Shown here: one piece after another, positions 1 to 64,000 of the stretch
Layout of the letters: every line of letters starts with the position of its first letter
How positions within the stretch are numbered: position 1 is the first letter of the stretch
NCBI RefSeq assembly: GCF_000305935.1
Contig: NC_018870.1
Coordinates: 1,845,001 to 1,909,000, forward strand
Source of the DNA: Thermacetogenium phaeum DSM 12270
GTDB taxonomy: Bacteria; Bacillota; DSM-12270; Thermacetogeniales; Thermacetogeniaceae
DNA length: 64,000 nucleotides
Direction: 5' to 3'
Made by a program: the position numbers and the translations under genes
Notes under the pieces: model-generated
The model's database searches: none
What the model saw: only the letters and a program-made list of their open reading frames with translations
Told to the model about the DNA's origin: nothing

Positions 1-90
1 GTGCACCCGTCGAAACAGCGCTGCCACCTCCTCGGGAAAGGACCCTACATTATATGTTTACGCCACCGAGAAGGTGTCTCACCGCAAAAT

Positions 91-1326
91 TTACAAGGCG
101 ATGCGCGCAAATTTTCTTTTGCCGACCTGGATGACCATCCCGTCCTTGACGATGAGGCGCGCCTCGGGATCAACGATCCTCTCCCCATCGATCTTTACCG
201 CACCCTGGCCGATAAACCTTTTACCCGCAGAAGTGCTCTCGACGAGACCTGCCAACGCCAACAGCTTAGGCAACCAGATGCCGCCGTCATCACCCAGCTC
301 TTCGGATTCGAGAACGACAACCGGCATATCGCTGGGGATTTCCCCCTTTTGGAAGACGGCCACAAACTCCTTTTCGGCATCCTGAGCAGCTTCTTCGCCG
401 TGAAACATCCTGACGAGCTCGCGGGCGAGCCGCATCTTGGCATCGCGCGGATGCAGCGTCCCCTCTTCCAGGCCGCTTTTAATCTCCCTAACGTCCTCTA
501 TAGATACCGGGGTTACCAGCTCGAAGTAACGAACGATCAGCTCGTCCGGCAGGGACATTGCCTTCCCGTAAATCTCTTTTGGGGGCTCGGAGATTCCAAT
601 GTAATTCCCCAGGCTCTTGCTCATCTTCTGGACACCGTCAAGGCCCTCCAAAATCGGCACCATGATTGCCACCTGGGGCTCCTGGCCGAATTCCCTTTGC
701 AGATCCCGTCCGACCAAGAGGTTGAATTTTTGATCGGTCCCCCCCAGCTCAACATCTGCATTGAGAGCAACAGAGTCGTAGCCCTGCATCAAGGGGTAGA
801 GAAACTCGTGAATGCCGATGGGGATGCCTTCCTGGTACCGGCGGGCAAAATCGTCTCGCTCCAGCATCCGGGCAACCGTGTACTTCGCCGCCAGCGTTAC
901 CACATCAGCAAAGGTGAGCTTCGCCAGCCAGGTGCTGTTGAAAACAACTCGTGTCCGGTCCATGTCGAGGATTTTCCCCGCCTGCTCCTTGTAGGTGGCG
1001 ACATTCTCCTTAATCTGCTCTTCCGTCAGCTGGACGCGGGTTTCCGATCTTCCGGTCGGGTCTCCGATTCGTCCTGTGAAATCCCCTAGGATCAGCACCA
1101 CCTCATGGCCCAGCTCCTGGAACTGCCGCAGCTTGTGAAGCACAACCGTATGCCCCAGGTGAATGTCCGGAGCGGTAGGGTCCATCCCCAACTTGACCCT
1201 CAACGGCCTGTCTTCATCCAGAGAACGCTTCAGCTTCCGGATCAGCTCATCTTCAGGAACGATCTCTACAACTCCCCTCCGGATAACCTCCAGCTGCTTC
1301 TGCAAATCCTTAATCAGACGTGACAC
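91..1326 (-). CDS. tyrS: Tyrosyl-tRNA synthetase
   Basis: This 411-residue protein charges tRNA-Tyr in the cytoplasm. The class I signatures are HLGHT at residues 56-60 and KMSKS at 234-238, and the C-terminal ~65 residues form an S4-type RNA-binding domain. Length and the HLGHT form resemble the longer TyrZ-like branch of Firmicute TyrRS. I chose the GTG at 1326 because GGGAGGA lies eight bases upstream. No T-box motif was found in the 200 bases upstream, which is unlike many Firmicute tyrS genes. The upstream neighbour is an alcohol dehydrogenase on the same strand about 200 bases away. Assignment is secure. Confidence 0.97.
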
Positions 1327-1527
1327 ACCAAAATCCTCCCATCCTGCTTTTCACATCTGCAATAATACATACCATTTTTTCTGCTAACCGGCAAGAAAAA
1401 ACCTCTCTTTTTGCAGCGGGGAAAGCCAATGCCCGCGAGTCCTGCCGCAAAGCACGCTCCAAACACAAATCAAAAACCCTCTGAAAACCTTACACCCCTA
1501 TTCTCCTGTTGCCACAGGTAAAGTCGT

Positions 1528-2679
1528 TTAGAGGTTTTTCTTGAGGATCTCCTCCAGATCGGAAAAGGCGGCCTTGCGAATGTTGGCGGCCAGCGACCCC
1601 GACTCCAGGGCAGCCTCCACCAGCTCCGGGATGTCAGATTCCTCCAGCCCCACTTCACCAAGCCTGGCGGGAAGCTCCAGCCGCTGCTTGAGCGCCCGCA
1701 CAAAGTGCAGCAGGCGCTCGGCCGCCTCCTCAGCACCGCCATCGCCGGAAACGATCCCCAACTCCCGGGCCAGCCGCGCATACTTCTCCGCTGCATGCGT
1801 CAAATTGAATTCCATCACAAAGGGCAGCAGAATCCCGCAGACCATTCCGTGCGGGATCCCGTAGCGGATTCCAACCGGATGAGCAAGGGCATGCACCGCC
1901 CCCGCCCGGGCGTTGTTCAAGGCCATGCCGGCCATCAGGCTGCCCAACATCACCTGCTGGCGCGCCTCCCGGTCGCTCCCTTTCCTGTAAGCAGAATAAA
2001 GATTCCTGCAGATAAGAACAGCCGCTTCCAGGGCCAGGCAGTCAGTCAGAGGGGTTGCCCAGCGCGAGGTATAGGCCTCCAGGGCATGGGTCAGGGCATC
2101 CATCCCCGTTTGTGCGGTTAAACGCCGGGGCATGGTCATCGTCAGAACAGGATCCACGACGGCGACCCGCGCCGTCCAGGAGTCGTTTCTGATGCTCTGC
2201 TTGCGGCCGCTTGCCGGATCGCTGAGCACGGCGTTCCTGGTAACCTCCGCTCCACTACCGGCGGTGGTGGGAACGGCGATCCAAGGGAGCACCGTTTCTC
2301 CCAGCTCTCGTGCCCCTGTGAAATAATCCTCAACCCGGCCTTCCTGGAAGTAGAGACCGGCGATCGCCTTGGCCACATCGATGACGCTCCCGCCCCCGAC
2401 TCCGATGACCAGCTCCACTCCGTAGCGGCGGGCGATCTGCAGCCCCTCCGCAACAACAGAGAGGGTCGGCTCCGGAGCGATTCCGCCGAAGTAAACGACC
2501 TCCAACCCCGCCGCCTTCAGCGGGCCGACCACCCTCTCGATCATCCCGCCGGACTGCAGGGACTTTTTCCCCATGCAGAGCAGCAGCTTCTTTCCGAAGC
2601 TTTTCGCCTCTACCCCCAGGCGGCCGCTGCTCCCCGGCCCGAAGATAATCCGCGGTGTCACCAAAAAGTCAAAGAGCAC
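1528..2679 (-). CDS. Iron-containing alcohol dehydrogenase
   Basis: A 383-residue group III (Fe-ADH) dehydrogenase that would interconvert an alcohol and aldehyde with NAD(P)H. The nucleotide-binding GGGS is at residues 95-98, and the metal ligands expected for the family are all present: D194, H198, H263 and H277, with H267 as the additional conserved histidine. The start is GTG 2679 with GAGGTGA upstream; the next in-frame codon block upstream contains a TGA stop. The substrate cannot be read from sequence, and 1,3-propanediol, butanol and ethanol dehydrogenases share this architecture. It stands alone between tyrS and the structured non-coding block. Confidence 0.93.
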   Translation of the reverse strand: MLFDFLVTPRIIFGPGSSGRLGVEAKSFGKKLLLCMGKKSLQSGGMIERVVGPLKAAGLEVVYFGGIAPEPTLSVVAEGLQIARRYGVELVIGVGGGSVIDVAKAIAGLYFQEGRVEDYFTGARELGETVLPWIAVPTTAGSGAEVTRNAVLSDPASGRKQSIRNDSWTARVAVVDPVLTMTMPRRLTAQTGMDALTHALEAYTSRWATPLTDCLALEAAVLICRNLYSAYRKGSDREARQQVMLGSLMAGMALNNARAGAVHALAHPVGIRYGIPHGMVCGILLPFVMEFNLTHAAEKYARLARELGIVSGDGGAEEAAERLLHFVRALKQRLELPARLGEVGLEESDIPELVEAALESGSLAANIRKAAFSDLEEILKKNL

Positions 2680-2733
2680 CAGCCATCACCTCGCATCTGA
2701 ATCCGTCTGGAGATATTATAACCCTGCCGAATC

Positions 2734-3320
2734 TTGAAAAGTACCGGGTTTTTGGCTTCTATCACCACCATAGTGATGTTCTACTTTTTCAAACGAAAAA
2801 AGGGTTTATCCTTGCCGGCGCAGCGACCTGACGGGGGTTGTTACTCGCCCTTGACGAAGGAGCAGCAAACGGCAGCCGGATCGAGACAGGATGTCGAGAT
2901 AGGCGACTCTGCGGCAGGGAAACGAAAAGCCGGTCGGCTGCTTATCTATCGACGAGTTTTAGGGCGGTTAAACCGAAAGATCCGGGAGCAAGCGCAAGGA
3001 TAAACCGAAGCGTATTTTCAGGGCAGACCCTCACGCCGCGCTCCTGCGGCACCAACAGAGTATGAAAATCCCCGCCGGGTCTACCTGCGAGCGACCTATG
3101 GAAGGCGGGTAACAGGACAGGCGAAGCGAGGATGACAGGTCGGGATGCGAGTACAGACACCCCTTGACCTGCGATGGAATGGATTTGCTGCGAGGCTAAA
3201 CGCTGCGATTGGCAGAAGCAGTTTGCAACTTGTTACGCAGCATCCCAGAGCTGTCCCGAAGCGAGCCGTCGTCCTGTCCGGCCTGGAATCGGGAGTCGAG
3301 CGGTAGGCCGGCAGGGTATG
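2734..3320. ncRNA. Unassigned structured RNA-like block
   Basis: About 590 bases without a credible reading frame are dense in complementary segments. Seen directly: TTGAAAAGTA 2734-2743 with TACTTTTTCAA 2782-2792 enclosing ATCAC/GTGAT; GCAGCCG 2872-2878 with CGGCTGC 2935-2941; GCCGC 3035-3039 with GCGGC 3046-3050; CAGGTC 3136-3141 with GACCTG 3166-3171; and an 11-bp bulged stem 3273-3284 with 3305-3315. The size and GC-rich stems suggest one of the large bacterial RNAs, such as OLE, but the usual OLE neighbours are absent. Strand and family are undecided; a decayed mobile element is the main alternative. Confidence 0.45.
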
Positions 3321-3350
3321 CGGTCTATTTTCAAGGCAGGTCATAGTATA

Positions 3351-3690
3351 ATGGCCAATCAGTTGAACCAGAAAGAAAGAACGCTTCTACAAGACCAGCA
3401 AAAGCATGAGGAGGTCTACATAGCCAAGTACAAGTCCTATGCACAGCAGTCATAGGATCCCCACTCAAGCAGTTGTTCAACAGCTACGCCCAGCGTGAGC
3501 AGCAGAACTACAATTACCCTCTGGAGAGATACTACAGGGGCAGAGGGCTTTTTGGTCGACTTGCCCACCAGGATTTCCAAATTATGCGACGAATTTAAAC
3601 CAAGATGGGCGGTCTTCGACTCTATCCTATGCTTTCGTCATCAAGGCGACAGATCCCGTAAGTTTAAGAACGGCTTATCGTTACTTCTGA
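3351..3690 (+). pseudogene. Broken spore coat protein gene (CotF-like)
   Basis: The ATG at 3351 opens a frame reading MANQLNQKERTLLQDQ and continuing into KYKSYAQQS, which strongly resembles the N-terminus of the small Coat F spore coat proteins of Clostridia. The frame ends at a TAG at 3453-3455. A shift of one base restores LKQLFNSYAQREQQ, the expected continuation, and a second shift then seems needed after about 3500. At least one nonsense mutation and one or two frameshifts therefore separate it from a working gene. It follows directly on the structured block. The end coordinate is approximate. Confidence 0.7.
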
Positions 3691-3842
3691 CCGGTTTTTA
3701 TTCATAAATTATGAAGTGGAAACCGATCGATAAACAGGACGATAGAAGGCCTCTCGAGAACCGCCTGGCCGGCTGATAATGCTTTTCAGCACCGCCAACA
3801 CCGCTCCGACGACCGGCGCTGATTCGGAAGGAAGTTACCAGA

Positions 3843-4499
3843 ATGAACCTCTCAGAGCGGCTTACAGACGCAGAGGAAAGGATCCGCGATAATGCCGTGA
3901 AGCCCCTGCTGGCGCTGCTTCCCACTTGGGTTCGCCCCAATCACATCACAGGGACGCGCCTGATTCTGGTTTCATCCGCATTTATTTTATATCTATTTAA
4001 TAAGTCCCTGGCACCGCAGATCTGGATTTTAACCGCAGCCATCTTGACCGACTTCATCGACGGCCCGCTGGCGCGGCTGCGCAGCCAGTGTTCGCGCAAA
4101 GGGGCTTATCTGGATCAGATCGCAGACTGGTGTCTGGGGATCTGGACGGGTGTGCTGGCCCTGCTAACCGGATTACTGCCGGCAATAGTAATCGTCCTCA
4201 TGGCTGCCCCGCAGATCGGCGTGCTCATAACGGACAGGATTCGCGTCGCCCGCCTCAGCACAGACGACGGGAGGAAGCGGGCACTGGCCATCGCCATGGG
4301 GGCGGCTAACTCCAGGTCAACGACCATCGAGCGGCTGCAATTCGTCACCGTGCTGCTGGGATTTATGCTGATCGTTTTCAGCAAGATGACCGACAGAGCA
4401 ATCTGGCACCGGATCGGCCTGGGCAGCCTTTATATCGAAATCGTTTTGGTGTGGCTGTTTCTTTTTCAGGGAATCGCCAATGTGATCGCCAAGAGATAA
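3843..4499 (+). CDS. CDP-alcohol phosphatidyltransferase
   Basis: This 218-residue membrane protein carries the complete CDP-alcohol phosphotransferase signature: D70, D73-G74, A77-R78, G87, D91 and D95. Enzymes of this family transfer a phosphatidyl group from CDP-diacylglycerol to an alcohol such as glycerol 3-phosphate or inositol in the cytoplasmic membrane. Several hydrophobic segments flank the motif. It resembles PgsA-type synthases, but the alcohol substrate cannot be fixed from sequence. A GGAAGG stretch precedes the ATG. It is likely monocistronic, since a new promoter follows before the ABC transporter genes. Confidence 0.85.
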   Translation: MNLSERLTDAEERIRDNAVKPLLALLPTWVRPNHITGTRLILVSSAFILYLFNKSLAPQIWILTAAILTDFIDGPLARLRSQCSRKGAYLDQIADWCLGIWTGVLALLTGLLPAIVIVLMAAPQIGVLITDRIRVARLSTDDGRKRALAIAMGAANSRSTTIERLQFVTVLLGFMLIVFSKMTDRAIWHRIGLGSLYIEIVLVWLFLFQGIANVIAKR

Positions 4500-4595
4500 A
4501 TGCGGGCACAACAGGGCAGCGCATCGTGGAGAGCCAAAACCAATTGTGAGTTCGTTTATATGCCCTGCTTTAAGAAAGAAAAAGCTTTAAAAACA

Positions 4596-4625
4596 TTGAC
4601 AGATCTGCAATTCTTGTGCTACCAT
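4596..4625 (+). promoter_or_regulatory. Sigma-A type promoter of the ABC transporter operon
   Basis: A perfect -35 TTGACA at 4596-4601 is followed after 18 bases by TACCAT at 4620-4625, a moderate -10. It predicts transcription starting near 4632 and a leader of about 220 nt before the lipoprotein gene. Confidence 0.6.
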
Positions 4626-4631
4626 CACTTC

Positions 4632-4853
4632 AAACCGGTGACAAGAGGAGAAAAAAAACGCATTTCCGGCCAAAGAGAACCGGGAACGCCGAATTTTCAG
4701 CCACAATGGAGCGAAGAAAGGAAAGGCATTTCCGGCGTTAACGGATGGATAAGGGCAGCATAAATGTAAGGAACGGTGGGCGACTGCACCCGTCTTCATA
4801 AGGGCGGGTGATAGGCGATACATTATTAAATAAAAGAGAGGAGAAGAGGCGAG
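4632..4853 (+). promoter_or_regulatory. Structured 5' leader, unclassified riboswitch candidate
   Basis: The roughly 220-nt leader holds an 11-base direct repeat, GCATTTCCGGC, at 4660-4670 and 4726-4736. Near its end are two competing pairings: ACGGTG 4773-4778 with the segment CACCCGT, or CACCCG 4787-4792 with CGGGTG 4805-4810. The same CACCCG cannot join both, which is the usual logic of a switch. No uridine run follows, so control of translation would be more likely than termination. I could not match it to T-box, TPP, SAM, purine, glycine or c-di-GMP consensus sequences. Confidence 0.4.
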
Positions 4854-5903
4854 ATGAGAAGGTCAAAATCAGTTGAGCTGAGAAAGCTGTTGAAGGCAGT
4901 TCTGCTGGGATCCCTCCTTTTCTTATGCGTCGGAGTTTTCACCTCATGCAGCAACGGCGATTCGACGGGTGCTGCATCCAACGATGCCCAGTCCACTACC
5001 GGAGACGGCGTCAAGACGATCGGCATCGTCCAGATCGTGGAGCACCCCTCACTTAACACCATCCGAGAATCGTTCATCCAAAAGCTCGCAGAGGAAGGTT
5101 ATCAGGACGGAAAGAACATCAAAATCGATTACCAGAATGCCCAGGGCGACCAGACCAACTTGAAGAGCATCTGTCAGAAGTTTGCCAGAAATAAATACGA
5201 TCTGATCGTGGCCATCGCCACCCCCTCGGCACAGGCAGCAGCCGGTGAAACGAAGGAGATACCGGTGCTCTTTGCAGCCTGCACCGATCCCGTCAGCTCA
5301 GGCCTCGTGGCCAGCCTTGACCGGCCGGGTGCCAATGTGACCGGAACTTCAGACGCGGTTTCCGCAGAGAAGATAATGGAGCTGGCCAAACGCATCACAC
5401 CCGGTTTTAAGACCATCGGCGCGCTTTACAATTCTGGAGAAGCCAATTCGGTGTCGGTCATCAACGACCTCAAGGAGTACGCGAGCAAGAACGGAATGAC
5501 GGTGATCGAGGGCACGGTCACCAACACCTCGGAGGTACAGCAGGTGACTCAGTCCCTTGCGGAAAAGGCCGACATCCTCTTCTCACCGATTGACAACACC
5601 GTTGCCTCAGCCATGCCGGTCGTCGCCCAGGTTGCCAAAAGGGCAAAGAAGCCGATCTACGTCGGCGCCGATTCTATGGTCAAAGACGGCGGGCTGGCGA
5701 CTTACGGAATCAACTATCAGGTTCTGGGAGAAGAAACTGCGAAGATGGCGATCGAGATCTTGAACGGAAAGAACCCGGCAGACATGCCCGTCAAGCTAAT
5801 GGATGAGATGGACATCTATCTCAATCAGGAAACGGCTGCGGCGATAGGCATTACTTTCCCGGATGATATAGTCAAGGAAGCAAAACAGATCTTCGGAAAA
5901 TAG
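4854..5903 (+). CDS. ABC transporter substrate-binding lipoprotein (TrpX type)
   Basis: This 349-residue protein begins with a basic region and hydrophobic stretch ending in a lipobox-like FTSC around residues 31-34, so it should be a membrane-anchored lipoprotein outside the cell. The rest fits the ABC_sub_bind family (periplasmic-binding fold I), whose streptococcal member TrpX serves tryptophan/tyrosine uptake. GAGGAGAAGAGGCGAG precedes the ATG. The permease and ATPase genes follow in the same direction, so it should deliver the ligand to that complex. An aromatic amino acid is the likely substrate by family analogy only; the leader type could reveal the true ligand. Confidence 0.9.
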   Translation: MRRSKSVELRKLLKAVLLGSLLFLCVGVFTSCSNGDSTGAASNDAQSTTGDGVKTIGIVQIVEHPSLNTIRESFIQKLAEEGYQDGKNIKIDYQNAQGDQTNLKSICQKFARNKYDLIVAIATPSAQAAAGETKEIPVLFAACTDPVSSGLVASLDRPGANVTGTSDAVSAEKIMELAKRITPGFKTIGALYNSGEANSVSVINDLKEYASKNGMTVIEGTVTNTSEVQQVTQSLAEKADILFSPIDNTVASAMPVVAQVAKRAKKPIYVGADSMVKDGGLATYGINYQVLGEETAKMAIEILNGKNPADMPVKLMDEMDIYLNQETAAAIGITFPDDIVKEAKQIFGK

Positions 5904-5921
5904 TTTATCAGTAGACCACCA

Positions 5922-5938
5922 TGCCGCCAGCGGCGGCA
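5922..5938 (+). other. Intercistronic hairpin
   Basis: TGCCGCC and GGCGGCA pair around a three-base loop between the lipoprotein and permease genes. There is no uridine run, so it probably stabilises the 3' end of the abundant binding-protein message rather than ending transcription. Confidence 0.4.
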
Positions 5939-5996
5939 CCAATGTTCATGGCAGTTTATTTATATATTTAGTTTATAGAATGAGGCGATACCCGGT

Positions 5997-6935
5997 ATGT
6001 CGCTAACATCATTGGCAGCAACACTACAGGGCTCAATGGAACTCGGCGTCATCTATGCGATTATGGCGCTCGGCGTTTTCATATCCTTCCGAACGCTGAA
6101 CATACCCGACCTGACGGTAGATGGCAGTTTCACATTGGGTGCCGCCGTGTCGGCGGTAATGGTCTGCAGCGGCCAGCCCTTCAGCGGGCTGGCTGTGGCC
6201 TTTTTGGCAGGCTGGATTGCCGGCACCTGCACCGCACTGCTGACGACTAAGCTCAAAATTCAGCCCCTGCTTTCAGGCATACTGATGATGCTGGCGCTTT
6301 ACTCGATAAACCTTAAAGTTATGGAGGGCAAGCCGAATATCCCTCTCCTAAACAAGCCTCTGATGTTCAGCTTTCTGCAGGAATTTGCGCAGGTACAGTA
6401 CGCCGTGCTGCTGTTTCTCTTGCTAATACTCGTCCTGATCGTACTTCTGCTGTACTTTTTCCTGAAAACGAGGTTGGGCTTTGTGTTGAGAGCAACAGGG
6501 GATAATCAGCAAATGGTCAGAGCACTCGGGGTGAACACAGATGTTACGATACTGATAGGGCTTGCCTTGTCGAACGGCCTCGTTGCTCTGTCAGGAGCCA
6601 TCATAGCGCAGTATCAGACGTTTGCCGACGTGAGCATGGGCATCGGAATGGTAATCATCGGACTTGCCTCGGTCATAATCGGCGAAGTTCTGTTCGGCGT
6701 GAAAACGCTGATGCGCAGGCTTCTGGCGGTGGTGCTCGGTGCCATCGTCTACAGGCTGGTGATCGCCGTCGCCCTGTGGCTGGGTATGCCGCCAACAGAT
6801 CTCAAGCTGGTGTCGGCAGCGATCGTAGCGGTTGCCCTGTCGATGACCGTAATCAAGCAGAAGGTTCTCTCATTCCAAAACAGAAGGGCCAACTCCGCTG
6901 GTTACCAGGGGGGCAGATGCAATGCTCAGGGTTGA
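5997..6935 (+). CDS. ABC transporter permease (TrpY type)
   Basis: A 312-residue multi-spanning membrane protein of the BPD_transp_2 (branched-chain amino acid/ribose type) permease family. At least eight hydrophobic segments are visible, and the region around residues 155-185, with a conserved GLALSNGL stretch, should contact the ATPase. It lies 93 bases after the lipoprotein gene and overlaps the ATPase gene by 14 bases, as in TrpXYZ operons. GAGGCGA precedes the ATG at 5997. It forms the membrane channel of the uptake system. Confidence 0.88.
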   Translation: MSLTSLAATLQGSMELGVIYAIMALGVFISFRTLNIPDLTVDGSFTLGAAVSAVMVCSGQPFSGLAVAFLAGWIAGTCTALLTTKLKIQPLLSGILMMLALYSINLKVMEGKPNIPLLNKPLMFSFLQEFAQVQYAVLLFLLLILVLIVLLLYFFLKTRLGFVLRATGDNQQMVRALGVNTDVTILIGLALSNGLVALSGAIIAQYQTFADVSMGIGMVIIGLASVIIGEVLFGVKTLMRRLLAVVLGAIVYRLVIAVALWLGMPPTDLKLVSAAIVAVALSMTVIKQKVLSFQNRRANSAGYQGGRCNAQG

Positions 6936-7716
6936 AAACATCTGCAAAACCTTTAACAAGGGGAGCATCAACGAAAAAGTCGCCATTGACAATCTGAGCC
7001 TCTTTCTCGACGAGGGTGAGTTCGTCACCGTCATAGGGGGTAATGGAGCGGGAAAGTCGACACTCATAAACTGTATAGCCGGTGTTTACGAAATAGACTC
7101 AGGCCGCATCTTCCTCGACGGCATGGACATCACCTACACGCCGGAGTATAAGCGCTCCCAATATATCGGGAGGGTCTTTCAGGACCCTTTGCTAGGCACA
7201 GCCTTTGACATGACCATAGAAGAGAATCTGGCCATTGCCTACGCCAAGGGGAAACCGAAGAATCTGAAAGCCGGAATAACTAAGGCCGACAGAGCTCTCT
7301 TCAGAGAGAAGCTCGCCCTGCTGGAGCTGGGGCTTGAGGACAGGCTCAAGGAAAAGGTCAGCTGCCTTTCCGGCGGGCAGCGTCAGGCCCTTACCCTGCT
7401 CATGGCGACGATCGTCAAACCGAAGCTGCTGCTGCTCGATGAGCACACGGCCGCCCTCGATCCGGCGACTGCCAAGAAGGTCCTGCAACTGACCGACGAA
7501 ATCGTGAAGAAAGAAAAGCTCTGCACGATCATGATCACCCACAACATCAAGGCCGCCCTTGAATACGGCACCAGAACCATTATGATGCACGAAGGCAGAA
7601 TTATCATGGATTTAAACAGCAAGGATAAAGAAAAAGTCACCGTTGAGTGGCTGATAGAGCAATTCAACCGCAAAATAGGAACGGAGTTCGACAACGACAG
7701 GATGCTGCTCGGCTGA
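6922..7716 (+). CDS. ABC transporter ATP-binding protein (TrpZ type)
   Basis: A 264-residue ABC ATPase with Walker A GGNGAGKST at 39-47, signature LSGGQ at 149-153 and Walker B LLLLDE at 169-174, followed by the expected switch histidine in ITHN. It would energise import of the ligand bound by the lipoprotein. The ATG at 6922 overlaps the end of the permease gene, which implies translational coupling. No terminator with a uridine tract is seen directly downstream, although nested hairpins begin there. Confidence 0.93.
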   Translation: MLRVENICKTFNKGSINEKVAIDNLSLFLDEGEFVTVIGGNGAGKSTLINCIAGVYEIDSGRIFLDGMDITYTPEYKRSQYIGRVFQDPLLGTAFDMTIEENLAIAYAKGKPKNLKAGITKADRALFREKLALLELGLEDRLKEKVSCLSGGQRQALTLLMATIVKPKLLLLDEHTAALDPATAKKVLQLTDEIVKKEKLCTIMITHNIKAALEYGTRTIMMHEGRIIMDLNSKDKEKVTVEWLIEQFNRKIGTEFDNDRMLLG

Positions 7717-8098
7717 ATGCCGGAGGGCCGGTTCTGAATCAGCTCCTTTCTCACGAAGAGCAAAGGAGTAACAATGAGGCACCGGCCCGGGCTGCTTCAC
7801 ACCGCAATAGCCTAGTATGGTCATCTCCCCTTTACCGAACCGCCGGCGTAATCACAATATTGCGCCAGGGAAGGCCCTTCGGCTGCTGGGGAGTTTTTGC
7901 GGGAAACGCTCCCGTCTCACCGCTACTCCTCTTCTGCGTCCTCCCTTACGTAAACACCCTCTTCAAACTGCACCGCTTCCCTAGGGATTTATAGAAAAAA
8001 AGAACCCCGCAGGAAAGAATGCCGGCTCCCCTAAGGGGGATCTCGGTAGCTTACCCTAGACCCCGGATCATCTCCTCCCGTCTTCATAGAAACAATGA
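7717..8098. other. Gene-free stretch with several hairpins
   Basis: No credible gene is visible. Just after the ATPase gene GGGCCGG and CCGGCCC enclose a second pair, CTCCTTT/AAAGGAG. Further on, CCCCTAAGGGG near 8025-8035 competes with a longer hairpin in which GGGGATCT 8036-8043 pairs with AGACCCC 8058-8064 and GGTA with TACC inside. The function is unknown. Confidence 0.4.
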
Positions 8099-8102
8099 TA
8101 AA

Positions 8103-8120
8103 GGAGGCTCTTCGACCTCC
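8103..8120 (-). terminator. Likely terminator of the Com-like gene
   Basis: On the minus strand GGAGG and CCTCC form a hairpin followed by TTTATCATTGTTT. It lies about 100 bases after the stop of the small zinc-ribbon gene. Confidence 0.45.
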
Positions 8121-8218
8121 TCTTCAATTGCCTCGCTTGGGCTTTTGTGGAGTTGTGAGGCTCTTCCCTTCTTTCCAGTTTATTAAATTAATCCTGTTAC
8201 CCGCTTTAACCACTCTAT

Positions 8219-8455
8219 TCAGCAGATCTTAACCCCCATTATTCCAGCGGTCTCGATCTGGATCAGCCGCTTGCACTTGGAGCACTTGATCTCCAGCGTG
8301 CTGCCGTTGCACACACAGATGAGCCTGTTGCAAATGCACCTCACGTCCTCCTTGCCTCCTTCATCCCTCTGCCGGGTCAAGCCCTTATCCTCCATGAGTG
8401 TTTTTCTCCCCTCCATGTCCTGACCGCTCCACCTTTCATAAAAGAATAGCTGCAA
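8219..8455 (-). CDS. Com-like zinc-ribbon small protein
   Basis: A small protein of up to 78 residues. Its C-terminal half has paired cysteines, CICN near residue 40 and CSKC near 58, with a lysine/arginine-rich surround and the pattern IKCSKCKRLIQI, as in the Com family of phage and bacterial zinc ribbons. Mu Com is a translational activator that binds mRNA; whether this one does so is unknown. The N-terminal ~35 residues look unconserved, so translation may start at an internal ATG. It lies in an accessory stretch next to an intron derivative, which suggests prophage or mobile origin. Confidence 0.65.
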   Translation of the reverse strand: MQLFFYERWSGQDMEGRKTLMEDKGLTRQRDEGGKEDVRCICNRLICVCNGSTLEIKCSKCKRLIQIETAGIMGVKIC

Positions 8456-8577
8456 GGCCTCCTGTTGCAGGGAAGAAGCACCGTACCTTGCCTTCCTCCC
8501 GGTCTTCCCGTATACTACCGCACTGCCGACCCACAGGTGTTAATCGCCGAAAACTCCTGGTTTAAACAGCTACTGAA

Positions 8578-8833
8578 ATCGAGTAGGAGGGGACGGTTAG
8601 CCCCCGTCCTCTCACACCACCAGACATGCGGGTCCGCATCCGGCGGTTCACCAAGCTTGACGAAGATAAATACTCTGGTCTCCGCGAGGTGCCGCTCCGC
8701 TTTTTGCCGGAGAAGGTCTCGGCCCTCCCGCAGTCCCCCGTGGCTTCGCCACTCCCTCCCGCGGGCAGACCCCTTGCGGGGAAATCTAGATCTTCGCCCT
8801 TCTCCACCAGGTTAACGCCCATGCCAGGCGCAC
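8578..8833 (-). mobile_element. Group II intron derivative without reverse transcriptase
   Basis: Read on the minus strand, the element starts with GTGCGCCTGG at 8833, matching the conserved GUGCG 5' end of group II introns. It ends with domain V at about 8651-8612 (ATGCGG/CCGCAT hairpin flanked by CCGCCGG and CTGGTGG) and domain VI (GGACGG 8609-8604 with CCGTCC 8596-8591, bulged CTAA), then CTACTCGAT at about 8578. Full introns of this sort are near 2 kb with a maturase; only 256 bases remain here, so the body of domains I-IV and the ORF are missing. It lies directly beside a terminator hairpin, as class C introns do. Confidence 0.65.
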
Positions 8834-8837
8834 ATTC

Positions 8838-8871
8838 AACAAGACCACGATCACTCGTAGTCTTGTTTTTT
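8838..8871 (+). terminator. Rho-independent terminator
   Basis: AACAAGAC 8838-8845 pairs with GTCTTGTT 8860-8867, with ACGA/TCGT inside and a four-base loop, and six T residues follow on the plus strand. The intron derivative abuts its other side, four bases from the stem. Confidence 0.75.
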
Positions 8872-8900
8872 CTAGCTGACAGCCAGCGGATATATTATCG

Positions 8901-8939
8901 TTTAACATTTTGTTGTTCTATATTTTAACATATGTTAAA
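8901..8939. promoter_or_regulatory. Palindromic operator candidate
   Basis: TTTAACAT occurs at 8901-8908 and again at 8924-8931, where it joins ATGTTAAA 8932-8939 into a perfect 16-bp palindrome. A related ATGTTATAA overlaps the -10 of the following gene at about 9022-9030. Repeated half-sites upstream of an XRE regulator suggest autoregulation. Confidence 0.45.
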
Positions 8940-9001
8940 TACCAAGTCAACCAGTATTTGAAAATTTTTAAAAAGACAAAGCCGCTTCCTTTTTTTGATT
9001 G

Positions 9002-9031
9002 TTGTTGCTCATTTTTTTCATATGTTATAAT
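9002..9031 (+). promoter_or_regulatory. Promoter of the XRE-ImmA gene
   Basis: A perfect TATAAT at 9026-9031 is preceded after 18 bases by TTGTTG at 9002-9007. The distance to the GTG start is 32 bases. Confidence 0.5.
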
Positions 9032-9063
9032 ATTGGCAACCAAACTGTTAAGGAGGATCGGTC

Positions 9064-10146
9064 GTGTCGATTGGCCGGAGGATAGCGCAGCGGAGGAGAG
9101 AACTGAATCTCAATCAAACACAGCTCGCCGAAAAAGCGGGGCTTAGACCGGCCGCCATCAACCAGTACGAATCCGGTGAGCGGCGTCCGAGCTACGAAGC
9201 CTTGATCAAATTGGCCGGAGCACTGAAAGTATCGACCGACTATCTGATAGGGAGCAGTGAAGCCGGGGAGCTAACGAGCGACCCAACTATCAAGGCCATA
9301 ATCAAAACAATGCAGTGTTTAACGGAAGAGAAAAGGGTTAAAATACTGAATTTCGCCTACTTTTTAATCAACCAGAGCCTATCGCTGGAGGCTCCCGTTT
9401 TCGATGACGCGGGAGAATATGCAGATTACCTGCTGTCCCAAACCGGACAGAGCGCGCCGCCCGTAGACATCCAATTCATTGCCGAAAGCCTCGGCATCAA
9501 AATCATCGAAACTTCCGGACTGGAGCACGAAGGAATTCTTTTTAAAGCTCCCGAAGGCAGCATCATTCTTCTCGACGAGAAATCCGGGAGTGAGATCCGC
9601 AAGAGGTTCACAATTGCCCACCTACTCGGCCACCACATCATCCCCTGGCATCTAAAAAGCGCCTTCTTCTGTCGCAGACACGGCACGTCATCGCTGAAAA
9701 CCGAAGATGTCATGGAAATGGAGGCCAACAGGTTCGCTGCAGCCCTGCTGATGCCGAAACTGCACCTGGAAAAGGAGATCTTGGAAAAAAGGCCGTCCCT
9801 TGAGCAGCTGGAGCAGCTAGCGCACAAAAAATACCGGGTGTCCCTCTTCGCCCTGGCAAACGCCCTGATCGAATATACCGGCAAAAGATACACCCTGGTC
9901 AACACCGGCAGCATGACCATTGATAAGACCTTTCAGGGGAACAGGCCGGTTGTGGAAACCCTTCACCCCCACTCTTTCGCCGCTGGGCTTCTCTCCGATC
10001 CCCCGGCGCAGAAAACATCCCGCGGCGGATACGTTCCCGCGTCTTACTGGTTTCTCGATGCATCCCCGGAAGAAAAAGTTTATGAGGAGTCCATGTACAA
10101 TCCGGAATTCGGGGCAGTTCTGACTCTCCTTACGGCGGAGATCTAA
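9064..10146 (+). CDS. XRE regulator fused to ImmA/IrrE-type protease domain
   Basis: A 360-residue protein with a helix-turn-helix of the XRE/Cro type at about residues 4-62 and an ImmA/IrrE (COG2856) domain from about 110 to 270. Such proteins often sense stress or prophage signals and cleave a repressor. The family motif HExxH appears here as HLLGH at 186-190, so the catalytic glutamate is replaced by leucine, while the second family motif EANRFAAALLMP at 220-231 is intact. The domain may therefore sense or bind rather than cleave. GTG 9064 is preceded by AGGAGG. The palindromic sites upstream may be its own operator. Confidence 0.88.
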   Translation: MSIGRRIAQRRRELNLNQTQLAEKAGLRPAAINQYESGERRPSYEALIKLAGALKVSTDYLIGSSEAGELTSDPTIKAIIKTMQCLTEEKRVKILNFAYFLINQSLSLEAPVFDDAGEYADYLLSQTGQSAPPVDIQFIAESLGIKIIETSGLEHEGILFKAPEGSIILLDEKSGSEIRKRFTIAHLLGHHIIPWHLKSAFFCRRHGTSSLKTEDVMEMEANRFAAALLMPKLHLEKEILEKRPSLEQLEQLAHKKYRVSLFALANALIEYTGKRYTLVNTGSMTIDKTFQGNRPVVETLHPHSFAAGLLSDPPAQKTSRGGYVPASYWFLDASPEEKVYEESMYNPEFGAVLTLLTAEI

Positions 10147-10163
10147 GCGGCCGCCCCAGCGCT

Positions 10164-10205
10164 TTATGCCGGGGGAAAAAGCTGCCAAAGATAAAGCCGG
10201 CATAA
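10164..10205. terminator. Hairpin between convergent genes
   Basis: TTATGCCGG 10164-10172 pairs with CCGGCATAA 10197-10205. It sits between the converging XRE-ImmA and yqfO genes and may end both transcripts, although no long uridine tract is visible. Confidence 0.4.
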
Positions 10206-10219
10206 GTTAACCAGCTCAG

Positions 10220-11338
10220 TTATAAATGGCGAAAAGGATCGGTCTTGACCCGAGAAATCACCACTTCCAGATCACAGCCGGCCTCCTTAGCCCTGCCTTC
10301 GAGATAGCCGGCGATGGCAGGAACGACGACCCGTTCCGTCCCGTAGTGTCCGGCATCCACTAGGGCAATCCCTCGGGCCATGGCCTCCAGAGCTCCATGG
10401 TGCCTGACGTCCCCAGTCACATAGACGTCGGCGCCGGCCCTTACGGCATGCTGCAGCAGAACCATGGCGCTCCCCCCGCAGAGGGCAACCCTGGAGACGG
10501 TCTTGTCGGGTTCCCCTACGAACCTGACGGCGTCCAGCTCCAGGCATTTCTTGACATGCCCCGCAAAGGTGGCCAGCGTCATTCTTTCAGGAAGCCTGCC
10601 CACCCTCCCCAGGCCGGTTTCCTTCCCGCGGTTTTTGAGGGGGTAAACATCATAGGCGACCTCCTCATAGGGATGGACGGCAATCATCCTCTGCAGGACC
10701 TCAGGCAGCTTCCTTTCGGGGACGATCGTTTCGATCCGCAGTTCCCCGACCTTTTCCAGTCTGCCGGTCTCACCGATAAACGGGCTCGTCCCCTCCAGGG
10801 GGCGGAAGGTACCCGTGCCGGCCACCTGAAAGGTGCAGTCGGAATAGTTGCCGATCCACCCTGCGCCTGCGGAACACATCGCCCGGCGCACTTCATCCTC
10901 ATGCCCCTCGGGAACAAAAACGACAACCTTGTAGAGCTTTTCCTCGTGAGTAGACAGCAGCAGTTCCACATCGATCAGACCCAGGCGCTCCGCCAGGATG
11001 TCGTTGACTCCCCCCGGAGCTGCGTCCAGGTTGGTATGGGCGGCAAACAGGGCAATCCCTGCCTTGACCAGCTTGCAGGCGAGGGAGGCGGGATAAAGAT
11101 CGTCCCTGAGAGACGTTAGGGGATCACGGAACAGGGGGTGGTGGGAAACGACCAAATCGGCACCAACGGCAGACGCTTCCGCAATTACCTCATCCGTAAC
11201 CTCCAGGGTTACCAGAAGCTTTTTTACCCTCTGTGACGGTGACCCAACCAGCAGCCCGATCCGGTCACCCTCCTCGGCGAACTCGGGCCTCGCCCATTCC
11301 TGCATCCAATCGATAACGGTCCGGCATTCAACCGGCAT
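10220..11338 (-). CDS. yqfO: Nif3-like dinuclear metal centre protein
   Basis: A 372-residue member of the Nif3/YqfO family, which binds two metal ions; its cellular role is still poorly defined (GTP cyclohydrolase I type 2 annotations exist). Ligand motifs are visible as SHHPLF near residue 66 and TNLD near 103, with a late H(Y)GTE motif near 335. The central ~100 residues are the PII/CutA-like insert found in the longer Firmicute form. I prefer the ATG at 11338, which has GGGGGT eight bases upstream, over a TTG six bases earlier. It overlaps the end of trmK, the usual Firmicute gene pair. Confidence 0.93.
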   Translation of the reverse strand: MPVECRTVIDWMQEWARPEFAEEGDRIGLLVGSPSQRVKKLLVTLEVTDEVIAEASAVGADLVVSHHPLFRDPLTSLRDDLYPASLACKLVKAGIALFAAHTNLDAAPGGVNDILAERLGLIDVELLLSTHEEKLYKVVVFVPEGHEDEVRRAMCSAGAGWIGNYSDCTFQVAGTGTFRPLEGTSPFIGETGRLEKVGELRIETIVPERKLPEVLQRMIAVHPYEEVAYDVYPLKNRGKETGLGRVGRLPERMTLATFAGHVKKCLELDAVRFVGEPDKTVSRVALCGGSAMVLLQHAVRAGADVYVTGDVRHHGALEAMARGIALVDAGHYGTERVVVPAIAGYLEGRAKEAGCDLEVVISRVKTDPFRHL

Positions 11339-12035
11339 CTTCAATTACCCCCTTAATAAAATCAATTTTCTTCTTCCATTCCTGCCGCATCTTCTTGGCT
11401 GCGGGCGTACGGGCATAGCGCAGAGCTTTCAAAACGCTCTCCATATTCTTCATCTTCTCCTGGAGAAACGGGACGAGCAGGGGATGCCTTTTCTCCACCA
11501 GACGCGGCCCGATCTCGAGGAGCTGGTCATCCTCACTCCCGGCATCAGAGGAGTCGAAAGGACGGGGCTCGGCAACGATAATCACGTAAAATCGCCCGCC
11601 TTCCAGAACCAAATCCTCATCCACGAGCGACCAGTTATTCTCCAGCAACCAGCGGCGCAGACAACCGGCCGCGCTCTGGGGCTGCAAGACCAGGCGCCGC
11701 GCGGACTTGAGAACGTCAGGGGAGGCGGCGAGAATATCCTTGATTTTTACCCCCCCCATCCCGGCAATCACGATCACGTCAGCCTCTCCCGGCTTCAGCG
11801 GCTGCAGACCGTCACCCTGCCTGATCTCTATTAACGCATTGAGTCCAAAAAGAAGAACGTTGGCCTTCGCCGTTTCCAGGGGGCCGGGATAGAGGTCGGA
11901 GGCGATCACCTTTGGGCAAATGCCGTTTTGAATCAAAAAAACGGGCAGGAGAGCATGATCCGTACCGATATCGGCAGCAATGGTGCCTTTAGGGATAAAA
12001 CCGGCAATCCTGATAATCCTCTCCGGTATTTTCAA
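11328..12035 (-). CDS. trmK: tRNA (adenine(22)-N1)-methyltransferase
   Basis: A 235-residue Rossmann-fold methyltransferase that adds a methyl group to N1 of A22 in tRNA. The S-adenosylmethionine motif is ADIGTDHALLP near residues 20-30, and a C-terminal coiled region with many lysines follows, as in Bacillus TrmK. The start is TTG 12035 with GAAGGGGGA upstream. Its stop overlaps the start of yqfO by eleven bases, so the two should be co-translated. Confidence 0.93.
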   Translation of the reverse strand: MKIPERIIRIAGFIPKGTIAADIGTDHALLPVFLIQNGICPKVIASDLYPGPLETAKANVLLFGLNALIEIRQGDGLQPLKPGEADVIVIAGMGGVKIKDILAASPDVLKSARRLVLQPQSAAGCLRRWLLENNWSLVDEDLVLEGGRFYVIIVAEPRPFDSSDAGSEDDQLLEIGPRLVEKRHPLLVPFLQEKMKNMESVLKALRYARTPAAKKMRQEWKKKIDFIKGVIEDAG

Positions 12036-12121
12036 GGGCGTTCCCCCTTCTTTTAAGGAAATCCGGGGGGGCAGGCATCATCGACTGCATCATCAGGCAG
12101 GGGATGACGAACAACAGAGGT

Positions 12122-12529
12122 TTAAGCGCGCCGGTAATCTGCCCGAACATAGGTGCTGATACCGCCGCGCGGCCGAAATTCGGCTTCCACCGTCAAAGAG
12201 ACGGGGTTTAACAGCTTGACAAGGTCCTCTTTGACTCTGTTTACAACATGCTCTTGGAGAATCCCCACGTTGCGAAAGGAATTCAGATAGTACTTCAAAG
12301 ATTTGAGTTCTACCAGCTTATCTCCAGGCACATAGGTGATCGTCAGTGTTCCAAAATCCGGCAGCCCGGTCCAGGGGCATACCGATGTAAACTCGGGATC
12401 GGTGTAAACCACGTCGGTTTTGCTCCCCGGGTACTCAAAAGGAATAGCTTCCAGAACTTCTGTAGCGATGGTGTCGTAAGAATCGACATCCCAGCGCCGC
12501 GCGTATTTATCTTCCACTCTCTGCTCCAC
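12122..12529 (-). CDS. queF: NADPH-dependent 7-cyano-7-deazaguanine reductase
   Basis: A 135-residue short-form QueF, which reduces preQ0 to preQ1 in queuosine biosynthesis. The nucleophilic cysteine lies in EFTSVCPWTGLPD and the family motif ELKSLKYYLNSFRN follows. The length matches the unimodular YkvM type. GTG 12529 is preceded by AGGAGAG. Other queuosine genes are not in the window, and no preQ1 riboswitch is evident upstream. Confidence 0.95.
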   Translation of the reverse strand: MEQRVEDKYARRWDVDSYDTIATEVLEAIPFEYPGSKTDVVYTDPEFTSVCPWTGLPDFGTLTITYVPGDKLVELKSLKYYLNSFRNVGILQEHVVNRVKEDLVKLLNPVSLTVEAEFRPRGGISTYVRADYRRA

Positions 12530-12581
12530 CGGATACTCTCCTTTTTATATAAGATTTAGGGATCCAGCATAAACAATGCAT

Positions 12582-13058
12582 TCACAGCAATCCCATTTTT
12601 CCCCGGCTCCAGACCAAGGGGCGCCGCCCTTCCAGGAAGGTCGCCGCCACCACCTTCCCGACGAAGATGGTGTGATCGCCGGAAACCAGGCTGTCAACAA
12701 GCCTGCATTCAAGGTTGGCGAGGGCGCCCTTAATTCTGGGGACACCAATCACCTCAGCCGGCTCGGTGGGGAGTCCCAGTTCCTTAACTTTGTCCACATC
12801 CCTCCCGGATTTCGTCCCGCAGAAAAGGGCGGCCTCTTCATCTCCCTCACCCATGACGGTGACCATAAACTCCCTTGATCTGACGATCATATCGTGAATG
12901 AAGCGCTGTGGTGCAATGGAGACCATCACCTGAGGAGGATCCCCTGATTCCTGGCAGATCCAGGCAACGGTGGTGATATTGTGTCTATCCCCATCCTTCG
13001 CCCCGATCAAGGCTACTGGAGCGGGTAGTGTTTGCAGTGCTTGACGGATTGCGCCCAT
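12582..13058 (-). CDS. Flavin reductase family protein
   Basis: A 158-residue FMN-binding split-barrel protein resembling flavin reductase-like proteins of anaerobes. The TTVAW stretch near residue 30 and CGTKSGRDVDK near 82 are typical of the group, whose members reduce flavin or pass electrons to partners. No substrate can be read from sequence. An ATG at 13058 with GAGGGGGG upstream starts the gene. It is probably transcribed with queF, about 50 bases downstream. Confidence 0.85.
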   Translation of the reverse strand: MGAIRQALQTLPAPVALIGAKDGDRHNITTVAWICQESGDPPQVMVSIAPQRFIHDMIVRSREFMVTVMGEGDEEAALFCGTKSGRDVDKVKELGLPTEPAEVIGVPRIKGALANLECRLVDSLVSGDHTIFVGKVVAATFLEGRRPLVWSRGKMGLL

Positions 13059-13229
13059 GAGCAGAAAACCCCCCTCTACAAGCTTCCCTATACAATTTTA
13101 ATTAACTCTGGAAGAAGATCAAGCAATGCTGGCATCACCGGCGGAAACCCTCGCCCAAAAATCCGGCACCTTGCCCACCTCGAAAACTCCGGTGTTCCCA
13201 AAAACCGCCCCGGCCATTTCCGCTCGCGA

Positions 13230-13805
13230 CTAATTCCAGGCCAAAGAGGAGAACATCCTCTCGCCGACCTCTTTCAATTTCTCCGGGAAGGCCGTCCCTT
13301 CGGCAACCAGGGAGATGCGCAGAAACTGGCTGCTCTCTCCCTTCTTCTGCAGGATGTAATCCCGACCGGAAACGTGCCTGCCGTCCTGAAGCTGCGCCGC
13401 CCAGGAGACGAGAAAGCCCTGATACCTTTGATGGCTTATTTTTCGGTGCTCAAAGGAGGTAAAGTTATAGTTGCTGTTCATCTTGCTCCGCCTGATAAAG
13501 CCTTCCGGGTCAGCCACCCTCCAGATCTGGATATAGCCGCGATAGTTGAGGGCATCATCCTGCAGATAAGAGTTGAGAAGCAGCTCCCCGCTGCTGTAAT
13601 AGTCCTCGGTGACGGCAGTGGTCGCCGGAAGGGAAATTCTTAAAGGCACGTCCTGATAGCGGTAACTCTTCGTCTCAACTTCGGGGGCAATCCGGTTGGA
13701 AACGGCGGCGATCACCCCCGATTCGGCACCGATGGCAAAGAGCAAAACTCCCAGCACGCCGGATATCGTCAGAAACAACAAGAACCTCTTCCTGATGTAG
13801 ATCAT
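13230..13805 (-). CDS. Secreted or membrane-anchored protein of unknown function
   Basis: This 191-residue protein is not one I recognise. After a basic start (MIYIRKRF) comes a hydrophobic stretch of about 17 residues, then a soluble domain with mixed beta-strand character. The segment SWAAQLQDGRHVSGRDYILQ and the C-terminal KLKEVGERMF helix recall small stress or PsbP-like domains, but not strongly. I chose ATG 13805 because AGGTGG is suitably placed; a TTG start nine codons earlier is possible. It stands alone upstream of the flavin reductase gene. Confidence 0.6.
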   Translation of the reverse strand: MIYIRKRFLLFLTISGVLGVLLFAIGAESGVIAAVSNRIAPEVETKSYRYQDVPLRISLPATTAVTEDYYSSGELLLNSYLQDDALNYRGYIQIWRVADPEGFIRRSKMNSNYNFTSFEHRKISHQRYQGFLVSWAAQLQDGRHVSGRDYILQKKGESSQFLRISLVAEGTAFPEKLKEVGERMFSSLAWN

Positions 13806-14097
13806 CCTCTCACCCCACCTTTTTTGTAACAATTTAATGGAGAATGACTCCGGTTATGCCCGGCAGTATTTGTTAGCGGGATGGGCAGCATGGAGGGCGG
13901 CTTTTCTGGCACCGCAGCAGAGCAAGAGAACGACATTTACCTAGGTGAAGACAAGGCTGGATAGAGCCGCTCGCCGGAAAGGAAAGCAGTTTCCAGCGCG
14001 GCCGGCGACCGGGTGCTAACGGCTAACTGTCGGCAGGGTTCCAGCCAGGCCAGGTGCCAGCGCCGGGATGATCCGAAACATTTTTCCTAAAGGCCTC
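13806..14097. other. Gene-free stretch
   Basis: About 290 bases between the unknown secreted protein and the end of the formate dehydrogenase operon. I see no frame with a ribosome binding site and no motif beyond the start of the fdh terminator. Confidence 0.5.
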
Positions 14098-14138
14098 TTT
14101 AAGAAAAACAAGAAACCGGCCCCTCGAGGAGGGACCGG
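14098..14138 (-). terminator. Terminator of the formate dehydrogenase operon
   Basis: On the minus strand CCGGTCCC and GGGGCCGG form an 8-bp stem (one G-T pair) followed by TTTCTTGTTTTT, just after the fdhA stop codon. Confidence 0.75.
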
Positions 14139-14156
14139 CGTTCTTCGACCAAACCG

Positions 14157-16850
14157 CTATTTGGTCACATTGACGGCACAGACCTTGGCAGCACAGACCT
14201 TCAGCTCCGGAATCTTAGCAATGGCATCGAATTTCGGGTTCGTCAGCCTGTTTATCGGTGTCTCCGCAAAGTGGAAGGAGGCGAAGACGACACCCGGCGG
14301 CACTGTATCCGTTACCTTGGCGGTGATCTTTATACTACCGCGCCGCGACTTCACCTTGACTTTATCCCCATCATTGATACCCAGGCGTCCGGCATCAGCG
14401 CTGTTAATCTCCAGGTAATCGGCAGGCATGAAGTCATTCAGAACGCCCTTCCTGGTCATGGTGCCGGTATGGTAGTGGTACAGGCGGCGGCCGGTGCTGA
14501 GGATAAAGGGATACTCCTCGTCAGGCTGCTCGTCCGGCGGAACGTGCTCCACAGCGTGGAACTTGCCCAGGCCGCGGCTGAACTTCTCGGCATGCAGGAA
14601 CGGCGTCCCCGGATGATCCGGCGTCGGGCAGGGCCACTGGATCCCCTTCTGCTCCAGGCGGGAGAAGGAAATGCCTCCGTAGGACGGCGTCAGGCCGGCG
14701 ATCTCGTCCATGATATCCGCCGGTGATGAGTAGCTCATCTGGTAACCCATGGCATTAGCCAGCCTGCAGATGATCTCCCAGTCCGCCAGGGCCTCTCCCG
14801 GCGGCTCTACGGCTTTCCGCACCCGCTGGACGCGGCGCTCTGTGTTGGTAAAGGTACCGTCCTTCTCTGCAAAGCAGGCGGCGGGGAGCACCACGTCGGC
14901 ATACTGGGCGGTCTCCGTCAGGAAAATGTCCTGAACCACCAGAAAGTCGAGCTTTGCCAGCCCTTCAGCCACATGGCCGATATCGGCGTCGCTCAAAACG
15001 GGGTTCTCACCCATGATGAACATCGCCTTGACGTCCCCCTGGGCGGCGGCATTCATCATTTCCCCGACGGTAAGGCCCGCTTTCTCGGGGACGGTGCAGT
15101 TCCAGGCCTTCCCGAACTTCTCCCGCACCGCCGGGTCGGCAACGCTCTGGTAGCCCGTCAGAACGTTGGGAAGGGCTCCCATATCACAGGCTCCCTGAAC
15201 GTTGTTCTGGCCGCGCAGCGGGTTGACGCCCGTCGACTCCCGGCCGATCTGGCCGCAGAGCATGGCCAGGTTGGCCACCGCAAAGACGTTATGCGTTCCA
15301 CAGATATGCTGGGTCACACCCATGGTGTAAAGGATGGTGGCGCGTTCGGCTCCGGCGTAAGCCCTGGCCACTTCTTTAATCTTTTCCGCAGGGATTCCCG
15401 TGATCCCTTCGACATATTCCGGAGTGTATTTGGCAACGGTTTCCTTCAGAGCTTCGAAGTTTTCAGTGCGGTTGTTGACAAACTCCTTGTTCCAAAGATT
15501 CTCGTTGATGATCACGTTGGCCAGCCCGTTGAAGAAGGCTATGTCGGTACCCGGCTTCAGCTGCAGATGCTCGGTCGCCATCAGGGCAAAGTCCGTCTCC
15601 CGGGGATCGACCACAACCAGCTTTGCCCCGTTGCGAACGGCCTTGTTGACCTTGTAGCCGATCACCGGATGGCATTCCGCGGTATTGGTACCGCAGGCCA
15701 AGATGAAATCGGCTCCGCTTATTTCATTAATAGAGTTGGTCATCGCTCCGCTCCCGAAAGCTGCCGCCAGACCGGCGACTGTGGGAGCGTGTCAGAGGCG
15801 GGCGCAGTGATCGATGTTGTTGGTACCGATCACCGCTCTTGTGAACTTGCTTAACAGGTAGTTCTCCTCGTTGGTGCAGCGGGCCGAACTGAGAACAGCT
15901 ATGCTGTCGGGGCCGTACATATCCTTTGTCTCTTTCAGCTTGGCAGCAACGAGGTTGATAGCCTCGTCCCACGTCGCCTCTTCGAATTTTCCGTTCCTCT
16001 TGATGAGGGGTGTTCGCAAACGGTCTTCGCTGTGGATGAACTGATAGCCGAAACGCCCCTTGACGCACAGGAAGCGCCCGTTGACATCCCCTTCAGGGTT
16101 GCCGGTCACCCCGATAACCCTGCCGTCCTTGACGTTGAGGTCAATGGTGCAGCCGGTGCCGCAGTACGGGCAAACCGTCTTCACCTTCTGGACCTCCCAC
16201 CTGCGGCCCTTTCCGATCATCCCTTTCTCGGTCAGGGCACCGACCGGGCAAACGGCGACGCAGCTGCCGCAGTAAACGCAGTCGGAATCGATCATGGGGG
16301 TATCCATAAATGGTGCCGGTTTGGTCCTAAAACCGCGGTAGGCAAAATCCAGGACGCTTCTCCCCACGATCTCCTCACAGGCCCGGATGCAACGGCCGCA
16401 AACGATGCACTTATTCATGTCGCGGATGTAAAAGGGGTTGCTGTCTTCAAGGGGGTAGCTGTGCTTCTCCCCCCCGAAGATATCCCCGGTCACACCGTAC
16501 TCGTAGCAATACTCCTGAAGCAGGCAGTCCCCGCTTTTTTCACAGGTCAGGCAATCCAGGGGGTGATTGGCAATAAGGAGCTCCAGTATTGTCTTGCGCG
16601 CTTCTCTGATCTGGGGTGTATTCGTCCTTATCACCATGCCATCGGTGCACGTCGTCACACAGGAAGCGGGGAGATTGCGCATATTTTCTATCTCTACGAC
16701 GCAGAGCCGACACGCCCCAACCGGAGTCAGGTCCGGGTCATGGCACAAGGCCGGGATTTTAATCCCGATGGACTGGGCGGCTTCCAATACCGTTGTGCCC
16801 TCCGGGACCTGTACCGTCTGTCCGTCAATGGTGACGGTAACAAGAGCCAC
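14157..16850 (-). CDS. fdhA: Selenocysteine-containing NAD-linked formate dehydrogenase, catalytic subunit
   Basis: Two frames, 15795-16850 and 14157-15791, are one gene joined by an in-frame TGA at 15792-15794, which encodes selenocysteine: the context is DHCARL-Sec-HAPTVAGL, the active site of molybdenum/tungsten formate dehydrogenases. The 897-residue protein has an N-terminal 2Fe-2S domain, an HxxxC-type cluster motif (HPLDCLTC), two 4Fe-4S motifs (CIVCGRCIRAC, CVYCGSCVAVC), the CPYCGTGC cluster of the bis-MGD enzyme, and a C-terminal molybdopterin dinucleotide-binding domain. It oxidises formate or reduces CO2 in the cytoplasm. GTG 16850 has GGAG ten bases upstream; a GTG nine bases earlier is too close to it. 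Confidence 0.95.
15750..15794 (-). promoter_or_regulatory. Bacterial SECIS element in fdhA
   Basis: Directly after the TGA, GCTCCC (15788-15783) pairs with GGGAGC (15755-15750). At its top CGCC-GGTCT-GGCG forms a hairpin at 15777-15765 whose loop is GGUCU. E. coli fdhF has the same GGUCU apical loop, which binds SelB. The distance from the codon suits recoding. Confidence 0.9.
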
Positions 16851-16881
16851 TTTTCTCACACTCCTTTTCCCCTATGATACC

Positions 16882-18675
16882 TTACAGTCGTAAAACGGCG
16901 CCCTGATTACACTTCTCAAAGCAGGTGCCGCACTTGATGCACTTCTCAGGATCGATCTTATGGGGCTCTTTCTTTGCGCCGGAAATTGCACCAACCGGGC
17001 AGGCTCTCAGGCAGCGCCCGCAGCCGATGCACTTTTCCTCATCAATACTGAATACCAGCAGTGCGGTACAGACATGGGCCGGGCACCGTTTGTCGAAAAT
17101 GTGGGCTTCGTACTCATGCCGGAAGTAACGCAGTGTGGAAAGCACCGGGTTGGGTGCGGTGTTTCCGAGACCGCAGAGGGCAGTGGATTTGATCACCCGT
17201 CCCAGCCGTTCCAGGGTCTCGATATCCTCGGGAACCCCTTCACCGTTGCAGATGCGGGTGAGGATCTCCAGCATCCGCTTCGTTCCCTCCCGGCAGGGGG
17301 TACACTTCCCGCAGGACTCAGCCTGAGTGAAGTTCAGGAAGAAGCGAGCCAGGTCGACCATGCAGGTCGTCTCGTCCATGACGACGAGGCCGCCGGAACC
17401 CATCATGGCTCCCGCCTGGATCAGCGACTCGTAGTCAACGGGTGTATCCATCAGTTCGGCAGGTATGCAGCCACCCGAAGGCCCTCCGATCTGGACACCC
17501 TTATACTTTTTGCCCCCAACTATACCGCCGCCGATTTCGAAGATGATTTCCCTTAAGGTAATTCCCATCGGCACCTCGACAAGACCGGTGTTGTTCACCT
17601 TCCCGGTCAGGGCGAACACCTTGGTCCCTTTGCTCTTTTCGGTGCCCATGGCGGCGAACCAATCTGCCCCCCTGGCGATGATCACCGGCACATTGGCATA
17701 GGTCTCCACGTTGTTGATGTTGGACGGCTTGTTAAACAAACCGCGCTGCGCCGGGAAAGGCGGCCTTACCCGGGGCATCCCCCGCTTGCCCTCGATGGAA
17801 GCCATCAGAGCCGTTTCCTCGCCGCAAACAAACGCTCCGGCCCCTTCTTTGATGTGCAGGTTGAAGGTGAAATCCGTTCCCAGGATGTTTTCCCCCAGCA
17901 AACCGAGCTCTTCCGCCTGGGCAATGGCGATCTTCAACCGCTTGATGGCCAGCGGGTATTCGGCACGGCAGTAGATGTAGCCCTCCCGGCACCCAATGGC
18001 ATAGGCGGCAATCGCCATCCCCTCGATCAAGCTGTGGGGGTCGCCCTCCAGAACGCTGCGATCCATAAAGGCACCGGGGTCACCCTCGTCGGCATTGCAG
18101 ATCAGGTATTTGAGGTCCCCCGGCGAACGGCGGCAGAACTCCCACTTCAAACCGGTGGGGAAACCACCACCTCCACGGCCGCGCAGCCCGGAACGCTTAA
18201 CCTCTTCGATCACCTGTTCCGGAGTCATCTCAAAAATCGCTTTTTCTAAAGATTCATAGCCCCCTCTGGCAATGTACTCCTGAATTTTCTCCGGATCGAT
18301 TGAGCCGCAGTTCCGCAGGGCAACACGGCACTGCTTTTTGTAAAAATCCAGCTGCTTGTAGGTCGGAATTCGGGTCTCGTCAACAGGAGCCTTGTAAAGC
18401 AGGCGTTTGACAACACGGCCGTTTATCAAGTGTTCGCTTACGATTTCCGGAACATCTTCTGGTGTCACCCTGACGTAAAAGGTACCTTCAGGATAAACGA
18501 TCACCAGAGGGCCCGTCTCACAGAATTCGTGGCAATCGGTCTCAACAAGTTTAACTTCCTGTTCCAGTTTGTTTTTTTCGAGCTCCCTTTTGAAGGCTTC
18601 CCGAACCTGCTGGGAACCCGAAGAAGTACAATTCGTACCCCCACAAACCAGAACATGGGCTCTGACCAAGTGCAC
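16882..18675 (-). CDS. NuoF-like NAD(P)H and FMN-binding subunit of formate dehydrogenase complex
   Basis: A 597-residue flavoprotein. The N-terminal ~110 residues form a thioredoxin-like 2Fe-2S domain (CGGTNC and DCHEFC). The NuoF core has the FMN/NAD motif GRGGGGFPTGLKW near residue 170 and the 4Fe-4S motif SCGKCTPCREG near 475. Two ferredoxin motifs, CIGCGRCLRACPVG and CIKCGTCFEKC, close the protein. This is the HydB/HylB layout of electron-bifurcating hydrogenases and formate dehydrogenases. I prefer GTG 18675, with GGAGG seven bases upstream, to an earlier TTG. It ends 31 bases before the fdhA start. Confidence 0.93.
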   Translation of the reverse strand: MHLVRAHVLVCGGTNCTSSGSQQVREAFKRELEKNKLEQEVKLVETDCHEFCETGPLVIVYPEGTFYVRVTPEDVPEIVSEHLINGRVVKRLLYKAPVDETRIPTYKQLDFYKKQCRVALRNCGSIDPEKIQEYIARGGYESLEKAIFEMTPEQVIEEVKRSGLRGRGGGGFPTGLKWEFCRRSPGDLKYLICNADEGDPGAFMDRSVLEGDPHSLIEGMAIAAYAIGCREGYIYCRAEYPLAIKRLKIAIAQAEELGLLGENILGTDFTFNLHIKEGAGAFVCGEETALMASIEGKRGMPRVRPPFPAQRGLFNKPSNINNVETYANVPVIIARGADWFAAMGTEKSKGTKVFALTGKVNNTGLVEVPMGITLREIIFEIGGGIVGGKKYKGVQIGGPSGGCIPAELMDTPVDYESLIQAGAMMGSGGLVVMDETTCMVDLARFFLNFTQAESCGKCTPCREGTKRMLEILTRICNGEGVPEDIETLERLGRVIKSTALCGLGNTAPNPVLSTLRYFRHEYEAHIFDKRCPAHVCTALLVFSIDEEKCIGCGRCLRACPVGAISGAKKEPHKIDPEKCIKCGTCFEKCNQGAVLRL

Positions 18676-18703
18676 CTCAATCCCTCCTTCCTCAGAAAAT
18701 CCG

Positions 18704-19102
18704 CTAGATCTCTTCAAAGCGGGCTATTGCCAGGTCTTCGACGATCTTTCCGTGCATAACGTGGCCGACGATGATCCTCGGCACATCCGACGGCCTGACC
18801 TTCCTGTAGGTGATGCGATCCTCTCCGGGCCGCTGTACGTCTACCAGCGGTTCCTGTTCACACATCCCTATACAGCCCGTTTGAATGACATTAACCTGCA
18901 GGTTGCGCTTGTTGACCTCCTCGAGAATCGCCGCCATTACCTCGCGCGCCCCCGCCGCAATACCACAGGTTCCCATTCCGACGAAGATGCTGGTCTTCTC
19001 CATACTCCGTTCCAGCATCTGTTTTTTGGCTTCCTCACGATACTTAATCAGTTCTTCCCTGCTTTTCAGCTTCATAGTGCCGCACCCGGTCTCAACCGGC
19101 AA
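18704..19102 (-). CDS. Thioredoxin-like 2Fe-2S ferredoxin
   Basis: A 132-residue protein with a thioredoxin-like 2Fe-2S fold; the cluster cysteines lie in GMGTCGIAAGA and QTGCIGMCEQEP. In this class of complexes the small protein lies between the NuoE-like and NuoF-like subunits and passes electrons from the flavin. The TTG start at 19102 has GGAGG seven bases upstream, while the ATG nine codons in has none. It is the second gene of the formate dehydrogenase operon. The N-terminal ~35 residues form a charged helix. Confidence 0.85.
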   Translation of the reverse strand: MPVETGCGTMKLKSREELIKYREEAKKQMLERSMEKTSIFVGMGTCGIAAGAREVMAAILEEVNKRNLQVNVIQTGCIGMCEQEPLVDVQRPGEDRITYRKVRPSDVPRIIVGHVMHGKIVEDLAIARFEEI

Positions 19103-19183
19103 ACGCCGACCTCCACGACCCCATCAGGATCATGGCGGAACCTGGTGTCTTCACCTCCCTTCGCGAGTTAAGAGGTTGAAAAA

Positions 19184-19675
19184 CTATTGATACCGCTCGA
19201 CAATACCCTTCAACTTGTCCGGAGTCAGGCGCCCATGAGTATCGTCGTTGACCATGATGACCGGAGACAAACCACAGCAGCCCAAACAGGCAACGGTCTC
19301 CAGCGTAAAGCGCAGATCCGGAGTCGTTTCCCCATTGCCGACGCCGAGCTCTTTCTGCATCTGCTCAAAAATCCTGGCCCCGCCGCGCACATGGCAGGCC
19401 GTACCAAGACAAACCCTGACAATGTTGCGCCCGCGCGGGCTGAGGTGAAACTGGGCATAAAAAGTAGCGACCCCAAATACCCGGCTTGGAGGCAGCTTCA
19501 ACTCCTTGGCTATCCGCAGAAGCACCTCTTTCGGCAGGTATCCGTAAATGCTCTGTGCTCCCTGCAGGATCGGAATAAGAGCCCCTTTCACACCACGCCA
19601 CTTCTCAAAAAGCTGCTGCAGTTCCTTTTCCTTCTGGGCATCCCCGGCAGGTTCCGCACAGCAGGCTTCAGACAT
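19184..19675 (-). CDS. NuoE-like 2Fe-2S subunit
   Basis: A 163-residue protein of the 24-kDa NADH dehydrogenase subunit family. The four cluster cysteines are in CLGTAC near residue 95 and CLGCC near 135, and the N-terminal helical bundle (LQGAQSIYGYLPKE) is typical. It would pair with the NuoF-like subunit to handle NAD(P)H. The ATG at 19675 follows GGGAGGGGG; an upstream extension of the frame has no such site. It is the first gene of the operon and is preceded by a strong hairpin in the leader. Confidence 0.93.
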   Translation of the reverse strand: MSEACCAEPAGDAQKEKELQQLFEKWRGVKGALIPILQGAQSIYGYLPKEVLLRIAKELKLPPSRVFGVATFYAQFHLSPRGRNIVRVCLGTACHVRGGARIFEQMQKELGVGNGETTPDLRFTLETVACLGCCGLSPVIMVNDDTHGRLTPDKLKGIVERYQ

Positions 19676-19708
19676 CTGATCCCCCTCCCTTCTCTTTGCT
19701 TTAAATAA

Positions 19709-19740
19709 CCTGTTGCCAGGATCATCATCCTGACAACAGG
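19709..19740 (-). promoter_or_regulatory. Long hairpin in the leader of the formate dehydrogenase operon
   Basis: CCTGTTG and CAACAGG, with CAGGAT and ATCCTG inside, form a 13-bp stem with one mismatch and a CATC loop. It lies 34 bases before the first gene. A TATAAT on the minus strand (19774-19769) lies upstream. No uridine run follows, so it may be an operator or a message-stability element. Confidence 0.45.
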
Positions 19741-19774
19741 GAACAACCGTCTCCGTTAACGGCAGGGCATTATA

Positions 19775-20040
19775 AAGTCTTCCGCTCACAACCTCTTTTC
19801 CGACCCGCTCAAGGGAGCAGATCGGGAAAGCTATTGGGAATTTCGGAGCTTAACCCTATTTTCTTTAAGAAGTCTATTCGACAGGGAAACGAAAAAACCT
19901 CCTGGAATGATGAAAAAACCTGCAAAGTATTTCCGATCAGTTAACTGGTTAATATTACCGCTTGATTTATTATGTAAACAATGCCACAATTACAAAAAAA
20001 TATGCCGAATCCGCACAAAAAAACAAAACTGGGAGCAAAG
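19775..20040. other. Gene-free divergent promoter region
   Basis: An AT-rich stretch between the minus formate dehydrogenase operon and the plus riboswitch gene. It contains TTAACTGGTTAA near 19941-19952, a short palindrome that could bind a regulator. No reading frame with a ribosome binding site is seen. Confidence 0.4.
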
Positions 20041-20172
20041 TGCGGTACGGGGGAACCGTTTTCGGGCAACGCCTGCACGGCGTGCCCAGGGGTGAATCGC
20101 TGCCGGAAGCTTGCTAGTCCGGTAGCGTAGGGACAACCTTTCAACCGAACCCATCAGCTTACCCCGGAGGCA
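20041..20172 (+). promoter_or_regulatory. Cyclic di-AMP riboswitch (ydaO/yuaA type)
   Basis: The characteristic conserved blocks are present in order: GGGGGAACCG, GGGGTGAATC, GTAGCGTAGGGA, CCGAACCCATCAGCTTACCC and a final GGAGGC. These match the ydaO-yuaA class, which senses cyclic di-AMP and normally turns off cell-wall and osmotic genes. The gene behind it is a LysM/SleB wall hydrolase, a classic target. Confidence 0.9.
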
Positions 20173-20192
20173 AAGAAAGGGAGGAAGAGCTT

Positions 20193-21467
20193 TTGAGAGT
20201 ATCGTTGCGCAAGCTGCTGTTGTCATTAGTCGGTTTGGGTTTGGGTGTTCTCTCCTTTGCCGGCGTCGGACATGCCGCCGACTACCACATCGTCGAGCCA
20301 GGCGATACCCTCTACCTGATTTCCCGCGATTACGGACTCACCCCATCTGATCTGATGCGGGCCAATAACCTTTCCGGCACCTACATCGAACCCGAACAGA
20401 TCATCGTCATCCCCGACCGGTACACGGTCAAAAGCGGGGATACCCTTTACCTGATCGCCAAAGCTCACGGCACCAGTGTCGACGCCCTGATGTCTCTCAA
20501 CAACCTGAAGACTGACAGCATCTACCCAGGGCAGGTCATCCTGCTCCCGCCTGTGACGGCAGCCAAACCCGGAAAAGCCTACACCGTCAAGAAGGGGGAT
20601 ACCCTTTACCTGATCGCCAGGGATCACGGCACCAGCGTCGATGCCATCATCTCCCTCAACAACTTAAAAACAACACATCTCGAAGTGGGACAGGTTCTCA
20701 CCCTGCCGGAATCGGGGGATGACGGCAGCAGCGTACCACCGGGCAGCGGGTCCACTTTTCAATACACGGTGAAGAGCGGGGATACCCTTTACCTGATCGC
20801 CGTCTCCTACGGGACAACGGTGGAGGAGATAATGTCTCTCAACAATCTCCGGACGACGGAGATCTACCCGGGACAGGTTCTCACCATCCCCGGAAACGGC
20901 GGTGGCAGCACGCCCTCCGGGACCTCGTACACCGTTCAATATGGGGACAGCCTCTATCTGATCGCCCGGGCCTACGGTACAACGGTTGAAGCGCTGATGG
21001 CGGCCAACGGCCTCTACTCCACGGAGATCTACCCGGGTCAGACCATCCTGATTCCGGGAAGCCGGTCGGGCCAAACGCAAACGAACCCGCCCTCCCGTGG
21101 CAGCTACAGCGTCTCGCAGCAGGAGGCCTACCTGCTCGCCCAGCTGATCACGGCTGAGGCCGCCGGAGAGATCTTCGAAGGACAGGTCGCCGTCGGCGCC
21201 GTCGTGCTCAACAGGGTGGCCGACCCCAGATTCCCCAACACCATTACCGGGGTCATCTACGAGCCCTGGCAGTTCGAACCGGTGATGAACGGCACGATCT
21301 ACATCACACCGGACCCCATGTGCATCCGGGCTGCAGAGGCGGCCATCGCCGGGTGGGACCCGGTAGACGGAGCGCTCTTCTTCTTCAATCCGGACAAGGC
21401 CTACGGAGAGTTCTTCTCCACCCTCACCTACGTGAGAAGAATCGGCAACCACGTCTTCTACAAGTAG
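20193..21467 (+). CDS. Secreted cell-wall hydrolase, five LysM domains plus SleB domain
   Basis: This 424-residue protein has a signal peptide (basic start, long hydrophobic core, VGHAA cleavage region near residue 29). Five LysM repeats follow, starting near residues 31, 76, 129, 190 and 247, each with the form GDTLYLI or GDSLYLI, then a SleB-type hydrolase domain from about 308 to 424 (AQLITAEAAGE to the C-terminus). LysM domains bind peptidoglycan glycans, and SleB enzymes are lytic transglycosylases used in spore cortex breakdown. The start is TTG 20193 behind GGGAGG. The c-di-AMP riboswitch upstream links it to wall and turgor control. Confidence 0.93.
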   Translation: MRVSLRKLLLSLVGLGLGVLSFAGVGHAADYHIVEPGDTLYLISRDYGLTPSDLMRANNLSGTYIEPEQIIVIPDRYTVKSGDTLYLIAKAHGTSVDALMSLNNLKTDSIYPGQVILLPPVTAAKPGKAYTVKKGDTLYLIARDHGTSVDAIISLNNLKTTHLEVGQVLTLPESGDDGSSVPPGSGSTFQYTVKSGDTLYLIAVSYGTTVEEIMSLNNLRTTEIYPGQVLTIPGNGGGSTPSGTSYTVQYGDSLYLIARAYGTTVEALMAANGLYSTEIYPGQTILIPGSRSGQTQTNPPSRGSYSVSQQEAYLLAQLITAEAAGEIFEGQVAVGAVVLNRVADPRFPNTITGVIYEPWQFEPVMNGTIYITPDPMCIRAAEAAIAGWDPVDGALFFFNPDKAYGEFFSTLTYVRRIGNHVFYK

Positions 21468-21521
21468 CAACACCGGAAAATTCAGGAGTCCGGCTTAACC
21501 AAATCGATTATCTTTAACGAA

Positions 21522-21558
21522 GGAAGGCCTTTCCCAAAAATGAGGGGGAAGGCCTTCC
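21522..21558. terminator. Bidirectional hairpin between converging genes
   Basis: GGAAGGCCTT and AAGGCCTTCC, extended by CCC/GGG, form a stem of about 13 bp between the converging SleB and radical SAM genes. The loop side on the minus strand is T-rich, but no classical uridine tail follows. Confidence 0.55.
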
Positions 21559-21571
21559 ACTTCCCTGCCTT

Positions 21572-22915
21572 TCAGGTGACAATATCTACCTTCCCTCTGG
21601 TGCAACGCCGCAGTTCCCACCAGGGGCGCCCGAGGAGGTCTCTTCCCCACCGGTCAAAGGCAATACCGGGTAGCAGCACGAGATCGAAAACATCGCCCTC
21701 CTCCTCGACAACCCTGTTGAGCGCCCTTCGAAAATCGGAGAGGGTAAGGAGCCCCGCAGAGGCGATAGACCCCCCAAAAATGACGCTGGGAACGGCGCGG
21801 ATCTGCACCTGCGCCCCGGAACGGCACAACTCCGGAAGGATGCTTTCCAGGCGCGGCCTGCCCCATACTGAGGCCAGCAAGAGCGCATTCCCGGCCCGGT
21901 TGTTCGCGATCGCACCGGCAAGCCTTTTGACCAGATCCCTATCGATGTCGTAATTCATAACGACTCCCGGCGCTTCCCCCCTCCCTTTCCGAAAAGAAAC
22001 CCGCCCCCTGCCCTCGATGTCGAGGACGGGGCACCTCAACCGTTCGAGCAGCCTGTAAGCCTCAACCCGGGAGCGCACATCCTTACCGCGCACCCTCTTT
22101 ATCACATCCCCTCTTCTTATACCAGCAGCGGCGGCAGGCGATCCCGGAATGACCCCTTCCACCTCAGCTCTGAAGGGTTCTGCATCTCCCCCCACTGGAG
22201 CGGGCTCCATGATGAGGGGTGTTGCCGAGAGGGCGGCCTCTTCCTCCACGAACTCCTGTAGCCGGCGGTACATCTCCTGCGGCGGGAAGCGAAGGAAGCG
22301 GGGAGCGTATCTTGTGAAACCGGGGAGAAAGATGCGCACCGTCCTCGCCCCGTTATCCCGGAGAAAACGCCAGCTTCTTCTGATGTCTTCCCACCCCACC
22401 AGTTGCGGGCAGGCGACAATGCTCCCGTGATAGGGCATCCCCAGTTCGGCCATCCAGGATGCCGCGGCCAGAACGCTACCAGAATCATCACCCATCAAGA
22501 TCCGCCTACCTGATGGTGTGGCGCTGTTCAGCGAAAGGTTGACCACTACGGGCTGCAGTTCAGAAAGCCGTTCGACCCCGACACGGTTGAGCAGTTTTCC
22601 GTTCGTGGTAATCTGTACAGGTGTGCGCGGATAATATTTGCGTACCAGCTCCATGATCTTCCAAAACTCCGGATGCGTCAGAGGCTCGCCTTCACTGATC
22701 CGGGAAGCGGCCTCCCCGATGATGATCTTGCGGTGCGGGTTTAAGAGGGGAATCAATCTCCTGACCAGAGGCAGGGGGAGAGGAGGAATGGAAAAAACCT
22801 CAACCCCCGGGGGATTTTGGGCATTGCTGCAGAAAAGGCAGCGGAGATTACAGGTTGAGGTAAGGGGAAGGATGTTTTCATAACGAACCGACTGCGTCAA
22901 AAGCACACCGAGCAC
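21572..22915 (-). CDS. Radical SAM protein with internal PDZ and DUF512-like C-terminus
   Basis: A 447-residue protein with the radical SAM cluster motif CNLRCLFC (C22, C26, C29), a PDZ-like domain at about 248-310 (GVIPGSPAAAAGIRRGDVI) and a C-terminal region (FGGSIASAGLLT near residue 395, then DLVLLPGIAFDRWG) resembling DUF512. Known DUF512 proteins carry PDZ first and the radical SAM part in the middle, so this order is unusual. The reaction is unknown. GTG 22915 is preceded by GGAGGG. It converges on the SleB gene and lies upstream of nothing obvious, with lgt next on the same strand. Confidence 0.75.
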   Translation of the reverse strand: MLGVLLTQSVRYENILPLTSTCNLRCLFCSNAQNPPGVEVFSIPPLPLPLVRRLIPLLNPHRKIIIGEAASRISEGEPLTHPEFWKIMELVRKYYPRTPVQITTNGKLLNRVGVERLSELQPVVVNLSLNSATPSGRRILMGDDSGSVLAAASWMAELGMPYHGSIVACPQLVGWEDIRRSWRFLRDNGARTVRIFLPGFTRYAPRFLRFPPQEMYRRLQEFVEEEAALSATPLIMEPAPVGGDAEPFRAEVEGVIPGSPAAAAGIRRGDVIKRVRGKDVRSRVEAYRLLERLRCPVLDIEGRGRVSFRKGRGEAPGVVMNYDIDRDLVKRLAGAIANNRAGNALLLASVWGRPRLESILPELCRSGAQVQIRAVPSVIFGGSIASAGLLTLSDFRRALNRVVEEEGDVFDLVLLPGIAFDRWGRDLLGRPWWELRRCTRGKVDIVT

Positions 22916-23027
22916 CGGGTATTCCCTCCATCCGATCGGCCGTACAGCAACAGCTCCTTAATCACTCGCAGATAAGAAATCCTCCCGCCGCGGTATCTTA
23001 TGATCATGCTGCCGCGGCCGGTTCATT

Positions 23028-23801
23028 CTAGCTGCCTCCCCTTCGGGCGGCACAGCCTTCGCGGGGCAGCCTTTTCAAAACGAAATAGAAGACAGCACCT
23101 GCCGCCGCCAGGGCTAAAGCCGCTAGAGATGCCGTTGCCGGGCCGCCGGTGATCTGGGCGTTCTCGCGCAGAAGCTCAATTCCGGCCCTTAAAAGGCCGT
23201 AAAGAATGAGAAAAAGGGAAAAAATCTGCCCCTGAAAGCGGATACCCTTGCGGGTTTTCCATTCCAGAAAGGCAAAGATCAGGAGTCCCGCCAGAACGGA
23301 ATAGAGCTGCGTGGGGTGGCGCCGCAACCCGTCTACCACCGGGAAAACCACACCCCAGGGTAGGTCGGTGGGTCGACCGTAGCAGCAGCCGTTTAAAAAA
23401 CACCCGATGCGGGCTACCGCATAACCCAGGGCCACAGCCGGCGCCACCAGGTCGAGAAAACCCAGGACGGGGATTTTCGCCTTGCGCAGGAAAATGACGG
23501 ACGCTAATAATCCCAAAATAAAGGCACCGTAAAAGGCCAGCCCCCCTTCTTGCAGCATGAAAATGCGCCCGGGGTGTTCCAGATAATAACGGGGGTCATA
23601 AAGTAAAATATAGGCTAGGCGGGCGCCAATGACCCCGGATATCACCGTGACCAGGACCAGGTCGATAACCGTTTCCGGGGATCCCCCCCTCCTCTTCACC
23701 CTGTTCATCAAATAAAGGGTAGCAACGATAATTCCCAGAGCAACAAAAAAACCGTAGCTGTAGATATTAAAATTACCCAGATGTATGAGAACAGGTCGCA
23801 T
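23028..23801 (-). CDS. lgt: Prolipoprotein diacylglyceryl transferase
   Basis: A 257-residue membrane enzyme that transfers diacylglyceryl from phosphatidylglycerol to the lipobox cysteine of prolipoproteins. Seven hydrophobic segments are visible, and the conserved signature near residues 125-150 (ARIGCFLNGCCYGRPTD) is intact, as is the YGFFVALG motif near 16. ATG 23801 with GGTGGGG upstream is the best start; an earlier frame extension lacks support. It would modify the TrpX-type lipoprotein of this window, among others. Confidence 0.96.
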   Translation of the reverse strand: MRPVLIHLGNFNIYSYGFFVALGIIVATLYLMNRVKRRGGSPETVIDLVLVTVISGVIGARLAYILLYDPRYYLEHPGRIFMLQEGGLAFYGAFILGLLASVIFLRKAKIPVLGFLDLVAPAVALGYAVARIGCFLNGCCYGRPTDLPWGVVFPVVDGLRRHPTQLYSVLAGLLIFAFLEWKTRKGIRFQGQIFSLFLILYGLLRAGIELLRENAQITGGPATASLAALALAAAGAVFYFVLKRLPREGCAARRGGS

Positions 23802-23833
23802 GACAACCCCACCCGCCAATCAATATGCTGAAA

Positions 23834-23862
23834 ATATCCACATATCCACAAAGTTATCCACA
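23834..23862 (+). promoter_or_regulatory. Cluster of DnaA-box-like sites
   Basis: ATATCCACA occurs at 23834-23842 and 23842-23850, and a perfect TTATCCACA at 23854-23862. A reverse-oriented TATGTGGAT follows at 23879-23887. They lie upstream of lgt in a short gap. This is suggestive of DnaA binding, perhaps for regulation or titration, but the region lacks other features of an origin. Confidence 0.5.
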
Positions 23863-23993
23863 TGCTATGGGGATAGCTATGTGGATTTTTCTGCGGCCTT
23901 TCGGAAGGCACCCTTTCATTTATCCCCAAAAGTAACAGGACCTAGGTTATTATGTCTACCACCTGGGACCCGCCCAGGACTGCTCCTAAACCT

Positions 23994-25016
23994 TTATTCA
24001 CAAGGCACCAGAGGATAATGAGCGAACGCCTCCTGAGACAGGGACGCCCTGTGGCCTGCCAGATAGTGATAATATCCAGCACAGGCCACCATTGCCGCAT
24101 TATCCGTGCAAAGCCTCTTCTCCGGGAAATAAAAATCCAGCCCTTCCTCGGCCGCCCTCTTTTCAAAATGCCGCCGCAGAGTGGAATTGGAGGCAACCCC
24201 TCCCGCCAGGGCGACTTTACCAACGCCCGCCTTTTTCGCCGCTAGGAGCGCTTTTTCGACCAGCACGTCCACAATTGCTGCCTGAAAACTCGCCGCAACA
24301 TCCGGCAGGTAAGGAGAGGTACCCTCTTCTCTGAGCCGGTTAAGATAATTTATCACAGCAGTCTTAAGGCCGCTGAAGCTAAAATCCGTACTGCCCTCCT
24401 CAAGCCAGGCTCTGGGAAAGGGAATTGCACAGGGGTCTCCAGCGGCCGCCAGTTCCTCCAAAGCAGGCCCACCCGGGTAAGGAAGCCCAAGCACACGGGC
24501 AATTTTATCAAAGGCTTCACCTGCCGCATCATCCCTCGTTGCGCCGAGCAGCCGGTACTTCAGGTGATCCTGCAGGAGAATAAGGCTGGTGTGCCCCCCT
24601 GACACCACCAGGCAGACGAAGGGCGGTTCCAGCTCCGGATGGGCGAGAAAGTTGGCATAAAGGTGGGCTTCCAGGTGGTGCACCGGTACAAGGGGGATCT
24701 TCAAGGCATAAGAATAGGCCTTGGCTGCAGCAACGCCGACCAGCAAGGCCCCGATTAAACCGGGCCCCACAGTGACGGCCAGACAGCTGATGCTGGAAAA
24801 GCCAAGGCCGGCTTCTTTTAAGGCTTCATCCACAACAAAGGTGATCCTGTCCAGATGCTGCCTCGAGGCGACCTCGGGAACGACCCCCCCGAACCGCCTG
24901 TGCACCGCTATTTGAGAAGATATAACACTGGACGCAATCACACGGCCGTCCCCGACAACGGCGGCTGAAGTCTCATCACAGCTCGTTTCGATGCCCAGTA
25001 CCCAGGTGTCTGGCAT
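23994..25016 (-). CDS. tsaD: tRNA threonylcarbamoyladenosine biosynthesis protein
   Basis: A 340-residue member of the Kae1/TsaD family, which transfers the threonylcarbamoyl group to A37 of tRNA. The ASKHA-fold metal site HLEAH lies near residue 110 and the nucleotide-binding motifs GIETSCDET at the N-terminus and VSGGHTSL near 135 are intact. I chose ATG 25016 with AGGAG directly upstream. TsaB and TsaE, its partners, are encoded in the same operon two genes up, so the complete TsaBDE set is here except for TsaC. Confidence 0.96.
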   Translation of the reverse strand: MPDTWVLGIETSCDETSAAVVGDGRVIASSVISSQIAVHRRFGGVVPEVASRQHLDRITFVVDEALKEAGLGFSSISCLAVTVGPGLIGALLVGVAAAKAYSYALKIPLVPVHHLEAHLYANFLAHPELEPPFVCLVVSGGHTSLILLQDHLKYRLLGATRDDAAGEAFDKIARVLGLPYPGGPALEELAAAGDPCAIPFPRAWLEEGSTDFSFSGLKTAVINYLNRLREEGTSPYLPDVAASFQAAIVDVLVEKALLAAKKAGVGKVALAGGVASNSTLRRHFEKRAAEEGLDFYFPEKRLCTDNAAMVACAGYYHYLAGHRASLSQEAFAHYPLVPCE

Positions 25017-25054
25017 TCTCCTGTCTCCCTTAATTCCAAAGCTTAACGAAAGAA

Positions 25055-25186
25055 TCACAAATCCTCGTCTTCTCGATCGAACTCCAGGTCGTCCGGGTTC
25101 TTGCCGGTATCCGCCGGCCAGTCCCCGGCAATCCGCCCGGCTTTTTTCTTCCCCCGCTCTACGGAGAGTTTTTCTGCGCCTGGCAC
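25055..25186 (-). CDS. Small charged protein, unknown
   Basis: A 43-residue frame starts at GTG 25186 with GGAGGTG six bases upstream and ends at TGA 25055. The product is basic in its first half (VERGKKKAGR) and acidic at the end (DFD-like run EFDREDEDL). It lies in the 180-base gap between DUF3006 and tsaD. Nothing is recognised in it; it may be a real small operon member or chance. Confidence 0.4.
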   Translation of the reverse strand: MPGAEKLSVERGKKKAGRIAGDWPADTGKNPDDLEFDREDEDL

Positions 25187-25241
25187 CAAAGCCACCTCCA
25201 TTCCGGGTTTTTAGGGTTATTATGTGCGTCTTAAGAGGGAA

Positions 25242-25472
25242 TTATCGATCGGGGCGCCAGGCCAGGCGCTCCAGGAGGCTCTTCGGCGACATCTTCCTAA
25301 CCTCCTCAGCAGGCACCTCCACCCGGATATCCAAACTGAGGAGATCGCTCTCTCGGACTTCAGGTATAAATTGGCGCGGCAGGTGCAGGACGACTCCTTC
25401 GTCACCGAGAAGCACAACCACCTGCTCACCCTCGATTCGGTCAACTACCCCCCTGATAATCACCCTGGTCAT
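25242..25472 (-). CDS. DUF3006 family protein
   Basis: A 76-residue protein with the pattern of DUF3006: a short beta-rich domain opening with VVDRIEGEQVVVLL and ending in a helix (SPKSLLERLAW). Members are small proteins of unknown function that often sit next to secreted hydrolases. Its ATG at 25472 overlaps the end of rimI by 32 bases with GGAGGA as ribosome binding site, so it is translationally coupled. No cofactor motif is visible. Confidence 0.75.
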   Translation of the reverse strand: MTRVIIRGVVDRIEGEQVVVLLGDEGVVLHLPRQFIPEVRESDLLSLDIRVEVPAEEVRKMSPKSLLERLAWRPDR

Positions 25473-25992
25473 CCTCCTCCCGGTTTTCCCAACCCCGCAG
25501 TTGGAGCAGCATTACGTAAGCGTCTTCCCGCGTCTCCGCATAGTAGTTTCTGCGGATGCCGATCTTCCGAAATCCCAGACTGGAGTAGAGCTTAATGGCA
25601 GGAATATTGGATACCCTCACCTCGAGAACCATGGTGTCAACCCCATGCTCCCTGGAGTAATCGATCAAGAGGTTCATGAGCATCCTGCCGTAGCCGCAGG
25701 ACCGGTACTCAGGGGCAACGGCAACGGTGGTGACGTGAGATTCCCCGGCAAACATCCACATGCCGGCGTAGCCGATAATTCTCCCCTCCAGCAGGAGCAC
25801 AAAGTAGTGGGCGTATTTATTCTCCAGTTCACTAAGAAAAGCCGTTTCGGTCCAGGGAGCAGGGAAGGAACTCCGCTCGATCCGGAGCACCTCATCGAGA
25901 TCCCCTTTTTCCATATAACGCACCGCAACGCGGTCAGCTATCTTTCCCATCTGATTGACACCGTACAGCAGGTGGTTTGACGTAAAGAGCAC
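25441..25992 (-). CDS. rimI: Ribosomal protein S18-alanine N-acetyltransferase
   Basis: A GNAT acetyltransferase of up to 183 residues; the acetyl-CoA loop is RSCGYGRML near residue 97 and the SSFPAPWTETAF and NYY motifs are characteristic of RimI. It acetylates the N-terminus of ribosomal protein S18. It follows tsaB in the common tsaE-tsaB-rimI order and overlaps it by 59 bases. The GTG at 25992 has GGGAG six bases upstream; the alternative ATG at 25950 has no clear site, yet would fit the usual family length better. Confidence 0.9.
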   Translation of the reverse strand: MLFTSNHLLYGVNQMGKIADRVAVRYMEKGDLDEVLRIERSSFPAPWTETAFLSELENKYAHYFVLLLEGRIIGYAGMWMFAGESHVTTVAVAPEYRSCGYGRMLMNLLIDYSREHGVDTMVLEVRVSNIPAIKLYSSLGFRKIGIRRNYYAETREDAYVMLLQLRGWENREEDDQGDYQGGS

Positions 25993-26638
25993 GTACCGCT
26001 CCCGGGTCCTCTCCCCCCTTTTCCTTTAAGACTTCCAGTCCCATCACTGCAACCAGTTCAGCCCGTGGCCACATCCGGGAGGGATCGGCCAGAGCCGCCC
26101 GGTCACCCAGGTATTGCCGGAATATCTCCCAGTATTCGAGGGCACCGTCCCCTGCGAAGGTGACGCCAGCCACCAGCTCCCTGCCAAGCCTCTGTGCCAG
26201 ATCTAACGGTCTGAGAGCCAGGTAGCCGCTCAGGCGCTTGATACCTGCACCTGAACTGACGTAAAAAGCCGTATACACCTCATCCCTGCGGGCACACAGC
26301 AGCGGGCAGATGAGCCCGCTTGTGCCCTGAAGCCCGCGAGCCAGGACATCCAGTGTGGGGACTCCCGCCACGTTCTTGCCGGTGGCATGGGCAAGCGCCT
26401 TGCAGGTTGCGAGGCCTACCCGTAAGGAGGTAAAAGACCCTGGGCCGACCGCTGCTGCGTATCCGTCTATCTCTTCAAGAGAACAATCGAGTCCCCGGAG
26501 CAGAGAGTCGATCAGAGGGAGCAGATGCTGCATATGCCCCTGTTTCGTGGTAAGGGCGAACTCCCCCAGAACCGCCCCTTCCTCCGCCACCGCAACTGAA
26601 ACCAGCGGGGTAGAGGTTTCTATTCCCAGGACGCGCAT
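25934..26638 (-). CDS. tsaB: tRNA threonylcarbamoyladenosine complex protein
   Basis: A 234-residue ASKHA-fold protein of the TsaB/YeaZ family. The N-terminal GIETSTPLVSVAV and the GPGSFTSLRVGL motif near residue 66 are diagnostic. TsaB scaffolds TsaD and TsaE in the synthesis of the t6A37 modification that supports decoding of ANN codons. The frame starts inside the end of tsaE (overlap 19 bases) and runs past the rimI start, so the three genes form one translation unit. Confidence 0.94.
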   Translation of the reverse strand: MRVLGIETSTPLVSVAVAEEGAVLGEFALTTKQGHMQHLLPLIDSLLRGLDCSLEEIDGYAAAVGPGSFTSLRVGLATCKALAHATGKNVAGVPTLDVLARGLQGTSGLICPLLCARRDEVYTAFYVSSGAGIKRLSGYLALRPLDLAQRLGRELVAGVTFAGDGALEYWEIFRQYLGDRAALADPSRMWPRAELVAVMGLEVLKEKGGEDPGAVRALYVKPPAVRCQSDGKDS

Positions 26639-27096
26639 CGGTCTGCCAACTCCTTTACCAGCCCTCCATAACGGCTGCCATGGGGAATAAAGCGGAGCAA
26701 CCGCTCGTTCTCCACCCGGCCGCGATCGATCACCACCTCCAGGTAGCTCTCCGGAAGCGCTTCCGGAATCCGGTTACCCCATTCGATCAGAATAACACCG
26801 CCCCTGCTGAAGTAATCATCCCAGCCGATATCCTCAAGCTCCTGATAGGAATCCAGGCGGTAGAAATCACAGTGAAAAACCGTCAAACGGCCGCGGTATT
26901 CCTGGACGATGAGAAAGCTCGGGCTGGAAACGGTGTCCACTACGTCCAGTCCGGCGGCGGCCCCGTGTACGAACACCGTCTTTCCCGCTCCCAGCTCACC
27001 AACCAGGGAAACAGTATCACCGGGCTTAAGGAGCCTGCCCAGCGCATACCCCACTTTTTCCGTAGCCGCCGGGCCGGAGGACCGGATTTCCCACAA
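26620..27096 (-). CDS. tsaE: tRNA threonylcarbamoyladenosine ATPase
   Basis: A 158-residue P-loop ATPase with Walker A GELGAGKT near residues 33-40, the family motif HCDFYRL near 75 and the late IEWGNR stretch. It powers turnover of the TsaBD complex. The start is TTG 27096, with GGTGGTGAG six bases upstream. It lies 43 bases downstream of alr in the large minus operon. Confidence 0.94.
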   Translation of the reverse strand: MWEIRSSGPAATEKVGYALGRLLKPGDTVSLVGELGAGKTVFVHGAAAGLDVVDTVSSPSFLIVQEYRGRLTVFHCDFYRLDSYQELEDIGWDDYFSRGGVILIEWGNRIPEALPESYLEVVIDRGRVENERLLRFIPHGSRYGGLVKELADRCASWE

Positions 27097-27139
27097 GGAA
27101 ACTCACCACCTGCAGTCTTGAGGTTAATTATATCCTTAA

Positions 27140-28285
27140 TCAGCATCGGCAACAAGAATCAGACCCATTCAGGTAGATCCGGGGCAGCCTGACGCTGAGC
27201 ATACACAGCACTTCATAGGTGATGGTGTCCAGCTTCTTTGCCAGTTCCTCGGCGGTAATCTCCTCCTCACCCTGCCTGCCCAGCAGAACCACCTCATCAC
27301 CCTGTTTCACATCGGGAATATGGCCGACATCCACCATCAACTGATCCATGCAGATCCGCCCGACGACAGGAGCGCGCACCCCCTTGACGAGAACCTCGCT
27401 CTTGCCGGATAAAAGCCTGGAGTAGCCATCCCCGTAGCCAAGAGGCACTGTGGCGATGCGCGTCCTCTGCCTGGTGATAAAGGTGCCACCATAACTAATT
27501 CTGCTCCCTGCAGGGACCTCCTTAACGAAGGCCAGGCGCGCCTTCAGGCTCATCACAGGCTTCAGGCTGATCAGGTCATGCCTGACGTGGGAGGACGGGT
27601 AATAGCCGTAAATGGCGATCCCCGGCCGCACCAGATCCAGATGGGTGAAGGGAAGGTCGATAAGAGCAGCGGAGTTGGCGCAGTGTTTCCACCTGATGAA
27701 CAGCTGGCGCGCCGCCAGTTCTTTCAGAAGGTGCTGAAATCTGGCGAACTGCTCCTCCGTATAGGACTTATCCTCCTCATCGGCCGTCGCAAAATGGGTG
27801 TATATGCCCTCCACCTCGAGCCCCGGCAGCCGGGCCAGGCGGCAGATCACCTCCAGGGTGTCCCGGTTCGGATAGAAACCGAGGCGCCCCATTCCGGTAT
27901 CGATCTTTATATGGACCTTCGCCCTTTTTCTCAGGCGACGGGCGGCGGCAGCCAGGGCCACGGCGTCCTCCCAGGCCGTCACCGTCTGGCTGACGTCATT
28001 TCGGACGACATCTTCGGCGTATTCCCTCGGGGTATAACCGAGCACCAGAATAGGAGCGGTGATCCCCTTTTCCCGCAATGCCAGTGCCTCCTGCAGCAGG
28101 GCTACGCCCAACCAGGAGGCACCGCTCTTCAGAGCCGCCCGGGAAACCTCTTCCAGCCCATGCCCGTAGCCGTTGGCCTTGACGACGGCCATAACGTCCG
28201 CCCGGGGGTTGGTGATCCGGCGCAGCTCCCGCACATTGCTGCAGAGCACCGATAAATCGATCTCGATCCAGGCGGGGCGCTTCAT
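27140..28285 (-). CDS. alr: Alanine racemase
   Basis: A 381-residue fold III pyridoxal-phosphate enzyme that makes D-alanine for peptidoglycan. The PLP lysine is K36 in VVKANGYGHG and the catalytic tyrosine of the opposite subunit is Y265 in SRISYGG. The C-terminal beta domain is complete. ATG 28285 overlaps the nnrD stop by four bases. Because Firmicute spores often carry an alanine racemase too, a role in germination control cannot be excluded, but this operon position suits the housekeeping enzyme. Confidence 0.97.
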   Translation of the reverse strand: MKRPAWIEIDLSVLCSNVRELRRITNPRADVMAVVKANGYGHGLEEVSRAALKSGASWLGVALLQEALALREKGITAPILVLGYTPREYAEDVVRNDVSQTVTAWEDAVALAAAARRLRKRAKVHIKIDTGMGRLGFYPNRDTLEVICRLARLPGLEVEGIYTHFATADEEDKSYTEEQFARFQHLLKELAARQLFIRWKHCANSAALIDLPFTHLDLVRPGIAIYGYYPSSHVRHDLISLKPVMSLKARLAFVKEVPAGSRISYGGTFITRQRTRIATVPLGYGDGYSRLLSGKSEVLVKGVRAPVVGRICMDQLMVDVGHIPDVKQGDEVVLLGRQGEEEITAEELAKKLDTITYEVLCMLSVRLPRIYLNGSDSCCRC

Positions 28286-29868
28286 CCCCGCCAGCTCCGT
28301 TTCCGGCGGGCCAGCAGCTCCAGCACGACCGGGATCTCTTCCAGCAGGTCACCCGCCACCAGCCCGGCCATCCCCTTTTGCCGGGCGATGCGGTCGGCCG
28401 CCAGCCCGTGGATAAAGGCTCCGGAAAAAGCGGCTTCAACAGGGGCTATGCCCTGGGCCAGCAATCCGGCCACCAACCCCGCCAGCACATCTCCGGTGCC
28501 CCCCGACGCCAGCCCCGGGTTGCCGGTGGGATTGATGAAAACCGGGCTCCCCGGCGCCGCGATAACCGTGCGGGCACCCTTGAGGACCACCGTTGTTCCC
28601 CATTCCCTGCTCGCCCGCACCGCAACACCGATGCGGTCGGACTGAATCTCCCCTACACCCGTTCCGCAGAGGCGGGCCATCTCCCCCGGGTGAGGGGTAA
28701 GGATCCATCGCTTTCTGCGCTCGGCAAACAGCGGGTCGGTAAGAATTCTCCTGTCGCGGGCCAGAATGTTGAGAGCATCGGCATCGAGAACCGCGGGCAG
28801 GTCCGTCCTTTCCAGGAGCTCCCGGAGAAAGGACACCGTTCCCTCCCCCTGCCCAAGGCCGGGGCCGACGGCCAAGACGGTTGCCCGCCCGAAAAGCCCC
28901 ATCAGCGCGGCACAGGCGCCGGCGTCAAACCCTCCGTCTTTCCCCGGAGCCGGGAAGGTCATCACTTCGGTCAGCTTGGCCGCAGCGACGGGGTAAAGGT
29001 CTTCAGGCACAACTGCCGTCACCAGCCCTGCCCCGCTGCGCAGGGCAGCATTGCTCGCCAGAGCGGCGGCGCCGGTATAGCCCCGCGTCCCGCCGATCAC
29101 CAGCACGTGCCCGAAGTCCCCCTTATGCTGGGTGGGAAGGCGCTCGGGCAGCGCCGCCGCCACCATCTCTTCATCGACCAGGTAATAGTTTCCTCCTTCT
29201 TCCGTCTTTAATTCCGGAGGGAAGGAGATATCACCGACGACGACCTCTCCGGCATACTGCGCACCCGGCTCGAGATAAAGCCCGATCTTGGGCATCCCCA
29301 TGGTAACCGTGACTTGAGCGCGCACGCAGTCTCCGGCGACGCGTCCCGTATCCGCCTCCAGACCTGACGGCAGGTCCACCGCCACCACCGCTTTCCCGGC
29401 TTTATTGACAAGCCTGATCAGCGAAGCCACCGGTTCGCGGGGAACACCGCGAAAACCGGTTCCGAAAAGGGCATCGAGAACGAGGTCGGCGCCGGCAAGC
29501 ATTTCTTCGACCTCCCGGAGCCGTTCCGGCTCCAAAACCCGCAGGGGTATTCCCATCTCAGAGACGATCTTTAAATTCACCTCGGCGTCACCGCCGTAAG
29601 AATCCGGGGGAGCGGTGATCAGGATCTTTACTTCCGCGCCCCTGTTAAAAAGGTGCCTTCCTACCACGAAGCCGTCCCCGCCGTTATTCCCGGGCCCCGC
29701 AAGGATCAGGATCCTTTTCCCCTGCGGCTTATTATCCCAGAAGCGCTTCAGGATCACATCGACGATGCTGAGCCCGGCGTTTTCCATCAGAAGCAAACCG
29801 GGGATGCCGAAGCGCCGCGTGGCCTCCCGGTCGAGTTCCCGCATCTCATCGGCCTGGACGAGTCTCAT
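28282..29868 (-). CDS. nnrD/nnrE: Bifunctional NAD(P)H-hydrate epimerase and ADP-dependent dehydratase
   Basis: A 528-residue repair enzyme. Residues 1-210 form the YjeF_N epimerase (PGNNGGDGFVVGRHL near 56-70, and the ALFGTGFRG loop), and residues 220-528 the ribokinase-like dehydratase with NPTGNPGLASGGTGDVLAG near 480. Together they convert damaged R- and S-NAD(P)HX back to NAD(P)H. The ATG at 29868 has GGTGGGGGAT upstream. It overlaps acpS by 23 bases and alr by four, so the three are one operon. Confidence 0.95.
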   Translation of the reverse strand: MRLVQADEMRELDREATRRFGIPGLLLMENAGLSIVDVILKRFWDNKPQGKRILILAGPGNNGGDGFVVGRHLFNRGAEVKILITAPPDSYGGDAEVNLKIVSEMGIPLRVLEPERLREVEEMLAGADLVLDALFGTGFRGVPREPVASLIRLVNKAGKAVVAVDLPSGLEADTGRVAGDCVRAQVTVTMGMPKIGLYLEPGAQYAGEVVVGDISFPPELKTEEGGNYYLVDEEMVAAALPERLPTQHKGDFGHVLVIGGTRGYTGAAALASNAALRSGAGLVTAVVPEDLYPVAAAKLTEVMTFPAPGKDGGFDAGACAALMGLFGRATVLAVGPGLGQGEGTVSFLRELLERTDLPAVLDADALNILARDRRILTDPLFAERRKRWILTPHPGEMARLCGTGVGEIQSDRIGVAVRASREWGTTVVLKGARTVIAAPGSPVFINPTGNPGLASGGTGDVLAGLVAGLLAQGIAPVEAAFSGAFIHGLAADRIARQKGMAGLVAGDLLEEIPVVLELLARRKRSWRG

Positions 29869-30277
29869 CCGATCCCCCACCTTCTCTAACAGTATTGCCG
29901 TTCTTCTTTCCCAATACCAGCACAACAGCACAGGCATATTCCCTGCTGTGCGTGAGGCTGACCGGCAGGCTCTCTACCCCGCACCCTCTGGCGAGCCGGG
30001 CGGCCCTTCCCCTGAGGGCGATCTGCGGCCGCCCCCGGTCCATGACCACCTCGATTTCCCGCCAGGGCACCACACCGGGCATAACCGGGCTTAAAGCCTT
30101 CCGGGCCGCCTCTTTAGCCGCAAAACGGGCGGCCAGAGAGGCCCCCGGCCTCCCCCGCCCTGCGCAGTATTCGAGCTCCGCAGCGGTATAAAGGCGCTCC
30201 CGCAGGCGGCGCCACCTGGCCAGGGCGTTTTCCACCCTGGCAATCTCGATCACGTCGATACCGATACCTAAAATCAC
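29846..30277 (-). CDS. acpS: Holo-[acyl-carrier-protein] synthase
   Basis: A 143-residue 4'-phosphopantetheinyl transferase that activates acyl carrier protein. The family signatures GIGIDVIEIARV at the N-terminus and ARFAAKEAARKAL near residue 48 are intact. GTG 30277 is preceded by AAGGTGA. It is the first gene of the long operon that runs down to tsaD, and it overlaps the next gene. The tail after residue 120 is longer than usual and polar. Confidence 0.94.
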   Translation of the reverse strand: MILGIGIDVIEIARVENALARWRRLRERLYTAAELEYCAGRGRPGASLAARFAAKEAARKALSPVMPGVVPWREIEVVMDRGRPQIALRGRAARLARGCGVESLPVSLTHSREYACAVVLVLGKKNGNTVREGGGSDETRPGR

Positions 30278-30606
30278 GATTTCACCTTAGCACAAATTAT
30301 GGCAACTTACAAGTTGCTATCTGCTCTGCGTCCAACATCCTGTAGGAAACTACACGCGACAAAATATGATGCAGGTGCCTCTCACCGAGAGGAGGCAGGC
30401 ACCCGGCACCATCAAATTCTCCTGCTCATGCGGTTCGGACCAACCTCACCTGAATTATATCACTGTTTCGCTGTTGAGCAATGGAAAAACAGGGCGGAGT
30501 TACTCTTCCGGGACACTAAGATTGCAGCGGATAGGCTCATTCAGCTAACGCTTTTTTTGCTCCAAGCAGGGCAAGCCTTTCCTTCAGCAGGGGCAAGTAA
30601 CAACAT
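30278..30606. other. Gene-free stretch with two inverted repeats
   Basis: About 330 bases without a credible gene. GCAACTT 30302-30308 and AAGTTGC 30311-30317 form a tight palindrome 25-40 bases before acpS, a possible operator. Near 30370-30405 GGTGCC and GGCACC enclose a further CTC/GAG pair. No uridine-tailed terminator for the reductase gene is clear. Confidence 0.4.
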
Positions 30607-32541
30607 TTATATTTTAATTGCCAGACTTGCAGCTTCCTCAATGGCATCGATTGCTTTTCTCGGCCTGGAGGCATCACCTATCACATACAGCTCCGGCACT
30701 TTTCCCTCCAGTTGTGGTTTTAAATCGTTAACAGATTTGGCGCCGACCGCAATTACGACGGTATCAAAACCTGTCAACTGCTTTTCCCGGCCGCCTTTTT
30801 CGACCTTAACACCATCCTGCAATATCTCGATTACTTTGGCGTTCGTCTCAATTCGGACCTCATGCCTCTTTAAGCGCAGAAGCAGGAAATGTTTTACCGA
30901 TTCCTGGACATCTTCCGCAATTTCCGGCAGCGCTTCTACAATCGTCACTTCGTGCCCGTGTTCACCCAAAAAGTCTGCCGTTTCGCTGCCGACCAATCCA
31001 CCACCGATGATCAAGACTTTTTTCCCTGCAGCTTTTTTGCCCAAAAGTATGTCAGTAGCAGTTACAACCTTTGGATTATCGATTCCGGGAATTTCCGGAA
31101 TGCTCGGTTCCCCGCCTGTTGCCACGATGACGACATCCGGCTTTTCTGCCAGGACCTGTCCGGCATCAGCCCGAGTCCCAAATCTGAAATCAACCCCGCA
31201 CTTTTTACCCATATAGGTGTAATAATTAATCGCTTTGGTCAAATCCTGTTTGGCGGGGGCGATGGCTCCCACTCTGAACTGGCCCCCGGGAGACTGCTCT
31301 TTCTCGAAAAGCACTACATGATGTCCGCGGGCTGCGGCTATCCATGCAGCTTCGAGGCCGCCCGGCCCCCCACCTACAATAACAACTTTTTTGGACTGCG
31401 CGGCGGGCTCGATTTTCATTTTGTATTCTCTACCGCAGAAGGGGTTCACCAAACAGGAACACTTCATTTTATCGGGGTTGAAGATATAGCCGATGCAGCC
31501 CTGGTTGCAGGAGATACAGGGTGATATCTCCTCGATGCGCCCTGCGGCAACCTTATTGGGCAGATCCGGGTCTGCGAGGGATTGCCTGCCCCAGGCAAGC
31601 AGATCTGCTTTGCCCGTCCGGATGGCCTGTTCGGCCAGGACGGGGTCATTGATTCTGCCAACAGCTATTACCGGTACTGACACCGCTTTCTTGATTTCAG
31701 CGGCATTTGATAAATTAAAGCCCGGAGCCACATCCGGAGGGGGTACGATATACGGCATGCTGGCATAAACACCGACCGATATATGCAGTGCATTTACACC
31801 CGCCTCTTCAACAATACTGGCAACTGCTATTGACTCCTCAATGTTCCTCCCATCTACTACTTTCTCATCGGCGCTCATCCTGAAGATAATCGGGAATGAG
31901 CCCCCAACCTTTCTGCGCACATTCCTGATGACCTCTACCGGAAACCTCATCCTGTTGTAAAGGGAACCGCCGAACTCATCTACCCGTTTATTGGTGTGCT
32001 GTGACATAAACTGAGCCACCAGATAGCCGTGGGCACCGTGAATTTCTATGGCATCAAACCCTGCTTCCCGGGCGCGTGCTGCAGCATCGCCGAACTTCTC
32101 AATCAATTGATAGACCTCTTCGGTAGACAGTTCACGCGGTGTTTCCCGGGTGACAAAACAGGGAACAGGAGATGGGGCCACAGGCTGCTCTCCTCCTAAG
32201 ATAGCAGAGGATGTCTGGCGGCCCGCATGGTGAATCTGCACTGCAATTTTGGTGCCGTAGCGATGTACAGCATCTACCAGTTTTTTGAAACCGGGTATAA
32301 ATTTATCGTCCCAGAGCCCCAATTGATTGGGTATAGCTTTGGCTAAAGGCTCTACTCCTGTTATTTCTACGATCAGCAGCCCCCAGCCGCCCTTCGCTCT
32401 GGCTTCCCAATAGGCGATTAATTCTTCGCTTACCGTTCCATCGGGGTTAGCCAGGTTGGTGCCCATGGGTGGAACAACAAACCTGTTGGCAACCTCCATA
32501 GTTCCTATTTTGATTGGAGAAAAAAGCAGCTGAAAATTCAT
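30607..32541 (-). CDS. NADH:flavin oxidoreductase / enoate reductase with 4Fe-4S cluster
   Basis: A 644-residue old-yellow-enzyme protein of the 2,4-dienoyl-CoA reductase type. The N-terminal TIM barrel (1-330) binds FMN and has the substrate-contact QIHHAGRQ near 101. The cluster cysteines follow in CISCNQGCIG and CLVNP (about 340-370), then FAD and NAD domains with GGGPGG near 393 and GGGLVG near 510. Such enzymes reduce activated C=C bonds with NADH. The start ATG 32541 follows GGGGTGA. A palindrome overlaps that site. The substrate is unknown. Confidence 0.92.
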   Translation of the reverse strand: MNFQLLFSPIKIGTMEVANRFVVPPMGTNLANPDGTVSEELIAYWEARAKGGWGLLIVEITGVEPLAKAIPNQLGLWDDKFIPGFKKLVDAVHRYGTKIAVQIHHAGRQTSSAILGGEQPVAPSPVPCFVTRETPRELSTEEVYQLIEKFGDAAARAREAGFDAIEIHGAHGYLVAQFMSQHTNKRVDEFGGSLYNRMRFPVEVIRNVRRKVGGSFPIIFRMSADEKVVDGRNIEESIAVASIVEEAGVNALHISVGVYASMPYIVPPPDVAPGFNLSNAAEIKKAVSVPVIAVGRINDPVLAEQAIRTGKADLLAWGRQSLADPDLPNKVAAGRIEEISPCISCNQGCIGYIFNPDKMKCSCLVNPFCGREYKMKIEPAAQSKKVVIVGGGPGGLEAAWIAAARGHHVVLFEKEQSPGGQFRVGAIAPAKQDLTKAINYYTYMGKKCGVDFRFGTRADAGQVLAEKPDVVIVATGGEPSIPEIPGIDNPKVVTATDILLGKKAAGKKVLIIGGGLVGSETADFLGEHGHEVTIVEALPEIAEDVQESVKHFLLLRLKRHEVRIETNAKVIEILQDGVKVEKGGREKQLTGFDTVVIAVGAKSVNDLKPQLEGKVPELYVIGDASRPRKAIDAIEEAASLAIKI

Positions 32542-32552
32542 TCAAATCACCC

Positions 32553-32582
32553 CGAATAATAGTTTTTTCGGGGTTATTATTC
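32553..32582. promoter_or_regulatory. Inverted repeat over the ribosome binding region of the enoate reductase gene
   Basis: CGAATAAT 32553-32560 and ATTATTCG 32575-32582 are exact complements with a 14-base spacer, only 12 bases before the start codon. It may be an operator or an RNA hairpin that hides the GGGGTGA site. Confidence 0.45.
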
Positions 32583-32751
32583 GTAAAACTGAAGTTTTTA
32601 TGCTGGCCAGACTCCTGAGAAACAGGCAATCGTTGCTGGGTATACTGCAAAGCAGACCGTTCGCAAAAGTAAAAGTACACTACATTGCAGATCAGCCAGC
32701 ATCGTCGGTGAACTGAACTGACATACGGAGGGGAGAGCCCCCGAATCGAAT

Positions 32752-32791
32752 AAAAAAAAGTTCTGTCGAGCGAAAACACTCAAACAGAACT
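32752..32791 (-). terminator. Terminator of cheW
   Basis: AGTTCTGT and ACAGAACT close a stem with a further AG/CT region inside, followed on the minus strand by eight T residues. It lies just downstream of the cheW stop. Confidence 0.85.
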
Positions 32792-32819
32792 ATAAAAAAT
32801 AAGGCCGGAGGTAATGATA

Positions 32820-33293
32820 TCAAACCGCTTCTCCCGACTGCACCAGCTGATTCTCCTCTTCTGCGGTCAGGATCTTGTTCAAATCGAGCAGGATCAGCAG
32901 CCTGTCCTCCAGTTTGCCGACCCCCTGCAGGTAATTTGCCGTTATCCCGGCAATAACTGCAGGCGGCGGTTCGATGCATGCCTGGGGCAGGCGCAGCACC
33001 TCGGAAACCTCGCTCACGATCAAACCGACCGTGTGACCGTGGATTTCCACGACGACGATCCGGGCCTCCTCGGTATACTGCGCGGCCTCCACCTCAAATC
33101 TCTTTTTCAGGTCAATGACGGGAATTACCCGACCCCTCAAATTGATGACCCCCTCAATGAAGGGCGGGGATTTAGGTACTCTGGTTGGCTTGCTGAAGTG
33201 AATGATTTCCTGTACCTGGGTAATAGGGACTCCGTACTCCTCGTCTCCTAGCCGAAAAACAACGAGCTGGATTTCCACATTTTCGTTCGCCAT
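32820..33293 (-). CDS. cheW: Chemotaxis coupling protein
   Basis: A 157-residue CheW domain that links methyl-accepting chemotaxis proteins to the kinase CheA. The core stretch VVFRLGDEEYGVPI, the ligand region VINLRGRVIPVIDLKKRF and the end YLQGVGKLEDRLLILLDLNKI match the family. The ATG at 33293 has GAGGGTA upstream; an earlier frame extension of 50 residues lacks any support. No other chemotaxis gene is in the window, and a strong terminator follows, so it is transcribed alone or after ychF. Confidence 0.93.
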   Translation of the reverse strand: MANENVEIQLVVFRLGDEEYGVPITQVQEIIHFSKPTRVPKSPPFIEGVINLRGRVIPVIDLKKRFEVEAAQYTEEARIVVVEIHGHTVGLIVSEVSEVLRLPQACIEPPPAVIAGITANYLQGVGKLEDRLLILLDLNKILTAEEENQLVQSGEAV

Positions 33294-33446
33294 CTGTATA
33301 CCCTCGAGAGGTTCACCCCCTATAATTTGATTTCTCTTATAAATTTCAATAGTTCTAACAAAAGCGGCCAATTCCTTCTTTGACCGGGCTTCAACTCCCG
33401 CTTCGGGCCAGGTAAATGAAAAGGCCGCCAGCGAGCGGCGCAAGGA

Positions 33447-34520
33447 CTAGATATTGAACCTGATATTCAGAATATCGCCATCCTGAACGATATAGTCCTT
33501 TCCCTCCAGCCTGAGCAGACCCTTTTCTTTGACTTTGTTCATATCACCGAGCCTTTCCAGGTCCTCAAATTTAACGACCTCCGCCCGGATAAAACCTCTT
33601 TCCAGATCCGTATGGATCTTGCCGGCAGCCATGCGGGCGGTGGACCCCTCCTTGATGGTCCAGGCGCGCACCTCGTCCTCTCCGGCAGTAAGAAAGGATA
33701 TCAGGCCAAGATGCCTGTAAATTGCTCTGGCAACCCTGTTGATCCCCGGCTCCTCGATCCCCATCTCCCGGAGGAACACATCCCTTTCCTCCGCGTCGAG
33801 CCGGGCGATCTCGGCCTCCAGCGCCGCACAGATTGTGAGCACCGGTATCCCTTTGGTCGCGGCGTACTCCCACACCTCCGCCTCGCCAGGGAAGTGCCCC
33901 TGATGCATCTGGTCTTCGTCGATATTTACCACGATGATCATGGGCTTCATGGTTAAAAAGCCGAGGGAGCGCACGGCCTTCCACTCTTCTTCGGTAAGCC
34001 CCGCTTCCAGCAGCGGCTTCTCCGCCTCGAGGGCCTCCTGGCAGCGGCGCAGGGCAGCCTGCTCAACCAGCGTCGCCCCCTTAACTTTCTTGGAAGCAGC
34101 AATCCGTTCCAGCCGGGTCTCTACCATCTGCAGGTCGGCCAGGAACAACTCGACGTTGATGGTATCCAGGTCACGCACCGGGTTCAGGGTCCCATCAACA
34201 TGGGGAATTGCTTCGTTGCGGAAGGCACGCACAACGTGGATCAGGGCATCCACATCCCGCACCGCGGCCAGGAAAGCAGCACCTGCTCCCCGGTTTAATC
34301 CGGGAACGTCGATCACCTCCAGGGTGGCCGGCGTAACCTTCCGGGGATGATAAAGCGACGCCAAAAAGTCCAGACGCTCGTCAGGGATTCGGGCCAGGCG
34401 GGCGTTGGTCTTGGTGCGCCCGGCAAAGGTCGAAGTTTCCTCTTCGGATTGGGTCAGGACATTAAAAAGTGTGGTTTTGCCGACCAAAGGCAGCCCGACA
34501 ATACCGCAGGTCAGGGCCAT
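33447..34520 (-). CDS. ychF: Obg-like ATPase
   Basis: A 357-residue OBG-family P-loop protein with Walker A GLPLVGKTT near residue 10, switch DVPGLNRGAG near 70, a central coiled-coil and a C-terminal TGS/DUF933 domain. The specificity motif NKxD is replaced by VNIDED near 200, as expected for a YchF-type ATPase rather than a GTPase. YchF associates with ribosomes and stress responses. Walker A has leucine where YchF usually has asparagine, a divergent form. ATG 34520 precedes CDS in a region with the aldo/keto reductase upstream. Confidence 0.88.
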   Translation of the reverse strand: MALTCGIVGLPLVGKTTLFNVLTQSEEETSTFAGRTKTNARLARIPDERLDFLASLYHPRKVTPATLEVIDVPGLNRGAGAAFLAAVRDVDALIHVVRAFRNEAIPHVDGTLNPVRDLDTINVELFLADLQMVETRLERIAASKKVKGATLVEQAALRRCQEALEAEKPLLEAGLTEEEWKAVRSLGFLTMKPMIIVVNIDEDQMHQGHFPGEAEVWEYAATKGIPVLTICAALEAEIARLDAEERDVFLREMGIEEPGINRVARAIYRHLGLISFLTAGEDEVRAWTIKEGSTARMAAGKIHTDLERGFIRAEVVKFEDLERLGDMNKVKEKGLLRLEGKDYIVQDGDILNIRFNI

Positions 34521-34601
34521 TCCCTGTTCACCTCAACACAACTTAATTCTACAGAATTACCAGGAATAAACAATCCCCCAAAATATCTATTGGAAGCTAA
34601 A

Positions 34602-34621
34602 ACAGCAGAACCGCCCTGCTG
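34602..34621 (-). terminator. Weak terminator after the aldo/keto reductase gene
   Basis: On the minus strand CAGCAG and CTGCTG pair around an eight-base loop, followed by TTTTAG. The short stem makes this tentative. Confidence 0.35.
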
Positions 34622-34668
34622 AGCAGAACGGAGTAGCGCGGCGGCCGCTCTGCCTTAACAGGCCATCT

Positions 34669-35676
34669 CTAACCGAGCTTCTGCGCCGCTTCCTTTAACA
34701 TGCGGCGGATGGGCAGGTTGTAAGGGCATCTCTCTTCGCACTCACCGCATTCGAGGCAATCCTCCGGTTTGGCCTTCAAGGCACGGTAGCGTTCGACTGC
34801 CCATTCCTTTAATCCGTACCTGGTGTAGTAGCCTTCAAACAGAAACACCGACGGGATGTCGATTCCCTGCTGGCAGGGAAGGCAGTACTCGCACCTCCTG
34901 CAGAACTGCATCCCCAGGCTGGCCACCTCGCGCTGCAATTCCTCCCTCTCGGCAGCGCTGAGAGGCAGGGGATTGCTTCCGACGGCAGCATTCTCTTCTA
35001 CCTGCCGTACGGAGTCCATTCCGGGAATGAGAGTGGACACCGGATATTCCAGCAGATATCGCAGGGCAAAGTTAGCGTTACTCAACGCACCTCCGGCCAG
35101 GGGCTTCATAACGATCGCCCCGACACCGGTTTCCGTCGCCAGATCTAAGAGCTCCCGCACGCCGTTGGTTTCGACTGCATTGAAGGGAAACTGCACAGTC
35201 TCCACTTCACCCGTTTTCACGACCTTAATGAGCAGCTCTTTAACATGCCCAGTAACTCCGATATGCTTAATCTTCCCCTGATCCCTGGCCTCTTTCAAAG
35301 CGGCCAAGGCCCCGTCGGGCTTCAGGACCTTCTCCAGCGTCTCCTCGTCTTTGATGTTGTGCATCTGATAGAGGTCGATGCAGTCCACACCCAGGGCCTG
35401 CAGGCTCTTCTCGATGTCGGCGGCCATCCCTTCCCGGTCTCGCGCCATGGACTTCGTGGCAATGATCACCTTATCCCGGTGCTCTTTCAGAGCTACTCCC
35501 AGCTTCTCTTCACTATCCGTGTAGCCCCTGGCAGTATCGAAGAAATTGATGCCCAGCTCCAGAGCGCGGCCGACCACCTTTTTCGCTTCCGCGCCGTCAA
35601 TCCTTTGAATGGGAATCCCTCCAAACCCTACTAAAGAGACCCTGTACCCTGTTCTTCCCAGTTCTCTGTACTCCAT
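34669..35676 (-). CDS. Aldo/keto reductase with C-terminal ferredoxin domain
   Basis: A 335-residue protein. Residues 1-265 form the aldo/keto reductase barrel; the catalytic tyrosine is in ARGYTDSEEKLG near 55 and the barrel binds NADP(H). The C-terminal part has cluster cysteines in CRRCEYCLPC and CLECGECEERCPY, as in the 4Fe-4S subfamily of anaerobes, which may couple NADPH to ferredoxin. ATG 35676 follows GGAGGTC. The carbonyl substrate is unknown. It lies between the alanine symporter and ychF genes. Confidence 0.9.
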   Translation of the reverse strand: MEYRELGRTGYRVSLVGFGGIPIQRIDGAEAKKVVGRALELGINFFDTARGYTDSEEKLGVALKEHRDKVIIATKSMARDREGMAADIEKSLQALGVDCIDLYQMHNIKDEETLEKVLKPDGALAALKEARDQGKIKHIGVTGHVKELLIKVVKTGEVETVQFPFNAVETNGVRELLDLATETGVGAIVMKPLAGGALSNANFALRYLLEYPVSTLIPGMDSVRQVEENAAVGSNPLPLSAAEREELQREVASLGMQFCRRCEYCLPCQQGIDIPSVFLFEGYYTRYGLKEWAVERYRALKAKPEDCLECGECEERCPYNLPIRRMLKEAAQKLG

Positions 35677-35724
35677 TTTTGACCTCCAATCCAATAAATG
35701 GTAGATAACGCCGATCAGCTAAAT

Positions 35725-37071
35725 CTAAAGCTTCTCCCGCTCACGGATCTTCATGAACTCTTTCGTCTCGGCGACAACGACCCCTGAGAGGGCCAAGAGA
35801 GCGATGAGGTTGGGAATCGCCATCGCCCCGTTGAAAACGTCGGCGATATTCCAGACCAGCGACAGCTGCCAGACGGCCCCAAAAAACACGGTGATGCTGA
35901 AGATCAGCCGGTAGGGGAGCAGCCCCTTGTAGCCCACCAGATAGTAGAAGCACTTCTCCCCGTAATAGGACCACCCCAAGACCGTGGAGTAGGCGAACAA
36001 AATGAGTCCTACCGTGACGATCAGGCTGCCGAAGCCGGGGAGAAAGTATTCGAAGGAACGGCTGGTGAGGGCGGCAGCCTGCGCCTGATCAATGGAGGAA
36101 TAGAGGCCAGCCATGACCAGGGAAATGCCCGTAATCGAGCAAACAACAATGGTATCCAGAAAGGTGCCGCTCATGGAGACCAGGGCCTGCCGGCACGGAT
36201 GATCGGTTTTGGCAGCGGCAGCCGCTATCGGGGCCGAACCCAGACCGGCCTCATTGGAAAAGACACCTCTAGCAACACCGTAGCGGATTGTGGTGCCCAA
36301 AAGGGCGCCAAATCCCGCCTCTTTAGAGAAAGCCTCGCTAAAGATCAACCCCAAAGCTTGAGGAAGTAGATTAACATGGGTGATCAGGATATACAGGCCT
36401 GCCAGGATGTAAAAAACGGCCATCAAGGGGACCAGCATACCGGCGACTCTCCCGATGCTCTTAATACCTCCAAGAACGACCAGGGCGGTCAGAATGGCCA
36501 GGACAATTCCCGTAGCCCAGTTGGGCACGCCAAAGGTGTCGTATACTGCTCCGGCCACAGAGTTTACCTGCACCAGGTTCCCGATACCGAAGGAAGCCAC
36601 AGTACCAAAGAGGGCGAACAGAACGGCCAACCACTTCCAGCCCAGGCCGCGCTCGATGTAGTACATGGGGCCACCGGCCATTTCCCCCTTTTCATCGATA
36701 ACGCGGTACTTAACAGCCAGCACCGCCTCACTGTACTTAGTCGCCATTCCGACGAGGGCAGTCACCCACATCCAGAAGACAGCACCGGGCCCCCCGATGA
36801 CGACGGCAGTGGCCACACCCACGATATTCCCGGTGCCGATGGTTGCAGCCAGTGCGGTCATCAGGGCTTGAAAATGGGAAATATCCCCTGTGGAGAGGCG
36901 GTCCTGCCGGGCTGGCGAAAAGGCCAGTTGGAGTGCGTAAGGCAAGGTAGAAAATTGCATCAACCGCAGCCGTATAGTAAGAAAAAGGCCTGTCCCAACG
37001 AGTAAGACCAGCATCCAGGGCCCCCAAACAAAATCGCTTAAAAGACCGACAATATCGCTCAATGCTTCCAT
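35725..37071 (-). CDS. Sodium:alanine/glycine symporter (AGCS family)
   Basis: A 448-residue transporter with ten or more membrane segments. The family signature GGPMYYIERGLG near residue 123 and the FSNEAGLGSAPIAAA motif near 260 are intact. It imports alanine or glycine with sodium. ATG 37071 is the start. The leader ahead of it carries competing hairpins, which may serve regulation, but I could not match them to the glycine riboswitch that controls many homologues. Alanine supply suits the alr gene in the same window. Confidence 0.92.
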   Translation of the reverse strand: MEALSDIVGLLSDFVWGPWMLVLLVGTGLFLTIRLRLMQFSTLPYALQLAFSPARQDRLSTGDISHFQALMTALAATIGTGNIVGVATAVVIGGPGAVFWMWVTALVGMATKYSEAVLAVKYRVIDEKGEMAGGPMYYIERGLGWKWLAVLFALFGTVASFGIGNLVQVNSVAGAVYDTFGVPNWATGIVLAILTALVVLGGIKSIGRVAGMLVPLMAVFYILAGLYILITHVNLLPQALGLIFSEAFSKEAGFGALLGTTIRYGVARGVFSNEAGLGSAPIAAAAAKTDHPCRQALVSMSGTFLDTIVVCSITGISLVMAGLYSSIDQAQAAALTSRSFEYFLPGFGSLIVTVGLILFAYSTVLGWSYYGEKCFYYLVGYKGLLPYRLIFSITVFFGAVWQLSLVWNIADVFNGAMAIPNLIALLALSGVVVAETKEFMKIREREKL

Positions 37072-37149
37072 GGTACCGATTTTCCTTTCCCTTACAAAGC
37101 GTATATTTATCGTGTATAATCGATACTTCCATCGTCACGGCCAACGCCT

Positions 37150-37200
37150 GGATACCAGGCACAGCCGCCTTAAGCGGCGGCCCAAACAGCCGCCCATTCT
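37150..37200 (-). promoter_or_regulatory. Competing hairpins in the symporter leader
   Basis: On the minus strand GGCGGC can pair with GCCGCC across TGTTTGG, or that GCCGCC can pair with a following GGCGGC across GCTTAA; the two are mutually exclusive. GCCTGG-TAT-CCAGGC forms a third hairpin next to them. The logic resembles a switch, but no ligand class is recognised. Confidence 0.35.
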
Positions 37201-37261
37201 AGCTAAAATTTACTGCAGAACATCTTCTTATAGTATAACAAAAACATTTTCCTTGTGGAGA

Positions 37262-37307
37262 AAAATAACAAAAAATATGCGGCAGGTAATCCTCTTACCT
37301 TGCCGCA
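37262..37307 (-). terminator. Terminator after the 110-residue hypothetical gene
   Basis: TGCGGCA with GGTAA and TTACC inside pairs to TGCCGCA, and ATATTTTTTGTTATTTTT follows on the minus strand. It closes the hypothetical gene ending at 37318. Confidence 0.85.
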
Positions 37308-37317
37308 GCCTCATCCG

Positions 37318-37650
37318 TTAATATGATCCCCTTCTTCTGAGCAGTTCCCTGATCAAAAGGATCAGGATCAGCGGCCTCAGCAACCCTCCCCTTCCCAACT
37401 GCTCGGCGGCATATTCTCTTTCCGGATAATCACTGCTATGATCCGCCAAAACCTTTCTGTAAATATGGTCGGCCATCCGCTCCACACCCGCTCGCGACGG
37501 ATAGGGGTATAATTCGGGATTCGAGGGATTGTCGTGCATTTCGCACATCTGCTTGATCATCGGGTAGAGGCGGTAATATATTTCGGGGTACATGGAATCC
37601 AGGGGTTCAACCGGATAATGCATGCCCAGTTGATCACCGATTGGCTCCAC
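37318..37650 (-). CDS. Conserved-looking hypothetical protein
   Basis: A 110-residue protein without a recognised domain. The segment YYRLYPMIKQMCEMHDNPSN followed by PELYPYPSR is rich in aromatic residues and has the look of a small, conserved Clostridia protein, ending in a basic hydrophobic tail (LILILLIRELLRRRGSY). I chose GTG 37650 because AAGGAGGTG lies eight bases upstream; an earlier TTG is not supported. It follows upp, on the same strand, and has its own terminator. A membrane association through the tail is possible. Confidence 0.65.
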   Translation of the reverse strand: MEPIGDQLGMHYPVEPLDSMYPEIYYRLYPMIKQMCEMHDNPSNPELYPYPSRAGVERMADHIYRKVLADHSSDYPEREYAAEQLGRGGLLRPLILILLIRELLRRRGSY

Positions 37651-37714
37651 AGTGCCACCACCTCCTTGGGGAATGAACAACTCTTTTTCATAATATTGTT
37701 AACCGGTCGAACTG

Positions 37715-38377
37715 TTACTTTCCAGAAACATTATTTCCCGCTTGGAAAAGCCGGTCACCGGCGTCTCCCAGCCCCGGTACAATAAAGGCCCTTTCATTCA
37801 GACCGGGATCAACAGAGGCGGCAACGATCTGAGTGCCGGGAAACTCCTTCCGCACCCTGTTGATGCCCTGCTCCACCGCCAGGGCACAGACGAGAGTAAC
37901 CTGCTCTTCTCTGTAACCCTTTGCGGTGATCATCTCCAAAGCCAGGACACTGCTGTTTCCCGTTGCCAACATCGGATCGAGCAGAAAGACATGGTCAAAA
38001 TCATCCGGTGCAGCAGGAACGGCGTCCAGGTAGGAGCGCGCCTTAAGTGTATCCTCGTCCCGGGCAATCCCGATGTGAGCAACCCCGGCTCCAGGCAGCA
38101 GCGTAAGAAAAGCTTCGACAAATCCCAGCCCCGCCCGGAGGATGGGAACCAGCAGCAGCCTTTCTTCAACAACGGAGCAAGACAATGCCCTCACACCGAG
38201 AGGCGTGATGACCGTCTCCCGCACTACATTCAGCCCTTCGGCGGCCTTAACGGCCAGCAGCACTCCCAACCGGAATAAAGCCCTGCGGAATTCGGAGCTT
38301 TTGGTCTCCCTGCTACGCAGCACCCGCAGGCAGCTTTCTGCCAGAGGATGTCTTAAAATCACGGGTTCTCTCAACAT
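37715..38377 (-). CDS. upp: Uracil phosphoribosyltransferase
   Basis: A 220-residue pyrimidine salvage enzyme that makes UMP from uracil and PRPP. The PRPP loop DPMLATGNS near residue 132 and the uracil-binding end PGLGDAGDRLFQ near 200 are present; the family norm is DPMLATGGS, so one glycine is replaced by asparagine. ATG 38377 is the start. It is divergent from degV, which begins 193 bases away, and the pair share a promoter region. Confidence 0.92.
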   Translation of the reverse strand: MLREPVILRHPLAESCLRVLRSRETKSSEFRRALFRLGVLLAVKAAEGLNVVRETVITPLGVRALSCSVVEERLLLVPILRAGLGFVEAFLTLLPGAGVAHIGIARDEDTLKARSYLDAVPAAPDDFDHVFLLDPMLATGNSSVLALEMITAKGYREEQVTLVCALAVEQGINRVRKEFPGTQIVAASVDPGLNERAFIVPGLGDAGDRLFQAGNNVSGK

Positions 38378-38482
38378 AACACCCGCCCGCCCTTTCTTCG
38401 TGGTATAATCGCCGTTGCGGCGTTAAAAAGCTTCTTCATCAAGTGTATTTTACCCGGAAACACCGCCCCGCTTTTTAGGGGC

Positions 38483-38512
38483 TTTCAACAAACAGAGGGG
38501 ATCAAGTATAAT
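38483..38512 (+). promoter_or_regulatory. Promoter of degV
   Basis: TATAAT at 38507-38512 is perfect, and TTTCAA at 38483-38488 lies 18 bases upstream. Transcription should start near 38519. Confidence 0.55.
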
Positions 38513-38570
38513 AGCTCTGGATGCCGGTTTTAGAACAAAAACGAATCCAGAAGAGGAGGAAGGAAACACT

Positions 38571-39401
38571 TTGATTCAAATTATCACCGACAGCGCCGCC
38601 GACCTGCCGGACGAACTAGTCAAAAAGCATCGCCTGCGGATTGTACCTCTTACCGTCACTATCGACGGGGTAGAATACAGAGAAGGGATAGACATTACGA
38701 CGGAGGAATTCAATAAAAAAATGGTCTCTTCCAGCACGCTGCCCCAAACCTCCCAACCGGCGGCAGCCAGCTTCGCCAGCGCCTTCCGGGAACTGGCCCC
38801 AAAAGGGGAACTCATCTGCATTACCATCTCCTCCAAGCTGAGCGGAACCTATCAGTCCGCTTGCCTGGCCAGGGAGATGTCGGGCTGCGATGTGGCCGTT
38901 TTTGACAGCCAGGCGGCAACCCTGGGACAGGGGCTGCAGGTTATCAAAGCGGCCGAACTGGCGGAAAAAAGGCTGTCGCGGGAAAGCATTATTGAAGAGC
39001 TGAAGCGCTACAGAAACAACATGAACATTTACATACTCCTCTACACCCTGGAGAATATCGTCAAAGGGGGTAGATTGAGTAGGTTTCAGGGCGCCCTCTC
39101 GAAGATTTTGAACATCAAGGTTCTGCTAACAGGAGTAGAAGGGAAGGTAGTTATGCTGGAAAGAATCCATGGGAGAAAGAAGGCCCTGCACCGGCTGCTG
39201 GAGAGAATAGCTGAAAAGCTTCAGGACGCGCATAACTGCTCCCGGCGCTTTGGCATTTCCCACTGCCAAAACCTTGCGGACTCCGAATTTCTAAAAGAAG
39301 AGATCAAGAAAAGATTTCCTTCCTCCGAGGTCATTATCAATGAAATGGGGCCCACGATCAGCACCTATGCCGGGCCCGGAGGATTGGTTCTCTCCTTTTA
39401 A
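38571..39401 (+). CDS. DegV family fatty-acid-binding protein
   Basis: A 276-residue DegV protein, which binds a fatty acid; the FakB members present it to the kinase FakA. The opening IITDSAADLP, the TSQPAAASF stretch near 60 and the C-terminal HCQNLADSEFL are typical. TTG 38571 has GAGGAGGAAGG upstream. It overlaps the following metallo-hydrolase gene tail-to-tail by four bases. No fakA is in the window, so its partner is elsewhere. Confidence 0.92.
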   Translation: MIQIITDSAADLPDELVKKHRLRIVPLTVTIDGVEYREGIDITTEEFNKKMVSSSTLPQTSQPAAASFASAFRELAPKGELICITISSKLSGTYQSACLAREMSGCDVAVFDSQAATLGQGLQVIKAAELAEKRLSRESIIEELKRYRNNMNIYILLYTLENIVKGGRLSRFQGALSKILNIKVLLTGVEGKVVMLERIHGRKKALHRLLERIAEKLQDAHNCSRRFGISHCQNLADSEFLKEEIKKRFPSSEVIINEMGPTISTYAGPGGLVLSF

Positions 39402-40309
39402 AATCGGGAATAAAAGAGGTTGCCTCCCTCAATCGAATAGGTGATCAGACCCCTGTCATTAAGGTACTTTATGAATGCCGAAACGGTTGATAAGAGCAGG
39501 TGGTATTCCATCAGGTTCAGCTTTAAGTCATTCATTAACACCAGTTTCTTGAGAACATCCTCCCTGCTCAAGGGGCGGTCGAGAAGCTTGAGGATTTGCT
39601 GCAGATACTTATCTATATTGGCCAGGTTTCTGGCAATCAGTGACGCCATTTCCTCCCGGGAAATTATCCCTTGTTCGTCATGAGCGATCAGAAAAGAGCC
39701 GGCTTCGATTTCCCGCAGGTAGTTTAAGGTCTCCACGCTTTCCTCGACGTCGAAGAGATAGGGGAGGGAGTATTTATCGAGGGTGCCGTGGCCGAAAACG
39801 GAGTCCCCGACAAAACAAACCCTCTGGGGAGTGATGACCCCGATCTGCCCCCAGGTATGGCCGGCAAGAGGGATTATTTCAAAGGTTTGATCCTGAAGCC
39901 GGATGGAGCCCTCCTTCAGGACGACATCTACCGGGAAGCGCCGGGGGCTGCGCTCCAGGCCACGCAGGGGTTTGGCCGAATAGAGCATCACGGCCAGCAG
40001 GAACGGGTTTTCCATGAAGATCTTTTCCTTTGCCGAAGCGCAAACCAGGCAGTCGGGATAAGCCTTCTTCAAGTAAATATTTCCGCCGCAGTGGTCAAGG
40101 TGGGCGTGGGTGTTGATGATGTATTTCAAGTGCAGGCCGTTTGCCGTCAGCACTTCCTCGATCCTCTTTGCCCTGCTGTTGTTGATTCCGGGATCGATGA
40201 GCAGGCACTCTTTGTTCTCGAAGACATAAACACCGCTGTTGGTAGGACCCGGAAGGTAGTATGTACTCCCCTGGATTCTGATGAGATCCACTTTCAACAC
40301 CCTGTTCAA
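39398..40309 (-). CDS. Metallo-beta-lactamase fold hydrolase
   Basis: A 303-residue zinc hydrolase. The metal motif is THAHLDHCGG at about 68-77, with further ligands in GHTWGQ near 160 and GDSVFGHG near 178. Such proteins are often glyoxalase II-like thioesterases or lactonases. The C-terminal ~85 residues form a helical domain of unknown role. TTG 40309 is the frame start, but GTG 40291, with AGGGTG six bases upstream, may be used instead. The substrate is unknown. Confidence 0.88.
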   Translation of the reverse strand: MNRVLKVDLIRIQGSTYYLPGPTNSGVYVFENKECLLIDPGINNSRAKRIEEVLTANGLHLKYIINTHAHLDHCGGNIYLKKAYPDCLVCASAKEKIFMENPFLLAVMLYSAKPLRGLERSPRRFPVDVVLKEGSIRLQDQTFEIIPLAGHTWGQIGVITPQRVCFVGDSVFGHGTLDKYSLPYLFDVEESVETLNYLREIEAGSFLIAHDEQGIISREEMASLIARNLANIDKYLQQILKLLDRPLSREDVLKKLVLMNDLKLNLMEYHLLLSTVSAFIKYLNDRGLITYSIEGGNLFYSRF

Positions 40310-40366
40310 TCATAACAGATTCTGATCACGAACGACAATCCTTGATGAGGGAAAGGAGGCAAGCAA

Positions 40367-41038
40367 GTGCCGATAACAACCGTCCTCTTTGACCTGGACG
40401 GCACCCTGATCGATTCCATTCCCCTGATCAAGCTCAGCTTTCAACACGTTTTTGAAGAAATGGAAATTCCTTGGGGGAATGGCGAGGTGCTGAAAACCAT
40501 CGGCCTCCCTTTAAGGGATGTGGCCGCCTTTTATGCCGGGGAACGGGCGGCGGAATTCCTGGAGATCTATGCCGAATTCCAGCGGAAGAATCAAAAAAGG
40601 CTGCTCAAACCCTACCCCGGGGCGGAAGAAACCCTCTCCAACCTGCAAAAAATGGGCTGCCGGATCGGCGTGGTTACATCCAAACGCCGCGGCCCCACCC
40701 AGGACGGCCTTTCTCTGACCGGCCTTGAAAGATACCCGGAGGTGGTGGTCACGGTGGAGGATATCAAGCGGCCGAAACCGGACCCGGACGGCATCCTCGT
40801 CGCTCTCGAAATCCTGCAGGCGCTTCCTGAAGAAGCCGCCTATATCGGTGACAGCGTCTACGATATCCTGACGGGGAAAAATGCCGGGGTTACCACGGTC
40901 GCCGTGGCCTGGGGAATAGCATCTGAAGAAGAGCTCAAAGAGAAGAAACCCGATTTCTTCGTCCGGTCCTGGGATGAATTGAACCGCCTCTGCGCAGCTT
41001 TGTTAACAGGCGAGCGAATACCCGCCGGATTAGATTAA
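40367..41038 (+). CDS. HAD phosphatase (PpaX-like)
   Basis: A 223-residue haloacid-dehalogenase phosphatase with catalytic FDLDGTLIDS near residue 7, motif II TSK near 104, and GDSVYDI near 162. It resembles the PpaX/PGPase family, which hydrolyses pyrophosphate or phosphoglycolate. GTG 40367 follows AGGAGG. It is divergent from the metallo-hydrolase gene and stands alone before the lysine riboswitch. The exact substrate cannot be set from sequence. Confidence 0.9.
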   Translation: MPITTVLFDLDGTLIDSIPLIKLSFQHVFEEMEIPWGNGEVLKTIGLPLRDVAAFYAGERAAEFLEIYAEFQRKNQKRLLKPYPGAEETLSNLQKMGCRIGVVTSKRRGPTQDGLSLTGLERYPEVVVTVEDIKRPKPDPDGILVALEILQALPEEAAYIGDSVYDILTGKNAGVTTVAVAWGIASEEELKEKKPDFFVRSWDELNRLCAALLTGERIPAGLD

Positions 41039-41191
41039 CGATAGGGGATTGGATCTCTTAAAAACCGCTGCTGAATCTCCGCCGGACGGTGCCGTCGGCC
41101 ATACCCTTTTTCATGTGGACCGATCGTTAACTAATCGTAATCGCTCCAGACTATTAAGAACTTAAAAAAAGAATTCACGAACTGCAAACGG

Positions 41192-41220
41192 TTGACTTAC
41201 AGAGCAAATAAGGGCAAAAT
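41192..41220 (+). promoter_or_regulatory. Promoter of the lysine-regulated operon
   Basis: TTGACT at 41192-41197 and CAAAAT at 41215-41220 are 17 bases apart, about 45 bases before the riboswitch. Confidence 0.5.
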
Positions 41221-41261
41221 AAAGACAGAACGGGAAAAATCATAAAAACTAAATATAGATA

Positions 41262-41445
41262 TGGATGATAGAGGCGCGGCATTTAAGAGTACCTCTGCAG
41301 AGGTAAGCACGATGAAGCACAGGGAAAGGAAATGCCGCCGAAGTGTACACCCGACGCTTTAAGGGTGTATGCTGGGCCTGCACAGAATATGTGCAGGACT
41401 GTCACAAATATCATCAAATTGTGGAGAGCTATCATTCAAAGTGGA
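41262..41445 (+). promoter_or_regulatory. Lysine riboswitch (L box)
   Basis: The conserved core blocks occur in order: AGAGGCGCGGC, AAGAGTACC, AGAGG with GGGAAAGGAAATGCCGCCGAAG, TGCTGGGCCTGCA, GGACTGTCAC and GTGGAGAGCTATC. This matches the lysine-sensing L box. Two terminator hairpins follow, so it should switch off the downstream transporter when lysine is plentiful. Confidence 0.95.
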
Positions 41446-41462
41446 ACACACCTACCGTGAGA

Positions 41463-41491
41463 AGCCTTGAGTGAGACGCTCAAGGCTTTTA
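41463..41491 (+). terminator. Riboswitch-controlled terminator
   Basis: AGCCTTGAG 41463-41471 pairs with CTCAAGGCT 41479-41487 and a T-rich tail follows. It is the expression platform of the lysine riboswitch. Confidence 0.85.
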
Positions 41492-41506
41492 TCTAGGATC
41501 TGCTAA

Positions 41507-41538
41507 AAAGATGGCCTCCCAAACGGCCATCTTTATCA
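41507..41538 (+). terminator. Second tandem terminator
   Basis: AAAGATGGCC 41507-41516 pairs with GGCCATCTTT 41525-41534, followed by ATCATT. It lies 16 bases after the first terminator and may back it up. Confidence 0.6.
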
Positions 41539-41701
41539 TTATCTGCAAAAGGAGGGATTCCCGGAAAGAGCACAAAGCAAGTGAGCAATCCGTCGCGTTG
41601 TTCTGAGCATTATTCTCATGAAGGGAGGCGAAAGTCCTGTGTTTCGGCAGCCATGCCCGCTCGTCAGAGAGCGCCGGAGGTGTCCGGGAAACCAGGAGCA
41701 T

Positions 41702-43474
41702 ATGAAGAGAAGAATTCTGCTCATGAGCGTCTTTTTCACATTCCTGTTTTTACTGACCACCGCTGCCTGTGCCTTTGCTGCGGAGAGCGACCCTGCGGCT
41801 GCCAACGCTCAGAGGTATGGGTTCTGGACGCTGCTGCCGCCGCTTTTAGCAATTGTCCTGGCCTTTATCACGAAAGAAACCGTCCCCTCTCTATTTCTAG
41901 GCGTTTTTTCTGGAACTTTCTTACTGGAACTGAACGGCTTCAACGTCTTCGAGGCATTATTTAAGGGTTTTCTCCTCTTTGTGGACAAGGTCTTATATGC
42001 TCTGGCCGATCCCTGGAATGCCGGTATCGTCCTGCAGTGTCTGGCCATCGGCGGTGTTATCGCACTGGTTCAGAGAATGGGCGGCGCCAGGGCGGTGGCC
42101 GAAGCCCTGGCCAGAAGAGCAAAGGGCCCGCGGAGCGCCCAGATCGTCACGTGGCTGATGGGAATATTTATTTTCTTCGACGACTACGCCAACTCCCTCA
42201 TTGTAGGCCCGGTCATGCGGCCGGTTACCGACAGGCTGCGGATTTCCCGGGAAAAGCTCTCATTTATCATAGACTCCACGGCAGCCCCGATAGCCGGTAT
42301 CGCTCTCATCTCCACATGGATCGGCTACGAGATCAGCCTGATCAAAGACGCTTACGCTTCCGTCGGACAAGCAGTCAACTCCTACGCCATCTTCTGCGCC
42401 AGCATTCCCTACCGCTTTTACAACATCCTGATCCTGGCGTTCATCCTTTTCATGGCCTTATTCTTGAGGGATTTCGGGCCGATGCTGAAAGCCGAGCGGA
42501 GAGCAAGGGAGACCGGCAAAGTGCTTGATGACAACGCCAAACCGATGGTGTCGACCGAAGCCACGGGACTTGAGCCCCGGCCCGGGCAGAAGACAAGCAT
42601 CTGGGATGCCATCATCCCGATCGGCGTCCTGATCTTCGGCTCTCTCTTCGGTTTTTATTTCAACGGCCACGGAGCCATTATGGGTGGTGAGGACGAGCAG
42701 CTAATCCACCTCATCCAGACCGCACCCCTTTCCTTCACCGCCATCAGGGAGTGCTTCGGAGCCGCTGACGCCAGTGTGGTCCTCTTCCAGGCGGCCATCT
42801 TCGCCGGCATCGTGGCCATGGCCATAGGGGTGGGCAAAAAGATCTTTACTCTGGGAGAGGCCATCGAAACCTGGGTTACAGGAGTGAAATCACTCGTCAT
42901 CACCGGAGTTATTCTCCTTCTGGCCTGGTCGCTGGGAGGGGTCATCAAAGAACTGGGTACTGCCATCTATCTGACCCGGATACTCTCTGACGCCATTCCA
43001 CCCTTTACATTGCCGGCTCTGATCTTCGTCCTGGGTTCTCTGATCTCCTTTGCCACAGGTACCTCTTACGGCACGATGGGAATTCTCATGCCTCTGGTCG
43101 TCCCCCTGGCCTACGCGATCAATCCCGAGAGCGGATATGTCATCATGTGCGTGGGAGCGGTGCTCACCGGAGCCATCTTCGGTGACCACTGCTCACCCAT
43201 ATCGGACACAACCATCCTCTCTTCCATGGGAGCCGCCTGCGATCACATCGCTCACGTCAACACCCAGATGTGGTATGCCCTGGTAGTAGGAGTGTTGACC
43301 CTCGTCTTTGGGTATCTTCCCGTGGGACTGGGAATCCCCGTTGCCATTGTCCTGCCTGTATCCATTATCCTGACCGGGTTAACGGTTTACTTCCTGGGTC
43401 AGCCGGTGGAGAGCAAGGTCCCGGCAGAGGTTCTGGAAGGGCGACTGGAAACGGCAGCCCAAAAAGAGGAGTAA
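41702..43474 (+). CDS. NhaC-family Na+/H+ antiporter, predicted lysine transporter
   Basis: A 590-residue membrane protein with about twelve hydrophobic segments plus a signal-like N-terminus (MKRRILLMSVFFTFLFLL then ACAFAA). It belongs to the NhaC superfamily; the conserved FDDYANSLIVGPVMRP near residue 160 and FGDHCSPISDTTILSS near 490 match. Lysine-riboswitch-controlled NhaC members have been predicted to be lysine transporters (LysW), and the riboswitch here supports that role over general pH control. I chose ATG 41702, behind CAGGAG; earlier frames lack support. Confidence 0.88.
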   Translation: MKRRILLMSVFFTFLFLLTTAACAFAAESDPAAANAQRYGFWTLLPPLLAIVLAFITKETVPSLFLGVFSGTFLLELNGFNVFEALFKGFLLFVDKVLYALADPWNAGIVLQCLAIGGVIALVQRMGGARAVAEALARRAKGPRSAQIVTWLMGIFIFFDDYANSLIVGPVMRPVTDRLRISREKLSFIIDSTAAPIAGIALISTWIGYEISLIKDAYASVGQAVNSYAIFCASIPYRFYNILILAFILFMALFLRDFGPMLKAERRARETGKVLDDNAKPMVSTEATGLEPRPGQKTSIWDAIIPIGVLIFGSLFGFYFNGHGAIMGGEDEQLIHLIQTAPLSFTAIRECFGAADASVVLFQAAIFAGIVAMAIGVGKKIFTLGEAIETWVTGVKSLVITGVILLLAWSLGGVIKELGTAIYLTRILSDAIPPFTLPALIFVLGSLISFATGTSYGTMGILMPLVVPLAYAINPESGYVIMCVGAVLTGAIFGDHCSPISDTTILSSMGAACDHIAHVNTQMWYALVVGVLTLVFGYLPVGLGIPVAIVLPVSIILTGLTVYFLGQPVESKVPAEVLEGRLETAAQKEE

Positions 43475-43500
43475 GAGAGACCTATCTCCTGACATCTTAA

Positions 43501-43535
43501 GCACCGGCCCCAGGCAAAAGAGGGCCGGTGCTTTA
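43501..43535 (+). terminator. Terminator of the NhaC gene
   Basis: GCACCGGCCC 43501-43510 pairs with GGGCCGGTGC 43522-43531, followed by TTTATT. Confidence 0.85.
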
Positions 43536-43563
43536 TTGAGAGACCGGCAACACCGGGGTGCTC

Positions 43564-44931
43564 CTACCTCTCGATCTGCTTCCCCAGGGTCAAGGCTGCC
43601 AGGAGCTGCTGGCCTGAGGCCCTCCGGGGCAGGGATAGTGTAGTAACCGCAATCTCATTGACGGGAACCGCCGCCAGGGTGCCGTCAGGATTCCTCTTTT
43701 CCCTGTCCCCATAATAGGCGATGGCATGGATCACGTAATACTCATCCCGGTGCCTGCCCAGGTAAAGCATCACATGCCCCGGCATGTGCAGGGTCGCTCC
43801 GGGAAGCAGCCGATCGAGCAGGCGTTTCCTCTCTCCCTCACCGGCATTTGCAAAGAAAACGCCCTTCCCGGGCACGAGCTCCTGCTCCCTGGAGTTCCGG
43901 GGGAATTGAAACCCAAAACTGCGGTAAACATCCCTGACAAAGGCCGAGCAATCCCGCAAATTGAAGCGCCCACCCCAGCTGTAGCGCTCCCCCAGCATCT
44001 TAAAGGCCTGCCTGATTATGCCGGCACGGGTATAGGACAAATAGCCCTCGGAGACGTCAGCAACCCGGGGCACGAGGGCGAGTTTAAAGGCCAGCTCCCC
44101 GTTTTTCCCCCTTACCGGCAGCTTCACCACATAGTTGCCCGCGGGTGAATGGTTGTCGACCGCCTCCGGGATCTCTTCCGGTGCGGCAAGAGGAATCCGG
44201 GAACCCATCAAAAACTCCAGTTCCGAAACCTCCGGTGAACAGGGGTTGTATCCCAGCCTCAACCTGCTCCCGGTAACCACCAGAAAGGATTTACTCTCGA
44301 GGTAATCAAGCCAGGCCTCCCTGCTGCGGGCAACGGCCAGGTCGGCAGCAGCCACCCAGCCCCTGGAAAAGGAGGCCTGCACAAAGAACCATTCCCCACC
44401 GGCGCTCTCATGCAGGACGATCACCGGCTCTGCCGGGTCGAGGGCGGTTTCCTGAAAGAGATCGAACTCCCGCTCCTCCGGGCGCTCGGTGATCATCGCT
44501 GCTGCAGGAAATGCCCTGATGCCGGTGGGCCTCACCGTGCAGGCATAGTGCACCCTGTTAACCTCTCTGATCCCCTGCAGGTTCATCTCCCGCGACAGCT
44601 CTTCCCAAAAGAAGGCCCCCAGCCGGCGCCCCCCAAGATAAAGCTCCCTGTCCGGCTGCTTCCTTTCTTCCAACAGCCGCTTTAGCTCCTCTCCGGCCAT
44701 CTCCTCAGGGTACGACGCAAGATCCAGGACAATCCCGGAAAGCCTTCTCCTGACCTCCAGATTATAGGCCGCAATCTCCCCTTCACTAAGGATAATCCCA
44801 TCGGGGTCGGGCAGTTTCCGGATCCAAAACTCCGGCGTCAGTACTTCTCCGGCAGGCAGTGGAGACTTAGAGCGGCTCCGGCCGGAAGCAATACCCCTGT
44901 GGTGGCCGCAGAGGGAGAACCCTTCTTTCAT
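43564..44931 (-). CDS. SH3-type NlpC/P60 peptidase
   Basis: A 455-residue protein with the C40 cysteine-peptidase domain at its C-terminus: catalytic C328 in NLRDCSAF, H386 in PGHVMLY and H402 in YVIHAI. Upstream lie two SH3b-like domains (about 120-200 and 200-290) and an N-terminal region like that of the SH3b1/NlpC family. Such enzymes cut between D-Glu and a diamino acid in peptidoglycan peptides. No signal peptide is visible, so it may act on internalised muropeptides or use another start. ATG 44931 follows AGGAGG. Confidence 0.85.
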   Translation of the reverse strand: MKEGFSLCGHHRGIASGRSRSKSPLPAGEVLTPEFWIRKLPDPDGIILSEGEIAAYNLEVRRRLSGIVLDLASYPEEMAGEELKRLLEERKQPDRELYLGGRRLGAFFWEELSREMNLQGIREVNRVHYACTVRPTGIRAFPAAAMITERPEEREFDLFQETALDPAEPVIVLHESAGGEWFFVQASFSRGWVAAADLAVARSREAWLDYLESKSFLVVTGSRLRLGYNPCSPEVSELEFLMGSRIPLAAPEEIPEAVDNHSPAGNYVVKLPVRGKNGELAFKLALVPRVADVSEGYLSYTRAGIIRQAFKMLGERYSWGGRFNLRDCSAFVRDVYRSFGFQFPRNSREQELVPGKGVFFANAGEGERKRLLDRLLPGATLHMPGHVMLYLGRHRDEYYVIHAIAYYGDREKRNPDGTLAAVPVNEIAVTTLSLPRRASGQQLLAALTLGKQIER

Positions 44932-45017
44932 CAGCCCCTACCTCCTGGAAAAATCTTCACCCCTGTTTTAAATTATGACCTAATGCTATAATTTATTTAT
45001 TGCGCACTGAGGTGATC

Positions 45018-45455
45018 ATGATGATGAACATCAAAAAAGCGGTTGCCACAGGGTTGCAGGAAGGACTGGATACAACCTGGAATCTGGCGAAATTGATCAT
45101 CCCGATCTACTTCGTCATTACCATTCTGAAAAACACCCCTTTCTTATCCATGATCGCCTCCTTTTTTCAGCCTGCACTGGGGCTGGCAGGGGTACCTGGA
45201 GAAGCTGTCGTAGCCCTGATCATGGGGGCGTTCGTCAACGTCTACGCAGCCATCGCCGCCCTTTTGCCGCTCGTGCACTCTCTCCCTTTGAGCCCCAAGC
45301 AGATAACCATCATCGCCACAATGGTGTTGATCTGCCACAGCATACCCATGGAAAGCGCCGTCAGCCAGAAAACGGGGGTTCCCTTCTGGCTGGTGACCGT
45401 ACTGCGACTTGCCGTTGCCTTCATCATGGGAATATTATTGAATAAGGTGATGTAG
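45018..45455 (+). CDS. Gate-domain membrane protein, first of a pair
   Basis: A 145-residue membrane protein with about four hydrophobic segments and a nucleoside-recognition (Gate) domain; the GAFVNVYAAIAALLP stretch near residue 72 is typical. It forms a pair with the next gene, as SpmA and SpmB do, but is shorter than those. Three ATG codons follow GAGGTG; the first is at 45018, and the second, at 45021, has the best spacing. A transported substrate is not known. The peptidase gene on the other strand begins 86 bases upstream. Confidence 0.7.
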   Translation: MMMNIKKAVATGLQEGLDTTWNLAKLIIPIYFVITILKNTPFLSMIASFFQPALGLAGVPGEAVVALIMGAFVNVYAAIAALLPLVHSLPLSPKQITIIATMVLICHSIPMESAVSQKTGVPFWLVTVLRLAVAFIMGILLNKVM

Positions 45456-45458
45456 CGA

Positions 45459-45923
45459 ATGGAAGCAATTCTCAAAGAAGCCCTTACCGGCAGTATTAAC
45501 AGCATGCTGAAGATCGCCTGTATCGTCATTCCCTTAATGGTCGTCATGGAGCTCGCCCGCGAGGCCGACCTCCTGGAAAGATCGGCGAAGCTGTTCAGGC
45601 CCTTAACCGCTCTCCTCGGGGTCTCCCCGGCCGCCACCTTTCCCCTCCTCGCCGGCCTCGTTTTCGGGCTGGTTTACGGATCGGGGCTGATCATCCGCTC
45701 TGTGAGAGAGGGGAAAATACCCGCCGCAGAGAACTACCTGCTGAACATTTTTCTTAGCATTTGCCACGGCATGATCGAAGATACCCTGTTATTCCTGGCA
45801 GTCGGGGCCAGCGCAGTTGTGATCATCGGCGTCAGGTTAGCAGCAGGAGTGGCCATCACCAGACTCCTGGCATGTTTGCTCATCCGAAGGAGCCACCCCA
45901 CACAGAGGCTAGAATTGGGATAG
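45459..45923 (+). CDS. Gate-domain membrane protein, second of a pair
   Basis: A 154-residue membrane protein with a second Gate domain (LVFGLVYGSGLIIRS near residue 70 and CHGMIEDTLLF near 105). Its start lies three bases after the stop of its partner, so the two are co-translated and probably form a heteromeric membrane unit. Related pairs occur in spore maturation and in YjiG/YjiH-type systems, whose roles are unclear. The last ~15 residues are basic and soluble. Confidence 0.7.
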   Translation: MEAILKEALTGSINSMLKIACIVIPLMVVMELAREADLLERSAKLFRPLTALLGVSPAATFPLLAGLVFGLVYGSGLIIRSVREGKIPAAENYLLNIFLSICHGMIEDTLLFLAVGASAVVIIGVRLAAGVAITRLLACLLIRRSHPTQRLELG

Positions 45924-45937
45924 AAAGGAAGGAAGAT

Positions 45938-46597
45938 ATGGCTTCTGATGAGGAAAAACGGGAAAAAAGGCTGGCCGCAGAAGTGCTGAAACGCCTGAGC
46001 AGAGAACATCCGGACGCCGGACCGCGCCTTCACTTCTCCAACCCCTATCAGGCGCTGGTGGCCACCATCCTTTCCGCCCAGACCACCGATGAACAGGTAA
46101 ACAGGGTAACACCCATCTTCTTCAAAAGGTATCCGGATGTAACGGCGCTGGCCCGCGCCAGTGTAGATGAGGTGGCAGACGTCATCAAGTCAACAGGGCT
46201 GTACAGGTCGAAGGCCGCCCATCTCGTGGCCGCAGCCAAAAAGATAGCTGCCGAACACGGCGGAGAGGTGCCAAGCGACCTCCACCCCCTTCTGGAGCTT
46301 CCGGGGGTGGGGAGAAAAACCGCCAACGTCGTCCTCGCCAACGCCTTCGGCAAACCGGGGCTCGGAGTGGACACCCACGTCCACAGGGTTGCCAACAGGA
46401 TCGGCCTATGCTCGGAGAAGCACCCCGAGGGAACGGAGAAGAGGCTCAAGGAGTTGCTTCCGGAAAGGGATTGGGGAAGAGCCCACCACCTCCTGATCTT
46501 TCACGGACGGCGGTTCTGCCGGGCGAGGAAACCGGAATGCCCCTCCTGCGTTTTACGGGACATCTGCAGAAGCTCCCCTTCAGCTTCACTTAAGTGA
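45938..46597 (+). CDS. nth: Endonuclease III
   Basis: A 219-residue HhH-GPD DNA glycosylase/AP lyase that removes oxidised pyrimidines. The catalytic lysine K127 is in PGVGRKTANV, the catalytic aspartate D145 in GVDTHVHR, and the 4Fe-4S cysteines are C194, C201, C204 and C210 (spacing 6, 2, 5). ATG 45938 follows GGAAGGAAG; an earlier frame runs over the previous gene and is not used. It lies 14 bases after the Gate pair and may share its transcript. Confidence 0.96.
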   Translation: MASDEEKREKRLAAEVLKRLSREHPDAGPRLHFSNPYQALVATILSAQTTDEQVNRVTPIFFKRYPDVTALARASVDEVADVIKSTGLYRSKAAHLVAAAKKIAAEHGGEVPSDLHPLLELPGVGRKTANVVLANAFGKPGLGVDTHVHRVANRIGLCSEKHPEGTEKRLKELLPERDWGRAHHLLIFHGRRFCRARKPECPSCVLRDICRSSPSASLK

Positions 46598-46813
46598 AAA
46601 CTCCGAAACACGGTTGACCCTGAGAACCCCAGATCGGATTGTTACGTGGCTTTAACCAGGACCGGCTCCGGGCCACGACCATTTCCAAGGAACGGGGATA
46701 GTTAGTTAAACGGAATGCATCCACCGGGAGAATATTTATCGGTATCTCGAAGAGCCAAAAAGCTCGTGACTGCACATAGGGTCATCCGGTGATTTTGTTA
46801 ATTCGCTCGTTTT

Positions 46814-47821
46814 CTAATCGCTGACATCAATTCTGGTCATCATCCCTCCCGGAAACTGGTCATTGTTCACCAGGTGATGGTATTCTCTATCGTACAGGTA
46901 GTATTGCCCGGGAGTGGTCGGAGCAATGACGATATCGGCACTTTGCCCTGAACCCAGGGTAATGCCCGTTATTTCATAGGTGGCATCCAACGACGGGCTT
47001 GCCAGGGGGAAGCCATCCTCGGCAATCACCCTGCCCACAAGACCGCCCAGATAAAAAGTGTGGTTCTGAAAACCGGCATTGATAACCCTTAACAGCACCC
47101 GTTGCCCAACCCGGCAGCTTACGCCGGACCCATACGGCTGGCCGGAGTTATTGTTGCCGTTAAGGGTATCGGGAAAACAGCGTCCGTTAATCACCCAGTA
47201 GTCAGGTTTGAACCTCAACATATTGTAGTAGGCTCCGGGGACAACGCTATTGTGCATTGTGCTATCGATTTCGGCCAGGACCAGTACCTTTTCAACGTCA
47301 TAAAAAGAACCCGTCCCGGAACCATATGCCGTCTTATAGTTGGGATGACCCGGCGTATTATAGCCGGGTGGCCTCACCACAATAACGCCGTAAATACCCA
47401 TTTGCACCTGTTTTTCGGAGTTGAATCCGCTTTCATACAGATAGATGCCGGGTTTTACAGCTTTAAACTGATAGACTATGAACAGATCGGAGGATTCGTC
47501 CAGATAATCGGCCAATGAGATCATGATCCTTCCTGAATATTGGGGCTGGACGGGCTGAGGGATAAAAGGGCCGCCCGGAAATTTGGTTACCATCACATTT
47601 TCCTGCCCGGGAAAAATCAGGGACAGCGGTTCCCCTAAAGGCTTCATGAAATTAGCAACTAAGTTTACAACCACTCGGTCGCCGGCCACAGCCTCTATGA
47701 AGGGACCCGGAGTTTGGGGAAAGCCGAACAATTCACCGGTTAAACCCCAAAAGGGGATGCTTTTGCCAGGTAAGGACAGCAACCCGGCGGCAACCTGAAA
47801 ATTCTTGATAACAATCGCCAT
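46814..47821 (-). CDS. Multicopper oxidase-like protein C, ligand-poor
   Basis: A 335-residue two-domain cupredoxin protein of the multicopper oxidase family. Both copper motif sites have decayed: domain 1 has FPGQ (70-73) where HWHG is expected and YESGFNSEKQ where the HCH motif should be, and domain 2 keeps only isolated histidines (NHTF, and YHH near the end). It therefore cannot bind a trinuclear cluster alone and may be a structural subunit. There is no signal peptide. GGAAAGGAGCGTC precedes the ATG, the same leader as for protein A. It is the last gene of the operon. Confidence 0.8.
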   Translation of the reverse strand: MAIVIKNFQVAAGLLSLPGKSIPFWGLTGELFGFPQTPGPFIEAVAGDRVVVNLVANFMKPLGEPLSLIFPGQENVMVTKFPGGPFIPQPVQPQYSGRIMISLADYLDESSDLFIVYQFKAVKPGIYLYESGFNSEKQVQMGIYGVIVVRPPGYNTPGHPNYKTAYGSGTGSFYDVEKVLVLAEIDSTMHNSVVPGAYYNMLRFKPDYWVINGRCFPDTLNGNNNSGQPYGSGVSCRVGQRVLLRVINAGFQNHTFYLGGLVGRVIAEDGFPLASPSLDATYEITGITLGSGQSADIVIAPTTPGQYYLYDREYHHLVNNDQFPGGMMTRIDVSD

Positions 47822-47844
47822 GCATAGACGCTCCTTTCCGCAGA

Positions 47845-48999
47845 TTACTTCAGCACCCCGATATCAGGGGAAAGCGAAGGATAAATGGCAATCCAGGTCA
47901 TCATCCCGCCGGGAAATTCACCCCAGTTGGTTATCTGCAGCTCTTCATGGGAATGCAGCATAAAGTAATACTCACCGAACTCATTGTACGAAATAACCCC
48001 TACCGGGATATCACCTTTTACCCCGAAGTAAGGACTGCCGCTCCACATCGTCCATCCGGCATCGCCGATACCCATATTCCTCAAGTTGGGTAGGGTTGTA
48101 GGGATGGGGTTATCAGGGGTGAATCCCAAGCCTTCCCAGCGATAAATCAGATCGTAGGTCTGACCCGCACCGACCAGGACGGTGAAGCGTTGATAAGAGA
48201 GATCCGTACCGCCATTCCTCAGCAGCCTCCCATCCTTTCCGATTACCCTGGTATGTGCGCCATGAGGGTGAAGGGGGTGGTTATCAACGCCGGCACCGAT
48301 ATACCGCATCAGTATCTTTTCACCAGGCTGCCCCATGACCATGGAACCATACGGCTGGTGAGGAAGGTAATCCACGTCGTCCATCATCATTGTGTCAACG
48401 GCACAACGTCCATTCAAAGTCCAGTAGCGGGGTAGATATCTATTAACAAGATACGGCCTGCCCTCTTCCACGGCCTGGTGCAGTTGGGGGTCAATTTCCC
48501 CTGTTATCAACAGGTATTCCCGCTCAAATTCCGTATCCGTCCCGGCGCCGTATGCCGTCCTGTATTCCCTGACATCCGGATTGTAATCGGCAGGCCGCAC
48601 CACCAGGGCTCCATACAACCCCATAGGAACCTGTTTGTGGGGGCTGGAGCCACTCTCGTATACGAATGTTCCGGGATGTGTAGGTGTAAACGTATATGAA
48701 ACCGTTCCTCCCGGTTCGGCATGATTGACAAAGGACTTCAACCGGCCGTTGATATATTGAGGCTGAACCGGTCGTTCCTCCACCATGACTGCCGTTTGGC
48801 CCGGAAAGAAAACGGAAACAGGTTCGGACAGAGTATTGAACAGGTTAACGGTCACCGTTTCCCCCTGCTTAGCAATAATATGAGGGCCCGGCAGCAGCGC
48901 AGGACCGGTTTCCTCTTTTGCAAAACCCCAAAAATAGATGCTGTTGCCGTCTGGGGTGCTCAAATAGCCTTCCTTGGCCCAAAGGTTTATTACAGGCAT
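47845..48999 (-). CDS. Multicopper oxidase-like protein B, domain 2 ligands only
   Basis: A 384-residue two-domain cupredoxin protein. Domain 1 has lost its ligands (FPGQ at 65-68, YESGSSPHKQ at about 114-123). Domain 2 keeps HPLHPHG at 241-247 and HSH at 349-351, that is two HxH pairs for a trinuclear site, but serine stands where the T1 cysteine should be. It is thus the complement of protein A. There is no signal peptide. ATG 48999 follows GGAGAG. The spacing to its neighbours is about 23-60 bases. Confidence 0.82.
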   Translation of the reverse strand: MPVINLWAKEGYLSTPDGNSIYFWGFAKEETGPALLPGPHIIAKQGETVTVNLFNTLSEPVSVFFPGQTAVMVEERPVQPQYINGRLKSFVNHAEPGGTVSYTFTPTHPGTFVYESGSSPHKQVPMGLYGALVVRPADYNPDVREYRTAYGAGTDTEFEREYLLITGEIDPQLHQAVEEGRPYLVNRYLPRYWTLNGRCAVDTMMMDDVDYLPHQPYGSMVMGQPGEKILMRYIGAGVDNHPLHPHGAHTRVIGKDGRLLRNGGTDLSYQRFTVLVGAGQTYDLIYRWEGLGFTPDNPIPTTLPNLRNMGIGDAGWTMWSGSPYFGVKGDIPVGVISYNEFGEYYFMLHSHEELQITNWGEFPGGMMTWIAIYPSLSPDIGVLK

Positions 49000-49058
49000 C
49001 TTGCTCTCTCCTTTTATTCTCATAGGTGTTACTGGTTATGCCGGCACCCGTTCCACGT

Positions 49059-50057
49059 CTAAGGCGCCGGCAATACCCTGATTTCCGTGATCATCCCGCC
49101 AAACGATTTCCCCGCATTGGTATTCTTGTGCCAGTTGCGGTTATAAAGGGGATAGATTCCGGCAGACGGAGCAGTAAAGATCGCATCAACAGTTTGCCCC
49201 GCAGCAATAAAGATTGCATTCCTCCAGCGGCTGAGGTCTTCACCGTTATATCCCCGCAGCTGCCGGGCATCAAGCCCCACGACCTTCAAAGATATCCCCA
49301 GCACCTGGATGCTGTGCTGCTGATATCCAAGGTTTACAAAACGCAGCAACACCTTCTCCCCCTCGTAAGCCTCAATGAGGGATGAATAAGGTTGCATAGG
49401 CAAAGACGGGTCAGCGGCGGGTCTGACCGTGTCCGGATAGCTCCGCCCGTTGATTAACCAGTATTCCGGGCTGTATTCCGTCCAATCGAACTCCTGGACA
49501 TTTTCCAGCAGGTAATGGGGTTCGGCATCCAGTTCGGTCAGAAAAACTAGAGCTTCCCTGTCAAAGGCGGTGCTTTCGTCATTGTAGGCGAACTTCCCTC
49601 CCAGATCTATTTCCAGCCGGGGACGTACCGTCAGGGGACCTACCATCCCCATCTGGATATGCTCTACAGGTTCAAAATGGCAGTGATAGATGTAGGTACC
49701 GGGGTCCAGCGGCCGATAATAATAGGTGAAATCCCGGCCTACCGGAACGGAGATCGACGCCTCGGGAACTCCATCCCATATAGGAATTTGATTGGGAAAA
49801 CCATGCCAATGTATGGTATGGGTGTCATCCAAATCCGGCCGGTTCGGAAAACCCAGGTTAGTCAGGGTTAAATAAACCTCATCACCCTCGTAGACTTGCA
49901 GCAACGGGGCAAGCAGGGTAGCCCTGCCGCGGTATTCAAAAATCCGGTCTTCAGGAACACCGGTAATATCCACAAAACCAAATATGTAGTGCCTGGTACT
50001 GTCGGGCATAACAACCCACCCGTCTGTTGCACCAAAACGCTTTCTTACTGTAGCCAT
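49059..50057 (-). CDS. Multicopper oxidase-like protein A, domain 1 ligands with T1 site
   Basis: A 332-residue two-domain cupredoxin protein. Domain 1 has HTIHWHG (H80, H83, H85) and HCH 125-127 followed by H133 and M138. This supplies a complete T1 set (H80, C126, H133, M138) and two HxH pairs of a trinuclear cluster. Domain 2 keeps only single histidines (H248, H310). In two-domain laccases the cluster forms at the interface of neighbouring subunits, so protein B could supply the missing pairs. No signal peptide is seen. ATG 50057 follows GGAAAGGAGCGTC. Confidence 0.85.
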   Translation of the reverse strand: MATVRKRFGATDGWVVMPDSTRHYIFGFVDITGVPEDRIFEYRGRATLLAPLLQVYEGDEVYLTLTNLGFPNRPDLDDTHTIHWHGFPNQIPIWDGVPEASISVPVGRDFTYYYRPLDPGTYIYHCHFEPVEHIQMGMVGPLTVRPRLEIDLGGKFAYNDESTAFDREALVFLTELDAEPHYLLENVQEFDWTEYSPEYWLINGRSYPDTVRPAADPSLPMQPYSSLIEAYEGEKVLLRFVNLGYQQHSIQVLGISLKVVGLDARQLRGYNGEDLSRWRNAIFIAAGQTVDAIFTAPSAGIYPLYNRNWHKNTNAGKSFGGMITEIRVLPAP

Positions 50058-50078
50058 CTCCGACGCTCCTTTCCAGGG

Positions 50079-53000
50079 CTAAGGAACGAGCATGTGCTCA
50101 TAGGCCCCGATATCGTAGCCCGTTCCCTGGGGCCTGGTATTGCCATCGAAATCTTTTTCCGGGGCATTAAAGGTTTCAGTCTCTCCGGCGACCCTGTCGA
50201 TACCCCGGTCGATCACCGGGGAACCCCCGGTAAGATGGTAATCACCGGTTAGTTCGGGATCAACGGTCACTATCCTGACCGACTTGAAGTCCGGTTCCAT
50301 ATTGAATGCTACAGCCGTTACCTCAGTATCGTACTCACTCACAAATTCCGGATCCACGTAGATATTGTTGCTGCCTCCGTCATACGATCGTGACAAGCTG
50401 CAGTATTGAGGATTAAACAGAGCAGGGCCCCCAAAAACCTCTAAATCCATAATGTTAACAGGTTGCGGGTCCCCGGCGGCCCCTATGCCGCCGATGCCCC
50501 CCCTGCCGTTGTTCAGATCCTGATTAAAAGTACCGGCTCTGTTATCCCAGAAAATATTATTAAACAGGACCGGATCGCTGTAACCGGGAGAGCCGGGGTG
50601 CACTACATCGAGGTAAGCCCGGAAAGCAGCACTGTGAGGTTCACTTACAAGCCCGGCGCCGTGAGGCCTGCCGTCGCTGTCCTCCGCCGTGGCAGTAGTG
50701 ATGTTCTTGGCAATGGTGTTGTTCACAATTACGACGTTGGAGGCATCATCAAGAGCTACGCCACCCCCCAGGTCGGTGGAAACATTGTTGACAACAACGT
50801 TGTTGTAAATGTTGATCCGGTAATCCAGGGGCTGCAGCAACCGGATCCCCCCGCCGTCATCGTTGGCAAGGTTGCCCTGGATGAGATTATTATAGATATC
50901 GACCTCCCCCGAGCCGGCAGTCAGTGTTTCCGGGGGGACGGGCTGTTCCCCGCCCACAAACACACCTGCACCCTCGTCAAAGGAGGCGTTAAACAGCACA
51001 CGATTATGGTGGATCTTACCACCGGGGCTGTAACCGTAGTGGGATATGCCTCCACCGTATTCAGCGGAGTAATTGCCGCAGATATCGTTATAAGCGATTT
51101 CGTAGTTGTCGGCACCGTTGAAGATACCGATACCACCGGCCAGGCTGATGCCGCCGTTGTTCAGGATGCGGTTGTGGTGGATGTAAATGTTATCATTGTA
51201 ATTGTCTCCGACATAGGCCGTTCCGATGGTAATAGCCCCGCCGAAACCACCACCGTTGCTCTGGATAATGTTATTGCTGATAACCAGATAACTGCAATGT
51301 GCATTAACATATATTCCGCCGCCCTCTTCACCCCTTGCCCCGGTGATCCTGAAACCGTCCACCTGGGGTCTAAAGGCACCGCTGAACGCCCCTGCTCTGG
51401 CAACCACAGTTAATACCTGGCCCCTGCTTATCTCTTTTACCCGGTCTGGTGGCACCAGTTCCGGCCCGTCAAATTCAATACCGGACAGTTTGTCAAGCCA
51501 CCTGTCGCGATAAGTTAGAAAGAAGCGGCCATCGATGACGGTTCCCGCAACTGCGGATCCGTCCGGCCTGATGCCTCCGGGTCCCCGACCCTGGAGCTTG
51601 ACGTTCTTGTACAGGATCGGGTTTTCGTAATAAGTTTCTGCTGATACGACAATAATTGCCCCGTCAGGCGCACTGTCTATAGCATCCTGAATAGTGGTAA
51701 AATCCTGTGTGCCATCCTTTTTCACCGTAATGACGGGCGGCCAGTATACCCCCTGCCGGCGCAGGTGAAAGGTGATGCCTGTCGGGCTGGTTTTTCCGGC
51801 GGCGTTGGTTACCAGCAGTTGCGTAGGGCCCGGGGGTACGGCATTGAATCCCCGGGGAACAAGGACACGAATGAGCCGGTCGGTCCACTCCAGGATGTCG
51901 ATTTCCTTCCCGTTCAAGGTTACCTTACCGGGAGAATCCCCGAAACCCGTGCCCAGTATGGTAACAGTCCGGTTATCATCATTCTGGTGCATCACGTTTG
52001 CCTGGATACGGCTGACCCGGAATATTTGAGGTGTATCTGCCGGAACAGCACATTGCGGGGGCTGCGAGAATTGTGCTCCGGGCGTTCCGACAAAAGCCGT
52101 GATCGGGAATAAGGCCACATCGGCATAAGTTGTTTTCCCGGGCCAGACATCAAAAACCATCTTCAGGGTCTGGTAATTAGGGTTGTAGTGCTCATTGGGA
52201 TTGTCCGGATCCCCAGGATCGTTCCCGATGACCTGGTACATCCCCGGGGCCACTCCGGAGGGGGTAGGTACATTACGGGTGTAGGTGGACGGTAACAGCA
52301 CCTCGAAGATGCCGTTGACATCGGAATGAACCGTGGTTATCAACCTGCCGGCAAAATCCCTGATGCCCACGGGGGTGTTGGGGATACCTCTTTTTTCACC
52401 GTAGTATATGAAACCAGGATTGGTCTCGAGGTTGACATCATCCAGCAGGAAGCCAACAATGCGGCCGGGAATGGGAACATCGGTATACAGGAAGAAGTCG
52501 GCTGTGGCGTTAAGCCCTTCGGAAACCCTTACGATCTTCTTGGTGGTATCAATGCCGGGAGGTGCCGGGTAGTAAGGCGGGGGCGCCATGCGCATGAGAA
52601 AAGTTTGGGCACTTCCTGCGAATTCATCCCCCTGATCGGTATTGACGGAGCCATCCCTATCAATCGCCTTATATCCGGTGGGTGGTACCACCTCCACGAT
52701 ATAAGTGCCGGAAGGAAGCGGTATTTCTACCGCATCGGGGTGGCTGTAATAAGGATCCCAGCAGGTCTCAAAGGCGTAACCGCCGTCAAACCCCCCGGGT
52801 CTGATCTGGTTGGAGATGTTGGGAACCTCGGTACAGTTCTGGTCAACGTTGCCGTCGGGATCCATGCACCCGGTGGGGTGTTCCCAGGCCTCTGTAGTAA
52901 CGGTGTTGATAAGGTTTCCCTGAACCACTTTGCCGTCCGAATCCGTAATTGCTGCGTAAAGGTTAAGGGTTACGTTCGGAATCCCGGGTTCGTAATCTTC

Positions 53001-54653
53001 GGCGATTGCATACCTGGGGTCGGTCTCGTTGCGCATGGTGGCATAATAAACCATGCCGGAAATACCCCCGTTCTCTCCCTTTTTGTAAACCCGTTTGCCC
53101 CAGTCAATACGGTTGGTTTTGGCCGCCCATGTCAGCTCGGCCAGGGTTAAAACATCTGTGTAGGTCTGAGAACACCTGACGTAATTACCGCGTGCATCAC
53201 GGCACAAAACGGCGGGGTTCACAGGATCAGGCACCGGGATGCCGTAATCGGGCGTAGCTGTTGCCCCGGTATATCCCAGACGGGTAAAACCCACCTCTGC
53301 CACAGCAAATCGTTCCAATTCAAAAACCTCATCTAAGCTATAATCCCCGTGCATATCCGTTATCGTCCGGTACTGAATACTGCCGTCTTTAAAACGGGTG
53401 CCAACCTCAACACTAGGGACACCACTTTCCCCGGGGTCACGGACTCCGTTCCCGTTGCTGTCGTTAAATACGGTGCCCTTGATATACCCGAACCATCTGG
53501 GTATACCGATATCACCCATAGCGACCGTTTCACCGCGGCCCACCTGAACAGTGCGAAAAGAGATAATATGATCCAGAGGTTCATCCCAGATAGCCATTTG
53601 ATAAAGCCCCGGTGGAACGTTCTCGATGGTAAAGTTGCCGTTGCCGTCCCCGCGCCCGGTATAAACCTGCTGGTCGTTCGCTCCGATGTCGCTGAGCGCT
53701 ATCCAGGGGCGGTCCACGGGATCCCCCAGAGTCAGCGGTCTGAAAGGAGGGATGAATTCAATGATGGTGCGCACCCTGCCGGTAATTCTCCCTGTCTCCC
53801 AGGGGCGTGGCGGGCCGAATTCCATCGGCCTGACAAACCCTATCCATACCAAGGGCATCCGGAAACCCTCCCTGGGGCTGTAACCGTCATTACCTTCCTC
53901 TATCCAGACATCTATTGTATGAGTCCCTTCAATGGTAGTCGTTTGGATCCAATCCGTGCCGTCCGGCGGAATGGCCTGCACCCCGTATTTTCCGGGAGGA
54001 AGGTTGTCGATCAGAGCGTCCCCGTTACTATCAGTAAGGATTTTTCCCCCTGTACCCGGAACAGGAACGGGTTTACCTGTACCGGGGTCAAGAATCAAGT
54101 TGCCCGAGGCATCCCGTTCATACTCCGTACCAAGCGGGTTACCGAAATAGTCTACAGTCACCTCACCGACTGCATCTGTAATTATTACTCTGAACCCTTC
54201 CAACCCACTTTCCAGCGGCACGTCGTCCTCTCCGTTAACCGGCCTGTTGTCGTGAAAGACATGCACCCTTATTCTGGAAAGGGGTAAAGGATTGGGATGC
54301 AATTTAATTTCCACAGTTTTGTCGGTACCGGTCGTTGTCACCCAATTACCGCCCAACTTGTAACCTGGAGCCAATACAGAAACCAGGTATCGGCCGTTGG
54401 GGAGTGACACCACCGGTTGTGAGGTATCCGAAGCTTCTCCCACAGCAACCACCGGACTGTGACTGGCCCCCGGTCTTAATGAAGGAAACAAACTCGGATC
54501 ACGTTCTTCTTCAGGAAGTTCGACCTGGGGATCGCCGACGTTGTTTTCGTTGACAATGTATTTGAATGTTAAAACGGGGACACCGGTGATAACATCTCTG
54601 GCTATAACAGTAAGTTTGCCGTTATCCACATTTCCGTCATGAGGACCGTTCAC
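50079..54653 (-). CDS. Giant repeat scaffold protein with SdrD-like, IPT/TIG and beta-helix domains
   Basis: A 1524-residue protein. The N-terminal ~870 residues hold several Cna-B/SdrD-like domains; the most complete has a calcium-loop motif NDSNGNGVRDPGE near 395. An IPT/TIG domain follows at about 880-960 (ILGTGFGDSPGKVTLNG), then a right-handed beta-helix to about 1480 with repeats such as IYNNVVVNN, ending in the DIGAYEH motif. Such folds are normally exported, yet there is no signal peptide, transmembrane segment or sorting signal. GTG 54653 follows GAGGAGG, eleven bases away. It leads the operon with the three copper proteins. Confidence 0.85.
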   Translation of the reverse strand: MNGPHDGNVDNGKLTVIARDVITGVPVLTFKYIVNENNVGDPQVELPEEERDPSLFPSLRPGASHSPVVAVGEASDTSQPVVSLPNGRYLVSVLAPGYKLGGNWVTTTGTDKTVEIKLHPNPLPLSRIRVHVFHDNRPVNGEDDVPLESGLEGFRVIITDAVGEVTVDYFGNPLGTEYERDASGNLILDPGTGKPVPVPGTGGKILTDSNGDALIDNLPPGKYGVQAIPPDGTDWIQTTTIEGTHTIDVWIEEGNDGYSPREGFRMPLVWIGFVRPMEFGPPRPWETGRITGRVRTIIEFIPPFRPLTLGDPVDRPWIALSDIGANDQQVYTGRGDGNGNFTIENVPPGLYQMAIWDEPLDHIISFRTVQVGRGETVAMGDIGIPRWFGYIKGTVFNDSNGNGVRDPGESGVPSVEVGTRFKDGSIQYRTITDMHGDYSLDEVFELERFAVAEVGFTRLGYTGATATPDYGIPVPDPVNPAVLCRDARGNYVRCSQTYTDVLTLAELTWAAKTNRIDWGKRVYKKGENGGISGMVYYATMRNETDPRYAIAEDYEPGIPNVTLNLYAAITDSDGKVVQGNLINTVTTEAWEHPTGCMDPDGNVDQNCTEVPNISNQIRPGGFDGGYAFETCWDPYYSHPDAVEIPLPSGTYIVEVVPPTGYKAIDRDGSVNTDQGDEFAGSAQTFLMRMAPPPYYPAPPGIDTTKKIVRVSEGLNATADFFLYTDVPIPGRIVGFLLDDVNLETNPGFIYYGEKRGIPNTPVGIRDFAGRLITTVHSDVNGIFEVLLPSTYTRNVPTPSGVAPGMYQVIGNDPGDPDNPNEHYNPNYQTLKMVFDVWPGKTTYADVALFPITAFVGTPGAQFSQPPQCAVPADTPQIFRVSRIQANVMHQNDDNRTVTILGTGFGDSPGKVTLNGKEIDILEWTDRLIRVLVPRGFNAVPPGPTQLLVTNAAGKTSPTGITFHLRRQGVYWPPVITVKKDGTQDFTTIQDAIDSAPDGAIIVVSAETYYENPILYKNVKLQGRGPGGIRPDGSAVAGTVIDGRFFLTYRDRWLDKLSGIEFDGPELVPPDRVKEISRGQVLTVVARAGAFSGAFRPQVDGFRITGARGEEGGGIYVNAHCSYLVISNNIIQSNGGGFGGAITIGTAYVGDNYNDNIYIHHNRILNNGGISLAGGIGIFNGADNYEIAYNDICGNYSAEYGGGISHYGYSPGGKIHHNRVLFNASFDEGAGVFVGGEQPVPPETLTAGSGEVDIYNNLIQGNLANDDGGGIRLLQPLDYRINIYNNVVVNNVSTDLGGGVALDDASNVVIVNNTIAKNITTATAEDSDGRPHGAGLVSEPHSAAFRAYLDVVHPGSPGYSDPVLFNNIFWDNRAGTFNQDLNNGRGGIGGIGAAGDPQPVNIMDLEVFGGPALFNPQYCSLSRSYDGGSNNIYVDPEFVSEYDTEVTAVAFNMEPDFKSVRIVTVDPELTGDYHLTGGSPVIDRGIDRVAGETETFNAPEKDFDGNTRPQGTGYDIGAYEHMLVP

Positions 54654-54736
54654 CTTAATAACAGCCTCCTCAACTGTTTATTAATTAACGATTCTCTTTG
54701 CCTAAACTGTCCTGGACCAAAGAAAAAAATTTTCTA

Positions 54737-54764
54737 TAATATATGAATCAAAGCGTTAAACGGT
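54737..54764 (-). promoter_or_regulatory. Candidate sigma-K promoter of the copper-protein operon
   Basis: On the minus strand ACC (54764-54762) is followed after 16 bases by CATATATTA (54745-54737), which fits the sigma-K pattern AC-N16/17-CATANNNTA used in the mother cell for spore coat genes. It lies about 85 bases before the start codon. Confidence 0.45.
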
Positions 54765-54849
54765 ACCAGCCGAAATACTTATCAGGAAATACGCCGAGGT
54801 AATTCGAGTAGCTGGAAGATGGTCTTAGAAGAACCCATTAGAGGATGGT

Positions 54850-54888
54850 AAAATAAATCAAACAGGCGGGGATTGAGGGACCCCGCCT
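54850..54888 (-). terminator. Terminator of the TetR/activase operon
   Basis: AGGCGGGG 54864-54871 pairs with CCCCGCCT 54881-54888, and GTTTGATTTATTTT follows on the minus strand. Confidence 0.75.
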
Positions 54889-54952
54889 TTGAAGGTCGGT
54901 TTTCAGCGTCAAAATTGATTTCTTCTGCATCGCAGATAGAGCGCCTGGCTCC

Positions 54953-55918
54953 TCAGCCCACTTTGGCCTCCCACTTCCCACACCGACCGCCCCATCGGGC
55001 GATCACTTCGCCGTTCTGATAGAACTGCACCACTTCGCACATGTTGGGGCAGCCCTTGCAGATAAAGCTGCGCGCCTGGAATTTGAAATCGGTCACCTCG
55101 AACCCCTTGAACTTCGTAGCGCCGCCCGTGCGCTGCACCGCCTCCCGGGCCAGGATTGCCGCCCCCAGGGCGCCCATCACGGAAAAATACTTGGGAACGA
55201 TCACCTCCTGCTGGAGGGCCTTCTCAAACGCTCGCTTCATCCCGGCGTTAGCGGCGACACCCCCCTGGAAGGCGATAGGAGGGAGGATTTCCTTACCCTT
55301 GCCGACATTGTTCAGGTAGTTGCGCACCAGCGCCTCGCAGAGGCCGGCAATAATATCCTCCACGCTGTGGCCGAGCTGCTGCTTGTGGATCATGTCGGAC
55401 TCGGCAAAAACGGCGCACCTCCCGGCGATCCGCACCGGGTTCTCCGATTTCAGCGCCAGTTCCCCGAACTGCTCAATGGCAATGTTCAGACGGGCCGCCT
55501 GCTGGTCCAGAAAGGAGCCGGTTCCGGCGGCACAAACCGTATTCATGGCGAAGTCGGTGACGATCCCGTCCCGCAGAATGATAATCTTGGAGTCCTGCCC
55601 TCCGATCTCCAAAATGGTCTGCACACCGGGGACAAACCGGGAGGTGGCCACCGCATGGGCGGTGATTTCGTTTTTGATAACATCGGCTCCGATCATAACG
55701 CCTGCCAGATGCCTGGCGCTTCCCGTCGTACCCGCAGCCCGGATCACCACATCACCGGGAACCTGGTCTTTAAGCTGTTCCATGCCCTCCTGGATAACCC
55801 TGATCGGCTGTCCTTTGGTCCTGATATACAGGGAGGCCAGCACTTCATCTTGTTCATCGATAACAACTAAGTTGGTGCTCACCGAACCCACATCGAGCCC
55901 CAAAAATCCGTCTCTCAC
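54953..55918 (-). CDS. BadF/BcrA-type CoA-dehydratase activase
   Basis: A 321-residue ASKHA ATPase of the 2-hydroxyacyl-CoA dehydratase activator family. The nucleotide-binding start GLDVGSVSTNLVV and the cluster region CAAGTGSFLDQQ (about residue 129) are typical. A further cysteine set, CKGCPNMCE near 288, follows at the C-terminus. Activases use ATP to inject one electron into a dehydratase or reductase. No dehydratase gene is beside it. It overlaps the previous gene by four bases. Confidence 0.87.
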   Translation of the reverse strand: MRDGFLGLDVGSVSTNLVVIDEQDEVLASLYIRTKGQPIRVIQEGMEQLKDQVPGDVVIRAAGTTGSARHLAGVMIGADVIKNEITAHAVATSRFVPGVQTILEIGGQDSKIIILRDGIVTDFAMNTVCAAGTGSFLDQQAARLNIAIEQFGELALKSENPVRIAGRCAVFAESDMIHKQQLGHSVEDIIAGLCEALVRNYLNNVGKGKEILPPIAFQGGVAANAGMKRAFEKALQQEVIVPKYFSVMGALGAAILAREAVQRTGGATKFKGFEVTDFKFQARSFICKGCPNMCEVVQFYQNGEVIARWGGRCGKWEAKVG

Positions 55919-57048
55919 CAGCTATTCCTCCCAGCAGGCGAACTTACTGCAAGTCGCTTTTCCCTAGCTTTTTTCTGCTCTCGCTTCCTCTGAAGCAAAT
56001 CCAAAAAGGCCTCCAGCCTCGTTAAGACACCGGTTACCGCCGTCTGCTCATCGATAAAAATGGTCATGACGGGGATCCCCAGTTCTCTGCTGACACGGGG
56101 GAGAATACCTTTGGCCACGATCTCGGGGATGCAGGAAAAGGGCGCCAGCTGAATGACGCCGTCATAGCCGTCCCTGGCATAAAGCACCGTCTCCCCGATG
56201 CTGTTGATGCCGTGGCCGCCGATCATTACCCCTAGATAGGGATGGGCAACTTTATGGATATCCCGTTCCCCGACATTCCCCTCCTTGACGACATTCTTCT
56301 GAGTGTAAGAAGTCAGCCAGATGGAGCGGTTGCTATAAACCCCTCTCTCACCCAGCAGCTTCTGAATGTAAAAATTCACCGCAGGCTCCAGAACGACGTA
56401 AATCTCCCCCACAATCCCGACCCTTAAGGGATCGCGGCTCCTGTCCTGGGGCACCCTGGAGATAAGCTTCCTGGCCTCGTGGCGCGCCTCCTCAATCTCC
56501 TCCAGAGTATAGGCCTGGTCGAGCATGGAGAGCCCCTTCTTAAAGGCCTTTTCCGCCTCCCCCTTGACGGTCTCATAGGGCATGACCTCATACATCAGAT
56601 ATTCTATTTCATCAATGGCTTCAAGCTTGGTATACCCCTTTTTGATCAGCTGCCAGAAGCGGCGCCAGGACATGCGCCGGGGCTTGACCATCCTCAGCTT
56701 CTTGATAAAGTCCAGGATATTGGAACGTGGCGGGTCGAAGATCAGCACCGTGAAGTTGCACCCGAGTTCATCGAGGATCTTCTGGTGCATGACGCCGTAG
56801 TACCCCGCCCTGCAGGGGCCAACGCCACCTGAGGATATCGCCATCTCCGCCCCCATCTCAATGGTTTCCAAATAGGTGCCCAGCAATACCTTGAAGGGGA
56901 TGCAGGCAAACTCCGGCGCATACCGGACACCCAGGTCGAAGGTCCTCTTGCTGGGTTCCGGCGGGATCACCGGCTCATAACCCAGGTCGCTGATTAACAT
57001 TTTAAAAGCAATATAAGAGTAGCCCATGTGCGGAAAGGTAATTTTCAC
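55915..57048 (-). CDS. DUF2229-type activase-associated protein
   Basis: A 377-residue protein of the family associated with CoA-substrate activases (DUF2229/HgdB-like). The motif GGVGPCRAGYYG near residue 75 and ACIPFK near 48 hold conserved cysteines that may bind a cluster, and QLAPFSCIPEI near 307 adds another. In other Clostridia these domains are part of one large protein with BadF units; here they are separate. It overlaps both neighbours by four bases (ATGA). The reaction is not known. Confidence 0.8.
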   Translation of the reverse strand: MKITFPHMGYSYIAFKMLISDLGYEPVIPPEPSKRTFDLGVRYAPEFACIPFKVLLGTYLETIEMGAEMAISSGGVGPCRAGYYGVMHQKILDELGCNFTVLIFDPPRSNILDFIKKLRMVKPRRMSWRRFWQLIKKGYTKLEAIDEIEYLMYEVMPYETVKGEAEKAFKKGLSMLDQAYTLEEIEEARHEARKLISRVPQDRSRDPLRVGIVGEIYVVLEPAVNFYIQKLLGERGVYSNRSIWLTSYTQKNVVKEGNVGERDIHKVAHPYLGVMIGGHGINSIGETVLYARDGYDGVIQLAPFSCIPEIVAKGILPRVSRELGIPVMTIFIDEQTAVTGVLTRLEAFLDLLQRKREQKKAREKRLAVSSPAGRNSW

Positions 57049-58043
57049 TCCAGCCCTCTTCTCCTTTTCAACATATCTACAAAAGCCTCCAGACGGGTCT
57101 GGATGCCCCCGGCCCCAGTTTCCTCATCGATGGAAACGGCAAGAAAAGGCACCCGCCCCCGCTCCCGGGCTGCATACTCGAGCAGCCTATCCAGCATGGC
57201 ATCAGGGCCGCATGCAAATGCCGTAACGTGCACTATTCCGTCGACCAGACCTCTGTTCAGATAATAAAAGGCGGCATGCAGGGCGCGGTTGGAATAGTGC
57301 CAGAACATATGCTTCGGCATTACCCCTGCTTCCCTCAGCAGCGAACGGGGCGGTACCATTTCGGCAGTGAGCACAGACACCCCGAGGCTTTCCAGGCGTT
57401 TAATCAGGTCAAGGTTGGTGAAGCGATCATAGACGGTGTAGGGATAACCCAGGACGGCCAAAGAAATGCCCGACCGGCCCCTCTTCGCGGCAACAGTTGG
57501 ACGTTTCTTTAACCCCTTCTCTAGGTACTCCATGGCCTTCTCCGGCATATTCCCCTGTAAGAGCAGCTGCTGATAGCGCCGGAAAACACCCCTGGCACGC
57601 CAGTAGGCCCGAACGACGGTGGAGAAATCGGCTCTAAACCTCTCTCCGAGCTCCCTGCAGATGCGAAAAAGCTCGAATCTTCCCCGAGCCAGATCAACCC
57701 GGGTTTCCAGCACCTCCGGCAGGCCGCTGATGGAGGCTCTGAGGAGGTCGGGAAGCCCCCGGAATTTCGGGCAGAAGGTTTCGGTCCCGAACCTGCGGAC
57801 GCTGAGGAGGCGAGGCACAAAAAGAAGATCGACCTTATCCTTGATCTCCATGACGTGCCCGTGATACAGCTTGATGGGGATGCAGGCATCATTAACCGCC
57901 TCCGCGACTCCATCATCAAGAGTCTTTTGGGTGGTAGGAGAGGAGACCACCACCTGAAGCCCCAGCTCCTCGAAAAAGGTTTTCCATAAAGGATAATACG
58001 AAAAATAAGCCAGATACCGTGGAATACCAACCCGGACCGGCAT
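57045..58043 (-). CDS. Second DUF2229-type activase-associated protein
   Basis: A 332-residue protein of the same wider family as its neighbour. It opens with MPVRVGIPRYLAYFSYYPLW and has DACIPIK near residue 65 and AFACGPDAMLD near 260, whose cysteines could hold a cluster. The end (DEETGAGGIQTRLEAF) is close to that of the neighbouring protein (DEQTAVTGVLTRLEAF), so they share a C-terminal domain. ATG 58043 follows GAGGAGG. It is the gene after tetR in the operon. Confidence 0.8.
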   Translation of the reverse strand: MPVRVGIPRYLAYFSYYPLWKTFFEELGLQVVVSSPTTQKTLDDGVAEAVNDACIPIKLYHGHVMEIKDKVDLLFVPRLLSVRRFGTETFCPKFRGLPDLLRASISGLPEVLETRVDLARGRFELFRICRELGERFRADFSTVVRAYWRARGVFRRYQQLLLQGNMPEKAMEYLEKGLKKRPTVAAKRGRSGISLAVLGYPYTVYDRFTNLDLIKRLESLGVSVLTAEMVPPRSLLREAGVMPKHMFWHYSNRALHAAFYYLNRGLVDGIVHVTAFACGPDAMLDRLLEYAARERGRVPFLAVSIDEETGAGGIQTRLEAFVDMLKRRRGLE

Positions 58044-58059
58044 GGCGGCTCCAACCTCC

Positions 58060-58683
58060 TCAGCACCTGCAGGAATTTGCTTCGACACCTTTCAGCCAGA
58101 TATCCAGAAATTGTGCCAGCTCTCTTTCTCCATCTGCATTCTCCCGGTCCTCCGCCATCTCCTTCCAGACAAGGTAGCCCCAGAGAGCGGCCAGCAGCGA
58201 AAGGGCCATCAGATCGGCATCGAGGCGGCGAAAATCGCCGGCCACCTGCTTTTGCTTGATCGGTTCTCTGAGCAGGTCGATAACCGGCCTGGCAATCTTC
58301 TGATACATCGCTTCTCTGACTTCGGAGTGGAACTGGGCTTCGTAAAAAAGCAGCTTCAACATTGGAAGGTATTGTTGAATTGAGCTTAACTGATCCTTGA
58401 TGAGGCGGATTAACAGCTGAGGATCGCTCTCGCAGCCCTTCCTCTCAATTATTCCGGCCAGGGAAAGCGCAATTTCCGGCTTTTGGAAATTGTTGACCGC
58501 CTGCAAGAGAATACCTTGAAGGATCCCCTTCTTGGTGCCGAAATGACGGAAGACTGTTCCCTCGGCTACGCCTGCCTTTTGGGCGATCTCGCTGGTAGTC
58601 GCCCCTTCAAAGCCCTTCTCTGAAAAGACCTTAATAGCAGCTTCAATGATCTTTTTTTGGGTACAGTTTAAACCGGAACTCAT
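58060..58683 (-). CDS. TetR family regulator
   Basis: A 207-residue TetR/AcrR repressor with the HTH near residues 25-46 (TTSEIAQKAGVAEGTVFRHF). The C-terminal domain is helical and resembles regulators of fatty-acid or acyl-CoA metabolism, in line with the activase genes downstream. ATG 58683 is chosen, although the GGAGG upstream is rather far; a long N-terminal extension in frame has no support. A perfect palindrome and a consensus promoter lie upstream, so it very likely represses itself and the whole operon. Confidence 0.9.
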   Translation of the reverse strand: MSSGLNCTQKKIIEAAIKVFSEKGFEGATTSEIAQKAGVAEGTVFRHFGTKKGILQGILLQAVNNFQKPEIALSLAGIIERKGCESDPQLLIRLIKDQLSSIQQYLPMLKLLFYEAQFHSEVREAMYQKIARPVIDLLREPIKQKQVAGDFRRLDADLMALSLLAALWGYLVWKEMAEDRENADGERELAQFLDIWLKGVEANSCRC

Positions 58684-58714
58684 TTCCGGACGATGCCTCC
58701 AGGGAACTCTTTTA

Positions 58715-58736
58715 TGAGAGTGATTACTCACTCTCA
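58715..58736. promoter_or_regulatory. TetR operator
   Basis: TGAGAGTGA 58715-58723 and TCACTCTCA 58728-58736 form a perfect inverted repeat with a TTAC spacer, directly downstream of the -10 box. It resembles in layout the TGAATGA/TCATTCA operator of Bacillus FadR. Confidence 0.85.
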
Positions 58737-58737
58737 G

Positions 58738-58766
58738 ATTATAGGTAAGATCGCAGTTCTTGTCAA
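58738..58766 (-). promoter_or_regulatory. Consensus sigma-A promoter of the TetR operon
   Basis: On the minus strand TTGACA (58766-58761) and TATAAT (58743-58738) are both perfect and are separated by exactly 17 bases. This is the strongest promoter visible in the window and has the operator directly downstream. Confidence 0.9.
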
Positions 58767-58885
58767 CAATTAATGGCATTACGGCCAGCTTTGTACCAGG
58801 TATGCCAGGGGGAAACACAAGGCACACCATCTTCCAGATTAATTGTTGAGAGAACACTCAATACTAAGTCAAGGAGGTGAGAGGG

Positions 58886-59002
58886 GTGAGGCCAAAGCCG
58901 TCAAGCGCAAATTTCTTCTCTGATGAATTTGATACCAAGAATAAAGAGGCCACGGAAGAGGCATCTCAGGATTACCTGAGGCTCCCGGATGTGGATTGGT
59001 AA
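58886..59002 (+). CDS. Small protein, 38 residues, unknown
   Basis: A frame starting at GTG 58886 ends at TAA 59000-59002. AAGGAGGTG lies ten bases upstream, an excellent ribosome binding site. The product is acidic, with aromatic and charged residues (ANFFSDEFDTKNKEA, ending LRLPDVDW). I recognise no family. It lies nine bases before the next gene, so it is probably co-translated with it. Confidence 0.6.
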   Translation: MRPKPSSANFFSDEFDTKNKEATEEASQDYLRLPDVDW

Positions 59003-59011
59003 GCTTAGGCG

Positions 59012-59683
59012 ATGACAGGAGCAACTCACCTGCTGGCCGGTTCTGCCGCTTACATATTACTAAAGGGTAACAAAGTGCTCACACCTGTGGTAGCCACTGG
59101 CTCCCACTTCATCCTTGACGCCATCCCCCATTACGACAACATCGCCTGGAACTTTCCTCTCGGCTTTTTTGCCGTCACCTTCCTCCTGTACACCGCCTGG
59201 CTCTGCAAAGACGGCTTCATTGTATTGAGTGCTCTGCTGGGATTACTGCCGGATGCCAACTGTCATTTCGGCTGGAGCCAGTCTTTAGCCGAATTCCATC
59301 GACAGTGTCACTTTACAGCGAGGGGGGAGGTTCCGATCTGCTTTTTGTACCTCGAGATCTACTCCTGTCTGATCTATTGTTACCTGGTCATAACCAGGTA
59401 CCTCCCCCGCGCCAGCAGGTCGGGGCAAACCGCAGAGAAGATATTGTCTTACCTGACCGCCGGGCTAGGCAGCTTCCCCGCCCGACTGCACTCCAAACCA
59501 GAGATAAATCGTGAGCACTATGTAGTAAAGGAGACCAAAGGCAAAAAAGCCAGGAAGGATGACGGCCTGGAGAGCCTGCAAGAGGGTAGGAATGGTAAGG
59601 GCGTAAACAGATATCTTAACCCCCTGCCCGTAGGTAAGGCGCCTCTGTTGAAGCCGGGAGAACAGGAGGCACAACAAACCTGA
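59012..59683 (+). CDS. Membrane protein with metal-hydrolase-like N-terminus
   Basis: A 223-residue protein whose first ~130 residues have hydrophobic segments and the pattern MTGATHLLAG and SHFILDAIPHYD, like small membrane proteins of the YdjM type. Residues after about 150 are encoded by the strand opposite the DUF1189 gene, over 219 bases, and look unlike a protein domain. The natural end may have been lost, giving a read-through tail. An ATG follows the small ORF by nine bases without a strong site. Function is unknown. Confidence 0.55.
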   Translation: MTGATHLLAGSAAYILLKGNKVLTPVVATGSHFILDAIPHYDNIAWNFPLGFFAVTFLLYTAWLCKDGFIVLSALLGLLPDANCHFGWSQSLAEFHRQCHFTARGEVPICFLYLEIYSCLIYCYLVITRYLPRASRSGQTAEKILSYLTAGLGSFPARLHSKPEINREHYVVKETKGKKARKDDGLESLQEGRNGKGVNRYLNPLPVGKAPLLKPGEQEAQQT

Positions 59684-60289
59684 AAGGGCAGCGGTACACA
59701 GTTTGGCCAGGAAAAAATAGATAAACCCAAAGATCACGATAAAAACCGCCGTCAGCTTGAGAGAGGGGAGCCACTCCAGCACATCCTCTTTGGTTACCGT
59801 TAGGTCCTTGAAATTCGAGAAGTAAAAGATTTGAGTTTCGAGGCTGTTTTTTTGAACAATTTTCGTTTTGGAGACAAAGACGCCGTTCTCATAATCCTGT
59901 AAGATGCTTTCATCGGTCTCGCCGCTGGTATCGACCACAATAATGTTCCTGCTGCCGCCTCTCTCGTCTTCTAAGATCAACGGCATCTCCCCGAAGACCT
60001 GCAACTCCCCGTTTTTTAACAGAAAATCCGGTGCTTCCCTGCTGAACTTTTCGGCCAACCTGTCAACTTCCCTGTTAAAATCATAGACGAAGGAGAGCAG
60101 CACCGGTGTGCCCAGAAGGAGCACGAGTAAAACCAGGTAGCCGATTACCCGTCTCCAGGGATGGCCGGCAAAATTCCGGTATGCAGAAAAATTGACGGCA
60201 CTGTCGTTCATGTCCTTAAAAAAACCCCTACGGTGCCCCTTGGAGAAATCATCCACTTGTGTTACCCCCTCTTGCTGATCACCCGTCAT
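59465..60289 (-). CDS. DUF1189 membrane protein
   Basis: A 274-residue membrane protein of the DUF1189 family: one membrane segment near residue 50, an extracytoplasmic domain of about 120 residues, and four or so segments at the C-terminus. The family is common in Firmicutes but its role is unknown. The frame begins at ATG 60289; an internal ATG 27 codons later, before FSAYRNFAG, may be the true start because the first 25 residues look unconserved. It converges on the preceding gene and overlaps it. Confidence 0.82.
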   Translation of the reverse strand: MTGDQQEGVTQVDDFSKGHRRGFFKDMNDSAVNFSAYRNFAGHPWRRVIGYLVLLVLLLGTPVLLSFVYDFNREVDRLAEKFSREAPDFLLKNGELQVFGEMPLILEDERGGSRNIIVVDTSGETDESILQDYENGVFVSKTKIVQKNSLETQIFYFSNFKDLTVTKEDVLEWLPSLKLTAVFIVIFGFIYFFLAKLCTAALSGLLCLLFSRLQQRRLTYGQGVKISVYALTIPTLLQALQAVILPGFFAFGLLYYIVLTIYLWFGVQSGGEAA

Positions 60290-60344
60290 TGAAGAGGCCG
60301 GAGGTCAGCCGGCGACCTGCAAGATCCCAATGGAATGCTGCAAT

Positions 60345-60569
60345 TCAGTGATGGGTGCCTTCCACCACCCGGACGCCCTTCTTTTCAATGATCCTTTTTA
60401 TCTCCTCCTTGTGCGGGCAGCGGGGATAGTCATCCTCAAGCATCATGCAGGAGGAGAGATGCACCACATTCAGACCGTGCGGGAGCAGCTTTTCCACCAG
60501 CCGCCGCCCCCGTTGCCGGGGGCCCGGGAACCCTCGCAATGGACGCCTGCGGACAGGCACCTGCAACAC
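60345..60569 (-). pseudogene. Truncated CGGC-domain protein remnant
   Basis: The C-terminal ~45 residues (VVHLSSCMMLEDDYPRCPHK and GVRVVEGTHH) match the end of the small CGGC-domain proteins. The N-terminal half, including the CGGC motif, is missing; the sequence before it reads as disordered frames. It is therefore a remnant of a gene whose 5' half was lost or shifted, next to feoA on the other strand. Confidence 0.55.
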
Positions 60570-60664
60570 AGCAACACCATATATTTTACTATAAATTTTT
60601 CCGAGTTAGCAGCGGCTAACATTGTTTCCCACTGCTATAAAAAGAAGCAAAGGAGGAAAAAGCG

Positions 60665-60904
60665 GTGCCGGGAAAGCTCTTGCCCCTTTCACAACTTCCG
60701 AACGGCGAAACCGGGAGAGTAGCCCACCTCGCAGTCGACGGCCTCATCAGGCGACACCTGATGGATCTGGGGCTGGTGATCGGATCCCACGTAGTAGCGG
60801 TCCGCCGCAGCCCCTCGGGGGATCCTACCGCCTTCAATATCAGGGGTGCAATCATTGCCCTGCGCAATGAGGACGCCGGCCGGATCCTGGTACACATCGA
60901 CTAA
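60665..60904 (+). CDS. feoA: Ferrous iron transport protein A
   Basis: A 79-residue SH3-like FeoA domain that assists FeoB in ferrous iron uptake. The pattern LPNGETGRVAHLAVDGLIRRHLMDLGLVIG is typical. GTG 60665 follows AAGGAGG. It heads the feoA-feoB cluster and lies 20 bases before the GTPase gene. Confidence 0.93.
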   Translation: MPGKLLPLSQLPNGETGRVAHLAVDGLIRRHLMDLGLVIGSHVVAVRRSPSGDPTAFNIRGAIIALRNEDAGRILVHID

Positions 60905-60924
60905 AACTGCCGGAGGACAGGAGA

Positions 60925-61713
60925 ATGGGATTAACTTTTCTATCATCCGGGAGCAACGCCCCCATCAAACCCTCCCGGCCGAAGCCCCTCCCCCGGCGGC
61001 CGTTAATTGCCCTGGCGGGGAATCCCAATACCGGAAAGAGCACGTTGTTCAACGCCCTGACGGGGCTGAGGCAGCATACCGGCAACTGGCCGGGAAAAAC
61101 CGTCCTGAAAGCTACGGGGACATATTACTACAGGGACAAAAAGTTTCTCCTGGTGGACCTCCCGGGAACCTATTCCCTGCTGGCAAAATCGGCGGACGAA
61201 GAGGTGGCCCGGGATTTCATCTGTTTCGGGCACCCTGACGCCATCGTAGTGGTCACCGATGCCACCAGCCTGGAACGCAACCTGAACCTGGTGCTGCAGG
61301 TTATGGAAATCTCCCCGCAAGTCGTGGTCTGCGTCAACCTGATGGATGAGGCCAGGAGAAGAAAGATGCGGGTGGACGTGGAGGCTCTGTCCAGGGAACT
61401 GGGAGTCCCCTGCATCCCTACCGCTGCCCGGAACGGTGTCGGGCTCGAAGAGCTGAAAGAAGCCATTTACAACGTAGCGACCGGGAAAATCACCCCCTCC
61501 CCCAGGCTGGTCACCTATGCCCCGGAGGTGGAGCAGGCCGCTGCGGAACTTGCGGCGCAGATCCGCCCCTATCTTCCCCGGCGGGTGAATCACCGCTGGG
61601 TCGCCCTGCGCCTGCTGGAGGGTGACTATAGCATCGTCGAGGCCATCTGCGGCCACCAGGACGAGGAATCAGAAAAAGCCGCCAGGAGGGAGGTTGCGGC
61701 ATGGGCTCGCTGA
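60925..61713 (+). CDS. feoB: FeoB GTPase domain (N-terminal half)
   Basis: A 262-residue protein equal to the cytoplasmic G domain and helical GDI domain of FeoB. The G1 loop GNPNTGKST is at 33-41, the G3 motif DLPG near 77, and NLMDE near 138. No membrane segment follows; the membrane part is encoded by the next frame, which overlaps by 13 bases. The first 25 residues are extra. A GTG/ATG with an AGGAG site at 60917 starts it. Confidence 0.93.
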   Translation: MGLTFLSSGSNAPIKPSRPKPLPRRPLIALAGNPNTGKSTLFNALTGLRQHTGNWPGKTVLKATGTYYYRDKKFLLVDLPGTYSLLAKSADEEVARDFICFGHPDAIVVVTDATSLERNLNLVLQVMEISPQVVVCVNLMDEARRRKMRVDVEALSRELGVPCIPTAARNGVGLEELKEAIYNVATGKITPSPRLVTYAPEVEQAAAELAAQIRPYLPRRVNHRWVALRLLEGDYSIVEAICGHQDEESEKAARREVAAWAR

Positions 61714-63098
61714 CAACTCCCCTCTCCTCGCTGCTTGCAGAAATTGACAAAGAAATATCCCCCGCCCGAAGGCAGGAAATCCGGGACTCCATCGTCGGCA
61801 GCATCTACAGCCACGCCGAGGCCATCGCCGCCAGGGTCGTCCACTACCAGGAGCGAAAAATGAGGTGGGACGAGAAAATCGACGATGTGCTCACCTCCCG
61901 CCTGCTGGGAGTACCCGTCATGCTCGCCCTGCTGGGATGCATCCTCTGGCTGACCGTCATCGGGGCCAACTACCCCTCACAGGCACTTGCCGCCGGGCTG
62001 TTCTGGCTGGAAGAGCGCCTGACCGCGCTTTTTCTGTCGGCCGGCGCTCCCGCCTGGCTGCACGGGGTCCTGGTGTTGGGAATGTACAGAACGCTGGCCT
62101 GGGTTGTCTCCGTCATGCTCCCCCCAATGGCCATCTTCTTCCCCTTGTTCACCTTGCTGGAAGACCTGGGATACCTGCCCCGGGTGGCCTTCAACCTGGA
62201 CCGCTACTTTAAAAAAGCCTGCGCTCACGGTAAGCAGGCCCTCACCATGTGCATGGGCTTCGGCTGCAACGCCGCCGGGGTGACCTCTTGCCGGATCATC
62301 GAGTCACCCCGGGAGCGTCTGATCGCCATTCTGACGAACGTCTTTGTTCCCTGCAACGGGCGCTTCCCCACCCTGATCGCCCTGTCGCTGGTCTTTATGG
62401 GGGGCGCCGCTGCAACCCCTTTCAGAACGGCCGCAGCAACGGCAACGGTGGTGGCTTTGGTTCTGTTGGGAGTGGCGGTCACCCTCTTGATGTCCTGGGT
62501 GTTATCCAGAACCATCCTCAAGGGAATCCCCTCATTTTTTACGCTGGAACTGCCCCCTTACCGCAAACCCCAGGTCGGCCGCCTCCTGGTTCGCTCCCTG
62601 CTCGACCGGACCATCTTCGTGCTGATGCGGGCGGTGGTAATGGCAGCTCCCGCCGGCGCCTTTACTTGGATCCTGGCCAACACCCACATCGGGAGCTTGA
62701 ACATGATCTCTCACCTCACCGGCCTGCTGGATCCCTTCGGGCGCCTTCTCGGGATGGACGGTGTCATTATCCTGGCCTTTATCCTGGGGCTGCCGGCCAA
62801 CGAGATCGTCCTGCCGATCATGATCATGTGCTACGTTTCCGCAGGCACCATGCTGGAACTGGACAGCCTGCAGGCCCTGCAGGCCTTACTGGTGGATAAC
62901 GGCTGGACCCGGCTTACCGCCCTCTCCGTGATGCTCTTTTCACTGCTCCACTACCCCTGCGGCACCACCCTGCTGACAATCCACAAGGAGACGAACAGCC
63001 TGAAGTGGACCGTTCTCGCCGCCTTGATACCACTGACAGTGGCCGCTCTCACAACCTTTCTCATGGCGCAGCTGGCTACCGTCCTCGCAAGGCTTTAA
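61701..63098 (+). CDS. feoB: FeoB membrane domain (C-terminal half)
   Basis: A 465-residue membrane protein equal to the two Gate/FeoB_C domains of FeoB, with about eight to ten hydrophobic segments. The iron-path motif GFGCNAAGV near residue 188 and PCNGRFPT near 217 are intact. ATG 61701 has its own GGAGGT site inside the GTPase gene, so this is a real split gene rather than a frameshift. The two halves must associate to transport iron. Confidence 0.93.
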   Translation: MGSLTTPLSSLLAEIDKEISPARRQEIRDSIVGSIYSHAEAIAARVVHYQERKMRWDEKIDDVLTSRLLGVPVMLALLGCILWLTVIGANYPSQALAAGLFWLEERLTALFLSAGAPAWLHGVLVLGMYRTLAWVVSVMLPPMAIFFPLFTLLEDLGYLPRVAFNLDRYFKKACAHGKQALTMCMGFGCNAAGVTSCRIIESPRERLIAILTNVFVPCNGRFPTLIALSLVFMGGAAATPFRTAAATATVVALVLLGVAVTLLMSWVLSRTILKGIPSFFTLELPPYRKPQVGRLLVRSLLDRTIFVLMRAVVMAAPAGAFTWILANTHIGSLNMISHLTGLLDPFGRLLGMDGVIILAFILGLPANEIVLPIMIMCYVSAGTMLELDSLQALQALLVDNGWTRLTALSVMLFSLLHYPCGTTLLTIHKETNSLKWTVLAALIPLTVAALTTFLMAQLATVLARL

Positions 63099-63285
63099 CT
63101 GCTACCACCCCCAAAAGGCCACCTCCTATAATCACAAATGCCGGAAAATACGTCATGTAATAGCCGAGCCAACTGTAAACAGCCTCTCGCAGTGAAACAA
63201 CAGCAAATACCAAAACAGTAATCACTACCCCCAGCAGTGCTCCCAACAACCCGCCCCAAAATAAATACAGCACACTTTTACGCAA
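63076..63285 (-). CDS. Small membrane protein, unknown
   Basis: A 69-residue protein with two hydrophobic segments (LGALLGVVITVLVFAVVS and AFVIIGGGLLGVVAVKAL) and a short basic tail. I recognise no family. TTG 63285 has AGGAGG eight bases upstream, which supports translation. It converges on the feoB membrane-half gene and overlaps it by 23 bases. Confidence 0.6.
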   Translation of the reverse strand: MRKSVLYLFWGGLLGALLGVVITVLVFAVVSLREAVYSWLGYYMTYFPAFVIIGGGLLGVVAVKALRGR

Positions 63286-63329
63286 GGTTGGTACCTCCTG
63301 ACATTAAGGGGAGAAGGGGGAGTGCCTTA

Positions 63330-63992
63330 TCAGCGCATTCTCCGGAGCAGTTCGTAGATCAGCCGGGCGGTGACACCCCAGACAATCCGCGGTCCCATCC
63401 GATACACCAGGATCCGATGGGTTCTGGAGCCCCAGGGCCGGGAATAGCGCTTCGGCAGCCCCAACTCTGCGCTCGGGAACAGGATTCGCACCTGCCCGGT
63501 GTTTTCTTCCGTGTAGGTCGGGTGCACCCGTACCAGAGCCCGATATTCTTCGGGTGAAGTATTTTCAAAGCGCGACACCGGAATGGTGAAGGCGGACTTA
63601 ACCTCGCTTGTGTTGATGCGCAGTTCATCCAAGCCCCGAAGCCGGCATACCCCGACATAGGCGTCCACGATCGCCCCCATCGAGGTGTACAGAGTACCCA
63701 GAGCGCCGAGCAGCTCCAACCGCTCTTTCGCAATCCCTAACTCCTCCACCGTCTCCCGGATTGCGGTTTGCACCGTATCCGCATCTTGTTCCGGGTCGAA
63801 AGCCCCTCCGGGGAAGCAGATCTCTCCACCCTGAGGGATCTCCAATTGGCGTTCCTCAAGGACAAAGTGGTATTCCCCGTCCACCGGCATCAGCAACATC
63901 AGCACGGCGGTGTTAAGGTGGTCCTCCCTGCCTAAGAGGCCCGGCCGGTCAGATAGCCGGTGCTGAAGCTGCATCAATTGTTCTCCAGTCAT
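63330..63992 (-). CDS. Nudix hydrolase, CoA pyrophosphatase type
   Basis: A 220-residue Nudix protein. The box includes FPGGAFDP near residue 59 and RETVEELGI near 78, and the preceding EIPQGGEICFPGG stretch fits the UPF0035 signature of enzymes that hydrolyse coenzyme A and its esters. ATG 63992 is close to the window edge, so its upstream context is not seen. The family trims damaged or excess CoA derivatives. Confidence 0.85.
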   Translation of the reverse strand: MTGEQLMQLQHRLSDRPGLLGREDHLNTAVLMLLMPVDGEYHFVLEERQLEIPQGGEICFPGGAFDPEQDADTVQTAIRETVEELGIAKERLELLGALGTLYTSMGAIVDAYVGVCRLRGLDELRINTSEVKSAFTIPVSRFENTSPEEYRALVRVHPTYTEENTGQVRILFPSAELGLPKRYSRPWGSRTHRILVYRMGPRIVWGVTARLIYELLRRMR

Positions 63993-64000
63993 CTAAGAGA

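Follow-up and report, generated by a model that had tools for sequence, protein, structure and literature searches.

Two-domain multicopper oxidases (2dMCOs) are trimers whose trinuclear site (TNC) takes its ligands from domain 1 of one subunit and domain 2 of its neighbour; those of type C have the T1 copper in the N-terminal domain (PMC13151041). For ceruloplasmin and its relatives, the published scheme starts from three equal TNC sites, two of which were lost after fusion (PMC3600357). MnxEFG is an operon-encoded complex of spore formers (PMC5622069).

Here we analyze a window of 64,000 nucleotides from Thermacetogenium phaeum DSM 12270 (contig NC_018870.1, positions 1,845,001 to 1,909,000), whose 2.94 Mb genome is a single contig. 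We focus on a minus-strand run of four genes, U, A, B and C, whose features are as follows (positions within the window).

50079-54653, minus strand: protein U, about 1524 aa, directly upstream of A, with Pfam SdrD_B, carboxypeptidase-regulatory-like, TIG and beta-helix matches
49059-50057, minus strand: protein A, 332 aa, two cupredoxin domains, with the T1 site and the domain-1 half of the TNC
49800-49820, minus strand: A motif HTIHWHG (T1 H80; TNC H83 and H85), aligned with HTIHWHG of 3g5w
49644-49685, minus strand: A motif HCHFEPVEHIQMGM (TNC H125 and H127; T1 C126, H133 and M138), aligned with YHCHVNVNEHVTMRGM of 3g5w
47845-49023, minus strand: protein B, 392 aa from the longest open reading frame, with the domain-2 half of the TNC and without T1
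48999, minus strand: likely start of B, at its second Met with a plausible ribosome-binding site ahead, giving 384 aa
48259-48279, minus strand: B motif HPLHPHG (H241; TNC H244 and H246), aligned with the domain-2 HAIHTHG of 3g5w
47947-47955, minus strand: B motif HSH (TNC H349 and H351), aligned with the domain-2 HDH of 3g5w
46814-47821, minus strand: protein C, 335 aa, a paralogue without copper ligands in which the fold is retained

By sequence comparison, A, B and C are certain to be full-length paralogues (identity 30% for A-B, 28% for A-C and 34% for B-C; E from 1e-33 to 6e-61), and Pfam recognizes each of them as a multicopper oxidase (A through Cu-oxidase_3, 57 bits). In a sequence search of the PDB the best match of A is 3g5w, the Nitrosomonas europaea blue copper oxidase (E 4.7e-18), and domain 1 of A aligns with both 3g5w and the metagenomic two-domain laccase 2zwn, each of which has, like A, two cupredoxin domains and T1 in domain 1.

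Domain 1 of A holds H80, H83, H85, the H125-C126-H127 triplet, H133, M136 and M138, and the only histidines beyond it are H181, H248 and H310. Domain 2 of B bears HPLHPHG and HSH (241-247 and 349-351 when counted from the second-Met start, 249-255 and 357-359 in the numbering of the longest open reading frame), and the few histidines in its domain 1 fall off the ligand positions. A listing of the His, Cys and Met residues of C contains neither set. This inventory agrees with an earlier note on this DNA, whose numbering of B is valid with the second-Met start. In the aligned domain-2 columns, A reads HSIQVLG ... NRN, B reads HPLHPHG ... HSH and C reads HTFYLGG ... DRE; in domain 1, the column of the A HCH reads YESG in both B and C. 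The T1 set (two His, Cys, Met) therefore lies in the N-terminal domain, as in type C, in A alone and not in B or C, and the eight TNC histidines are divided, four in A and four in B. Summed over the three proteins there is exactly one T1 site and the histidines of one TNC, split between domain 1 of A and domain 2 of B just as the earlier note had counted; as in six-domain multicopper oxidases, there is one TNC among three two-domain units. Since no paralogue holds all eight TNC histidines, we regard A-B-C as a variant rather than an ordinary type C 2dMCO. For annotation this is a warning: considered in isolation, each of A, B and C would be labelled an incomplete or inactive oxidase.

A, B and C are likely to assemble into a hetero-oligomeric two-domain multicopper oxidase, in the simplest case a 1:1:1 trimer, that has one active centre. 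The heterotrimer is what we infer by analogy with solved two-domain oxidases: because their TNC sits between domain 1 and domain 2 of the next subunit, domain 1 of A would pack on domain 2 of B, where H83, H85, H125 and H127 of A would join H244, H246, H349 and H351 of B. The predicted cyclic order is the one in which these two domains meet, as the reverse order would join no two halves. A reducing substrate would deliver electrons to the T1 copper of A, from which they would pass through H125-C126-H127 and reach the A/B seam, where the cluster would reduce O2 to water. The other two seams (B domain 1 with C domain 2, C domain 1 with A domain 2) would be metal-free, so that the part of C, drawn from the same analogy, is probably to complete the ring.

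We looked for the set in 84,980 species genomes (8 matches, among them Desulfallas sp. Bu1-1 and Peptococcaceae and Desulfotomaculum MAGs), 101 relatives, 398 genomes of the phylum and some smaller classes. Among the 398 phylum genomes 31 match, 17 of them with a full-length B at E < 1e-180. Conservation was scored in 22 A sequences, all taken from genomes in which B is also present, and in 22 B sequences. They span many families within a single bacterial phylum and include some close relatives, and in G083 the set lies on two contigs. Gene order is A-B-C with short gaps in every set assembled in one piece, and at all loci the three are open reading frames with their own starts and stops, not six domains in one chain. 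A candidate three-gene fusion in another genome was rejected (an open frame of 1086 aa in G319 reflects overlap with the U reading frame), leaving none. Defence-system models gave no match.

Every ligand of A (H80, H83, H85, H125, C126, H127, H133, M138) and every ligand of B (H241, H244, H246, H349, H351) is present in 22/22 sequences, and M136 of A, beside the T1 ligand M138, is invariant too. The other paralogues are consistently replaced at the ligand columns, often by fixed residues: the C126 column is Ser in B (22/22) and C (25/25), and the H133 column is Gln in the same 22/22 and 25/25. Because the ligands are invariant and the equivalent positions are consistently replaced in the other paralogues, the partition is not one of random decay. 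The partition is identical in every intact set, and random ligand loss, the pattern that the earlier note had set against its own proposal, was not found. Vestigial histidines occur in four B sequences (at the column of A H125) and in three C sequences each at the H244 and H349 columns, as expected if the ancestor was complete. Separately, one domain-2 histidine is invariant in all paralogues (A H248, 23/23; B H241, 22/22; C H254, 25/25); A and C keep it though they have no copper site there, and most complete members of the one-chain H family, described below, have Val.

One might instead see in A, B and C structural cupredoxins of the spore or cell surface whose leftover ligands are relics. 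The tight linkage with the giant repeat protein U would suit such a role, as would the entirely ligand-free C and the decay of the set in three genomes (G183, G377 and G105); relics, however, would vary, and thirteen ligand positions are invariant over roughly 30-40% divergence. We regard this reading as barely credible.

The genome G061 bears directly on whether A and B share a site. It carries A and C next to each other on a 114 kb contig and is the sole B-less locus with an intact A; at the sensitivity used, B was not found anywhere in this genome. Here A reads HTIYWEG and YHCYFETVEHLQMGM, so that three of the four TNC histidines are lost (H83Y, H85E, H127Y) and H80, C126, H133 and M138 are retained. 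In A accompanied by B, TNC histidines are changed in 0/88 alignment cells, with the caveat that these cells are non-independent and that G061 is one lineage. By sequence divergence, A of G061 has also evolved unusually fast relative to C (0.45 for A against 0.48 for C, a ratio of 0.94, compared with 0.63-0.75 in 20/20 intact sets). This co-loss is predicted if A and B share the site, unlike the case of independent A and B sites, and we take it as evidence for sharing from the sequence of one genome. The proposal of the earlier note that one centre is divided between A and B is thus well supported by evolutionary evidence, from the invariant partition and from G061; the physical complex is the part that we infer.

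The same data bear on the possibility of separate homo-oligomers, with A a blue copper protein that carries electrons and has an additional metal site, and the HxxHxH and HxH of B binding a different metal. A homotrimer of A would indeed keep T1 intact, and G061 shows that an A with T1 alone can persist without B. Against this, the halves that A and B have kept complement each other exactly and lie on opposite sides of the known TNC seam, the TNC histidines of A are kept in 22/22 sequences with B and mostly gone in the sole intact A without it, and B matched no metal-site family other than multicopper oxidases and nitrite reductases. We therefore hold separate homo-oligomers to be very improbable, and continue with a centre shared by A and B.

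A maximum-likelihood tree resolves A, B and C as three clades, each with support of 97-100, and joins B and C as sisters; a fourth clade is formed by one-chain relatives of 510-560 aa, the H family, from genomes within the same phylum (loci L010, L011, L014-L016, L068 and L070-L076). The H proteins combine four copper motifs on a single polypeptide (HTxHxHG, HCHxEASEHVQMGM, PxHxHG and HNHDDYKVTNNGVYPGG) and, with all four together, look like complete oxidases; judged by these motifs they are probably type C-like. The monophyly of A, B and C, with B and C as sisters, makes the ligand losses ancestral, and the tree places the duplications and the losses of site halves before the spread of the set within the phylum. 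Drawing on this, the ancestor was probably a homotrimer, a type C-like oxidase with three equal sites, and triplication would have been followed by reduction to the one A/B site. Three decayed sets also lack B: in G183 (L091) A is frameshifted, in G377 (L090) C stands alone behind a truncated U, and in G105 (L092) there is only a C fragment. With A frameshifted or missing, these are uninformative on the partition.

The place of C is a question of its own, since the centre could be real and C lie outside the oxidase, in an A-B assembly (A2B, AB2 or a larger ring) with C a structural protein, perhaps together with U. After all, A and B suffice for the site, and C is ligand-free and the fastest evolving of the three (mean divergence 0.43-0.56, compared with 0.28-0.40 for A). 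But solved 2dMCOs are trimers (PMC13151041), and C retains the trimer-forming fold, is missing from none of the intact sets and stays beside A in G061 despite the loss of B. Furthermore, A, B and C have correlated pairwise distances (r 0.92-0.94 over 20 sets, about 0.93 for C with A and B), the expectation for co-inherited partners. An oxidase without C thus seems unlikely to us. On the basis of its co-inheritance, its conservation and its NirK/2dMCO fold, C would be the natural completion of the trimer, in line with the spacer role that the earlier note suggested.

We also ran AlphaFold2 on natural in-frame read-throughs, using locus L044, where the three genes share a frame and the stops were read as Gly or Ser. 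The individual units agree with known folds: the A orthologue has 3g5w and 2zwn as its best matches (Z 26.0, 270 residues aligned to 3g5w), the C unit matches NirK, 2zwn and 3g5w (Z 25-26), and the B unit matches 6vow (Z 25.2), so that by fold matches each of A, B and C has two cupredoxin domains. The A-B-C read-through (1086 aa, 15-row alignment) reaches a pLDDT of 64 and a pTM of 0.46. Its best Foldseek matches are the six-domain ceruloplasmin, factor VIII and MnxG (9bxa), with a global TM of about 0.31 and an rmsd of about 19 A, and at these values it does not reproduce the ring. It is, however, a weak test, because a ceruloplasmin-like chain would need the order B-A-C for domain 1 of A to contact domain 2 of B, and because the alignments are shallow. 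In the A-B read-through (pTM 0.48) A folds well, domain 2 of B folds poorly, and A and B have no reliable placement. A 56-row alignment of single chains and fusions was dropped because MAFFT had stacked B and C on A.

Protein U accompanies the oxidase closely. Nearly all intact sets have its orthologue immediately ahead of A (54-84% identity), and where the set has decayed it is absent or truncated; U is absent from G061, and its orthologue is absent from the B-less locus L039. Apart from U, the window and the other loci have essentially no flanking genes in common. Further upstream of U, at 54953-58088 on the minus strand, we note by eye genes resembling 2-hydroxyacyl-CoA dehydratase activase (BcrAD/BadFG type) and related proteins. 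Inspection of the U, A, B and C sequences shows no hydrophobic segment at the N-terminus. About 110 bp before the start of U lies one further feature.

54737-54764, minus strand: candidate sigma-K-like promoter ACCGTTTAACGCTTTGATTCATATATTA, of the form AC-N17-CATATATTA

The strict pattern precedes U at 4/17 loci, the window included, compared with 0.22 in shuffles, a weak, suggestive sign in the sequence of a sigma-K-like promoter, which, if real, would fit late mother-cell expression. A link to sporulation through gene content was tried and rejected: SpoIVA is found in 17/18 A-B-C genomes and also in 28/28 compared genomes without an intact set, so that a marker present in nearly all carriers and all compared non-carriers does not discriminate. 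We offer a spore-surface location as an idea only. On balance we lean towards the fuller picture of an obligate A-B-C heterotrimer, an unfused and separately evolved counterpart of ceruloplasmin, that would be bound to U and possibly sit on the spore surface of anaerobes.

How does this set compare with the systems already described? Type C 2dMCOs and A have in common the HxxHxHG ... HCHxxxxxH...M layout, and A superposes on them at Z 26. The difference is that 3g5w has all its ligands on one chain, whereas here they are divided over two of three paralogues, which predicts one centre per trimer. NirK has the two-domain fold and a metal site between subunits, and is close to C as noted above. 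It is a homotrimer with a mononuclear type 2 site, whereas A has paired HxH and HCH motifs of a trinuclear site. The set does not belong to the nitrite reductases, given HWH and HCH in A, HPH and HSH in B, and a score of 41 bits against the NCBIfam equivalog, whose cut-off is 296. In searches of the open-access literature, we found no report of a heteromeric multicopper oxidase with a TNC common to different paralogues.

The likeness to MnxG, from the MnxEFG manganese oxidase of Bacillus spores, lies in the single TNC of a six-domain chain (PMC3600357); MnxG differs in being a single 138 kDa multicopper oxidase chain, with the TNC between D2 and D3 and T1 in D2 (PMC3600357). Ceruloplasmin and hephaestin resemble the predicted complex in having three two-domain units with a TNC at just one seam (D1/D6; PMC3600357). 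In ceruloplasmin, however, a single fused chain carries T1 in domains 2, 4 and 6, and the ceruloplasmin and MnxG layout in general places T1 in the second of a unit's two domains (PMC3600357), whereas here the genes are separate and T1 is in domain 1 of A. Because the T1 domain differs and the genes are unfused, the set would have arrived at a single TNC independently. In A-B-C the loss of all but one site apparently took place among separate genes, which opens the unfused stage to study, alongside one-chain relatives that look complete and sets in partial decay within the phylum; it would be a clear-cut example of how complementary losses of half-sites turn a homo-oligomeric ring into an obligate heteromer.

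Follow-up and report, generated by a model that had tools for sequence, protein, structure and literature searches.

A four-gene cluster in the genome of a spore-forming lineage probably encodes one multiprotein copper oxidase complex, in which three sister proteins (C, B, and A) would form a ring with a single active site, a giant protein (D) would serve as scaffold, and the whole would be placed on the spore surface in Bacillota; we put the chance that this reading is right at roughly two in three. The observations on which it draws, all read directly from sequence, are the conservation of the cluster, the complementary retention of copper ligands, a fusion of A with D, a contrast in export signals between phyla, and the enrichment of a promoter motif. 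The genes lie within a 64,000-nt stretch of a 2.94-Mb single-contig Bacillota genome (G000:C1:1845001-1909000, hereafter the window), where D is followed on the minus strand by C, B, and A, almost end to end and with gaps of ~20-35 nt:

50079..54653, minus strand: gene D, GTG start, 1,524 aa; multidomain scaffold protein without a signal peptide
49059..50057, minus strand: gene C, two-domain cupredoxin of 332 aa; type-1 site and half of a trinuclear site in domain 1
47845..49023, minus strand: gene B, two-domain cupredoxin; no ligands in domain 1, the complementary four His in domain 2
46814..47821, minus strand: gene A, two-domain protein of cupredoxin fold that has no copper ligand set; in Burkholderiales it is fused to D

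The first-pass annotation of this DNA had described a giant gene together with copper proteins at 50079-54764. The cluster is real, but the C, B, and A genes fall outside that interval, and the term "copper proteins" suits the three products unequally: all match Pfam Cu-oxidase families, with two cupredoxin domains each, but only C has a complete type-1 site, while B has just four trinuclear-type His and A has no ligand set. As for the surroundings, positions 45000-45923 of the window hold a pair of neighbouring genes that weakly match FeoB/PRK10519 and the spore protein YlbJ; they may form a nucleoside-recognition gate pair, and they adjoin nth (45761-46597). Upstream of the cluster (54953-58857), a 2-hydroxyacyl-CoA dehydratase activase-type gene of the BadF/BcrA family comes first, with more minus-strand ORFs after it.

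The division of copper ligands between C and B can be followed at four places in the window:

49791..49823, minus strand: C ligand segment HTIHWHGFPNQ; H79 belongs to the type-1 site, H82 and H84 to the trinuclear half
49647..49697, minus strand: C ligand segment YIYHCHFEPVEHIQMGM; H124 and H126 belong to the trinuclear half, C125, H132, and M135 to the type-1 site
48262..48279, minus strand: B domain 2 motif HPLHPH; HxH present in 41/41 B proteins
47947..47955, minus strand: B domain 2 motif HSH; HxH present in 40/40 B proteins that reach it

Ligands were counted in 43 C proteins, comprising 28 from Bacillota and 15 others (the broken rows of L054, a broken cluster of genome G183, and a fragment of L051 were omitted). 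In domain 1, 43/43 have the type-1 His, Cys, and His and 42/43 the axial Met; all four trinuclear-type His of that domain are present in 42/43, and the full set of eight domain-1 ligands in 41/43, the exceptions being L090 and L117 (Met-to-Leu). The four domain-2 His of B are found in 40/40 complete B proteins. Domain 1 of B has no Cys in any of 41 proteins, and A likewise has none at the type-1 position; across the 43 C proteins and the A proteins aligned, HxH was never found in domain 2 of C and no ligand set was found in A. A type C two-domain oxidase carries both trinuclear halves in one chain, which neither protein does, C being without the domain-2 half and B without the domain-1 half.

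The known structure closest to this arrangement is instructive. The Nitrosomonas europaea blue copper oxidase 3G5W, of type C, shares with the cluster its two-domain fold, its domain-1 type-1 site, and the splitting of His over the two domains; its domain 1 aligns with domain 1 of C and its domain 2 with domain 2 of B. However, 3G5W holds both halves in a single chain, whereas the cluster has two gene products and a ligand-less third sister. The available part of PMC13151041 describes two-domain oxidases as trimers that place the trinuclear site between domain 1 of a subunit and domain 2 of its neighbour. A structural model of C (mean pLDDT 77.9, pTM 0.82) superposes on 3g5w with a Z of 24.0 over 260 residues (rmsd 2.7), 3g5w and 2zwn being the best or tied best matches. 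In the model of B, domain 2 is mostly below a pLDDT of 50, and the Foldseek matches of B rest mainly on domain 1.

The four non-type-1 His of C (42/43) and the four His of B (40/40) have been retained in a way that makes sense only if they meet, and a single copper site between C and B is the simplest account of these sequences; together, the two proteins look like one split multicopper-oxidase site, for which enzymatic activity is predicted. The same retention argues against the alternative that makes C no more than a blue copper protein and has every two-domain protein build a homotrimer of its own, with no shared trinuclear site. That alternative can point to a two-domain fold that is complete in each chain and to the one His that remains at the domain-2 site of Bacillota C proteins (28/28). 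It is further opposed by locus L090 of genome G061, which has C and A only, with neither B nor D; here C has lost three of its four trinuclear His (HWH to YWE, HCH to HCY) while retaining every type-1 ligand. The C of L090 is the only one to have lost trinuclear His, and a joint loss of B and of C ligands was seen just once. On balance we consider separate homotrimers unlikely.

If a shared site is accepted, C, B, and A would together amount to six cupredoxin domains with one predicted trinuclear site. This resembles ceruloplasmin and the MnxG-type oxidases, which the available part of PMC3600357 describes as having six cupredoxin domains and one trinuclear site, with the difference that those proteins are one chain and the cluster has three separate genes. 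According to the same part of that article, type-1 copper sits in domain 2 of prokaryotic six-domain proteins; in the cluster, by contrast, the first of two paired domains carries it. Oxidases with two domains, oxidases with six, and spore oxidases without a signal are all known already. Our searches of the open-licence PMC literature turned up no account of an active site encoded by two genes or of the D-C-B-A cluster; the available part of PMC10732223 does not treat the cluster.

The fourth partner, D, combines several domains of surface type:

53325..53474, minus strand: D residues 394-443, SdrD_B-like domain (Pfam PF17210, E 5.8e-19)
51765..51974, minus strand: D residues 894-963, IPT/TIG domain (Pfam PF01833)
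50700..51692, minus strand: D residues ~988-1318, right-handed beta-helix with a NosD-like start (PF13229 and TIGR04247, sub-threshold)
50097..50243, minus strand: D residues 1471-1519, choice-of-anchor Q domain (NCBIfam NF041518, above cut-off)

Pfam also matches CarboxypepD_reg and fn3_3 in D, with SpaA and Beta_helix just below cut-off. No LPXTG or transmembrane anchor was seen at the end of D. Two family assignments were tried and rejected. D has an SdrD_B domain in common with the SdrD-type MSCRAMM surface proteins but differs from them in having no signal peptide and in scoring 19.9 against an SdrD family cut-off of 2500; its beta-helix gives a sub-threshold match to NosD, a periplasmic copper-maturation protein, but the 23.7 bits obtained are far under the family cut-off of 300, and no nos genes appeared among the window neighbours scanned with Pfam and NCBIfam. 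Three loci (L033, L036, and L054) have a D interrupted by a split or deletion near residue 829, where its repeat half meets its TIG/beta-helix half; fission of the gene, its decay, or an error of assembly could explain these breaks.

HMM matches to D accompany C in nearly all other loci, with the exceptions of L090, where D has been lost, and of truncated contigs. The D-C-B-A order recurs in Bacillota, Chloroflexota, and Actinomycetota. Burkholderiales differ: the two loci read from them, both in plasmid records, have the arrangement C-B-A::D, with A and D joined in one chain of ~2,700 aa. A fusion of this kind is commonly taken as evidence that the parts associate physically.

Overall, the cluster was found in 29 Bacillota loci and in 15 loci of Chloroflexota, Actinomycetota, Dormibacteraeota, and Burkholderiales. 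Of the 398 Bacillota genomes sampled, 19 have a full-length C orthologue by our count; Desulfallas, Desulfotomaculum, Thermincola, Moorella, and Tepidibacillus are among the named carriers. Outside Bacillota, matches to C at E 1e-40 or better come from 9/350 sampled genomes of the phylum of Thermoflexus and from 3/346 sampled genomes of the phylum to which the Ilumatobacter locus belongs. Among the nine, G649 was dropped from our counts: its oxidase (L113) is a separate one, on a 3-kb contig that showed no further part of the cluster. Among 72,556 plasmid records, D occurs in eight, all from Cupriavidus or Paraburkholderia, and the same eight hold C and B. The cluster is absent from the 19 other genomes listed for the same family, which makes its distribution patchy.

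The occurrences in Chloroflexota, Actinomycetota, Dormibacteraeota, and Burkholderiales rule out confinement of the cluster to spore formers. The first-pass annotation had proposed a spore-surface unit and named occurrence in nonsporulating relatives as an observation that would speak against it; Chloroflexota, Actinomycetota, and Burkholderiales indeed carry the cluster. Since the copies in nonsporulating bacteria have signal peptides, however, this finding favors a relocation of the complex rather than overturning the spore reading.

The contrast in export signals is complete among the proteins whose N-termini could be read, as judged by length ahead of the domain, by hydrophobicity, and by eye. 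An N-terminal hydrophobic signal is absent from D, C, B, and A in the window, as had been claimed at the outset. Signals are found in 0/28 D, 0/29 C, 0/26 B, and 0/27 A proteins of Bacillota, and outside Bacillota in 12/12, 15/15, 15/15, and 14/14, respectively. Not counted were the D proteins of L115 and L117 (cut by the locus edge), D of L053 (not on the contig), and A of L116 (not on the contig); in the two fused A::D proteins the signal sits on A, and these are included in both the D and the A totals. The non-Bacillota C signals comprise 13 of twin-arginine type and two of Sec type. In Bacillota, C starts straight on its domain in almost all cases, and an alternative upstream start in L043 is likewise without a hydrophobic stretch. 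Twin-arginine signals on other Bacillota oxidases (L019 and L020) were picked up in the same scan, so signals are detectable in this phylum. In the C tree, a branch supported at 99/98 separates the 28 Bacillota rows from the rest, which is consistent with a single loss of the signal; the direction of change depends on where the tree is rooted.

Upstream of D lies a candidate promoter:

54737..54764, minus strand (reads 54764 down to 54737): sigma-K-like site ACC-N16-CATATATTA, upstream of D

The site, initially suggested to fit a sigma-K promoter, outscores every one of 200 dinucleotide shuffles of the region in which it lies. To compare loci, we searched the 180 nt upstream of D with the motif (m)AC(m), 15-17 nt, CATANNNTA at a threshold of 8 points, using what we take to be the sigma consensus sequences. 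A similar motif occurs at comparable distances upstream of D in relatives. At least 8 points are reached before D in 11/22 Bacillota representatives, against 1.4 expected from dinucleotide shuffling (z 4.6), and in 16/28 of all Bacillota D upstream regions, against 2.6 expected (z 5.1). The motif is found before none of the C (0/22), B (0/21), or A (0/21) genes, before none of the non-Bacillota D genes (0/10), and in 8/114 other intergenic regions of the same loci (Fisher p 5.5e-6 versus the D upstream regions). The comparison across relatives, which had been put forward as a check, yields an enrichment in Bacillota, but the other 11/22 representative D upstream regions fall short of the motif score.

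To type the −35 element, the −10 element was picked blind to it; 6 of the 22 regions had no −10 of 5 or more points, leaving 16. Among these, AC at sigma-K spacing occurs in 10/16, ATA at sigma-E spacing in 4/16, and a loose TTGACA in 7/16. Our preference for sigma-K over sigma-E follows from the AC element (10/16 versus 4/16) and from the presumed consensus, and a sigma-E or sigma-A reading of the D promoter may also apply. The available part of PMC5025042 does not spell out the sigma-K consensus.

With regard to sporulation itself, the host genome has SpoIVA and Spo0A, and its sigK is in two parts 3.7 kb apart (C1:1687071-1691801, equivalent to L118:572-5302, outside the window), with a 517-aa large serine recombinase between them. 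This skin-like element of ~3.7 kb, whose recombinase carries Resolvase, Recombinase, and zinc-ribbon domains, contains few other genes and is small for a skin element. SpoIVA is present in 27/29 Bacillota carriers (18/19 plus 9/10) and in 0/5 of the other genomes or records. Because SpoIVA is also present in 336/398 genomes of the sampled phylum, the figure for carriers is weak evidence, and we set aside association with sporulation genes as a main argument. The two carriers that miss SpoIVA are G341, which has Spo0A, and G1108, which does not; the latter (locus L047, the SURF_36 MAG, of unknown completeness) has a signal-less cluster. In sum, the proposed spore-surface unit gains from the concerted absence of signals, the sigma-K-like motif before D, and the skin-interrupted sigK of the host, but sits less easily with L047/G1108.

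That carrier, the missing export signals, and the lack of a clear sigma-K site in half of the D promoters would all suit a complex that works inside vegetative cells, either in the cytoplasm or after release by lysis (in copper handling, for example), with no link to spores. We think this improbable, given the enrichment of the motif upstream of D in Bacillota only and the surface-type repeat and beta-helix folds of D; in addition, oxidising copper sites are unusual in the cytosol. Less probable still is a vegetative cell-surface complex that leaves by nonclassical export and acts in extracellular electron transfer or adhesion, as its homologues are exported in other phyla and some carrier genera, such as Thermincola, are metal-reducing, but four separate proteins are all without signals in one clade, the end of D has no anchor, and a sporulation-type promoter precedes D.

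Placement on the spore surface, which we continue to prefer, invites comparison with the CotA laccase of Bacillus spores, a copper oxidase without a signal peptide that is thought to be made in the mother cell. The two are alike in that Bacillota C proteins have no signal peptide (0/29) and D is preceded by a sigma-K-type motif (as an enrichment only). They differ in that CotA has its complete site in a single chain of three domains and no scaffold gene, whereas C has two domains in 332 aa. The parallel originally drawn with CotA consequently applies to the type, a signal-less copper oxidase, but not to the architecture, which here would be a split enzyme rather than a complete three-domain oxidase.

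The following course of events would account for these observations. As sister two-domain cupredoxins, C, B, and A would assemble into a hetero-trimeric ring resembling the homotrimers that two-domain multicopper oxidases form; to a single active site at the C/B junction, C domain 1 would contribute the type-1 copper and four His and B domain 2 the other four His, and A would be the structural subunit tying the ring to the giant scaffold D. In nonsporulating phyla the parts would be exported, by Tat for most C proteins and by Sec for the others. In Bacillota, all four proteins would have lost their export signals and gained a sigma-K-type promoter, such that sigma-K would drive D-C-B-A transcription in the mother cell. 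We infer that the ring, held to D by A, would be laid with D on the coat or exosporium, that copper may be loaded after mother-cell lysis, and that the oxidase would act at the spore surface after release, once oxygen and substrate are available. Metal ions or phenolics may be its substrates, these guesses being taken from MnxG and CotA. A more elaborate version, on which we would place somewhat less than an even bet, treats the complex as a hetero-trimeric counterpart of ceruloplasmin in which the NosD-like beta-helix may help to load copper, and which the ancestor of the Bacillota copies would have turned from an exported machine into a spore-surface one by losing four signals and adding a sigma-K promoter.

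If the proposed complex is real, it would be a multicopper oxidase with an active site built from two different proteins, two of its three potential sites having been erased. How homotrimeric two-domain oxidases could have led to six-domain ceruloplasmin has long been discussed, and the complex would mark a natural midpoint on that route. It would likewise be a clear example of the redirection of a whole exported complex to the spore surface, through which anaerobic spore formers would gain a copper enzyme on the spore.

We note in addition a second family of signal-less multicopper oxidases, of ~510-570 aa, in other Bacillota (L010-L014 and L077-L081). Its members are related to domain 1 of C (~50% identity), and the genomes that carry them include three of the window's own family. 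A missing signal is therefore not unique to the D-C-B-A cluster in this phylum, and the family is a possible further spore-surface oxidase.
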